Source: Deltaproteobacteria bacterium (GTDB lineage Bacteria; Myxococcota; Myxococcia; Myxococcales; SZAS-1). Taken from it: DNA of 37,489 nt. The notes beneath the pieces are model-generated. The model had not been told where the DNA came from, searched no databases, and saw nothing but the letters and a program-made list of their open reading frames with translations. The position numbers and the translations under genes were made by a program. The stretch lies in the NCBI GenBank assembly GCA_018266075.1, contig JAFEBB010000071.1, forward strand, positions 1 through 37,489. Direction: 5' to 3'. Shown one piece after another: positions 1 through 37,489 of this stretch (position 1 is its first letter; every line of letters starts with the position of its first letter).

Positions 1-137
1 ACCTGGGCGATGCCTTGCGCCATCTGGATGCACGCGAGGGCGAGCTCGCGCACGCGCCACGGCGAATCGGGCAAGCGAATGACGTCGAATCGCGCGTCTA
101 GCGCGCGGGCAGGCCGCGTGTCACCTGCCAAGTCCAA
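1..137 (-). CDS. Partial minus-strand coding fragment at window edge
   Basis: An open minus-strand frame runs off the left edge. It includes the string RFDVIRLPDSPWRV, almost the same as RFDVIRFPDSPLRV inside the LuxR-type regulator at 1833-2369. Beyond that string (RELALACIQMAQGIAQ) the two do not match. No ATG or GTG start is available in this frame; TTG codons at 137 and 131 are the only options I see, neither with a convincing ribosome site. It could be the start of a divergently transcribed gene or a decayed regulator paralogue. Too little is visible to name a function. Confidence 0.3.
   Translation of the reverse strand, partial: MDLAGDTRPARALDARFDVIRLPDSPWRVRELALACIQMAQGIAQ
51..105. 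repeat. Direct repeat copy 1 (partner 2085-2139)
   Basis: About 55 bases here match 2085-2139 in the same orientation with roughly seven mismatches by eye. In both copies the minus strand encodes an R-F-D-V-I-R-x-P-D-S-P-x-R-V peptide, so this is shared coding sequence rather than a mobile-element end. Confidence 0.6.
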
Positions 138-193
138 CGGGGTGCTAGCCTCGAGATCGCCAACACTCGACCCGCCCGACGGAGCTTTGCTTC

Positions 194-1069
194 ATGGCCG
201 ACTTGCTTCGGGGAGGAAGTCTCATCGACGAGGTGGCGATCCCATCGGCGATTCCAATTCTTCCTCTCGCGAATGCCGTCTTGTTTCCCGGAGGCGTCTT
301 GCCCCTCGCATGCCGAGGCCCCGGGAGCATTGAGTTGGCAAAGGATGCCGTCCGCGACGACTTGCTCATTGGCATCGTCGCACACCGTCGCGCCGACGAC
401 GTGCAGGTGGGCCTCGCCGACCTTTTCCCCATGGGGACGATCGCGAGGATCACCAAGCTCTTCCGAATGCCTGACGACTCCTACTCCGTGGTCATCCAAG
501 GTCTCGCCCGCTGTCGACTCGGCGAGCTCGTCGACTCTCCTCGCTACCTTCGAGCGCGAATCACTGCGACCCCGGATGAAGGTGAGCCTCCCTCCGCTGA
601 AATGACCCATCACCTGCGTGAGGCGACGCTCGAACTGATTGCCCAGGTTCCCGAGATCCCCGTTGAGGCAAGCGAGCTGGTCGCCTCCATTGTCCATCCG
701 GGACACCTGGCAGACCTCATCGCTGCCAACCTCAACGTGGCCATTCCCGAGAAATTTGCTGTCCTCAACGAGCTCTCATTGCAGCCACGAACGCTGCGTG
801 TTCAGGCTCTCGTCGACGATGCGCTAGCGAAGCCGATCGTCCGAGCGGCGATCGGATCGGTGGAGGATAGGCCCCGCTGTCTGCGCCACCGACGTCTCAC
901 CCACTCCGTGTGCAGCCGTTGTGGGAAGTTCACCTGCGCTTCGTGCGTGCCAGGTCCAAACAAGGAGTCCCTTTGCCACGCGTGTCTTGAGCTGCAGCGC
1001 AAGCCGAGCGACTTGAAGACCGCGGGGTTCTTCGCGCGGGTGTGGAAGGCGATGCGAAACCAGTCCTGA
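194..1069 (+). CDS. Lon substrate-binding (LAN) domain protein with C-terminal zinc finger
   Basis: This 291-residue protein opens with a Lon N-terminal-type domain: residues 20-38 read like the conserved 'PILPL..AVLFPG' entry of that family, and 75-125 (DLFPMGTIARI, then IQGLARCRL) continue it. A helical segment follows to about 212. There is no AAA+ ATPase and no Ser-Lys protease domain, so it is not a protease by itself. The C-terminus holds a Cys/His cluster (C229, H232, C240, C243, C248, C251, C261, C264) that looks like a B-box-type double zinc site. GGAG sits 9 bases before the ATG. The next gene starts 13 bases after the stop, so the two are probably one operon. Stand-alone LAN proteins are known, but their role is unclear; substrate recognition or an adaptor role is inference. 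Confidence 0.75.
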   Translation: MADLLRGGSLIDEVAIPSAIPILPLANAVLFPGGVLPLACRGPGSIELAKDAVRDDLLIGIVAHRRADDVQVGLADLFPMGTIARITKLFRMPDDSYSVVIQGLARCRLGELVDSPRYLRARITATPDEGEPPSAEMTHHLREATLELIAQVPEIPVEASELVASIVHPGHLADLIAANLNVAIPEKFAVLNELSLQPRTLRVQALVDDALAKPIVRAAIGSVEDRPRCLRHRRLTHSVCSRCGKFTCASCVPGPNKESLCHACLELQRKPSDLKTAGFFARVWKAMRNQS

Positions 1070-1082
1070 AGCTGGAGCGAGC

Positions 1083-1820
1083 ATGACCAACAACCCGCTG
1101 CGTCGTCCGAAGCCATCGCGCAAGGAGTCGCTGTACCGCGCCACGCTCTATTTCGCCGACGCGAATGGAAAAATCGCAGGCCAATTGGGTCACGCCATCG
1201 CGTTGGGCCGCGAGTACCTGTGGCTCACCGACGAGATCGCCATTCCACTATCGGCAATCAGGACCGCGGGAATCGTCGAGCATGGTGGATTTCCGAAGCG
1301 GCGCTCGTACCAACTCACATTCGAGAATCCGATTTCCCGGCGGTCGGAACAGATCAACCTGGTGAACCCGACCTTGATCGGCTTCTACCCGAGCACGCGA
1401 CTGCTTCCGCTCCTCGAGAATGTAGAGCGAGCGCGCGCGAGCCTGGCGTCGAGTCCCGGAGCGAGCCCTGGCCAGGCAACCGAGAGGGCTCCAGTCTCAG
1501 CGCCGACGGGATGCGAAGTGTGCAATGCCACTCCCGCCTGGTACGTGGGCTACACGTACCTCGTGAGTTTCCTGGTCGTGTCCTATCGCGGCGCTGCCAA
1601 ACGACGCGTGCACTGCAAGAAGCACAACCTCATCTACGGACTCGGCCACTACCTGCTGACCGCGCTCACGGGCTGGTTCGGGATCGGAATCTTCGGATAT
1701 CCGTTCGTCGTCTGGGCCGCCGCTCGAAGTCTCACCCCAAGTCTGGGCCGTGCGACGTATGCCCTCGCAGGCGCGCCGATTGTGGTCGTTGGAGGGCTGA
1801 TCGTTCACTGGCTGAGATAG
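1083..1820 (+). CDS. Hypothetical membrane protein with CxxC...CxxH zinc site
   Basis: A 245-residue protein in three parts. Residues 15-115 form a soluble domain rich in beta-type segments, with no family I can name. Residues 120-142 are an Ala/Ser/Pro linker. From C144 there is a Cys/His site (C144, C147, C178, H181) flanking a hydrophobic stretch. Two likely membrane segments follow at about 188-212, containing GWFG, and 224-243. The layout 'CxxC, ~30 residues, CxxH, then GW(F/W)G helix' recurs in bacterial membrane proteins of unknown role. GGAG lies 6 bases before the ATG, and the gene follows the LAN/zinc-finger gene by 13 bases, so co-expression is likely. Function unknown. Confidence 0.7.
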   Translation: MTNNPLRRPKPSRKESLYRATLYFADANGKIAGQLGHAIALGREYLWLTDEIAIPLSAIRTAGIVEHGGFPKRRSYQLTFENPISRRSEQINLVNPTLIGFYPSTRLLPLLENVERARASLASSPGASPGQATERAPVSAPTGCEVCNATPAWYVGYTYLVSFLVVSYRGAAKRRVHCKKHNLIYGLGHYLLTALTGWFGIGIFGYPFVVWAAARSLTPSLGRATYALAGAPIVVVGGLIVHWLR

Positions 1821-1832
1821 CTTGACGGGCTC

Positions 1833-2369
1833 CTACTCCGCTCCAAGCCGCGCCACCAACATCATCATCTCCACCCTTTTCGTCACGCCCAGCTTGCTCC
1901 CAATCCGCTTCACGTGAACCTTCACCGTGTGCGGCGAGCATCCCCTCTCTTCCGCAATCTCCTTCGCGCTCATCCCGCGCACCCACAGCACGAACACCTC
2001 CGTCTCCGTCGCCGTGAGTCCCTTCACCTTCGCGAGCAGCCGCGCGGGCCCATCGCGATCTGGCTCGCCGTCGAGCTGAATCACCACGCGCAGCGGCGAA
2101 TCGGGGAATCGGATGACGTCGAATCGCGGGTCGAGCGCGCCCGGCTGCGCGGACTCGCTGAAGCGCCGTCGGAGCTCGCACGAGAGCCGCTCGGGCGCGC
2201 CGCCGGCGTGCACATTGACCGCGAGCGGCCTCGAGTCCTGGCCGAGGAGCGCCGCCGGCCGGCCCAGGTGCGCGAGCACGCGGGTCATCGCCGCGATCCA
2301 CGCCTCGGTGCGCGCGCCCTCGCGAGCCACGGCCCTGCCCCCGCGACGATCGGCGCTCGCGCGCCGCAC
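1833..2369 (-). CDS. LuxR-family transcriptional regulator
   Basis: A 178-residue protein. Residues 117-176 are a clear LuxR/GerE-type helix-turn-helix: GLTATETEVFVLWVRGMS, then KEIAEERGCSPHTVKVHVKRI, then a final helix GVTKRVEMMMLVARLG. The recognition helix carries the usual SPHTVKVHVKRI pattern. The N-terminal 115 residues are not a recognised receiver or autoinducer-binding domain, so the input signal is unknown. The start taken is GTG at 2369 and is uncertain, because the N-terminus is Arg-rich and poorly constrained. It converges on the membrane protein ending at 1820 and diverges from the gene at 2562. A short part of its central region is repeated at the left window edge. Confidence 0.8.
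   Translation of the reverse strand: MRRASADRRGGRAVAREGARTEAWIAAMTRVLAHLGRPAALLGQDSRPLAVNVHAGGAPERLSCELRRRFSESAQPGALDPRFDVIRFPDSPLRVVIQLDGEPDRDGPARLLAKVKGLTATETEVFVLWVRGMSAKEIAEERGCSPHTVKVHVKRIGSKLGVTKRVEMMMLVARLGAE
2085..2139. repeat. Direct repeat copy 2 (partner 51-105)
   Basis: This copy lies inside the LuxR-type regulator gene, over codons for its RFDVIRFPDSPLRV segment. The similarity to 51-105 ends abruptly on both sides, consistent with a paralogous gene or a gene fragment. Confidence 0.6.
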
Positions 2370-2561
2370 CGGACCCCATGCCCGGCTTCACGAGGGGGAC
2401 AGAGCAGCCGGTGTGCCAGGGGACAAACAGCCGGAATGACGGGGCTGGCGTCGAATGCAGCGGAGAGGGTGTCCGCGCGGCGATCGCGACGCGATCGCCA
2501 CGCGGTCGCCCCCACCGCGCTTCACTTCAGCTAGCTTTGAATCTCTTGAGCGGCCCTATCG

Positions 2562-3095
2562 ATGCCTGACGACGACCAGACGGACTACGCCGCGCTCGGG
2601 CTCTCGATTCAGCGTGCCATGGTTCGAGCCGCCGAGAAGCGCCGACCGAACTCCGGGCCCATCCGGATTCGCTGGGGCGATAAGGTTATCTGCACCGGAG
2701 ATACCGTCTCCGTTCCAGAGCGGGGCCACCTTATTCTCGAGTTCCTCAAGGGTCTGGACTCTCCCCGACACGCGGTCGACCTGAAGATGACAGGCGGATG
2801 CGTCCTCAAAAATGGGACCGTCATCCCCGTGCTGCGGACCTGGTTCGATTCCCAGTACGAGCCCGTCGTCGAATACGACTACACCGCTCGAGACCGGGTC
2901 ATCCATGTGTGGAATACCTCGGAGGTCCGGCTGACGAACGGATCCGTCCGAGCTGAGTATTGGACGGGCAACGCCGGGATGTGGATCGAGCCCATCTCTA
3001 CCTTCGAGCGCATCTACCACTTCAGTCACGCCGACTCCCAGGCACCCGACTTCGAGTCTCTGGTGGTCAAGCTTTCGATCTTTGCTCGCGAGTAG
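2562..3095 (+). CDS. Hypothetical protein (177 aa)
   Basis: A soluble-looking protein with no signal peptide or membrane segment. It begins with an acidic MPDDDQTDY stretch and an amphipathic helix, then alternates short beta-type segments rich in Val, Ile, Trp and Tyr (for example VICTGDTVSVPERG, VIPVLRTWF, VEYDYTARDRVIHVWN). I do not recognise the family. Codon use is high-GC3 like its neighbours, supporting a real gene. The ATG has only a weak upstream purine run. The following gene, an Imm33-like protein, starts 30 bases after its stop on the same strand, so the two are likely co-transcribed. Confidence 0.65.
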   Translation: MPDDDQTDYAALGLSIQRAMVRAAEKRRPNSGPIRIRWGDKVICTGDTVSVPERGHLILEFLKGLDSPRHAVDLKMTGGCVLKNGTVIPVLRTWFDSQYEPVVEYDYTARDRVIHVWNTSEVRLTNGSVRAEYWTGNAGMWIEPISTFERIYHFSHADSQAPDFESLVVKLSIFARE

Positions 3096-3125
3096 CTTCG
3101 GCACTCGCGCTCACGAGCCTGAACC

Positions 3126-3422
3126 GTGACGAGCTCGGATTGGCCATTCGACCACGCGAAGAACGTCGGGTGCGTCACCACGCGCCAGGTGCTTCGGGAG
3201 AACGCGCCCATCACGGTGGTCATCCACTACTCCGACGATCACTCCTGGGCGTTCCTGGGCGGAGACGACTTCAAGGTCTCCGACGGGCTCCTGATCGCCA
3301 TGTCCGAAGCCGCCGAGCTCGACCCAACCCTCTTCGAGGTGGCCGACCTGGAGCCGGGATGGACCGCTCAGCGAGACCATGTGTGTGGGTCGTGGACCCG
3401 AGAGTTCGCCCCGGAGATGTGA
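3126..3422 (+). CDS. Imm33/DUF2185-like protein
   Basis: A 98-residue protein starting at GTG 3126. It reads like the DUF2185 family, also called immunity protein Imm33: a leading C-V-T-T-R-Q-V segment, a central 'HSWAFLGGDD' with aromatic residues before a Gly-Gly-Asp turn, then 'AELDPTLFEVADLEPGWTAQRD', a hallmark-like ending. In polymorphic toxin systems such proteins neutralise a cognate toxin, but many DUF2185 proteins occur alone. The gene before it, 30 bases upstream, is of unknown family and does not look like a toxin. The family call is by recognition only and is moderate. Confidence 0.55.
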   Translation: MTSSDWPFDHAKNVGCVTTRQVLRENAPITVVIHYSDDHSWAFLGGDDFKVSDGLLIAMSEAAELDPTLFEVADLEPGWTAQRDHVCGSWTREFAPEM

Positions 3423-3455
3423 GCGGAGCTCCGATCTCCGGGCCCAAAGAAGAGA

Positions 3456-3485
3456 GCCGGCTGGATTCTCTCGAATCCCACCGGC
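3456..3485. terminator. Stem-loop between convergent genes
   Basis: GCCGG and TGGATTC pair with GAATCC(C)A and CCGGC around a TCTC loop, with one or two bulges. It lies between the Imm33-like gene ending at 3422 and the convergent gene ending at 3509. There is no strong T run, so it may be a weak or bidirectional terminator. Confidence 0.4.
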
Positions 3486-3508
3486 CCGAAGCTTCACCTC
3501 AACTCATC

Positions 3509-3859
3509 TCAGCAGCTCGTCTGGCACCGGGTCTGCGCGCGCTGGCAGCGCTGGCGGCAATCCGGGTCCATGAAGCTCGGGGCGCACGCGTTCTCGCACA
3601 CGTGCCGCTCGACGGCGCAGGTGTTGGCGCACGAGCCCGACTTCTCCGAGCTCTTCGTCGGGCCGCCCACGGTCGCGTGGCCGTAGGGGATGTACGAGAT
3701 GCCGTCGCAGCGGCGGATGTCGGGGCTGTCCTCGGAGCCGAAGTTCCACATCACGCCGCGCATCTTCGAATCGCAGCTCGGGGCCTTGAGCTCATCGGCG
3801 AGGGCAACTCCGCTACCAAAACCAACGACGGCGAACAGGGCGATCAGGGCGTTGCGCAT
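3509..3859 (-). CDS. Small secreted protein with two twin-CX3C hairpins
   Basis: This 116-residue protein starts at ATG 3859 with GGAG a few bases upstream. Residues 1-21 form a Sec signal peptide (basic N-end, ALIALFAVVGFGSGVALA, Ala-x-Ala-type cleavage). The mature part has ten cysteines. The last eight are strictly spaced: C77, C81, C88, C92 and then C101, C105, C112, C116, that is CX3C-X6-CX3C twice. Such spacing suits two disulfide-stapled helical hairpins. C29 and C51 may form a further bond. A secreted or periplasmic location is inferred. The gene converges on the Imm33-like gene and diverges from the FG-GAP lipoprotein gene. I do not recognise a named family. Confidence 0.75.
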   Translation of the reverse strand: MRNALIALFAVVGFGSGVALADELKAPSCDSKMRGVMWNFGSEDSPDIRRCDGISYIPYGHATVGGPTKSSEKSGSCANTCAVERHVCENACAPSFMDPDCRQRCQRAQTRCQTSC

Positions 3860-4037
3860 GGCGTTCTCCGGGGGACTTCGAGTGTGTGCATCGCCCGATC
3901 GCCGCGCGATCACCCCTGTCCGCGGCGCGATCGCGTCGGGTCGCGGCCACTTCGTTGATGGCGCCTCGCCGAGGCCCTGCGGAACCACCGCGTCCAGCAG
4001 ATCCCGGGCTATGTTCCCGTCGAGGGTCCAAGCGCAC

Positions 4038-5429
4038 GTGAACCGCTCACTCGCCTGCTGCTTCTCCGCGCTCGCGCTCGCCGGATGCTTTCGTGCGAGC
4101 TCCGGAGGTGCCTCCTCGACCGCCTCGGGCTCGGGGACCACCGTCGGCAGCGGCTCCACGGCCAGCAGCGGTTCGTCGAGGACGGCCTCGACGGGCACGA
4201 GCAGCTCGAGCGCTTCATCCTCCGGCACTTCGAGCTCAGCCACCTCGAGCTCGAGCTCTGCGTCGTCATCAAGCTCGGCGTCATCGTCCAGCTCTTCCTC
4301 CTCGAGCTCGTCCTCGAGCACAGGCTCCTCGAGCGGCAGCACCGGCGGCCTCTGCCCGCCCGTCTTCGAGGGCCTCGATGCGGGCTATGTCCTCCTGAGT
4401 GAACCGTGGGCCCTCGCCCTTGCCGATGTGAACCGCGACGGCATCCCCGACGTGCTGGCCCTGGAGCCGAATGCACAGCTCCTCGAGCTCTATCTGGGAA
4501 ACGGAGACGGCGGCTTTCGGGGAATTGGCTCCGGCAGGGCTTTCTCGAGCTCCACGTGGATTCGCGCATGGGCGCTCGCGGTCGCAGACTTCGACGGAGA
4601 TGGTTGGCTCGACGTCGCGGTGTCAGGAGACGACACCGCCTACGCAGTCCTGATGGGTGCAGGAGACGGGGGCTTCAAGCCCGAAGTCGTGACTGCACTT
4701 TCGCACTCGGACTTCATCAAAGACATCGCCACGGCCGACATGAATCAGGACGGGAATCCCGACCTGATCCTGGCCATTCAGACTCCGGATGGCGGCATCA
4801 TTTCCGTCTTGAACGGCTTCGGTGACGGCGGGTTCTCCGACGGAACGGACCTCTCGGCTGGCTCCAGTGCGTGGGCGCTGGCGGTGCAGGACCTCAACGG
4901 CGACGGCTGGCCGGACATCCTGCTGGCCGGCGACGGCGTCACGGCGTTCCTCAATCTGGGCGACGGCGGCTTCAGCGCCAACCACCTCGCCGCCGGCCCA
5001 TATCCGACGGCCATGACGGTCGCAGACTTGAACTCCGACGGCGCGCTCGACCTCGTTGTGACGGAGCAGAGCGCCAACACCATGGGTGTGCTCTACGGTG
5101 ATGGAGCCGGCGGATTCCTCCCGGAGCTGACCTGGAACGTGCCGCGCGTCGGACGAGCGGTGAGGGTGGCGGACTTCAACGGCGACGGCCAGCTCGACAT
5201 CGCCGCTGGGTTGTCATCGGCGCCGGCTGGCGTGGCCTTCCTCCTCGGGCTTGGCGACGGAGGATTCGCCTCCCCGTACGACCTGAATGGTCCCGGCGCG
5301 CCGATGTCGATGACCACCGCAGACATGAACGGCGATGGCCTGGCCGATCTGATTGTTGGCTTGAACGGGGCGTTTGGTGGGCTGGACCTCAGGGTCCTCA
5401 CCAACTCGTCCGCGTGTGCTGCGCCGTAG
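4038..5429 (+). CDS. FG-GAP/VCBS repeat beta-propeller lipoprotein
   Basis: The GTG at 4038, with GAGGG upstream, gives a compact lipoprotein signal (NRSLACCFSALALAGC); an ATG at 4011 in the same frame would add nine residues. After the lipobox Cys come about 95 residues of almost pure Ser/Gly/Thr/Ala. Seven repeats then follow, each with a Ca2+-loop-like D-x-N/D-x-D-G core (for example ADVNRDGIPDVL, ADFDGDGWLDVA, ADMNQDGNPDLI, QDLNGDGWPDIL, ADLNSDGALDLV, ADFNGDGQLDIA, ADMNGDGLADLI), most paired with a (G)DGGF strand. Seven blades fit a closed integrin-alpha-like propeller. Such proteins are typically surface-exposed binding or structural proteins; the ligand is unknown. The low-complexity tether is encoded by repetitive AGC/TCG-type codons. 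Confidence 0.85.
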   Translation: MNRSLACCFSALALAGCFRASSGGASSTASGSGTTVGSGSTASSGSSRTASTGTSSSSASSSGTSSSATSSSSSASSSSSASSSSSSSSSSSSSTGSSSGSTGGLCPPVFEGLDAGYVLLSEPWALALADVNRDGIPDVLALEPNAQLLELYLGNGDGGFRGIGSGRAFSSSTWIRAWALAVADFDGDGWLDVAVSGDDTAYAVLMGAGDGGFKPEVVTALSHSDFIKDIATADMNQDGNPDLILAIQTPDGGIISVLNGFGDGGFSDGTDLSAGSSAWALAVQDLNGDGWPDILLAGDGVTAFLNLGDGGFSANHLAAGPYPTAMTVADLNSDGALDLVVTEQSANTMGVLYGDGAGGFLPELTWNVPRVGRAVRVADFNGDGQLDIAAGLSSAPAGVAFLLGLGDGGFASPYDLNGPGAPMSMTTADMNGDGLADLIVGLNGAFGGLDLRVLTNSSACAAP

Positions 5430-5792
5430 GACGTCGCCCAGACTCGTCGGCGTTGAAGCCGCTTGCGGCCGCGTCGTGTCGGTTGCGGAGCAGCGCGACA
5501 CCTGCGCTTGTTGGGTGAAGACCGACCCGAAAGCCGCCGCTCGCAGCCTCTGGACCGACCGTGCCTCGAACGGTACTGGCAAGCTGCGGAAGAGCTCCGC
5601 CTACCCACGTGCCAGCGTGATGACGAGTGCGGGGTCGCAAGCCCTGGTCGATTGAAACGAAGCGCCTCGAACACCACGCGCGCCATTCGCAGCGACAAGA
5701 ACGACGCCACAACCGATTGGGCCCACGCCCCAAACCGCACCTCAACCGGTCGTGGCTGGACACTGAACGTTCGAACAGCGCAAGGTCGTGGC
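5430..5792. other. Intergenic region, no gene seen
   Basis: 363 bases between the FG-GAP lipoprotein and the next small gene. Several frames are open, but none has a start with a ribosome site or recognisable protein content. No strong hairpin with a T run was seen. The last bases (AAGG about 8 before 5793) are the probable ribosome site of the next gene. Confidence 0.5.
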
Positions 5793-6098
5793 ATGCGAAC
5801 GACCCTTCATTTGCGCTGTTTCCGAAGCACGCCCACCGCTCCACTGACCTGGTCCGCGTGGCGGCTGGGCGACTTGCGAACCGCCACCGTCATCGAGGGC
5901 AGCACGCCCGAGGACTGCGTGGCGCGCGCGGCGGCCGAGCTCTACGCTGAGCTCGCGTGTCAGCTCGGCCAGCACCGATCGATCGGCGCGCTGCCCCGGA
6001 GCGGCGTGAGCTGGGAGATCGTGTTCGACGGCGCGGATGGCGTGGCCGAACCGCCGGCCGGCTTCGTCCCCGGGCAACCTGCCCCGCTCCAGTTCTGA
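5793..6098 (+). CDS. Hypothetical protein (101 aa)
   Basis: The ATG at 5793 has AAGG about 8 bases upstream. The product is soluble and small, with no signal peptide. It holds beta-type segments (LTWSAWRLGDLRTATVIEG) followed by an amphipathic helix (DCVARAAAELYAELACQL) and a Pro-rich tail. The next gene begins 10 bases after the stop, suggesting a two-gene unit. I do not recognise the family. Confidence 0.5.
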   Translation: MRTTLHLRCFRSTPTAPLTWSAWRLGDLRTATVIEGSTPEDCVARAAAELYAELACQLGQHRSIGALPRSGVSWEIVFDGADGVAEPPAGFVPGQPAPLQF

Positions 6099-6108
6099 CG
6101 GTGCGCAC

Positions 6109-6375
6109 GTGCGGATCGTCGTCTTCGTCTCGCAGGAGGAGAGCCGGCGCCCGACGCAGCGAGGCGCCTTCCGCGCGTCGCGATGGATCGAGAGCGGCAA
6201 GCGGCTCGATGAGGTTCGCGACCGAGATCCGAAGCAAGCGGTTCGGCAGCTTATGATTCAGTTCTTCGAGCAGCTCGTGGCGCACGCGCGCGCGAATCCC
6301 AAGTGGGAGCCGCCGAAGAAGCTCGAGTTCGTGATCGTGGATGGCGAGGCGTCGCGGTACGGGCGAAGAGGCTGA
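6109..6375 (+). CDS. Hypothetical protein (88 aa)
   Basis: The GTG at 6109 is chosen because the strand-like opening VRIVVFVSQEE and the compact alpha/beta content start there; an upstream in-frame ATG at 6037 would overlap the previous gene and add a low-quality Pro/Arg/Ser stretch. Helix AVRQLMIQFFEQLVAHARAN and a closing strand KLEFVIVDGE are visible. It follows the 101-residue gene by 10 bases and precedes the zinc-ribbon/TPR gene. Family not recognised. Confidence 0.5.
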   Translation: MRIVVFVSQEESRRPTQRGAFRASRWIESGKRLDEVRDRDPKQAVRQLMIQFFEQLVAHARANPKWEPPKKLEFVIVDGEASRYGRRG

Positions 6376-6412
6376 GGCCATCGCTTCCCGCATTCAGTGG
6401 CACTATCCCGCC

Positions 6413-7417
6413 ATGGCTGCCGATGTGTACCGCTGTCCGAGCTGCTACCTGAAGCTCTCGCGCACCGACTTTCAGTGCCCGCGCTGCGAGCTCATCCTCG
6501 AGGGCCGGTTCGGTGATCCCGCGCCCGCGCCGAAAGAGGTGAGCATCGTCCGGGCGATCATGGAGCGGCCGCAGGGAACAGTGAGCCGCAAGCGGCCCCT
6601 GCCTCCCTCCGAGCCCATCACCGATCCCGACCTCGCAGCCAAGACCATGGAGTACACGATTCCCCGGCCGCTGAACGAGGTCCTCCCTCGCGTGGTGGTC
6701 GGGCTCACGGTGAATGCGCTCTCGCTGACTCCGTTCGAAGCCTTCGTGGTCTCCAACATCGACGGCAAGACGCCGGGCCATCAGCTCAAGGCCCTGCTCG
6801 ATCTCTCCGAGGTGGAATTGCAGGCCGTGCTGCGGTCGCTGGAGACCCGCGGCGCGATCGCGCTGGAGCCCGTGCCACAGCGACCGGTGAGCGCGGCCAA
6901 GAACGTGAAGGCGAAGCCGCCACCTCCGCCGCCGCAGACCCAGCCGAAGGTGAAGTTGATGCCCGTGGCGTCCATGCCCGCGGCGCCGCCGGAGCGTCCG
7001 TCCCCGACTTCGCGCGCGAAGGGCAAGCCAGGCCTCGAGCTGCCCGCGCCTGCGTCGGTGAGCGACGGCGCGCCCATGCCGAAGCAGTCCGACGCGCGGA
7101 TCAAGCTTGGCGAAGGCGTGGCGCGCAACAAGAAGGTGCTCGACGCGCTCAAGCATGTGCGCAAATCGACCGCCCCATCCGAGCCGCGCCCCGAGTCGGC
7201 GCCGCAGAGCGCCACGGACATCGCCGCGGAGGGCGCGCTCCAGGTGGCGATTCGCATGGAGCAGGACGGCCGCATGGACGAGGCCATCCGCTATCTCGAG
7301 CGAAGCATCGCGCACAGCCCGGACGCGGCGCCGCTGCTCAATCGCCTGGCGATCGTCCTCGTGCGCGACCGGCGGGACTTCCGCGAATCCGAGCGACTCC
7401 TGCGCCGCGCGCTCTAG
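6413..7417 (+). CDS. Zinc-ribbon / TPR protein, cut short by in-frame TAG
   Basis: The ATG at 6413 starts directly with a zinc ribbon (CPSC at 8-11 and CPRC at about 22-25). A winged-helix-like segment follows ('LTPFEAFVVSNIDG...LLDLSEVELQAVLRSLETRGAI'), then a long Pro/Ala/Lys linker and a C-terminal TPR region (ALQVAIRMEQDGRMDEAIRYLERSIAHS, then LLNRLAIVLVRDRRDFRESERLLRRAL). The reading frame meets TAG at 7415-7417 in the middle of the second TPR, where family logic expects Glu (RRAL-E-LAPEH). Coding sequence clearly continues for 30 codons to TGA at 7508. The product is therefore either a truncated protein, a readthrough product, a recent pseudogene, or a sequencing error (GAG to TAG is one change). 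Probably a cytoplasmic scaffold or regulatory protein. Confidence 0.7.
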   Translation: MAADVYRCPSCYLKLSRTDFQCPRCELILEGRFGDPAPAPKEVSIVRAIMERPQGTVSRKRPLPPSEPITDPDLAAKTMEYTIPRPLNEVLPRVVVGLTVNALSLTPFEAFVVSNIDGKTPGHQLKALLDLSEVELQAVLRSLETRGAIALEPVPQRPVSAAKNVKAKPPPPPPQTQPKVKLMPVASMPAAPPERPSPTSRAKGKPGLELPAPASVSDGAPMPKQSDARIKLGEGVARNKKVLDALKHVRKSTAPSEPRPESAPQSATDIAAEGALQVAIRMEQDGRMDEAIRYLERSIAHSPDAAPLLNRLAIVLVRDRRDFRESERLLRRAL

Positions 7418-7510
7418 CTCGCCCCGGAACACGAGGTGTACAAGAAGAACCTGGTGATGGTGCTCGCGCAGGCGGCGCGCGAGCTCACGGGCAGGCACAA
7501 GCGGCGCTGA
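7418..7510 (+). other. In-frame continuation of the TPR gene after TAG
   Basis: Thirty codons in the same frame, from LAPEHEVYKKNLVMVLAQAA to RELTGRHKRR, end at TGA 7508-7510. They complete the TPR helix B and a basic C-terminal helix that the upstream frame lacks. The match to TPR logic (L-A-P-x-x-x-x-Y-x-x-N-L) makes chance unlikely. Confidence 0.7.
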
Positions 7511-7709
7511 AGCAGAAGCGATCATCCCCGCTTCCAACCGAGCGTCTTTCCGTTCCACCCGCGCGGCAGAAGCGAACGCCGCGAGCGCGCACCTGCCGAT
7601 GACGCGTTCAAGCGGACCGCAGCCCACGAACAGCCTGTCAACCGAAGGCGGTTGCAAAGCCTGGCGGACTCTGGCTTACCTGAGGAAACACCGAACCTGG
7701 TAAACCGCG

Positions 7710-9869
7710 ATGCCGTCGATTGCTTCGTCTGCCCGAATCCTGCCCACGCTGGCCGCCGCGCTGCTCCTCGCGAGCTCGGCGGACTGCGCCAAGAGCGTCT
7801 CGGAAACTGGCCCTTCCTCGGGCTCCACGGCCGCCGGCGCGACCGCCACGGGTACCACGGGCGCCACGGGCAGCAGCTCGGTGGGCAGCATCGCCAGCAG
7901 CGGCAGCTCCAGCGCGAGCAACTCCACGGCCTCTACCGCCACCGCGAGCAGCGGCAGCAGCTCGGCCACGGGCAGTACCGGCGCCGGATCCACCGGCGGC
8001 TCCACCTCGAGCACCAGTGGCTCCACCTCGGGCGTCAGCTGCGCCGGCGGGACCACGCTCTGTGGCGGCGAGTGCGTGCAGGTCTCGGTGGATCCGAGCA
8101 ACTGCGGCACGTGCGGTCACGCCTGCGCGGCGGGCGAGGTCTGCTCCGCAGGGAGCTGCGCCGTCTCGTGTGGCGGCGGGACGACCCAGTGCGGACAGCT
8201 CTGCGTGCAGCTGGACAGCGACCCGAACCACTGCGGCGCGTGCGGCCATGCCTGCGCGTCGGGCGAGGCTTGCGTGGCCGGCGCGTGCGCGCTGGCTTGC
8301 AACGGCACCGCGTGCAACGGCCAGTGCGTCGACGTCGACGTCGACCCGAACAACTGCGGCAGCTGCAGCCACGCCTGCCTGGTGGGGCAGATCTGCTCGG
8401 CGGGCACGTGCGTCACGCCCTGCGGCCCGGGCACCCAGGCCTGCAATGGCACCTGCACCGACACCTCCCTCGACCCCGCGAACTGCGGGACCTGTGGCCA
8501 CGCCTGCGACCCGGGTCTGGTCTGCTCCGCCGGGCTGTGCGTGCTCACCTGCGGCCCCGGGACGCAGCAGTGCGGCCAGACCTGCGTCGAAACCTCGGTG
8601 GATCCCTCGAACTGCGGCGGCTGTGGCACCGCCTGTCCGTCCAACCAGGTCTGCACCGGCGGCCACTGCTCGTCGTGTCCGCCCAGCTTGACGTCCTGCA
8701 ACGGCCAGTGCGTGGACCTCACGAGTGACGTGAACGACTGCGGGAGCTGCAGTCACGCATGCCCCTACAGCGGTCTGGGGACGCCCGTCTGCACCCAGGG
8801 CCTGTGCTCGACGCAGTGCTACTCGGGCTACGGCGCGTGCACGGGAGGCGGCTACTGCAACACGAACCTCCAAACCGACCCGAACAACTGCGGGGCCTGT
8901 GGCACGGCCTGCACGGACGGCGGGTTCTGCAGCAGCGGCCACTGCACCGCCTGCGCCACGGGTCTCACCTACTGCAGCTACAGCTGCACCAATCTTCAGA
9001 CCGACAACTTCAACTGCGGCAGCTGCAACCACTACTGCTCGGGCAGCCGGCCCAACACGCAGGGCTCGTGCGTGGCGGGGACGTGCACGAACACCTGCTA
9101 CACGGGCTACGTGGACTGCAACGGCGACCCCAGCGACGGCTGCGAAGTGAACGTGAACAATGATCCCGCGAACTGTGGCACGTGCGGCACGGTGTGCGGC
9201 TCGGGGCAGAACTGCGTGTCGGGCCAGTGCCGGAACTGCCCCACGGGCCAGAGCGTCTGCAACAACCAGTGCGTGGACCTGACCGCCAGCACCTCCAACT
9301 GTGGCGCGTGCGGCGTCTCGTGCGCGTACTCCGAACCGAATGGCAGCACGGCATGCGTGGCCGGGACTTGCACGCTGGTATGCCAGGCTGGCTACTTCGA
9401 CTGCGACCACAACCCGCTCAACGGCTGCGAGACCGCTGCCGGCCGCAACAACTGTGGCGCCTGCGGGACGGTGTGCACGCCAGACGAGTTCTGCGTGAAG
9501 TCGCAGCTGTGCTCGACCTGCGCGCCGGTGGACCTGGGCAGCACCGTTCCCCAATCCGTGACCGGAACCACCGTGGCCAAGCCGGACTTGTTCAGCGCGT
9601 CCTGCGGCTACGGGAACGCGCCGGACGCCTACTACTCCTTCACCGCACCTTCGAGCGCCACCTTCAACTTCGACACCACGGGCTCGCTGTTCAGCGCGGC
9701 CCTCGAGGTGCGCAAGGGCACCTGCGACGGCCAGCGTCTGAGCTGCAACCTGGGCTACACCACGGCTGCCCGGGTCTCGGTCGCCCTCACCCAGGGCGAG
9801 ACGGTGGTGGTCATCATCGACGGGTACAACGGAAGCCAGGGCACCTACGTCCTGAACGTGAGCCAGTAG
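7710..9869 (+). CDS. Secreted protein with eleven Cys-rich CGxCGxxC repeats
   Basis: 719 residues. The N-terminus is a hydrophobic export signal (ARILPTLAAALLLASSADC); the Cys suggests a lipoprotein, although Asp before it makes the lipobox atypical. About 80 residues of Ser/Thr/Gly/Ala tether follow. From roughly residue 110 to 608 I count eleven units of about 43 residues, each with the pattern C-N-G-x-C-V-D-x-x-x-D-P-x-N-C-G-x-C-G-x-x-C followed by CxxGxC. Units 7 to 11 are more diverged. The last ~110 residues are Cys-poor beta sandwich-like sequence (DAYYSFTAPSSATFNFDTTGS, then VVVIIDGYNGSQGTYVLNV) resembling the C-terminal domains of myxobacterial secreted proteins. Disulfide-rich, extracellular or surface location is inferred. 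Homologues of this repeat type are often mislabelled with unrelated enzyme names. Confidence 0.8.
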   Translation: MPSIASSARILPTLAAALLLASSADCAKSVSETGPSSGSTAAGATATGTTGATGSSSVGSIASSGSSSASNSTASTATASSGSSSATGSTGAGSTGGSTSSTSGSTSGVSCAGGTTLCGGECVQVSVDPSNCGTCGHACAAGEVCSAGSCAVSCGGGTTQCGQLCVQLDSDPNHCGACGHACASGEACVAGACALACNGTACNGQCVDVDVDPNNCGSCSHACLVGQICSAGTCVTPCGPGTQACNGTCTDTSLDPANCGTCGHACDPGLVCSAGLCVLTCGPGTQQCGQTCVETSVDPSNCGGCGTACPSNQVCTGGHCSSCPPSLTSCNGQCVDLTSDVNDCGSCSHACPYSGLGTPVCTQGLCSTQCYSGYGACTGGGYCNTNLQTDPNNCGACGTACTDGGFCSSGHCTACATGLTYCSYSCTNLQTDNFNCGSCNHYCSGSRPNTQGSCVAGTCTNTCYTGYVDCNGDPSDGCEVNVNNDPANCGTCGTVCGSGQNCVSGQCRNCPTGQSVCNNQCVDLTASTSNCGACGVSCAYSEPNGSTACVAGTCTLVCQAGYFDCDHNPLNGCETAAGRNNCGACGTVCTPDEFCVKSQLCSTCAPVDLGSTVPQSVTGTTVAKPDLFSASCGYGNAPDAYYSFTAPSSATFNFDTTGSLFSAALEVRKGTCDGQRLSCNLGYTTAARVSVALTQGETVVVIIDGYNGSQGTYVLNVSQ
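8038..9525 (+). repeat. Eleven degenerate ~130-bp coding repeats
   Basis: The repeats encode the Cys-rich units of the 7710-9869 gene. Units 1-5 are the most regular; later units carry insertions such as the SGLGTP and SGRPNTQGS-like loops. Spacing of the AACTGCGG(C/G) core codons shows the period. Confidence 0.7.
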
Positions 9870-9872
9870 CGC

Positions 9873-10090
9873 CCTGCGCACGGGCGTACCGTCGCCGACG
9901 TCCGCAGGGTTCGGCGAATTGCACCAATCGGCCATGTGGTGGCACCGCGCGGCCTCGCCCTCAGCGGCTACGGGACGAAGCTCTACTTCCCAGATGGACG
10001 CACGCTTCGGATCTTGAACTTCGAGAGCGCGTCTTGGGAACGTTCTTCCCGGACGGGAACGCCGGCTGGGAGCGAGATCCTTGTGCACGG
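9873..10090 (+). pseudogene. Remnant of an NHL/beta-propeller gene
   Basis: The plus-strand frame through 9936 reads ...VADVRRVRRIAPIGHVVAPR then GLALSGYGTKLYFPDGRTLR and ILNFES...RTGTPAGS. This resembles one to two blades of the 'GLALSGxGTxLYFADGxTIR..DL....TTLAGTPG' propellers common in myxobacterial lipoproteins. There is no signal peptide, no lipobox and no further blades, and it is squeezed between two genes. I read it as a decayed end of a propeller gene rather than an active gene. Confidence 0.4.
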
Positions 10091-10121
10091 TCGCAACCGT
10101 CGTGATCCGATGGATTCGGGT

Positions 10122-11069
10122 CTACGGCGACGACGCCTCAAAGTGGCTGAATCCATAATTCCCCTCCGGGCCCTCGTTGAATCCGAATCCCGGATTGCCG
10201 CTGGGGAACGCGTTGGTCGTATCGGTGTACTGATAGATCTGGTTGCCATTGATGAACATGGTGATCACGTTGCCTCGAATCGTGGCAGCAACCGTGTCAC
10301 CCGGCCCAATCGTGTAGGACGGATCGGACGCGTTCACGAACTCCGTGTAGGGGCTGCCAGAGCTCGGATCGTTCCAGGTGACGATGAGGATGTAGTTGTG
10401 ATTGTAGCCCCAGGTAATTTCATAACCCTGACCGGTCGCGGGATCGGTGCGCAGGTGGAGCTCCACTTCTTCATAGCCATTGGCGTCGGGCGGAATGTTC
10501 GCGACGACGGCCGATGCGCTCTGGTCTGCGCCCCAGGTGCCGGTGAGGACCGCCAGCGCGTCGCCAACGTCATTTGCGGCATTCGGTGATTGGGCAAGTC
10601 CTGGCGACGTGACGGCCACGGGCGCCGCCGGCTTGCAGCCGCAGCCTCCGAGCTCCAACGACCAATTCACGCCGGGACTCCCCACCGTCACGAATTGACC
10701 GCCCTGTGAAATCGGATTCTCGACGGTCGTGAAGTCTGTCGAGAAGGACTGGCCGCCGCTGCTGCCACTGCCGCTGGTCCCCGTGCTCGATGCACCGCTG
10801 CTGCCGCTGCTCGCGGAGCTGCTCGAGCTGCTCGTGCTGGACGCCGTGCTACTGCTGGAGCTGCTGCTCGTGGCACTGCCACTGCTGGAGCTTGTCCCGC
10901 TGGAGCCGGCGGCGCTGCTCGCGCCGCTGCCGACCGATCCGGTCGAGCCATCGGCGCTGGTGGAGGAGCTCGTCGCGGACGAGCTCGACGTGGAAGAGCT
11001 CCCGCTGCAGCCGGTGGCGATGACCGCGAACAGCGCCAGCCGAGACACGCCGACGAAGACCCTTCGCAT
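10122..11069 (-). CDS. Lipoprotein with LamG/concanavalin-like domain
   Basis: The ATG at 11069 has AGGGG 8 bases upstream. Residues 1-21 are a lipoprotein signal (RLALFAVIATGC, Cys21). A Ser/Gly/Thr-rich tether runs to about residue 115. The remaining ~200 residues look like a jelly-roll lectin/glucanase-type sandwich: FSTDFTTVENPISQGGQF at the start, VELHLRTDPATGQGYEITWG in the middle, 'DTVAATIRGNVITMFINGNQIYQYTD' and a closing GFGFNEGPEGNYGFSHFE. This matches the LamG/DUF1080-like pattern used for carbohydrate binding. No catalytic Glu pair is obvious, so binding is more likely than hydrolysis. Same tether style as the lipoproteins at 4038 and 13652. Confidence 0.75.
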   Translation of the reverse strand: MRRVFVGVSRLALFAVIATGCSGSSSTSSSSATSSSTSADGSTGSVGSGASSAAGSSGTSSSSGSATSSSSSSSTASSTSSSSSSASSGSSGASSTGTSGSGSSGGQSFSTDFTTVENPISQGGQFVTVGSPGVNWSLELGGCGCKPAAPVAVTSPGLAQSPNAANDVGDALAVLTGTWGADQSASAVVANIPPDANGYEEVELHLRTDPATGQGYEITWGYNHNYILIVTWNDPSSGSPYTEFVNASDPSYTIGPGDTVAATIRGNVITMFINGNQIYQYTDTTNAFPSGNPGFGFNEGPEGNYGFSHFEASSP

Positions 11070-11342
11070 GGTTGGTCCCCTCGAGGAATCACGACACCGA
11101 TGCCGCTGAACCATAAACCGGGCAGCTCCGCGCGGGGGACGGTGGCAGCGCGGAGATCAAGCGTCGCTCGCCAAGACGTCGAGCGCACATCCGAGCACCC
11201 GCTCGCCCCCGCGGCCTTGACGATGTCGCGGCGCTCGCCGAGTGGGCCCGCTAGGTAATTCTCGGTCGTCGCCTTTCCTCCCTGTCAGGCCGGCCGGCGC
11301 CTCCGCTTTCCCTGGGCGGGGGCGTCCTTTTGTCACCCGCTT

Positions 11343-13652
11343 CTACTGGAAGATCCCCACGCACGGCGCGCCGCCGCAGGTCTGGTCCACGGTCCCGGTG
11401 CTGAAGAAGTCGATCTCCTGCTGAATCGACTCCGGCTGGATCCGCAGCTGGTCGTGCGGATCACCGCAGAGCGCGCCGGCATCGGGCGCGCAGAGGTCAA
11501 CGGGCGGCGTGTTCGTGTCCGGCGCCGGCAGCAAGCCGAAGTTCCACTCCACGATGGCCGAGCCGTTGATCGGCCCCGGGTCGTCGGGCACGCCGTAGAT
11601 CTCGCGGTTCACCGGCGACAGGTTCTTCGCCCCGATCGTGCGCGCAATCAACTCCGCGCCGAGCGGCGTCACTTGATAGTCGCCGAGCGCCGCGTGGATG
11701 AGCACCTGGTGCCCGGGCGTGTTGGGCAAGTTGTTATCCACAATGTACGGCGCATAGCCGTCGGGCTCGGTGCGATCCCAGTCCATCTGGAACATCGCCA
11801 GCAGCAGCTGGATGTCGCGGCTCGTGCCCATCACGTTTTGGAGCAAGTTGAAGAAGTCGGAGAAGTCCGCGCTCCGGTTGAGCAGCAAGTCGTACGGCAT
11901 GCCCGGCTCGCCGAGCACGCCGCGCGTCACGTCGGTGCTCACCGCCATGTACGTCGTGCCAAAGATGCCGCCCTGGCTGTCGCCTCGATACAGATGCGTG
12001 CTGGCGTCGATCGTCGGGTTCCCGTTGAAGAACGTGGCCGGATCCTGGGCCAGGCTATTCATGAGCCGCATCGAGAGCAGCTCGTTGAGGATGCCCTGGT
12101 GCTGCCGGCCGATGTCGGCCTTGAACTTCGTCGGGTCGCCCGCCAGTGCGCCCAGGACGGTGTTCAAATCGTCGGAGGCCATACCCACCAGATCCACGGA
12201 GACGCTCGCGTAGTCGCCCTGGTCGTCGATGGTGGCGAGATAGCCGTTCTGACCCTCGGTCTTCGATCCGAGCAAGCCGTGGCCGTTCTGCAGTGGCGTG
12301 GCCGGACCCGCGTCGCCGGTGGCGGAGACAGGGATCTGCACCTCGAACTCGTACTGGGCGACGCCATTCTGAAGCACCCCGCCGTCGGCGCCGAAGTTGA
12401 TATCGCCGCCCGGGTTCGGCGTGGTGAGGTACAGCGGGACAGTCATGAGTCCAAAGAGCCGCCGCCAGATGTGCGGATTCGGGTTGTCCTGCGAGCAGTG
12501 GCCCGAGCCGATTTCCTGAGGATTGAGCGCGCTGGTTTGCGTCGCGTTCACGGGGCCGGTGTTGAGGTTGTTGCACGAGGCCGGGTCGTTGAAGGGCGCG
12601 CCGCCGTCGGTCGGCGTCAGCAACGGCAGCGACGGGAAGAGTGTGTAGCTCGGGCCCGCCTGGCCCACTTGCGCGAGCGCGTCGTCGCGCATCTGCAGGA
12701 ACCAGCGCGTGTTGTTCTCGCGGCTCGCGGTCGAGAAGTCCCACGCGAGCTGCAGGTCACTGGTGGTGATGCCGGCGTCGCTGAGCTTCGAGAAGATGTC
12801 CGCGTAGAGCGTGCGACGAAGATCCACGCTCGGCTCACACGAAGCCGTTCCGTCGCGCAGCGCCTGGAATGCGGGCGTGGGCGCGAGGTCGTTGCCACTT
12901 GCATCTTTCACATGGCGGATGGCGACGATGTACCGGTGCCCGTCGAGCAAGCGCATGGCCGGACGAATGATGAAGGTGCGATCGGTGTCCGCATCGTTGG
13001 GGAGCTCCATGTCGAGCTCCGCCCAATGCGGCACGAGCGTGCCGCTCTCGGCATCGAGGAGGATGGTCGGCGACGCGGTGGTGACCGAGTCGGCCAGCGT
13101 GTGCTGCGTGGGCAAGCCGGTGATCGTCGCGCCCGGGAGATGCGTGAGGATCGACATGCCCGGCGAGAAGCCGTCCTGGTCCGACACCAGCGACGTCTTC
13201 ACGTGCGCCTGGAGGTTCTTCATGTACGGCATGGCGTCGCTCGGCACCTGCACGCGCTTGCCCGTGACCGCGCTCGCGTCGTCCACCAGGTACACGTTCG
13301 AAGGGAATGGATAGCCGCACTGCGTGGGCACGATGGGATCGCACGCGCCCTGCAGCAGCGGGACAGCATCGGGCGGCGGCGTGGGCGGCGTCGAGCAGCC
13401 CGAAGATCCCGAAGAGCCCGTGCTGCTGCTCGAGGAGCTGCTCGACGTTCCGGTCGACGTCGAGCCGGAGCTCGAGCCGCTGCCGCCGCTGGAGCTTCCC
13501 GCCGTGCTGGCGCTCGTGCCCGAGGAGCCGCCCGTGGCCGTGGACGACGTACTCGAGGTCGAAGAGGACGAGCCGGTCTTGCTCGAGCTGCAAGCGACGG
13601 AAAGCAGCGCGGCGAGCGAAAGCGACAGCAGGTGCGAGGTTCGTGCGTTCAT
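11343..13652 (-). CDS. Large lipoprotein with alpha/beta-hydrolase (esterase-like) fold
   Basis: 769 residues from ATG 13652 (AGGG about 10 bases upstream). The lipobox LSVAC gives Cys21, then a Ser/Thr/Gly tether to about residue 85. The body starts with DPIVPTQCGYPFPSNVYLVDD, seen in a family of large bacterial secreted lipase/esterase-like proteins. The nucleophile elbow is G-D-S-Q-G-G at 557-562 with Ser559. Candidate partners are the Asp in HAALGDYQVTP and the late His in DPHDQLR. An 'AGGVLQNGVAQYEFEVQIP'-type insert lies between. Probable substrates are lipids or esters outside the cell, but activity is untested. Its own operon: the next minus gene starts 270 bases further on. Plus-strand open frames over this gene are shadows. 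Confidence 0.75.
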   Translation of the reverse strand: MNARTSHLLSLSLAALLSVACSSSKTGSSSSTSSTSSTATGGSSGTSASTAGSSSGGSGSSSGSTSTGTSSSSSSSSTGSSGSSGCSTPPTPPPDAVPLLQGACDPIVPTQCGYPFPSNVYLVDDASAVTGKRVQVPSDAMPYMKNLQAHVKTSLVSDQDGFSPGMSILTHLPGATITGLPTQHTLADSVTTASPTILLDAESGTLVPHWAELDMELPNDADTDRTFIIRPAMRLLDGHRYIVAIRHVKDASGNDLAPTPAFQALRDGTASCEPSVDLRRTLYADIFSKLSDAGITTSDLQLAWDFSTASRENNTRWFLQMRDDALAQVGQAGPSYTLFPSLPLLTPTDGGAPFNDPASCNNLNTGPVNATQTSALNPQEIGSGHCSQDNPNPHIWRRLFGLMTVPLYLTTPNPGGDINFGADGGVLQNGVAQYEFEVQIPVSATGDAGPATPLQNGHGLLGSKTEGQNGYLATIDDQGDYASVSVDLVGMASDDLNTVLGALAGDPTKFKADIGRQHQGILNELLSMRLMNSLAQDPATFFNGNPTIDASTHLYRGDSQGGIFGTTYMAVSTDVTRGVLGEPGMPYDLLLNRSADFSDFFNLLQNVMGTSRDIQLLLAMFQMDWDRTEPDGYAPYIVDNNLPNTPGHQVLIHAALGDYQVTPLGAELIARTIGAKNLSPVNREIYGVPDDPGPINGSAIVEWNFGLLPAPDTNTPPVDLCAPDAGALCGDPHDQLRIQPESIQQEIDFFSTGTVDQTCGGAPCVGIFQ

Positions 13653-13778
13653 GGCGACGCACCCTAGTGCGATGCAGCGCGGACGTCGATAGCGCGCAGC
13701 GTCACTCTTCCTTCGCCACGATCTCTTGCTCGTGCGTGAAGGGCATCGACGTGGCGCGATTCCCAATCCATGAGCACG

Positions 13779-13886
13779 TCAAGCCAAGATCTTCGTGAGC
13801 TGAACCATCTCATTCTCATGGAGGGTAATCGTATAGCGGTGCCTGCCGAAGAGCCGGATCAACTTCGAGTGATTCTCGGCCGTGTT
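13779..13886 (-). other. In-frame continuation of the GNAT gene after TAG
   Basis: Immediately after the TAG at 13887-13889 the same frame continues for 35 codons, NTAENHSKLIRLFGRHRYTI then TLHENEMVQLTKILA, ending in TGA at 13779-13781. The N-x-x-x-x-x-x-x-LIRLFGRHRY part matches the normal closing 'N..AIRLYEKLGF' of GNAT acetyltransferases, so the TAG falls inside the ancestral domain. Confidence 0.65.
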
Positions 13887-14318
13887 CTAGATGATCTTCG
13901 GCATCTTCATTTCGCGAAACCATCGCTCGACATGTTCAAGGAACAAGGTCGCGACGCCCTGGTTCCGCATGCGCGGCTCCACGAAGACGGTCGAGAGATA
14001 TCCAAAAGCGTGACCGGCCTCCGCGGGATCAATTCGGGCGATGGCGTGCCCGACGATCTTCCGAGAAGGCTCTTCGGCGAGAAACACGCGCCCGTTCGTG
14101 TTCTCGGGGTCGAGGTGCCAGCGAACGCGCTGCACCAGCCAGTCCATCGAGTACATGGTTGTGCCGCGCTCGACCCCAAGGACTTTGACCATCGTCTCGC
14201 GCATCCGTGAGGCGACAAGTTCCACTTCTTCAGACGATCCGCGATCGATCTCGCGAATTCGAATCGGAACGGGGACGCCGGCGGGCACCGGCACCATTAC
14301 GATGGGCGGTGACGACAT
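13887..14318 (-). CDS. GNAT acetyltransferase, cut short by in-frame TAG
   Basis: Starting at ATG 14318 (143 residues), the protein has a GNAT domain: 'PIRIREIDRGSSEEVELVASRM' opens it, then VFLAEEPSRKIVGHAIARI. The acetyl-CoA loop region follows as YLSTVFVEPRMRNQGVATLF (R/Q-x-x-G-x-A type: R-N-Q-G-V-A) and the helix LEHVERWFREMKMPKII. The frame then meets TAG at 13887-13889, before the last strand and helix. An alternative TTG/GTG start near 14372 would add a hydrophobic stretch VVGLVAVVVAIVVPRLI, which could anchor it to the membrane; I find no ribosome site supporting it. The substrate is unknown. Whether the shortened enzyme folds is doubtful: GNAT enzymes use the missing beta7. Confidence 0.65.
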   Translation of the reverse strand: MSSPPIVMVPVPAGVPVPIRIREIDRGSSEEVELVASRMRETMVKVLGVERGTTMYSMDWLVQRVRWHLDPENTNGRVFLAEEPSRKIVGHAIARIDPAEAGHAFGYLSTVFVEPRMRNQGVATLFLEHVERWFREMKMPKII

Positions 14319-14435
14319 GATCAGCCGCGGCACCACAATCGCAACAACGACCGCGACAAGGCCCACCACCAACCCGATGACGCTTCACGTGTTCACGCGC
14401 GCAAGCTACGTGAAGCGCGACAGCCGCGCCATCCA

Positions 14436-14711
14436 TCAGCCCACGGGCTCCGCGAACAACGAGAACGATGGCGCGCCATCCGGCAGCACCTCGCTGAAGA
14501 TGGTGAGCACCGCCTGGCCACCGTCCGCGTCGATGTACACGAACCGCGTGGCGCGACGATTGCCGGGGAGAATTTGCGTGTCGCGGGCGAGCACCTGGGG
14601 CGCGGGCTGCTGGCGCACCAGCTGTCGGATGAAGTCGACAGGCCCGACGACGCGCAGCTCCGCCTCGAGCTCCGCTTGACGATCCAGCAGGTCCGCCACG
14701 TTCACGGACAT
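14436..14711 (-). CDS. Hypothetical protein (91 aa)
   Basis: The ATG at 14711 has GAGG 5 bases upstream, a better choice than the upstream ATG at 14765. The product has an N-terminal amphipathic helix (NVADLLDRQAELEAELRVVG), then VDFIRQLVRQQPAPQVLARD and a beta-rich end (RFVYIDADGGQAVLTIFSEV). No signal peptide. It lies between the aldo/keto reductase and the GNAT gene on the same strand. The family is not recognised. Confidence 0.6.
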   Translation of the reverse strand: MSVNVADLLDRQAELEAELRVVGPVDFIRQLVRQQPAPQVLARDTQILPGNRRATRFVYIDADGGQAVLTIFSEVLPDGAPSFSLFAEPVG

Positions 14712-14793
14712 CCACCGCCTCGCTCCCCGCCCTGGACATGACCCGGCTGGGCTCGAGGCGTTCACACTTTCGTCATCGCGGATTTCCAGCTCG

Positions 14794-15879
14794 TCAGAAC
14801 CGCTCTTTGTCGTTCTGCGGCGCGGCCGGCCACGCCTGCGACGCCTGGCCGTTGATCGTCGTTCCGCCGTACGCGAACGAAGGCACCATGCCCAGCATGT
14901 CCGTCGGGAACGGCAGGTTCGGCGTGGTGGCCTTGTCCATCTCCGCCACGTGCGCCGGCGTGAGCTTCACATCGAGCGCGCCGAGGTTGTCGTCGAGCTG
15001 CTCCAGCGTCCGTGCGCCGATGATCGTCGACGCCACGCCCGGCCGCCCCTGCACCCACGCCAGCGCCACCCGCGGGACGGTCGTGTTCAGCTCCTTCGCG
15101 ATGCGCTCCATGATGTCGAGCAAATCGAACGTGCGATCGTCGAGGAAGTTGGTCACGCGCGCGCCGCGGCCCGCCTCGTGCTTGCCCTTGTCGGCGCGCT
15201 TGTACTTGCCGGAGAGCGCGCCGCCACGCAGCGGCCCCCAGGGCGTGATGCCCAGGCCGAGCTCCAGCGCCATGGGCACCAGCTCGCCCTCCACGGTGCG
15301 CTGCAGCAGTGAATATTCAATTTGCAATGCCACCAGCGGCGCCCAGCCACGGAGCTTTGCGAGCGTCTGCGCCTCGGCGCACTTCCACGCGGGCGTGTCG
15401 CTGAAGCCGATGTAGCGGACCTTGCCCTGCTCCACGAGCGTGTCGAGCGCGCGCATCGACTCGTCGATGGGCGTGGTCTTGTCCCAGGCGTGCATCCAGT
15501 AGAGATCGATGTAGTCGGTGCGCAGGCGGCGCAGCGACTCTTCACACTGCGCGATGATCGCCTTACGGCTCGAGCCGCCGCCGTTCGGATCGCCCAGAAA
15601 CATATTTGTTACGAACTTCGTCGCCAGCACGACACGGTCGCGCTTCTTGCGATCGTGGCAGAGGTGCTCGCCAAGGATCACCTCGGAGTGGCCCTTGGTG
15701 TAGCCGTTCGCGGTGTCGATGAAGTTGCCGCCCCGCTCGAGGAAGCGGTCGATGATGCGCTTGGCATCGGCCGGCTCGGAGCCCCAGCCCCATTCCTTTC
15801 CGAAGGTCATCGCTCCGAGACAGAAGGGGCTGACGCGGAGACCGGAGTGGCCGAGGGTGACGTAGTGGTTGAGGGGCAT
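14794..15879 (-). CDS. Aldo/keto reductase
   Basis: 361 residues from ATG 15879. It is an NADPH-dependent TIM-barrel oxidoreductase. The catalytic tetrad is visible: Asp55 and Tyr60 (FIDTANGY), Lys88 (LATKF) and His130 (LYWMHAWD). C-terminal coenzyme-binding residues appear in 'VASTIIGARTLEQLDDNLGAL'. Length and motif spacing match the family that includes plant-type voltage-gated channel beta-subunit-like and yeast AAD-type reductases. It probably reduces small aldehydes or ketones in the cytoplasm. The ~330-base upstream region contains its promoter, shared divergently with the gene at 16214. A longer in-frame ORF reaching 16098 is not supported. Confidence 0.85.
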   Translation of the reverse strand: MPLNHYVTLGHSGLRVSPFCLGAMTFGKEWGWGSEPADAKRIIDRFLERGGNFIDTANGYTKGHSEVILGEHLCHDRKKRDRVVLATKFVTNMFLGDPNGGGSSRKAIIAQCEESLRRLRTDYIDLYWMHAWDKTTPIDESMRALDTLVEQGKVRYIGFSDTPAWKCAEAQTLAKLRGWAPLVALQIEYSLLQRTVEGELVPMALELGLGITPWGPLRGGALSGKYKRADKGKHEAGRGARVTNFLDDRTFDLLDIMERIAKELNTTVPRVALAWVQGRPGVASTIIGARTLEQLDDNLGALDVKLTPAHVAEMDKATTPNLPFPTDMLGMVPSFAYGGTTINGQASQAWPAAPQNDKERF

Positions 15880-16213
15880 GGTGGGCGTATGAGTACGCGG
15901 TGCGGCCAGCAGGTGCACCCGATTTCTGCGAGAGCCGCCCTTGTGCAAACACACTCGGACGCGGCCGCGTGTTCCACAGGCCACTCCACTCCAATCGACT
16001 GAGCGCGCCCGGGTAGTCGCCGCTGACACGCTCGGCTGGACCGCTTCCAGCGCGTCGACGCTCGACCCCTCCCTCACCCAGTGAGGCGCCGGAGCCACCG
16101 CACCACGACGCGAGGACCCGGGGTGGGGGCGAGGTGCGTCGCTTCAATCGTCTAAACCGCGCGAATACTGATTACGGATTATCGAGAACAGATCTCTCAA
16201 GAGGAGGACCACC
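15880..16213. other. Divergent intergenic region
   Basis: Contains the upstream regions of the aldo/keto reductase (minus) and the repeat-rich secreted protein (plus). An AT-richer patch at 16142-16185 (with TTCAAT, TACTGA and GATTAT) and GAGGAGG at 16201-16207 give the plus gene a promoter-like start and a strong ribosome site. No gene is seen. Confidence 0.4.
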
Positions 16214-16726
16214 ATGAAGAAACAAGTTGCCGCGGTCGTCGGCGCGCTGCTCCTCGGCGGCACGGCATTCGCACAAGCAGGGAGCGGAGCGGGCGGAGCG
16301 TCGGGCGCTGGAGGGAGCGGCATGGGAAGTGGCGTCTCCGGCTCGTCCACGAGCCAAAGCGGCAGCTCGAGCACTGATGTGGGCACCTCGCAATCAGGCA
16401 ACTCGACGAACACTACGCCCGGAACGAGCACCACGCCTGGAACGAGCACCACGCCTGGAACGAACCCCACACCGGGAACGGAGCCCCTGCCGAACGAGAC
16501 CGAACCCGTGACGCCTGGAAGCAACACGAACACAGGGACGTATCAACAACCCGGCACGTATCAACAGCCCGGCACGAACCCGAGCGGCTCCCAGAAGAAC
16601 TGCATCGGCGGCGATTGCACCGGCACCTACGGCACGCAACCGTCCACGAGCGGCAGCGGCAGCAACTCCAGCATGACGCCCGGCACCTCGGGCAACGGCA
16701 CCGGAACCAACCCCGGCTCGCCGTAG
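16214..16726 (+). CDS. Secreted Gly/Ser/Thr/Pro-rich repeat protein
   Basis: 170 residues with a strong ribosome site (GAGGAGG) 6 bases before the ATG. A Sec signal peptide is clear: KKQVAAVVGALLLGGTAFAQA, cleavage after AFA. The mature protein is almost entirely Gly, Ser, Thr, Asn and Pro, with TPGTST/TPGTNP and TYQQPG repeats and a single CIGGDC disulfide-like loop near residue 130. No lipobox. It is probably an exported, disordered or cell-wall-associated polymer-like protein; function unknown. Gly, Ala, Ser and Gln-rich exported proteins of this kind are common in myxobacteria. Nothing in the neighbouring genes assigns a pathway. Confidence 0.7.
   Translation: MKKQVAAVVGALLLGGTAFAQAGSGAGGASGAGGSGMGSGVSGSSTSQSGSSSTDVGTSQSGNSTNTTPGTSTTPGTSTTPGTNPTPGTEPLPNETEPVTPGSNTNTGTYQQPGTYQQPGTNPSGSQKNCIGGDCTGTYGTQPSTSGSGSNSSMTPGTSGNGTGTNPGSP
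16415..16486 (+). repeat. 18-bp tandem repeat, four copies
   Basis: ACGCC(C/T)GGAACGAGCACC and variants, encoding T-P-G-T-S-T, T-P-G-T-S-T, T-P-G-T-N-P, T-P-G-T-E-P. Copies 1 and 2 differ by one base. Confidence 0.75.
16538..16573 (+). repeat. 18-bp tandem repeat, two copies
   Basis: ACGTATCAACA(A/G)CCCGGC twice, encoding T-Y-Q-Q-P-G, with one base difference. It lies within the same secreted protein gene. Confidence 0.7.
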
Positions 16727-16751
16727 CTCGAGATCAACAGTATCGAAGCTC

Positions 16752-16777
16752 GCAGGCGGCGATTCCTCGCCGCCTGC
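16752..16777. terminator. Perfect stem-loop between convergent genes
   Basis: GCAGGCGGCG pairs with CGCCGCCTGC around a 6-base ATTCCT loop, a perfect 10-bp stem. It lies between the plus-strand secreted protein (ends 16726) and the minus-strand ino1 (ends 16781). There is no long T run; probably a bidirectional terminator. Confidence 0.6.
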
Positions 16778-16780
16778 AGT

Positions 16781-18112
16781 TCAGAGCGGGAGATCGTTCG
16801 CGTAGTAGTCGAGCCCGAGGTGCGTGAGCGGCTCCTCGCCGGCGATCACCCGGAGCGTGTTCTTGAGCTTCGCGAGCTGGATGAAGAGATCGTGCTCCGG
16901 CTGCAGGCCCTGCTGCGCCACCGGACTCTTGAAATAGAAGCTCAGCCACTCCTGAATGCCACGCCAGCCGAGGTTGTGCGCGAGATCCATGAACAGCGCC
17001 AGGTCGAGCACCAGCGGCGCCGCGAGGATCGAGTCGCGACAGAGGAAGTTGAGCTTGATCTGCATCGGGTAACCGAGCCACCCGAACAGATCGATGTTGT
17101 CCCAGCCCTCCTTCTCGTCACCGCGCGGCGGATAGTAGTGAATGGCCACCTTGTGACTGACGTTTGAATACAGGTCCGGGAAGTGCTCAGGTTGAAGGAT
17201 CGAGTCGAGCACGCTGGTCTTGGTGACTTCCTTCGAGCGGAATGCCTCGGGGTCGTCGAGCACGGCGCCGTCGCGGTTGCCGAGGATGTTGGTGCTGAAC
17301 CAGCCCGAGACGCCGAGCATCCGCGCCTTCAGCGCCGGCGCGATCACCGTCTTCATCATCGTCTGGCCGCTCTTCAGATCGCGTCCGGCCACGGGCACGC
17401 CCAGCTCACGCGCGAGCTCCTGGAAGGCGAGCGTCTCGACGGATCGGTTCGGCGTGGCATTGATGAACGGCACGCGCTCTCGGAGGGCCGCGTAGGCGTA
17501 GAGCATGGTGGGCGTGATCGCCTCATCGTCAGCGTCGAGCGCGGCCTCGAGCGCGTGCAGGTCGCGACAGAAGTGCGGCTCGAGTCGATAGGTCTCCGTC
17601 GAAGCGGTGAAGATCATCACCGCGCGGCTCGCGCCCAGCTCGTATTTGAAATCACGAATGTCCTGCTGCAACTGATGAATCCGCGCCCGATGCGTGCCGT
17701 GCATCATCACGTGATTCGCCTGAATCCGACGGACGCTGTCCGGATCGTGCACACCAGGCCGGGGCACCACGCGCCCAAGCGCTCCCGCAACGGCGTCGAC
17801 GTGATCGCGCGTGAGCACGCCCGAGCGTCGAGCCACCTGTTCTGCATTTTCGTCGACGATGTCCCAAGCGCCGAAGACGAGCTCCTCGAGCCGCGCCAGG
17901 GGCACGAGCTCGCGAATCGGAACGACGCGATGCTCCGTGCGCTTGCCCATGCGCGCCGTCCCGAGCTGCGTCAGCGAGCCGATGGGCCTCGCCAGGCCAC
18001 CCTTGATCAGCTCAACGCCCGCGATGAACGTCGATGCGACGGCTCCCAGGCCTGGGAGCAGCACGGCGAGCTTGCCGCCCGCCGGCGGGACCTCGCGCGA
18101 AGTGTGAAACAT
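16781..18112 (-). CDS. ino1: Myo-inositol-1-phosphate synthase
   Basis: 443 residues, the usual length for prokaryotic Ino1. It converts glucose 6-phosphate to 1D-myo-inositol 3-phosphate in the cytoplasm with NAD+ as internal redox cofactor. The Rossmann NAD motif is GLGAVAS at 21-27. Further conserved blocks are VPFINATPNRS, GRDLKSGQT at 243-251 (with the catalytic Lys248) and NFLCRDSILAAPLVLDL near 355-371. The start ATG has AGGTGA 5 bases upstream. The product feeds inositol into phospholipids or soluble inositol compounds; no partner gene is next to it. It is divergent from the pectate-lyase-like lipoprotein gene, with the shared promoter region at 18113-18286. Confidence 0.9.
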   Translation of the reverse strand: MFHTSREVPPAGGKLAVLLPGLGAVASTFIAGVELIKGGLARPIGSLTQLGTARMGKRTEHRVVPIRELVPLARLEELVFGAWDIVDENAEQVARRSGVLTRDHVDAVAGALGRVVPRPGVHDPDSVRRIQANHVMMHGTHRARIHQLQQDIRDFKYELGASRAVMIFTASTETYRLEPHFCRDLHALEAALDADDEAITPTMLYAYAALRERVPFINATPNRSVETLAFQELARELGVPVAGRDLKSGQTMMKTVIAPALKARMLGVSGWFSTNILGNRDGAVLDDPEAFRSKEVTKTSVLDSILQPEHFPDLYSNVSHKVAIHYYPPRGDEKEGWDNIDLFGWLGYPMQIKLNFLCRDSILAAPLVLDLALFMDLAHNLGWRGIQEWLSFYFKSPVAQQGLQPEHDLFIQLAKLKNTLRVIAGEEPLTHLGLDYYANDLPL

Positions 18113-18286
18113 CGGCTCACCTACCGTTCAAGGTTGATCCACCCGTCCGCTGATCAATTTGCGAGTCACGGGCCCGTCACGCATCGGCCCCGGGACCGGG
18201 GTCAGCAGCGATGGGACGCGCGACCGTGGACCGCTGGACGCTCGAGCTGTGTCATTCTGGAGAGACCCAGACGTCGTGAGGTGCCC

Positions 18287-20452
18287 TTGAGAGCGCTCCC
18301 GTTCGCGGTCCTGTCGTCGGTCGTATTCCTCGCCGCGTGCAGCGGCTCGAGCTCGAGTGGCTCCGGCAATTCCACGGGCGCAAGCGGAAGTGGCTCGTCA
18401 CACGGCGCCACGACGTCGGGGGCATCGACCAGTGGTGCGGGCTCGACCGGCACGTCCACCACCGGAAGCACCAGCGCGACGGCGTCCACCAGCGGCGGCT
18501 CGAGCCACGGCAGCACCAGCGGCACGACCACGAGCACGTCGACGGGCTCGAGCACGGGCTCGACCACTTCGAGCACGAGCACCGGCGGCACCTACGCGCT
18601 CCCGGCCGACCGCGCCACGAGCTGGAACCTCGCCGGCATGCTCAGCCAGGGCGGAATCCCTTCGGGGAACTGGCAAGTGTGCAATGCGACGCCGCTCACG
18701 CCGCTCGGCAACGGCGCCGACGACTCCACTCAAATCAACAACACCATCGACGGCTGCGCAGCGGGCACCGTGGTCCAGCTCGGGGCGGGCACGTTCATCG
18801 TGGGAACGGGCAACTACATCGCCCTCTCCAAGCCGGTGGTCCTCCGCGGCGCGGGCGCGGGCGTGACCATCCTCAACAAGCCCGACAATCAGCCCACGAC
18901 GTCGAGCAACAACGTGAACGGCAACGCGGCCGACGCCAACCCCATCGCCATCCTCGGCGCTGGCCGCTGGGTGGGCCCCGACGGCGACGGCCGCTGCAGC
19001 GGACTGACCGCGTACGACACCACCTATATGCAATTGCTCTCGTCGGACGGCGTGAAGGGCTCGATGACGGTCACCGTCGCGGACGGCTCCATCTTCTCAG
19101 CGGGCCAGTTCGTGCTGCTCGACGAGAACTCGGGCGCGAGCTGGCAGCCCGACGTCTCCGGCATCTCCACGCAGATCTGGGCCTCGCCGAGCTACGACGT
19201 GGCCTGGCAAGTGCACAACCCGTCGAGCATCGTCGATGACCCGGTCGCGACCGCCGTGACGCCCACTGCCGCCAACAACTATTCGCTCAGCGGCGACGGC
19301 CAGGACGCGGCCTGCTGGTTCTCGCGCCAGGACCGGCCACACAATGAAATAAAAGAGATCGCGAGCGTGAGCGGGAACACCGTCACCTTCACCTCGCCGC
19401 TGCACCGCGACTACCACACCAGCCAGTACGCAGAGCTCACCACCTTCACCGGTGGAAACGCGCTCATCAAGCACGTGGGCATCGAGAACCTCACCGCCCA
19501 GGGCGGCGGCGACGGCGCCATCCGCTTCCAGAACGCTGCCTACGCGTGGGCGAAGAACATCGAGGTGCTGCAGTGGTACGGCGAGGGCGTGTCCTTCGGC
19601 GACTCGTTCCGCGTCGAGCTGCGCGACTCGTACATCCACGACGCCTCGTGGGCCGAGCCCGGCGGCGCGGGCTACGCCATCAGCTTCTCCAACGGCTCGT
19701 CCGAAGTGCTCATCGAGAACAGCATCTCGATCCGCGCGAACAAGGTGATGGTCGCGCGCTCGTCGGGATCAGGATCGGTCGTGGCTTATAACTATATGGA
19801 CGACGGGTACATCGCGACGTCCGAGAACTGGGAAGAGTGCGGCATCAATGGCTCGCACATGGTCGGTTCGCACCACATGCTCTTCGAGGGCAACCTGAGC
19901 TTCAACATGGACAGCGACTCCACCCACGGGAACTCGACGTACCACACGTTCTTCCGCAACTGGACGACCACCGTCCGCGCGCCCTTCAACAGTGACTACA
20001 CGGGCAACGCCATCGACGACGTGGGCTCGCAGAACGGCCCGAAGCGGGCCGCGGGCGCGCTCCGCTACTCATACTGGATGAGCTATGTGGGCAACGTGCT
20101 GGGCAAGGAAGGCGTCACCACTGCGGCCAACGGCTACGTGGAGGACCTGAGCTTCACCGGCGGCGATACCGGCGGCATCTGGTTCCTCGGCTGGAACGAC
20201 GTGGACCCGTACACGGTGGACACGCAGGTGGCTGCGACCGCGATTCGCGACGGCAACTGGGACTGGCTGCAGAACCAGCAAACCTGGCTGACGGGCGCGT
20301 CGGCGCCGCTTCCGGATTCGCTCTACCTGTCGGGCAAGCCGGCGTTCTTTGGAAGCAACCCGTGGCCGTGGGTCGATCCCACGACCGGACAGACCTATAC
20401 ACTTCCGGCGCAGGCGCGCTACGCGAACGGGACGCCGAACCTGGTTCAGTAG
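18287..20452 (+). CDS. Pectate-lyase-like right-handed beta-helix lipoprotein
   Basis: The start taken is TTG 18287, because GAGG lies 5 bases upstream and it gives RALPFAVLSSVVFLAAC, a short lipoprotein signal with Cys18. A Ser/Thr/Gly tether of about 80 residues follows. The body (721 residues in total) starts with YALPADRATSWNLAGMLSQGG. The pectate-lyase-superfamily signature then appears: NGADDSTQINNTIDGCAAGTVVQLGAGTF. VVLRGAGAGVTIL, VGIENLTAQGG, IEVLQWYGEGV and VLIENSISIRANKVM are repeated strand-turn units of the beta-helix. No conserved lyase catalytic residues can be assigned by eye. A surface polysaccharide-binding or degrading role is plausible, inferred from the fold only. Confidence 0.75.
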   Translation: MRALPFAVLSSVVFLAACSGSSSSGSGNSTGASGSGSSHGATTSGASTSGAGSTGTSTTGSTSATASTSGGSSHGSTSGTTTSTSTGSSTGSTTSSTSTGGTYALPADRATSWNLAGMLSQGGIPSGNWQVCNATPLTPLGNGADDSTQINNTIDGCAAGTVVQLGAGTFIVGTGNYIALSKPVVLRGAGAGVTILNKPDNQPTTSSNNVNGNAADANPIAILGAGRWVGPDGDGRCSGLTAYDTTYMQLLSSDGVKGSMTVTVADGSIFSAGQFVLLDENSGASWQPDVSGISTQIWASPSYDVAWQVHNPSSIVDDPVATAVTPTAANNYSLSGDGQDAACWFSRQDRPHNEIKEIASVSGNTVTFTSPLHRDYHTSQYAELTTFTGGNALIKHVGIENLTAQGGGDGAIRFQNAAYAWAKNIEVLQWYGEGVSFGDSFRVELRDSYIHDASWAEPGGAGYAISFSNGSSEVLIENSISIRANKVMVARSSGSGSVVAYNYMDDGYIATSENWEECGINGSHMVGSHHMLFEGNLSFNMDSDSTHGNSTYHTFFRNWTTTVRAPFNSDYTGNAIDDVGSQNGPKRAAGALRYSYWMSYVGNVLGKEGVTTAANGYVEDLSFTGGDTGGIWFLGWNDVDPYTVDTQVAATAIRDGNWDWLQNQQTWLTGASAPLPDSLYLSGKPAFFGSNPWPWVDPTTGQTYTLPAQARYANGTPNLVQ

Positions 20453-20583
20453 GCCTGCACCAGAATCTTCGACGGCCTGGATCGCGCGTTGGTCGTGGCA
20501 GGATTCGACATGCGTCGAGAGCGAACGAGGAAGTCGCGACGTCGCACGCGGACGTCTCGCGCTTTGCGGGCTAACATCCGTGC

Positions 20584-21471
20584 GTGCCCGAAGCTTGCGC
20601 GAACTGCGGTCAGTCTGACCTCGCCGGCCCCGAGTGTCCGCGCTGCGGTGTGGTCCTTGCCAAGGCTGCCGCGCGCCGCGAGCGCGACGCGCGACCGCTG
20701 ATCGATGCGACGCCGATCGAATCGTCACCGGCCCCTCGCGAGTCGCCGGTCTCGGCCGCGGACCGAGTGGAGGTGCTCGCCGTGCCTGCCGCGCTCGCCT
20801 TCGGTGCGCTGGTTCAGCTCACCGGGCTGGGACAGTTCCTGGTCGGCGCGAGCGCCGAGATGGAGATGCACGAGCTCGGGCATGCCACGGCGCTCTGGCT
20901 CGCAGGTCGGCTGGCGATCCCGCTGCCGATGATCACCATTTCGCCGGACGGGTCTCGCTCGCGCATCGCGTTCGTGATTGTGGCTGCGGCGCTGGCGGTG
21001 CTCGGGCACGCCGCATGGAAGGAGAAGCTGCTGCGCGTCGTGGCAGCGTGTGCTTTGCTCGGCGTGGCGCTCGTGCTTGGCACACTCTTCCTCGACGGCG
21101 ATCGGCTCGACGCCTGGGTGAAGTTCGCCGGTGTGGGCGGCGAGCTCTGGCTGAGCGCGCTGGCGATGCTGGCGTTTCACGAGAAGCTGCCCGCAATGCT
21201 CCGATGGGCGCAGGCGCGCTGGTTCTTCATGGTCTGGGGCGCGCTGGCCTACGCGGCGTGCGCGCGTCGCTGGATTGCGGGCGACATTCCCTGGGGCAGC
21301 TTCTGGGGCGGCGACGGCGACATGGACACGCTCCGCGACAGCTACGGCTGGAGCGCGCCCGGGCTGGTCCACGCCTATCGATGGATCGCGGCCGTCTGCC
21401 TGGTGCTGGTGCTGGCCCGGGTGTTGTGGCTGTGGGGCGCGAGCCGCGAGTCGTCGCCGCTTTCCGAGTAG
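20584..21471 (+). CDS. Zinc-ribbon membrane protein with HELGH metalloprotease-like motif
   Basis: 295 residues from GTG 20584. A zinc ribbon opens it (CANC at 5-8, CPRC at 18-21). About 45 residues of linker follow. The rest is membrane-rich, with segments at roughly 66-90, 128-165, 185-200, 215-232 and 270-287. HELGH at 96-100 (EMEMHELGHATALWLAGRL) is an HExxH zinc-binding motif at the end of the first membrane segment, as in M50 site-2-type proteases. A third zinc ligand (LDG/NPDG type) is not certain; GDGDMD and LDGDRLD are only candidates. It may be an intramembrane protease or a CopD-like protein using the motif otherwise. No ribosome site is seen; TAACAT 9 bases upstream could be a -10 box for a leaderless transcript. 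HemJ lies 48 bases downstream. Confidence 0.65.
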   Translation: MPEACANCGQSDLAGPECPRCGVVLAKAAARRERDARPLIDATPIESSPAPRESPVSAADRVEVLAVPAALAFGALVQLTGLGQFLVGASAEMEMHELGHATALWLAGRLAIPLPMITISPDGSRSRIAFVIVAAALAVLGHAAWKEKLLRVVAACALLGVALVLGTLFLDGDRLDAWVKFAGVGGELWLSALAMLAFHEKLPAMLRWAQARWFFMVWGALAYAACARRWIAGDIPWGSFWGGDGDMDTLRDSYGWSAPGLVHAYRWIAAVCLVLVLARVLWLWGASRESSPLSE

Positions 21472-21519
21472 CGAGCGTCGGGACCGCGTGGCTTAGAGTT
21501 GGCGCGGAGGTCGACACCC

Positions 21520-21972
21520 GTGACGGCGTACTTCTGGATCAAGAGCTTCCACGTGGTCTTCGTGATGGCCTGGATGGCCACTGTGTTCTACCTGCCGCGC
21601 ATCCTCGTGAATATCGCCGAGGTCGGCGACGAGCCCGCGGTTCGCGCGCGCCTGATCTTGATGAGCCGGCGGCTCTACACGTTTGGGCACAATGTGTTCG
21701 GCGTCGCGGTCGTGTTCGGCTTGGTGCTTTGGCAAGGGTGGCGGCTTTGGCCCCAGGCACTGCCGAACATGACCCTCGGGCTGCACTGGCTCGATGCCAA
21801 GCTGACCCTCGTCTTCGGCCTGCTCGTCTACTTCACGTGGATGGGACGCATGGTGAAGCGCGCAGACCAAGGCGGGCCCTTGCCATCGTCGAAGACGCTG
21901 CGGGTGCTGAACGAGCTGCCCGTGCTGGTGTTGCTGGGCGTCGTCTATCTGGTGATCGCCAAGCCGTTCTGA
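21520..21972 (+). CDS. hemJ: HemJ-family protoporphyrinogen IX oxidase
   Basis: 150 residues with four membrane helices. It starts at GTG 21520, with GGAGG 9 bases upstream. The opening KSFHVVFVMAWMATVFYLPR is the HemJ hallmark, including the conserved His and the FYLPR end of the first helix. RRLYTFGHNVFG, a central WLDAKLTLVF and the tail NELPVLVLLGVVYLVIAKPF complete the family pattern. HemJ oxidises protoporphyrinogen IX to protoporphyrin IX in haem biosynthesis at the inner membrane, in organisms lacking HemY/HemG. It follows the HELGH membrane protein by 48 bases on the same strand. Confidence 0.85.
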   Translation: MTAYFWIKSFHVVFVMAWMATVFYLPRILVNIAEVGDEPAVRARLILMSRRLYTFGHNVFGVAVVFGLVLWQGWRLWPQALPNMTLGLHWLDAKLTLVFGLLVYFTWMGRMVKRADQGGPLPSSKTLRVLNELPVLVLLGVVYLVIAKPF

Positions 21973-22076
21973 GGGGAGACCGACCATGCGCCACCGGCTT
22001 GCTGCCGACGAGCACGACCCACGCGTCGCGCACATCGGGTGCGCGAAGGCTCCCCGATGGTCCGTCTGAACGGAAC

Positions 22077-22526
22077 CTAGGCCGAAGCCTCGATGCGCTT
22101 CAGCGTCTCGCCCAGCGACTTCTGGAACACGGGCTTTCCCGCGACCGTCAACAGCGCGCTCAGCATCTGCCCCTTGAAGTTGCGCGGCCGGCGGTCGAAC
22201 TCCATGTGCACGTGGCTCCCGCCGTTGGGCAGCGGCGTGACCTCGTAGAGCCAGTAGCTCCCCGGCTCGAAGGTGTTCGAGTCCTGGACGTCGATGCGCA
22301 CCGTGCCCGACCGGCTCCAGTCGTAGTGGCTGCGCTCCCACACCCCGCCAAACGAGGCCGAGCCCTCGGTCACCTCGGCGCTCGTGGGCTCGGTCGATTC
22401 GAGCTTGTAGGTCGTGGGATCGATGTTCGGCCAGAGTTCGAGTCGCCTGGACGAGAAGTCGGTCAGCGCGTGAATGACGCGCTCGGGGCTCGCGGTGCTG
22501 TCCAGGTCGGTGACGACGTGCGCCAT
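22077..22526 (-). CDS. SRPBCC family protein
   Basis: 149 residues from ATG 22526, with GGAGG 5 bases upstream; earlier in-frame starts are not supported. The pattern fits the START/Bet v 1-like helix-grip fold: an opening strand HVVTDLDSTASPERVIHALTD, then a helix and beta-rich WERSHYDWS, VRIDVQDSNTF, YWLYEVTPLPNGGSHVHMEF, closing with a long C-terminal helix (LLTVAGKPVFQKSLGETLKRIE). Such proteins bind hydrophobic ligands in an internal cavity. The partner or ligand is unknown. It is divergent from the MDR oxidoreductase at 22675. Confidence 0.75.
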   Translation of the reverse strand: MAHVVTDLDSTASPERVIHALTDFSSRRLELWPNIDPTTYKLESTEPTSAEVTEGSASFGGVWERSHYDWSRSGTVRIDVQDSNTFEPGSYWLYEVTPLPNGGSHVHMEFDRRPRNFKGQMLSALLTVAGKPVFQKSLGETLKRIEASA

Positions 22527-22674
22527 GGCATCCTCCAGTGAGCTGAATCTGGTTCGCGAGCAATCCGTCGCCAAGCGGACGCGCGACATGACCAGCGAGC
22601 GGGCGCGCGCCGAGCTTCCGGTTGCGAGAGCCATCGCGCGCCACCATGATCCCTGCTTTCCAGGGGGACCCAGC

Positions 22675-23577
22675 ATGAAGGCGCTCGTCGCGAAGGACTA
22701 CGGAGACGTGGATCAGCTCGAGCTCCGCGAGATGCCCGAGCCGCCGGTCGGTCCAGACGACGTGAAGGTGAGAGTCGCCGCGGCGAGCATCAACCCCATC
22801 GACTGGAAGCTGCTCTCGGGCGCGCGCCGCAAGCTGATGGAGCTGCACTTCCCGGCGATCCTCGGGCGCGACGCCTCGGGCGAGGTGCTGGCCGTCGGCG
22901 CCAACGTGAAGGCGTTCCAGCGCGGCGACCGCGTGCTCGGCCTGGTGATGGGCGCGTTCGCCGAGCAGGTCACCGCCAACCAGAACGCGTGGGCGCTCTT
23001 GCCTTCGGGGCTCGACGCCCTCGACGCGGCCGCCTTGCCGCTCGTGACGCTGACTGGCGCTCAGCTCGCGGAGCGCGTGGAGCCAGCGAAGGGGCGCACC
23101 ATCCTCGTGACGGGCGCGCTCGGCGGCGTGGGGCGCGCGACGGTGTTCGTCGCCAAATCGGCCGGCGCGACGGTGTTCGCCGGCGTTCGCAAGAGTCAAA
23201 AGCAGGCGGCGATGTCGCTCGGGGCCGATCGCGTGATCGCCCTCGACGATGACGCGGAGCTCGCCGCGGTGCCGGAGCTCGACGGCATCGCCGACACCGT
23301 GAACGGCGAGACCATCGCCAAGCTGCTCCCGCGCATCAAGAAGGGCGGGCACCTGGGAAGCGTCGTGGGCGAGCCGGCCGGCGCGAGGGAGCGCGGGCTT
23401 CAGGTGAAGGCGATGCTCACACAGCCCGACTCAAAGCGGCTCGAGGAGCTCGCCCGCGCCGTGGCCGCGAAGAAGCTCATCATTCCTGTTGAGAAGCGGT
23501 TTCCGCTCGCGCAGGCGCCCGACGCCATTCGGCTCGCGCGGGGCGGCGGCGTGGGGAAGGTGCTGGTGCTGCCGTAA
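22675..23577 (+). CDS. NADP-dependent MDR oxidoreductase (quinone-reductase type)
   Basis: 300 residues from ATG 22675, with GGGGG 8-9 bases upstream. It is a zinc-free medium-chain dehydrogenase. The GroES-like opening is MKALVAKDYGDVDQLEL, with INPIDWKLLSG and the conserved ILGRDASGEV loop. The nucleotide-binding motif VTGALGGVG is at 145-153. The usual catalytic zinc cysteines are absent, as in quinone oxidoreductase-like members. It probably reduces quinones or enals with NAD(P)H in the cytoplasm. An upstream in-frame start at 22474 would overlap the SRPBCC gene and is not supported. Confidence 0.85.
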   Translation: MKALVAKDYGDVDQLELREMPEPPVGPDDVKVRVAAASINPIDWKLLSGARRKLMELHFPAILGRDASGEVLAVGANVKAFQRGDRVLGLVMGAFAEQVTANQNAWALLPSGLDALDAAALPLVTLTGAQLAERVEPAKGRTILVTGALGGVGRATVFVAKSAGATVFAGVRKSQKQAAMSLGADRVIALDDDAELAAVPELDGIADTVNGETIAKLLPRIKKGGHLGSVVGEPAGARERGLQVKAMLTQPDSKRLEELARAVAAKKLIIPVEKRFPLAQAPDAIRLARGGGVGKVLVLP

Positions 23578-23580
23578 GGC

Positions 23581-23760
23581 GAGAGCGTCCGCGCCCTTCC
23601 CGGCCCCGGTCACGCCGACCTCGGCTATCCGGCGTACGTGGCGACGATCCTCGGCGTCTGGAAGGCCGGCGCGGTCGTCGCGCCGCTCGCGCCCGGGGCA
23701 CTTGCCTCCCCGGCAACCGCGGACGCCAACGGCGCGGCGTCGCTCGTTCCTGCGCTCTAG
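23581..23760 (+). pseudogene. Possible acyl-CoA synthetase (AMP-binding) remnant
   Basis: Immediately after the MDR gene, one plus-strand frame reads LGYPAYVATILGVWKAGAVV followed by APLAPG. This resembles the 'ALLGVWKAGAVVVPLNP' block conserved in AMP-forming acyl-CoA synthetases. No start codon with a ribosome site exists, and the sequence ends in unrelated Ala-rich codons and TAG at 23758. It is too short for a functional enzyme. A chance match in high-G+C DNA cannot be ruled out. Confidence 0.3.
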
Positions 23761-24536
23761 CGCTTTCGTCGGGCCAGCCACGCGTGCGTGCTGCACCGCG
23801 CGCGCACGGCTGGGCCCAGCTCGTTGAGAGCCTCGCGCGCCGCGCGCTGCAAGGCCGTCAGCCGATCCGCTTCGAGGCGCTGGTGGTTGCTCACCGTGGC
23901 CATCAGGCCCACACAATCGTCGACGCTCAGCGTGCGCTCGACGGGGAAAATGCACTTCTCGACCGACTCGAAGAGCTCGACGCCCGCGAACGGATCCACC
24001 TCGCGATGCAGCTTGGGATCGCCGAAGACCTCGAGGCCCGGCGCATGCGCGCGATAGACGTCCGCGAGCCGCGCGGCCACGTCGGCGTCGAGCACGTCGA
24101 CCGCAAAGAACATCCCGAACGTGCCGCCGGACGAGAGGACCGTCGCCAGCTTCGCGAAGCCCAGCGTCGGGTTCACCCAGTGCCACGCGTTGCCGCAGGT
24201 GACGAGCGCGAACTGCCGGCCAGCGTCGTCCCAGCTCTCGAAGGTGCCGAGCTCCACCTCGAGGCCCTGCGCGCGGGCGACGGCTGCCATGCGCGCGTCG
24301 GGTTCGACCCCGAGAATCGCCTGGCCGCGCTCCTTCAAAGCCGCCGCGACCTTGCCCGTGCCGCACCCGACGTCGAGGGCCTGCGGCGCCTTCAAGCTCG
24401 CGAGCTCGTCGAGGAGCGCGGCGGCATACGGCGGACGCAGCCGCTCGTACTCGCTCGCCACGTTGCCGAACGACTCGGCGCGCGCGCGGTCCTGGTGGAC
24501 CGCCGGAATTGCCTCGCGCGGACCTGCTTCGGACAT
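23757..24536 (-). CDS. SAM-dependent class I methyltransferase
   Basis: 259 residues from ATG 24536. The SAM motif I is ALDVGCGTGKVA at 53-64, followed by ILGVEPDARMAAVAR (motif II acidic residue) and FALVTCGNAWHWVNP, the UbiE/MenG-like post-I region typical of small-molecule or lipid methyltransferases. The front 50 residues (SFGNVASEYERLRPPY) fit the same subgroup. The substrate is unknown. The stop overlaps the end of the possible acyl-CoA synthetase remnant; the start is 90 bases from the divergent glycosyltransferase gene. Confidence 0.85.
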   Translation of the reverse strand: MSEAGPREAIPAVHQDRARAESFGNVASEYERLRPPYAAALLDELASLKAPQALDVGCGTGKVAAALKERGQAILGVEPDARMAAVARAQGLEVELGTFESWDDAGRQFALVTCGNAWHWVNPTLGFAKLATVLSSGGTFGMFFAVDVLDADVAARLADVYRAHAPGLEVFGDPKLHREVDPFAGVELFESVEKCIFPVERTLSVDDCVGLMATVSNHQRLEADRLTALQRAAREALNELGPAVRARCSTHAWLARRKR

Positions 24537-24625
24537 GACTCAAGCTAGCACGCGCGATCGAGCGCTCGCCTGAGCTGCGCGCGGCCCTTTCCGCGCTTGC
24601 CCGACTTTGCTACTCCCCTGCGCGC

Positions 24626-26005
24626 ATGAGCGTGCCCGAGAACCTCGCAGTCCCGCCGCGCGAGCCAGCGCCCGAGCTGCCGCCCGCGGCCCCGCTTCCG
24701 CCGCCGGCGCCGCGTGGGCCCAAGGCCTGGTACGCGGGCCTCTCGCGCGAGGCGCGCTGGATCTTCTGGGCCACGGTGGTGGGCGGCATCTGGCGGCTCA
24801 TCTTCGTCGCCTTCATCCACCAGCCGTGGAAGTACGACTACAGCGACATGCACAACTACCTTCAGGCCGCGCGCGACTACGCGGATCTGAAGAAGGCCAC
24901 CGACACCGGCGACTGGTACTACCCGAGCGGCACCGGCAGCCACATCGGCTTCTGGTTGCTGATCTTCGGTCCGAAGAACGGCGAGGTCGCGGCGGCGCTC
25001 GTGCAGGCGCTGATGGCCACCGCGTGCATCCCGCTCACGTTCATCGCCGGCAAGCGCTTCTTCGACACGCGCGTCGCTGCGTGGGGCGCGCTCGCGTGGA
25101 GCCTGCACTACATGCCCATGGGCTTCGCGGGCCTGTTCATGTCGGAGACGTACTTGAACTTCGGCCTCGCGCTCGCGCTGGCCGCGTTCGATCCCACGAA
25201 GCTCAAGGGTTCGTTCTGGGGCGGCTTCGCGCTCGGCTACGCCACGTGGGCCAAGAGCCAGGCGCTGCTGCTCGCGCCACTCTGGGCCGCGTTGATGATC
25301 TGGCGGCACCGCCGCTGGAAGGAGGCGATCGCCGTCTGCGTGGGCGTGACGCTGTGGGTGATTCCGATCTCGATCGTCGCGTCGATCAAGAGCGGCGTGC
25401 CGAGCATGGTCAGCTCGAACGGCGGACAGACCTTCGCGCTCGGCCAGTGCCCCATTCGCTCGATCATCTTCGAAGATCCGATCGGCCATGGACGCGTGGC
25501 CTGGGCAGCGCCGGACCTGGCCCAGCGTGCGGGCCGCGGCGAGCTTGAGGCCTCGTGGGAAGAGGCCAAGTTCGACGTGCCCTTCAACAACTCGCGCTAC
25601 TACATGAAGGTCGGCCTGGGCTGCATTCGCCGCTGGCCGTTGAACGCGGTGCGCACCTTCATCTTCCACGTCGCGGACACGTTCTCGGGCTTACCCTGGA
25701 CGAACGTCGTGCCCTGGCCGATCTCGCACGACCTGTTCGCGCCGTTCGCCGCCTGGTCGAACTGGATTCTCTCGTACCTGATCGCGCCGTTCGCGTTCTA
25801 CGCGTGGTGGAAGCAGCGCCGCGAGGACGGCGTGTGGCTCGCGTTCGGGCTTCCGTTCGCGTCCTGCTTGTTCACGGCGATCATGTTCCACGGCGACCCG
25901 CGCTTCCGCGAGCCGTACGACTTCATGTTCTTCCTCGCCGGCGTGCAGGGCTGGTTCATCTGGCGTGCGCGCCGCGCTTCCAAACCTGCACCGAACCCTG
26001 CGTGA
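24626..26005 (+). CDS. GT-C-type membrane glycosyltransferase (GT39/ArnT-like)
   Basis: 459 residues. A Pro-rich cytoplasmic N-terminus (about residues 9-33) precedes about ten membrane helices. The first outside loop carries WKYDYSDMHNYLQAARDY, the acidic-aromatic catalytic-loop pattern of GT-C enzymes using lipid-linked sugar donors. Another hallmark is GDPRFREPYDFMFFL near the end (residues 423-437), the 'R-(Y/F)..P' motif of ArnT/PMT-like proteins. It probably transfers a sugar from a polyprenyl-phosphate donor at the periplasmic face. Acceptor unknown. No clear ribosome site: TACTCC lies 10 bases before the ATG. It converges with the GT22-like gene, overlapping it by 50 bases at the 3' ends. 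Confidence 0.75.
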   Translation: MSVPENLAVPPREPAPELPPAAPLPPPAPRGPKAWYAGLSREARWIFWATVVGGIWRLIFVAFIHQPWKYDYSDMHNYLQAARDYADLKKATDTGDWYYPSGTGSHIGFWLLIFGPKNGEVAAALVQALMATACIPLTFIAGKRFFDTRVAAWGALAWSLHYMPMGFAGLFMSETYLNFGLALALAAFDPTKLKGSFWGGFALGYATWAKSQALLLAPLWAALMIWRHRRWKEAIAVCVGVTLWVIPISIVASIKSGVPSMVSSNGGQTFALGQCPIRSIIFEDPIGHGRVAWAAPDLAQRAGRGELEASWEEAKFDVPFNNSRYYMKVGLGCIRRWPLNAVRTFIFHVADTFSGLPWTNVVPWPISHDLFAPFAAWSNWILSYLIAPFAFYAWWKQRREDGVWLAFGLPFASCLFTAIMFHGDPRFREPYDFMFFLAGVQGWFIWRARRASKPAPNPA

Positions 26006-27341
26006 GCCAGAGCGCGTAGCCCGCGGACGAGAGCGCCTCCAGGGCTGACGCTTCGGGCTTCAGCATCACGTGCGAGTAGTGGCCCGCGGCGAGCTTCTCG
26101 CCGAGCCTTGGACCGGGGCCGTCCTGGTCGAGCGGGACGTCGCGACGCAGGTGGAAGCGGCCGCCGTCGGAGTAGTTGCCGCCCTGCCACACCAGCACCG
26201 ACGCCAGCTCGCGGTCGCCGCCGACGAGATCTTCGGCGTCGAGCAGATCGCGGTCGAGCTGCACCGTCCACTGCAGCGCCGGTGAGAGGATCGACATCGC
26301 CGCCCACGCGAGCGCCAGTCCGACGGTTCGTCGCGGCCGATTCGCGCACCAGCCCTCGAGCGTCGCAAAGAACGGTCCAATCGCAATCGCCACGCCGAGC
26401 GGAATCAGCGGCAGCACGAAGCGCGCTTCCTTGTGCGCGCTGACCTCGAGCGTCGCGAGATAGAAGAACCACGCGCCCGCGAGCACATCGAAACGCTTCA
26501 GGCCGCGGACGAACCAGGGCAACAGCACCAGCGGCATCATTCCGCCGAGCGGCAGCACGTACCACCACCACGGCTCCGAGCCGAACGCCTGGGCCACCGG
26601 TCCGCCGGGCCGGTTGAACGCGAGGTACGCGCGCAGCGAATGCAGAAACGCGCCCCAGGTGAGCTGGTCGAGCACGCCCAGCGCGACGACCATCAGCGAG
26701 CCCCCGAGCGCCATTCCCCCAATCGACCGCCAGCGCCGCGCGAGGAGCAGCCCCACTCCCAGCGGCGCGACAAAGACCAGCGATGGATAGCGCAGCACCA
26801 CCGCGAGCCCCGCAAGCAGTCCCACGAGCAGGCCGGACTTGAAGTCGCCGTCGTCGCGCGCACGGAGCGTGAAGAAGATCGCCCAGAGCAACGGCGGCAT
26901 GGCGAGCGCGTCGGAGAGCGTGCGCGGCGCGTAGAGCACGTACGCGCCCCAGGTGCCCACGAGCAGCACTGCGAGCGCAGCAGGTCCCTTTCCATCGCGC
27001 CGCTCGACGATGCGGTACAGCCCGAGCATCCCCCAGCCGTGCCAGATTGCGCCGAGCAGCCAGAGCAGATCCATCGCGATCCGCGGGCTCTCGACATGCA
27101 GCGCGTGCAGCCCTCGCAGCAGCAGCGCGATGAGGCCCGGCGCGAACCAGTTGCGAATGCCGTCGCGCCACTCCCATGCGACTTCGCCGTAGCCGTACAC
27201 CGAGCGAAACGCCGGCTCCAGGTACTGGAAGATCTCGTCCGGGTGCGTGCGCCCTCGAAGCAGGACCACCAGCGCCAGCGCGAACACGCCCGTGGCGATG
27301 GCCAGGAGGCGCGGGGGCAGCTGGGACCAGGACGAGCTCAC
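25956..27341 (-). CDS. GT22-like (ALG9/PIG-B type) mannosyltransferase family membrane protein
   Basis: 461 residues from GTG 27341. The first loop is RTHPDEIFQYLEPAFRSVYG, with the H-P-D-E motif of the GT22 family in the first extracytoplasmic loop, and EVAWEWRDGIRNW follows. The later HKEARFVLPLIPLGV matches the family's 'HKE.RF..P..P' motif. About ten membrane helices are visible. Family enzymes transfer mannose from dolichyl or polyprenyl phosphate; in bacteria the donor is inferred to be polyprenyl-phosphate-linked. It is convergent with the ArnT-like gene (50-base overlap), so the two may act on the same envelope glycan. The C-terminal ~100 residues are soluble. Confidence 0.8.
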   Translation of the reverse strand: MSSSWSQLPPRLLAIATGVFALALVVLLRGRTHPDEIFQYLEPAFRSVYGYGEVAWEWRDGIRNWFAPGLIALLLRGLHALHVESPRIAMDLLWLLGAIWHGWGMLGLYRIVERRDGKGPAALAVLLVGTWGAYVLYAPRTLSDALAMPPLLWAIFFTLRARDDGDFKSGLLVGLLAGLAVVLRYPSLVFVAPLGVGLLLARRWRSIGGMALGGSLMVVALGVLDQLTWGAFLHSLRAYLAFNRPGGPVAQAFGSEPWWWYVLPLGGMMPLVLLPWFVRGLKRFDVLAGAWFFYLATLEVSAHKEARFVLPLIPLGVAIAIGPFFATLEGWCANRPRRTVGLALAWAAMSILSPALQWTVQLDRDLLDAEDLVGGDRELASVLVWQGGNYSDGGRFHLRRDVPLDQDGPGPRLGEKLAAGHYSHVMLKPEASALEALSSAGYALWLTQGSVQVWKRGAHAR

Positions 27342-27421
27342 GACGCGCCATCATGCCTCGTGATCGCGCGGACGACGCCCCAAAGCGATCGATCGACGCG
27401 CTTTCCCTCGAAGTGCCGCGC

Positions 27422-27437
27422 TGGCACGCGCCTGGCA
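27422..27437 (+). promoter_or_regulatory. Candidate sigma-54 promoter
   Basis: CTGGCACG then CGCC then TGGCA matches the -24/-12 consensus YTGGCACG-N4-TTGCW with one mismatch (TGGC for TTGC). It keeps the GG-N10-GC spacing. It lies 48 bases before the ATG of the small secreted protein at 27485, a normal distance. Sigma-54 promoters are frequent in myxobacteria. Confidence 0.4.
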
Positions 27438-27484
27438 CTGGGCCCTGGCGCCGCGCATGGAGCGCGATTCACAAGGGGGGACGC

Positions 27485-27715
27485 ATGCACACGTGGATGA
27501 AGCTGGCGGTGATGTTGGTGTTGGTGGGCACGAGCGCAGTCGCGAGCGCGAAGGGTGCGAGCAAGGGTGTGCGCATCAAGAACGGCGACCGCTACGACAA
27601 GAGCAAGGACTTCTCGCTGCACTTCGATCAGGAGATCCGCGCCCAGCGCGGCCACCCGACCGATGCCGACGATGCCCGGCCCACGCGCCACAAGCGCGTC
27701 CGAAGCACGCGTTGA
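27485..27715 (+). CDS. Small secreted basic protein
   Basis: 76 residues from ATG 27485, with GGGGGG 4 bases upstream, a strong ribosome site. Residues 1-22 form a Sec signal peptide (LAVMLVLVGTSAVASA, cleavage after ASA). The ~54-residue mature part is charged: KGASKGVRIKNGDRYDKSKD, then a helix-like LHFDQEIRAQRG and a His/Arg-rich end. No family is recognised. A sigma-54-like promoter lies upstream and a stem-loop terminator follows, so it is likely a monocistronic, regulated gene. It is divergent from the GT22-like gene. Confidence 0.65.
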   Translation: MHTWMKLAVMLVLVGTSAVASAKGASKGVRIKNGDRYDKSKDFSLHFDQEIRAQRGHPTDADDARPTRHKRVRSTR

Positions 27716-27734
27716 ACCAAGGGATGTGAACGAT

Positions 27735-27775
27735 CGCGCGCCGACCGGGTCACGGCTCAGGGACCCGGCGCGCGC
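27735..27775 (+). terminator. GC-rich stem-loop after the small secreted gene
   Basis: GCGCGCCG(AC)CGGGTC-type bases pair with GACCCGGCGCGCGC around an ~11-base loop, followed by TTTC. It lies 20 bases after the stop at 27715 and is a plausible factor-independent terminator. Confidence 0.5.
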
Positions 27776-27838
27776 TTTCGACCACCGCCGGAGTCGTTGG
27801 TACACTTGAACCAGGGCCACCTGAAACCGAGCAGAGCC

Positions 27839-29224
27839 ATGCGTCGCTTCGCCCCGAGCCTGTTGGCCGTCACCTCGCTTGCCCTCGCGGGCTGCGAGGC
27901 GATCGTGAATCCCAAAGTCGATGGCTCCAGCAGCACCACGGCTGCCAACGCCACGGGCGGAAGCGGATCGACGTCCGCGGCCGCATCGACAGGCACCGAG
28001 ACCTCCGGCAGCAGCGGCGCCGCGAGCACCAGCACCTCCAACACCGGCAGCACCGGCACGGTCGCGACGGCCGGCAGCAGCGGGACGGTCGCGGCGGCCG
28101 GCAGCAGCGGGACGGTCGCGACGGCCGGCAGCAGCGGGACGTCGACCGCGGCCAGCGCCTCGACGGGCACCAACGCGACGAGCAGCAACTCCTCGAGCGC
28201 CAGCAGCGGCTCGTCGGGCACCACCGCGACCACGGCCACCACGCTCGGCACGAACGCCACCGGCACCACCGGCACCACCGCGACGACGTCCACGACCGGC
28301 ACCACGGGCGTGACCGGCACCACGGGCACGTCTGGGGTGAGCTGCGGCGTGTTGGTGCAGGGCCAGCTCTACGTCGACGCCAACTACACCGGCTCGACGC
28401 GGACCGGCAGCCAGGCTTGCCCGTATCGCACCATCACCGCCGCGCTGAACAGCATCACCGCGAGCACCACGCCGACGACGGTGCATGTGCAGCCCGGTAC
28501 ATACAACGCGGCGCTGGGCGAGAATTTTCCGCTCACGATCAGCGGCAACACCACCGTGCTCGGCGAGAACTCAGGCACTCGCCTGGGGATCACCATCGAC
28601 GGCGCAGGCTCGGGGAACGTCGGCAACCAGAGCTACACGTACACCATCGACCTGCGCGGCACGCTCCAGTACGTGCAGGTGCTGGACTCGAACCAGAGCG
28701 GCGGCGGCCCCGACTTCATCGTCATCGCGAAGCAGGCCAACCCGCACCTCTCGCTGGTGACCATCGACGGTACCAACTCCAACCTCGCCGCCGTACTCGT
28801 CACCTCGACGTCGCTCACCCAGACCGACCAGGCCGTCGTCACCATCGATCAGCAGTCGGAGATCTCGAGGTCGAACGGCGACGGCATCCTGGTTCAGCCA
28901 GGCCAGAACAGCGCGCCCAAGTTGATCATGAGCGGCACCAACGTGCACGACAACGGCGCGAGCGGCGTGGAGGTTCGTGCGCCTGCTGGCCTCAACGTGC
29001 CCAACGTGGCCCTCAACGGCCAGGGCGCGAACAACCGCTTCGTGTGCAACGCCGAGTACGGTGTGCGGAGCCAGGTGTCGAGCATCAACGCCGAGTACAA
29101 CATCTGGATGAACCCGACGCCGACGTCCGGCCAAGCGCCCGCGGACGTGAACGACCCCTCCCTCGTGGACACCGCGAACGCGGTCAACGGCGGCCTGATC
29201 GCCTGCCTGGGCCAGACGGGCTGA
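27839..29224 (+). CDS. DUF1565-type beta-helix lipoprotein
   Basis: 461 residues from ATG 27839 (an in-frame GTG/ATG-type start at 27797 is not supported). The signal SLLAVTSLALAGC gives a lipobox Cys19. About 150 residues of Ser/Thr/Ala/Gly tether follow, including a 27-base tandem repeat. The body starts QLYVDANYTGSTRTGSQACP then YRTITAAL, and VHVQPGTYNAALGENFPLTI: the DUF1565 pattern of proteins that begin a right-handed beta-helix. Later strands such as VTIDGTNSNLAAVLVT fit helix turns. Such proteins are surface or periplasmic and often bind polysaccharide; the ligand is unknown. Confidence 0.75.
   Translation: MRRFAPSLLAVTSLALAGCEAIVNPKVDGSSSTTAANATGGSGSTSAAASTGTETSGSSGAASTSTSNTGSTGTVATAGSSGTVAAAGSSGTVATAGSSGTSTAASASTGTNATSSNSSSASSGSSGTTATTATTLGTNATGTTGTTATTSTTGTTGVTGTTGTSGVSCGVLVQGQLYVDANYTGSTRTGSQACPYRTITAALNSITASTTPTTVHVQPGTYNAALGENFPLTISGNTTVLGENSGTRLGITIDGAGSGNVGNQSYTYTIDLRGTLQYVQVLDSNQSGGGPDFIVIAKQANPHLSLVTIDGTNSNLAAVLVTSTSLTQTDQAVVTIDQQSEISRSNGDGILVQPGQNSAPKLIMSGTNVHDNGASGVEVRAPAGLNVPNVALNGQGANNRFVCNAEYGVRSQVSSINAEYNIWMNPTPTSGQAPADVNDPSLVDTANAVNGGLIACLGQTG
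28059..28139 (+). repeat. 27-bp tandem repeat, three copies
   Basis: ACGGTCGCG(A/G)CGGCCGGCAGCAGCGGG three times in a row, with a single base difference in the middle copy. It encodes T-V-A-(T/A)-A-G-S-S-G within the lipoprotein tether. The near identity suggests recent expansion. Confidence 0.8.
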
Positions 29225-29329
29225 CCTCCGGCCAGTCGAGTGCGCGCTGGGCGAGTCGAGGCTTGATCCGGACGCGGCTGCGGTCCAACGTGCCCAAGGT
29301 GTCGGCGAGAGCCGCTGCCAGGAGTTCTC

Positions 29330-30811
29330 GTGAGCGCCGCAACGCACGTCCGGGTGGCCATCGCCGGGAGCGGCTTCTCCGGGCTGGGCATGGCCATTCG
29401 CCTGAAGCAGGAAGGCGTGCACGACTTCCTCATCTTCGAGCGCGCGAACGACCTGGGCGGCACCTGGCGCGACAACACCTATCCCGGCTGCGCGTGCGAC
29501 GTGCCCTCGCACCTCTACTCGTTCTCGTTCGCTCCCAACCCGGACTGGACGCGCGCCTTCTCCCGCCAGCCGGAGATCCTGGCGTACCTGCGCACCTGCG
29601 CCGAGCGCTTCGGCGTGATGCCGCACCTTCGCTTCGGCCACGAGGTGCAGCACAGCGCCTGGGACGAAGCGAACCAGCGCTGGCGCATCACCACCTCGCA
29701 GGGCGAGTTCACCGCGGACGTGCTCGTGGCGGGGATGGGGCCGCTCAGCGAGCCGCGCTTGCCGAGCGTGCCCGGGCTGGAGAGGTTTCGAGGACCCACG
29801 TTCCACTCGGCGCGCTGGGACACGAGCTTCGATCCTTCGGGCAAGCGCGTGGCCGTGGTGGGCACGGGCGCCTCGGCGATCCAGTTCGTGCCCGCCATTC
29901 AGCCGCAGGTGGCGAAGCTGCTCCTCTTCCAGCGCACGCCGCCGTGGATTGTCCCGCGCCGCGATCGGACCATCACGTCATTCGAGCGCTGGCTGTTCCG
30001 ACATGTGCCTGGCCTGCAGCGCGCGATCCGCGCGACGCTCTTCACGCTCCGCGAGCTCCTGGTCTTCGGCTTCATGCGCCCGAAGACGATGCGCCTTCTC
30101 CAGAAGATCGCGCTGCGCTACTTGCAGAAGTCGATCCCCGATCCCGCCCTGCGCGCGCGATTGACGCCGCCGTACACCATGGGCTGCAAGCGCGTGCTCA
30201 TCTCCAGCGACTACCTGCCCGCGCTCAACCAGCCGAACGTCGAGGTGCTCAGCGCGAGCTTGAGCGAAGTTCGGGAGCGCTCGGTCATCGCGAGCGACGG
30301 CACCGAGCGCGAGGTGGACGCGGTCATCTTCGGCACGGGCTTTCACGTGACCGATCCGCCGCTCGCGCCGCACGTGCGCGGCCGCGACGGCCGGACGCTG
30401 GCCGAGCACTGGCAAAAGAGCCCCAAGGCGCACGTGGGCACCACGGTGAGCGGCTTTCCGAACCTGTTCCTGCTGCTCGGGCCGAACACGGGCCTGGGCC
30501 ACAACTCGGTGGTGCTCATGGCCGAGGCGCAGATCGAGCACGTGCTCGGCGCGTTGAGGCACATGCAGCGCGCAGGCGTCACCACCGTCGAGCCGCGGCC
30601 GGAGGCGCAGGCGCAATTCATCGCCGAGACCGACGCGCTGCTCGCGCCGACGGTTTGGAACGCCGGCGGCTGCTCGAGCTGGTACCTCGACGAGACCGGC
30701 CGCAACTCGACCATCTGGCCGGGCTTCATCACCGCGTTCCAGCGACGCGTGGAGCGCTTCCGTCCCGAGGAGTACCTGCTCGACAAGCGCGCGGAGCCAA
30801 CCGGTGTTTGA
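29330..30811 (+). CDS. Baeyer-Villiger-type flavin monooxygenase
   Basis: 493 residues from GTG 29330, with CAGGAG 5 bases upstream. FAD-binding GSGFSG is at 13-18 and LGGTWRDNTYPGCACDVPSH at 42-61 is the classic FAD/BVMO segment. The Baeyer-Villiger fingerprint is FRGPTFHSARWD at 153-164 (F-x-G-x-x-x-H-x-x-x-W-D). The NADPH Rossmann motif is VVGTGASA. A late IFGTGFHVTDP is the third conserved block. It inserts an oxygen next to a ketone carbonyl, using NADPH and O2, to give esters or lactones. The esterase gene overlaps its 3' end by 8 bases, so the two are translationally coupled. Confidence 0.85.
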   Translation: MSAATHVRVAIAGSGFSGLGMAIRLKQEGVHDFLIFERANDLGGTWRDNTYPGCACDVPSHLYSFSFAPNPDWTRAFSRQPEILAYLRTCAERFGVMPHLRFGHEVQHSAWDEANQRWRITTSQGEFTADVLVAGMGPLSEPRLPSVPGLERFRGPTFHSARWDTSFDPSGKRVAVVGTGASAIQFVPAIQPQVAKLLLFQRTPPWIVPRRDRTITSFERWLFRHVPGLQRAIRATLFTLRELLVFGFMRPKTMRLLQKIALRYLQKSIPDPALRARLTPPYTMGCKRVLISSDYLPALNQPNVEVLSASLSEVRERSVIASDGTEREVDAVIFGTGFHVTDPPLAPHVRGRDGRTLAEHWQKSPKAHVGTTVSGFPNLFLLLGPNTGLGHNSVVLMAEAQIEHVLGALRHMQRAGVTTVEPRPEAQAQFIAETDALLAPTVWNAGGCSSWYLDETGRNSTIWPGFITAFQRRVERFRPEEYLLDKRAEPTGV

Positions 30812-31901
30812 TCGACTCCAGAAGTTGCTCGACGTCGGCGAGTCGCGCGGCGCGCAACTGCTCACGGCGTTGCCCCGGAGCGTCCAGCGCGCGCTGTCGC
30901 TCCAGGCGCCGATTCGAATCGACGGCCAGGAGCTCGAGCCAGACCTGCAGCTCGTGCTCGCGGTTCGCAAGCTCCTGGGCTCGCCCGCGCTGAGCGCCCA
31001 GTCTCCGCCCGAGGCGCGCGGACGCTACGCCCGGGACATGCGGCTGCATCGCGGGCCGCCGATTGACGTCGGTCCGGTGCGCGAGCTCGTGGTCGAGGGC
31101 CTGCGCGCGCGGCACTACGCGCCGCTCGAACCTGGGCTGCGGCCGCTGCTGCTCTACTTCCACGGCGGCGGCTTCGTGGTGGGCGATCTCGACACGCACG
31201 ACGTGCCCTGTCGGCTGCTCTGTCGCGAGGCCGGCGTGCACGTGCTCTCGGTGGCCTATCGGCTCGCGCCGGAGCGGCCCTTCCCCGCCGCCATCGACGA
31301 TGCCCGCGCGGCGCTGCGCTGGGCCTTCGCGCACGCGCGCGAGCTCGGGGCATCGGAGCAGGTGGCCGTGGCGGGCGACAGCGCGGGCGCGAATCTGACA
31401 GCAGTCGTCTCGCAGCTCGCCGTGCGCGACGACGAGCCGGCGCCGTGCCTTCAGGTGCTCCTCTATCCGCCGACGGATCGCTCGCAGCCGCACCGCTCGC
31501 TCGAGCTCTTTGCGAACGGTTTTCTGCTCACGCGCGCCGACATCGATTGGTACCAGGCGCAAAACACCGGCCACATTCCGGACGCCGCGCGCGATCCACG
31601 CGTCTCGCCGCTGCTCGCGAAGGATCTGTCGGGGCTGCCTCCGGCGATCATCGCCGTCGCGGGCTTCGATCCGCTTCGCGATGAAGGCATCGCCTACGCC
31701 GAGGCGCTCGCGCGCGGAGGCACACCGTGCGAGCTGCTCCGGTTCTCCGGGCAGGTGCACGGCTTCGTGAACCTGGTGGGCGTGGCGCCGTCCGCGCGCG
31801 CGGCCGTCGTCGAGGTGGCGCAGCGGATCCGCGCCACGCTCGACGCCGAATCTAGAAGTGCACCGCCGCGCCCAGCCGCCACTGAATCCCCGACAGGTTG
31901 A
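30804..31901 (+). CDS. HSL-family alpha/beta hydrolase (esterase)
   Basis: 365 residues from GTG 30804. The oxyanion motif is HGGG at 120-123, the nucleophile elbow is GDSAG at 191-195 (Ser193), the acid is Asp289 (GFDPLRDEG) and the His is 319 (VHGFVN): a complete catalytic triad of the hormone-sensitive-lipase type. A cap region lies at 1-95. It hydrolyses short- to medium-chain esters. Coupling to the Baeyer-Villiger monooxygenase is known from ketone-degrading bacteria and would split its ester product into alcohol and acid. Its 3' end overlaps the convergent beta-barrel gene by 50 bases. Confidence 0.85.
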   Translation: MFDRLQKLLDVGESRGAQLLTALPRSVQRALSLQAPIRIDGQELEPDLQLVLAVRKLLGSPALSAQSPPEARGRYARDMRLHRGPPIDVGPVRELVVEGLRARHYAPLEPGLRPLLLYFHGGGFVVGDLDTHDVPCRLLCREAGVHVLSVAYRLAPERPFPAAIDDARAALRWAFAHARELGASEQVAVAGDSAGANLTAVVSQLAVRDDEPAPCLQVLLYPPTDRSQPHRSLELFANGFLLTRADIDWYQAQNTGHIPDAARDPRVSPLLAKDLSGLPPAIIAVAGFDPLRDEGIAYAEALARGGTPCELLRFSGQVHGFVNLVGVAPSARAAVVEVAQRIRATLDAESRSAPPRPAATESPTG

Positions 31902-32520
31902 TGCCGCCCACGTTCACAGCTGCAAACGCGACGGGCGTCGGCTTGGCGCTGCCGTCGTCGGGCTTCAGGGTGTCGAAGCTGGCAGCGGCAAAGCGCAGCG
32001 CATAGCCCACCTCGAGGTTGAAGCCGAGCGACGCGCGCTCCCAGGTCACGGCGATCACCTCGGCGCCGACCGAGGCTTCCACACCACCCGTGTGCGTCGT
32101 CTGCTGCAGGTGGAGCGAGTTGTCCGTCGTCCAGAGCTCGAGGTGATCGAAGTCGAAGAGCCCCACCGCGCGGCCGTACACGAGGAACGGTCCACGCAGC
32201 GGCTGCCGGTAGATGAGCCCGAGCTGAAGCGTGCGCACCGTCAGCGAGGTCTGCCACGTCTCGAACGTGCTCCCGCCCTCGCCGTTTCCCTGGAAGCCCG
32301 CGCTGATCTCGATCCGCCGCTGCATCCAGCCGGGCGCGAAGTTGGCGCGCAGGTTCGCGGCCGCGAGCGCATCGTTGCCTCCGACGAGATCAAACGAGGG
32401 ATCGGTCACGTACGCCGCGCCGGCGCTCGCGTCGACCTCCCAGCGGCTCAGGTTGTTTTCGGCGCGCGCCGTCGAGCCGAGCGCCACCATCGTCAACGCG
32501 ACAAGGATCGTGGTCTTCAT
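31852..32520 (-). CDS. Outer-membrane beta-barrel protein
   Basis: 222 residues from ATG 32520. A Sec signal peptide (ILVALTMVALGSTARA) precedes a mature part of alternating polar/hydrophobic strands: RWEVDASAGAAYVTD, RRIEISAGFQG, TLQLGLIYRQPL, FLVYGRAVGLFDFDH, GGVEASVGAEVIAVTW, GFNLEVGYALRF. The last residues GIQWRLGAAVHF end in the C-terminal Phe recognised by BAM-type machinery. No family name is certain. Its ATG overlaps the stop of the propeller gene at 32517 (ATGA), so it is the last member of a coupled three-gene operon and is likely the barrel partner of the two lipoproteins. Confidence 0.75.
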   Translation of the reverse strand: MKTTILVALTMVALGSTARAENNLSRWEVDASAGAAYVTDPSFDLVGGNDALAAANLRANFAPGWMQRRIEISAGFQGNGEGGSTFETWQTSLTVRTLQLGLIYRQPLRGPFLVYGRAVGLFDFDHLELWTTDNSLHLQQTTHTGGVEASVGAEVIAVTWERASLGFNLEVGYALRFAAASFDTLKPDDGSAKPTPVAFAAVNVGGINLSGIQWRLGAAVHF

Positions 32521-34079
32521 GGCGTCTGCCCCTGGTCGGCGAGGTGGCCTGCGAGGAACCCGTAGACCCGCATGGCGTCGGCGCGGCTCGCGCCCTGCAG
32601 CGGGAAGAACGTCACATCGCCGAGCGCGCTCTGGTGCGTGGCAAATCCAAACGTGCCCGCCACGCCCATCTGCACCACGCCGTCGTCGAGCACGAGGCCG
32701 CCCAGCGCGAGCGAGTCGGGCTGCACGGTGACCACCGAGCCGGTGATCCGCGAGGTGTCGTTCGGGTCCTCACCGGGCACAGGCGCCGCGCCGCTCCCCA
32801 TCGCGTTCACGGGGACGCCGAGCAGCAACAGGCCGCTCGCGGGATCGATGGCGCTCGCGGTGGGCGACCCGTCGAGCTCGAGCGGGCTCTGGTGCAGCAC
32901 CAGCCGCGAGCCATCGTCCACGAGGGTCACGCCGCTGAGCTCCGCCGCCGCACCGGCCGAGGTGCTCACCGACGCGTGCACGAAGAATGCGTGCCCGTGC
33001 GACACCAGCGGCGAGCCGTTCGGCGCCGCGGGCAGGATGTCGGTGTCCGTGCGGTCGACGAGGGGCTCCCAGCCCGCGACGGCCGTTCCGCTCGAGGGAT
33101 AGATGAGCAGCGCGCCGCCGCCGAGATCCGCGAAGTGGCTCGGGACACCGGCGAGGCTGCTGAACACGTGCGTGAGCGAGGTGTTGCCGGTGGCATCCAG
33201 CAACGCCGCCGTGCCGCTGCCCGCGCCCTGGTAGAGCGCCGCGACGTAGCGGTTGAAGCCCGCGCCTTGCGGCACGGCGATGTCCACCAGCCCGCTCGCG
33301 CCCGGGAAGAAGAGGAAGTTCACCGCGCTCTCGATGCCGGCGTCGCTCACGTCCACCTCGAGCGCGAGCACGTCGTCGGAGTTGGCGGTGCGCACGTAGA
33401 GGTACTTGCCGTCGGGCGCGAAGAGCGTCTGCTGCGGGTGGAGCACCGTGCCGTCGGGCAGCTTGAGCGGCACCTGCACTTGATGCGTTGGCTGATCGAG
33501 CGCGAGCAGCACGATGGTTCCGTCCATCACCACCGCCGCGACCGGATCGCCCGGAGAGAAGATCACCTTCTCCGGCGCCAAGGACTCGGTGTTCAACGAG
33601 AGCGTGGTCTGCGTGAACGCGAAGAGGTCCACGACCGTGATCTGGTTGTTGTTTCGGGCCGCCGGACCGCCGGGCGCAGGCGCGATCGCAGGATCGAACG
33701 AGAGCACCGCGTAGTGGCCGTCGTCCGAGACGGCGATGTGGTCGTAGGCGCCGCCGACGGTGAGCGAGCGCCGTGTGCCATCTGGAAGCGAGATGGCGTC
33801 GAAGAGCGGCGCGTCGCCGCGGCCGCCGGTGATCACGAAGCCATTGGGCGTGGCCGCGAGGGTGCGCGGCAGCGCGAGCACGTCGAGCCCCATGGGCAGC
33901 TTGGCGCCCGAGGGATCCAGCACCTCGGCCACCGACTGGCTGCGGTTGAGCCACACCAGCTCATTCGCCGCGACCACCGGACCGACGACGTCGATCGGCG
34001 CATCCCAGCTCGCGCTGCGCGTACCACAGCCGAGCGCGGCGACGGCTGCGAGGGCGACTGCATTCGTTCGAATGCTCAT
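32517..34079 (-). CDS. Beta-propeller lipoprotein (operon member 2)
   Basis: 520 residues from ATG 34079. The start overlaps the upstream stop (ATGA) and the stop overlaps the start of the barrel gene. It has a short lipoprotein signal (AVALAAVAALGC). The body has propeller-like strand repeats: AYDHIAVSDDGHYAVLSFDPAI, QITVVDLFAFTQTTLSL, ATVVLLALDQPTHQVQVPLKLP, TLFAPDGKYLYVRTANSDDVLALEVDVSDAG, ASGLVDIAVPQGAGFNRYV, LLLGVPVNAMG. 'FAPDGKYLYV' is YVTN-like. There is no low-complexity Ser/Thr tether. The location is inferred to be the outer membrane or periplasm. Confidence 0.75.
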   Translation of the reverse strand: MSIRTNAVALAAVAALGCGTRSASWDAPIDVVGPVVAANELVWLNRSQSVAEVLDPSGAKLPMGLDVLALPRTLAATPNGFVITGGRGDAPLFDAISLPDGTRRSLTVGGAYDHIAVSDDGHYAVLSFDPAIAPAPGGPAARNNNQITVVDLFAFTQTTLSLNTESLAPEKVIFSPGDPVAAVVMDGTIVLLALDQPTHQVQVPLKLPDGTVLHPQQTLFAPDGKYLYVRTANSDDVLALEVDVSDAGIESAVNFLFFPGASGLVDIAVPQGAGFNRYVAALYQGAGSGTAALLDATGNTSLTHVFSSLAGVPSHFADLGGGALLIYPSSGTAVAGWEPLVDRTDTDILPAAPNGSPLVSHGHAFFVHASVSTSAGAAAELSGVTLVDDGSRLVLHQSPLELDGSPTASAIDPASGLLLLGVPVNAMGSGAAPVPGEDPNDTSRITGSVVTVQPDSLALGGLVLDDGVVQMGVAGTFGFATHQSALGDVTFFPLQGASRADAMRVYGFLAGHLADQGQTP

Positions 34080-35806
34080 GGCGAGATCCCCGCGTTGAGG
34101 GCGTAGCCGGTGGCGGTGCGCACCTGCTCGCTCGACAGATCGACAAACGAAATCCGGCCCGCCGGGTGGTCCTGCGTCACCCAGATCACCGGCGTGGAGT
34201 TGGCGAACGGCCCTGCGAACTGCGGCGCCGAAGCGAGCGACAGCGTCGAGGTCACCAGCGTCTGCAGATCGATCGCGTCGATCTGGAACGTCTCGGCGTC
34301 GGGATCGCTGAGCGTGACCGCGGCGTGCGTGCCGTCGCTGGAGAAGACGAACTCCTGCGGCGGAACGGTCTGCGTCAGCTTGAGCTGCGCCTGGTTCGCT
34401 TGCAGATCCACCACGCTGTAGCCCTGCGAGACATCCACCATGTGCTGGTACGAGTCGGCAGCGGTGCTCCCGGGATTCGGCGCGTGCAGCACGACCACGG
34501 TGTGGCCGTCGGGGCCGATACCGAGCGTGTTCACCCACTTCTTCAAGCCGTCGAAGTTGGTGACGGTCGCGGTCGTGAGATCGAGCACCACGAAGCTCTT
34601 CGAGGGCTGCACGTTGGTGAAGAGCGCGGCGAGCTTGCCGTCCGGCGAGAGCGAGGCCTGCCCTGCGTTCGCCGTGCACGCGATCGGTCCGGCATCGGGC
34701 GCGCCGCCGTCGACGATCCCGGGCGTGCATTCGTCCGCGGTGAGCGTCACCGGCACCACCGACACCTTCGACGGATCCGTGAGCGCATCCGGCAGCGGGA
34801 ACGTCGCCACCTGTCCCGTGTCGCGGAGCACGGTGAGGGCAGTGCTGCCGTTCGCCGCGAGCTCCACGTCGCTGGGCGTGCCGGGCATGGTGAGCGCGGT
34901 GAGCTGCCGCGTGGCCACTTCGAGGACCTCGACGTCGTGGCTCGCATACGAGCGCAGGAGCGCGTACGTGCCGTCCGGCGACGAGACTGCGTTCCGGCTG
35001 GCCACCGCCGAGAACGCAGTCGGCAGCGAGATCGATTGGGGCAGCGGCTTGCTCGCGAGGTTCGCGAGATCGATCACCGCCACGTGGTCCTCGCCGATGA
35101 CCACGGCGTCCGCGGCCGCGCCGTTCTCCACGCGGAAGAACGCGTTGGTGTCGCGGCGTCCAGCGGCGCGCTCGACGATGGGCACGGGCGTGCCCGCAGC
35201 GAGCTGGCTCACGTCCACCACGCCGACGATCCCTTCGGCACCTTCGTCGGGCGTCTGCGGATCCATGGTCCAGAGCAGCGCCCAGTGGCCGTCCGACGAC
35301 GCTGCGACATTCGGGTAGTGGCGATTGGTCGCCTGCGTTTGGAGATGACACGCCTGCGCATCGCACGAGAGGAACGACACGCTCGCGCCCGCGCGCGCCA
35401 CGATCACCGCCGCGTCCTGGTTGGGAATCACCTGCAAGCCGTACGGCTCGTGCGGCAAGGTGATCGATCGAATCGCGAGCGTGTTGGGGTCAATCACCGC
35501 GACCGAGTCGTTGTCGGGCGAGAGCGCGAACACGTAGTGCGCGCTCGTCTGCGGCTGCTGGAAGATGAGGATCTTCTGCTCGGGCGGCTTGCCGTCGCCC
35601 GCCACGCACTGCTGCGCCTGGCACAGCAAGCCGGTGGGGCAGTCGCTGTCCTGGAAGCACGTGCCTGAATGGCCTGAGCCGCCGGTGCCACCTCCAGGAA
35701 CGTCGTTCGCCGTCTTGGACGCCGACAGCGAGCCACCACACGCGCACACGATCAGCGAGAGCGCCGCGCCCAACAGGACGCGCGCCCGGGGTTCGAATCG
35801 AGCCAC
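34076..35806 (-). CDS. Beta-propeller lipoprotein (operon member 1)
   Basis: 576 residues; the start taken is GTG 35806 because GGAGG lies 4-5 bases upstream (an earlier in-frame ATG at 35836 adds ten residues). The signal VLLGAALSLIVCAC gives a lipobox Cys. A small Cys-rich motif (CFQDSDCPTGLLCQAQQC) follows. The propeller strands include YVFALSPDNDSVAVIDPNTL, YGLQVIPNQDAAVIVARAG, SDGHWALLWTMD, SSPDGTYALLRSYA, LSPDGKLAALFTN and 'FSSDGTHAAVTLSDPD'. It is the first of three coupled genes; the second begins inside its stop codon. The paralogous gene at 32517-34079 has similar length and strands, suggesting duplication within the operon. Confidence 0.75.
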   Translation of the reverse strand: MARFEPRARVLLGAALSLIVCACGGSLSASKTANDVPGGGTGGSGHSGTCFQDSDCPTGLLCQAQQCVAGDGKPPEQKILIFQQPQTSAHYVFALSPDNDSVAVIDPNTLAIRSITLPHEPYGLQVIPNQDAAVIVARAGASVSFLSCDAQACHLQTQATNRHYPNVAASSDGHWALLWTMDPQTPDEGAEGIVGVVDVSQLAAGTPVPIVERAAGRRDTNAFFRVENGAAADAVVIGEDHVAVIDLANLASKPLPQSISLPTAFSAVASRNAVSSPDGTYALLRSYASHDVEVLEVATRQLTALTMPGTPSDVELAANGSTALTVLRDTGQVATFPLPDALTDPSKVSVVPVTLTADECTPGIVDGGAPDAGPIACTANAGQASLSPDGKLAALFTNVQPSKSFVVLDLTTATVTNFDGLKKWVNTLGIGPDGHTVVVLHAPNPGSTAADSYQHMVDVSQGYSVVDLQANQAQLKLTQTVPPQEFVFSSDGTHAAVTLSDPDAETFQIDAIDLQTLVTSTLSLASAPQFAGPFANSTPVIWVTQDHPAGRISFVDLSSEQVRTATGYALNAGISP

Positions 35807-35992
35807 GGGACCTCCGCACGAGTTGGTCCGACCCAAAGCAAAAGGCGAACCAACGTTGTGCGCCCTGTCACACCCGGCGGGGCGCTCCCGAGATAAAGCG
35901 CACCGATTGCGGCTGCGGCGACGCCCGACGCATCAGGACATCCGTGTCAGGGTGCTCAGCCGCTCGCCTCAGAGTTTCAAATGCGCGGCGCG

Positions 35993-36601
35993 TCAGAGCT
36001 TGGGGCCGAGCGCGCCCACGCGTCGGCGGTAGGCGTCGAACGCCGGACCGAACTCAGCCGCGAGCACCGCGTCCTCGCGCTGCACGCGCCAGATCGCACT
36101 GGCCGTGAACCCGGCCGCGAGCAGCGCGCACGCGACGGTCGGTGTCATCGACACGGCACCCGTCGCCACCAGAATCAGCCCCACTTCCGACGGATGTCGC
36201 GCGAGCCGATACACCCCGCCCTGCTCCAGCGCCTGCGCGCGCGCGACCTCGGGGCCGCTCACGAACGCGGCGCCGAGTCGATGAATCGCGAGGAGCCTCA
36301 GCGCGCCGCCGAGGAGCACCAGCCCGATGCCGAGCGGATGTCGCAGCGGCCCGGCCACGCACGCGAGCTCCAGCGCCAGCAAGAGCGCGCTCCCGAGCGC
36401 CTCGGAAAGTCCAGCGCCCACCCGCACGCGGAGTGAATCCGGACGCCGCTCGCCGTCGCGCGAGAGCCCGGCCTCGCCGGCCGCGAGCAGCGCAAACGCG
36501 ACGATGGGAATCGGCGAGAGGCCTTCACCAAGGAGTCGAGCGCCGAGCGCGAGCAGCGCGCCCGCGCCCAAACCAGCCGCGAGCGCCCAGAGGGCCTTCA
36601 C
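35993..36601 (-). CDS. ICMT/PEMT-like membrane methyltransferase
   Basis: 202 residues with about five membrane helices. It carries the isoprenylcysteine O-methyltransferase-like signature: GVYRLARHPSEVGLILVATG (the H-P motif for SAM binding) and, near the end, EDAVLAAEFGPAFDAYRRRV (E...L...FG..Y pattern). It would use SAM at the membrane; the acceptor is unknown (lipid, quinone or prenylated molecule). GTG start at 36601. Its start overlaps the stop of the zinc-ribbon gene by 4 bases (GTGA), so translation is coupled. Confidence 0.75.
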   Translation of the reverse strand: MKALWALAAGLGAGALLALGARLLGEGLSPIPIVAFALLAAGEAGLSRDGERRPDSLRVRVGAGLSEALGSALLLALELACVAGPLRHPLGIGLVLLGGALRLLAIHRLGAAFVSGPEVARAQALEQGGVYRLARHPSEVGLILVATGAVSMTPTVACALLAAGFTASAIWRVQREDAVLAAEFGPAFDAYRRRVGALGPKL

Positions 36602-37212
36602 GCGGTGGCCGCCGGCAGCGTCGCGATCGACAACAAGCCGCGGACGCTCGCTTCCGTGAGCCCGATGAGCGCGCCAAAGCGGCTCAGCTCCTCGACCTTG
36701 GTGGGCGAGAGCGGCCCCGAAAAGTGGGCCCCCTCGATGGCGCTCTGGAGCACGCGCTCACGCTGCGAGGGTGAGAGGTGCTTGCTGAAGTTCGAGAAGT
36801 ACGCCGGCGCGTCCACCTGGGCCAGCGCGGTGCGCTCGCGCGCGAGGTCCTGGTCGGTGAGCGGCAGCGAGGTGAGCTTGCGATAGGTGGCCAGCGTCGA
36901 CGCGGCGTCGGTCTCGACGGGCACCTGCCAGAGCAGCGCCCGGAGCATGGCCCGCTTGAGCTCCACCTCGAGGTTCACGTCCACCGCGGGCGGCAGCCTC
37001 AGGCTGAGCACCTCGGTCTTGAAGGTGCCATGGCAGAGCCCGCACTCGATGAACTGGCCCAGATCACCCACGGGAAAGACGGGGATGAAGTAGAGCGTGA
37101 ACCAGCGCTTGGCGTGCTTGCGCTCGTAGCTCTGGCCCGGGCCGCAGCGGGGACAGCCGAACTGCCCGCGCTCCACCACGCCCACCCGCGTCCGCGTGCC
37201 GAAGATGATCAT
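36598..37212 (-). CDS. Zinc-ribbon protein with TerB-like C-terminal region
   Basis: 204 residues, starting at ATG 37212 (AGGG about 9 bases upstream); a GTG at 37239 is possible. The N-terminus MIIFGTRTRVGVVERGQFGC opens a zinc ribbon with C-P-R-C, then ~30 residues (including WFTLYFIPVFPVGD) and C-G-L-C. This is a recurrent 'zinc-ribbon with membrane-like hydrophobic core' domain of unknown role. The C-terminal ~80 residues (LSPSQRERVLQSAIEGAHFS to LIGLTEASVRGLL) are helical and resemble the TerB helical bundle. Coupled to the ICMT-like gene that follows. Function unknown. Confidence 0.7.
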   Translation of the reverse strand: MIIFGTRTRVGVVERGQFGCPRCGPGQSYERKHAKRWFTLYFIPVFPVGDLGQFIECGLCHGTFKTEVLSLRLPPAVDVNLEVELKRAMLRALLWQVPVETDAASTLATYRKLTSLPLTDQDLARERTALAQVDAPAYFSNFSKHLSPSQRERVLQSAIEGAHFSGPLSPTKVEELSRFGALIGLTEASVRGLLSIATLPAATA

Positions 37213-37271
37213 GCGTTCGGTCCCTCGTTCCGTGCCCACTCAACGGATGGAGCTGCCGAGGTGTGAAGCCC

Positions 37272-37310
37272 AAAAACGCGCGAAGCCCGACCTCTTGCGA
37301 GGCCGGGCTC
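37272..37310 (-). terminator. Rho-independent terminator of the cold-shock gene
   Basis: On the minus strand AGCCCGGCCTC pairs with GAGGTCGGGCT (one G-T wobble) around a GCAA loop, followed after six bases by TTTTT. It lies about 23 bases downstream of the cold-shock stop codon. Confidence 0.75.
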
Positions 37311-37332
37311 CGGCAGTGCGACGCGGTGAAGC

Positions 37333-37489
37333 TTAGCCCGCGCGGACGTTCGAGGCCTGCAGGCCCTTGGGGCCCTTGGTCACATCGAACTGCACCTTCT
37401 GGCCCTCGGCCAGGGTGCGGAAGCCGTCCATCTGGATGGCGGTGTGGTGGACGAACACGTCCTCACCACCGTCGTCCTGCTGGATGAAA
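37333..37489 (-). CDS. Cold-shock protein (CspA family), C-terminal part
   Basis: The partial gene runs off the right edge; TAA at 37333. The visible 51 codons read [20 protein letters not shown], then [20 protein letters not shown] and [11 protein letters not shown]. They include the RNP2-like VFVHH motif of the CspA OB-fold (the usual form is VFVHF, so the Phe is His here) and the closing '[10 protein letters not shown]'. Cold-shock proteins bind single-stranded RNA and act as RNA chaperones. A clear terminator follows. Confidence 0.9.

What the first reader, a model, noticed from the sequence alone, without database searches (positions are those of the whole stretch)
3509..3859. Secreted protein with two precisely repeated twin-CX3C hairpins
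After a signal peptide, eight cysteines sit at C77/C81/C88/C92 and C101/C105/C112/C116: CX3C-X6-CX3C twice with an 8-residue joint. This spacing recalls disulfide-linked helical hairpins such as small-Tim or CHCH-type proteins, though with a shorter gap between the pairs. I know of no named bacterial family with this double arrangement.
Basis: partly seen in the sequence, partly recalled or inferred. Interest (0 to 1): 0.6.

Follow-up and report, generated by a model that had tools for sequence, protein, structure and literature searches.

The report
Bacterial four-disulfide helical hairpin protein
A small protein exported by a myxobacterium carries eight precisely spaced cysteines that most likely staple two helices into one rigid hairpin, a scaffold whose closest solved match is a ribbon-worm toxin and for which no bacterial family is named in the libraries searched.

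Summary
Window 3509-3859, minus strand, encodes a 116-aa protein with a signal peptide and Cys at 77/81/88/92 and 101/105/112/116. The protein is real: the same genome holds a paralogue (E 2e-12), and ten proteins in six Myxococcales genomes share both modules.

The interpretation changes. Each CX3C-X6-CX3C is most likely one helix, and the two repeats form ONE hairpin with a four-rung disulfide ladder (77-116, 81-112, 88-105, 92-101; inferred). Evidence: X6 is invariant in 26/26 repeats and almost free of Gly/Pro, while the joint varies from 5 to 13 residues and is Gly/Pro-rich. AlphaFold gives exactly two helices for the module (pLDDT 83.6). The profile's best PDB match is the ribbon-worm neurotoxin B-IV (E 0.14, not significant), an NMR-proven four-disulfide helical hairpin with nearly the same spacing.

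The exact motif recurs in 13 non-repetitive Myxococcota proteins, most with an export signal. Spacing controls (X5, X7) give almost only low-complexity DNA. No Pfam, NCBIfam or PHROGs family describes it.

The molecular function is unproven. Best guess: an exported, DsbA-oxidised rigid binding hairpin tethered to a small N-terminal module.

The parts
3509..3859 (-). Complete ORF, 116 aa plus stop codon
   Evidence: paralogue and homologues
3866..3869 (-). Shine-Dalgarno-like GGAG, 6 nt upstream of the ATG
   Evidence: direct reading
3797..3859 (-). Sec-type signal peptide, residues 1-21 (MRNALIALFAVVGFGSGVALA), predicted cleavage ALA/D; no twin Arg, no lipobox
   Evidence: sequence; inference, no signal predictor was run
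3680..3784 (-). N-terminal 'CDG' module, residues 26-60, containing C29 and C51 (C-x5-GV.WNFG....P...RCDG..Y); three short strands in the model
   Evidence: alignments; phylum search; model
3632..3679 (-). Linker, residues 61-76 (short here; a long Pro-rich stretch in homologues)
   Evidence: low pLDDT
3584..3631 (-). Helix 1, residues 77-92, CX3C-X6-CX3C
3560..3583 (-). Turn/joint, residues 93-100 (APSFMDPD)
3512..3559 (-). Helix 2, residues 101-116, CX3C-X6-CX3C, basic (net +4)

Best explanation
The gene encodes an exported protein with a small N-terminal module (probably closed by a C29-C51 disulfide), a flexible linker, and a C-terminal antiparallel helical hairpin. Each CX3C-X6-CX3C is one 16-residue helix with its four Cys on one face. 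The two helices pack face to face and are stapled by four stacked disulfides, C77-C116, C81-C112, C88-C105 and C92-C101, made in the periplasm by DsbA-type oxidases. This gives a very rigid, protease-resistant rod whose outer faces (basic on helix 2) are free to vary. Working model: it is a displayed or released binding hairpin outside the cytoplasm, used as a ligand, inhibitor or antagonistic factor. Shown: the sequence, the family, the invariant spacing, the predicted two-helix hairpin. Inferred: export, disulfide pairing, the binder role. Confidence in the fold is about 0.85; confidence in the binder/display role is about 0.4.
For:: AlphaFold2 gives exactly two helices (residues 75-91 and 99-115 in the mature protein; 75-95 and 99-115 for the module alone, pLDDT 83.6); in 13 modules X6 is 6 in 26/26 repeats with Gly+Pro 2/156, while the joint is 5-13 long with Gly+Pro 34/99 (Fisher p 5e-14); so the joint is the turn. 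Cys at 0, 40, 20 and 60 degrees of a helix in each repeat. The four proposed pairs all sum to 193, the rule for an antiparallel hairpin. Length variation among cysteines of one helix occurs only at the fourth Cys, next to the turn; the module profile's best PDB match, over its whole length, is Cerebratulus neurotoxin B-IV (1vib); in the printed alignment its spacing is X3-X6-X2-X10-X3-X6-X3. Its NMR helices are residues 13-26 and 33-49 (PMC6410017) and it has four disulfides (PMC11722136); nine DsbA-family stretches above cut-off in this genome; every strong hit of the N-module (10/10) carries the hairpin.
Against: The models rest on four sequences; pTM is 0.53 (module) and 0.36 (whole protein), and S-S distances could not be read. 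The B-IV match is not statistically significant (E 0.14) and is carried mainly by cysteines. Foldseek finds no significant structural match. No conserved gene neighbour, no expression data and no conserved surface motif point to a partner.
Confidence: 0.6

Rival explanations
1. Two separate short hairpins: each CX3C-X6-CX3C folds back on itself with pairs 1-4 and 2-3, like two tandem alpha-hairpinin modules.
For: The 4-Cys repeat is palindromic, so pairing within a repeat is formally possible; tandem alpha-hairpinin modules exist in plant precursors (PMC7191063).
Against: X6 never varies in length and almost lacks Gly/Pro, so it does not behave like a turn. AlphaFold gives one continuous helix per repeat. 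In alpha-hairpinin EcAMP1 the Cys are at 7, 11, 25 and 29, a gap of 13 residues rather than 6. All 13 members keep both repeats.
Confidence: 0.08
2. A thiolate metal-binding protein: the eight Cys line the core of a hairpin dimer (a four-helix bundle) and hold Cu(I) or Zn, as in the copper storage proteins (Csp).
For: Csp proteins use CXXXC motifs in helices whose Cys point into the core of a four-helix bundle (PMC5171941); one-face spacing is seen here too.
Against: No DUF326/Csp match (E up to 10). The leader looks Sec-type, whereas exported Csp1/Csp2 are predicted Tat substrates. DsbA-type oxidases are present. No conserved His or Met. No copper gene was recognised next to the gene. The closest spacing match is fully disulfide-bonded.
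Confidence: 0.1
3. A bacterial analogue of small Tim proteins: an oligomeric chaperone of the periplasm.
For: CX3C-bearing helical hairpins in an oxidising compartment; small Tims carry twin CX3C motifs and act as ATP-independent chaperones (PMC5203823).
Against: Twice the number of CX3C per helix; no zf-Tim10_DDP match for this protein (one stray E 0.8 to another myxobacterial protein); helix 2 is strongly polar and basic; very narrow taxonomic spread.
Confidence: 0.04
4. A toxin-like or antimicrobial effector used against prey or competitors, in the manner of venom helical hairpins and plant alpha-hairpinins.
For: Scaffold shared with the crustacean-active worm toxin B-IV and scorpion kappa-KTx; alpha-hairpinins include antifungal and antibacterial peptides; myxobacteria are predators (general knowledge); related hairpins are short secreted proteins with an acidic stretch before the module.
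Against: No activity data. The N-module and Pro-rich linker fit a tethered domain as well. The hairpin itself is only weakly basic (net +1 here). Membrane-anchored lipoprotein versions exist (L029, L065), as does one in a tad locus (L012).
Confidence: 0.18

Closest known systems
Cerebratulus neurotoxin B-IV / beta-nemertides (PDB 1vib)
   Same: Eight Cys; CX3C-X6-C in helix 1 and CX3C-X6-CX3C in helix 2; two helices forming one hairpin with four disulfides; mirror positions sum to a constant (within one) in both.
   Different: C3-C4 gap is 2 (3 or 4 here), turn is 10 (8 here); an animal toxin with no N-module; sequence match E 0.14, so common ancestry is not shown and convergence is likely.
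Plant alpha-hairpinins (e.g. EcAMP1)
   Same: CXXXC motifs in each of two antiparallel helices, mirror-type pairing 1-4 and 2-3.
   Different: Four Cys and two disulfides, not eight and four; CXXXC pairs 13 residues apart in EcAMP1; plants only in that source.
Small Tim proteins (Tim8/9/10/13)
   Same: CX3C motifs oxidised in an envelope compartment; helical hairpin fold (general knowledge).
   Different: One CX3C per helix; oligomeric chaperones of mitochondria; no profile match.
p8-MTCP1 and CHCH (twin CX9C) hairpins
   Same: Disulfide-stapled helical hairpin; p8-MTCP1 appears as a weak fold match (1ei0, TMt 0.54, E 7.8).
   Different: CX9C spacing, eukaryotic proteins (general knowledge); match not significant.
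Bacterial copper storage proteins (Csp1/Csp3)
   Same: CXXXC motifs within helices with Cys pointing to one side, into the core.
   Different: Four-helix bundles of free thiols with many more Cys (18-19 in the Csp3s), Tat-exported or cytosolic; no DUF326 match.

Membership tests
Nemertean B-neurotoxin (B-IV / beta-nemertide) scaffold | Eight Cys in two helices with X3-X6-X2 / X3-X6-X3 spacing | tested here: not met
   all other within-helix spacings agree but C3-C4 is X3 or X4 instead of X2, and the turn differs in length
Nemertean B-neurotoxin (B-IV / beta-nemertide) scaffold | Significant sequence homology | tested here: not met
   E 0.14 with a 16-sequence profile; no phmmer match at E up to 10
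Nemertean B-neurotoxin (B-IV / beta-nemertide) scaffold | Two helices forming one hairpin | tested here: met
   (predicted, not measured)
Nemertean B-neurotoxin (B-IV / beta-nemertide) scaffold | Four disulfides | not testable with these tools
   Needs disulfide mapping
alpha-hairpinin | Exactly two CXXXC motifs, one per helix, four Cys | tested here: not met
   Two CX3C per helix, eight Cys
Small Tim (zf-Tim10_DDP, PF02953) | Profile match | tested here: not met
   no Pfam family at E up to 10
CHCH / twin CX9C | CX9C in each helix | tested here: not met
   Spacing X3-X6-X3
Csp copper storage protein (DUF326) | Profile match | tested here: not met
Csp copper storage protein (DUF326) | Cu(I) binding by free thiols | not testable with these tools
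   Needs purified protein
Any named NCBIfam or PHROGs family | Profile match | tested here: not met

The most novel reading that the evidence does not exclude
Myxococcota use a widespread, unnamed, rapidly diverging class of eight-cysteine helical hairpins as exported weapons or recognition ligands: a bacterial counterpart, arrived at independently, of the four-disulfide helical-hairpin scaffold so far described from animal venoms.
Probability: 0.15. Interest if true: 0.75.

Novelty: new variant of a known kind. Interest (0 to 1): 0.5.

Why it matters
The disulfide-stabilised helical hairpin is described as an emerging motif of animal peptide toxins (title of a paper cited in PMC11722136) and of plant defence peptides. 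Finding its four-disulfide form as a recurrent exported module of myxobacteria, with no profile in Pfam or NCBIfam, gives a ready-made new family, an independent test of how strictly helix geometry dictates Cys spacing, and a set of small stable scaffolds. It also shows how a Cys pattern can be misread: palindromic spacing fits both two hairpins and one, and only comparison of homologues tells them apart.

Tried and rejected
Family libraries: Pfam, NCBIfam and PHROGs gave nothing for this protein and, for the hairpin part of related proteins, only stray sub-threshold hits. PDB by sequence with the single protein or the first 11-module profile: nothing; the 16-module profile gave B-IV. Plasmids, phages and viral contigs: no relative. 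The first genome-contig scan with the single protein found nothing; the second, with three homologues, found three MAG loci. Foldseek against the PDB: no significant match for the whole protein or the module. Promoter and terminator scan near the gene: none. Literature searches found no bacterial description of the motif. The N-module does not match the hairpin by profile. VKOR was not found in this genome; DsbB was not tested. Weak hits L003, L004, L014, L016, L017 and L030-L032 were looked at and rejected.

Full report
Observation. The minus strand of window 3509-3859 encodes a 116-residue protein. The N-terminus reads as a Sec signal peptide ending ALA/D, with no twin Arg and no lipobox (sequence; no predictor was run). 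A GGAG lies 6 nt before the ATG, and the third codon position is 92% GC against 57% and 56%. The tandem motif never arose in 200,000 shuffles of the mature protein.

It is a real family. The same genome holds a paralogue, G000:C7:81477-81830 (E 2e-12; translation), and another Myxococcales genome a homologue (E 5e-6). A three-sequence profile found ten proteins in six of 195 genomes of the phylum, all in the same order, besides weaker partial hits. A search with the N-module alone returned the same ten and nothing else strong, so the two modules travel together. Named loci are an Archangiaceae MAG, a Myxococcales MAG and a Myxococcus MAG. The N-module is C-x5-G-[VI]-x-[WFY]-x-[FL]-G...CDG..[YW] in most members; the linker is short here and long and Pro-rich in others.

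One hairpin, not two. In 13 modules the X6 within a repeat is six residues in all 26 repeats and holds 2 Gly/Pro in 156 residues; the joint is 5 to 13 residues and holds 34 Gly/Pro in 99 (Fisher p 5e-14; the sequences are related, so the p-value overstates). A turn is the part of a hairpin that varies in length and tolerates Gly and Pro, so the turn is the joint. The four Cys of each repeat fall at 0, 40, 20 and 60 degrees on a helical wheel. Mirror pairs 77-116, 81-112, 88-105 and 92-101 all sum to 193. The only Cys that moves is the fourth, next to the turn: X4 instead of X3 in eight of ten family members. AlphaFold2 on the mature protein gave helices at 75-91 and 99-115 (pLDDT 70.5); on the module alone 75-95 and 99-115 (pLDDT 83.6, pTM 0.53). 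Both models used only this window and loci from the search for related loci, four sequences in all. The pairing itself is inferred; S-S distances were not available.

The motif recurs. The exact DNA pattern for CX3C-X6-CX3C-X8-CX3C-X6-CX3C was run over 195 Myxococcota genomes. Apart from TGC-repeat DNA it matched 13 open reading frames (this one included), most with a signal peptide or lipobox: lipoproteins (L029/L069, L065), short secreted proteins with an acidic stretch before the module (L070-L074), two different hairpin ORFs on one small locus (L066), and the C-terminus of a long Cys-rich protein (L076). The same pattern with X7 gave repeats, stop-broken frames and Arg/Pro-rich frames such as L088; with X5, repeats, one Arg/Pro-rich frame (L101) and one Cys-rich repeat protein (L103). 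So X6, the spacing that keeps Cys on one helix face, is favoured. Further modules with other joint lengths are in L012 and L013.

Closest known thing. A 16-module profile searched against PDB sequences put neurotoxin B-IV of the ribbon worm Cerebratulus lacteus first (1vib, E 0.14) and a scorpion kappa-KTx second (E 0.21). From the printed alignment the B-IV cysteines are at 12, 16, 23, 26, 37, 41, 48 and 52; its helices are 13-26 and 33-49 (PMC6410017), with four disulfides (PMC11722136). This is a solved precedent for CX3C-X6-C lying in one helix. The E-value is not significant and the match is mostly Cys; convergence is the sober reading.

How it probably works. Export by Sec, oxidation by DsbA-type enzymes (nine stretches over cut-off in the genome), folding into a rigid stapled rod joined by a flexible linker to the N-module. 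Helix 2 is basic (net +4). The rod probably binds something outside the cytoplasm; whether as an envelope ligand, inhibitor or weapon cannot be told. The gene stands alone: convergent with 3126-3422 and divergent from an FG-GAP protein at 4011-5429, and neighbours differ between homologues.

Verdict. A real, unnamed module; a new bacterial variant of the disulfide-stabilised helical hairpin. Fold confidence about 0.85; function open.

Noticed in passing
window 7710-9869, + strand: 719-aa secreted Cys-rich protein with five stretches matching Pfam Stig1 (stigma-specific STIG1-like family, E 1e-43), a family named from plants.
   Followed up: partly
window 4011-5429, + strand: Secreted FG-GAP repeat protein (E 1e-58) with a Ser-rich linker, divergently oriented from the hairpin gene.
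   Followed up: partly
window 194-1069, + strand: LON substrate-binding domain protein (E 1e-35) with a C-terminal extension holding a CxxC..CxxC zinc-ribbon-like stretch.
   Followed up: partly
L012 1438-1782 / L047: A stand-alone eight-Cys hairpin protein encoded amid TadE/TadG-like genes and just before a Flp-pilin-like gene, suggesting a tad pilus locus.
   Followed up: partly
L066: Two frames on one small locus each encode a signal peptide and an eight-Cys hairpin of different sequence.
   Followed up: partly
L005 452-1522 (-) and L042 7049-7852 (-): In one genus the hairpin gene is followed by a lipoprotein gene ending, in L005, in two Cys-rich 'CxSSxDCGGGxFCR'-like repeats.
   Followed up: no
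L018-L020: Longer family members carry a second, different C-terminal Cys-rich domain after a Pro-rich stretch.
   Followed up: no
L070, L071, L073, L074: Small secreted proteins: leader, acidic stretch, hairpin beginning CCYDC, conserved SYNNC tail; look like one rapidly diverging family in genus g24.
   Followed up: no
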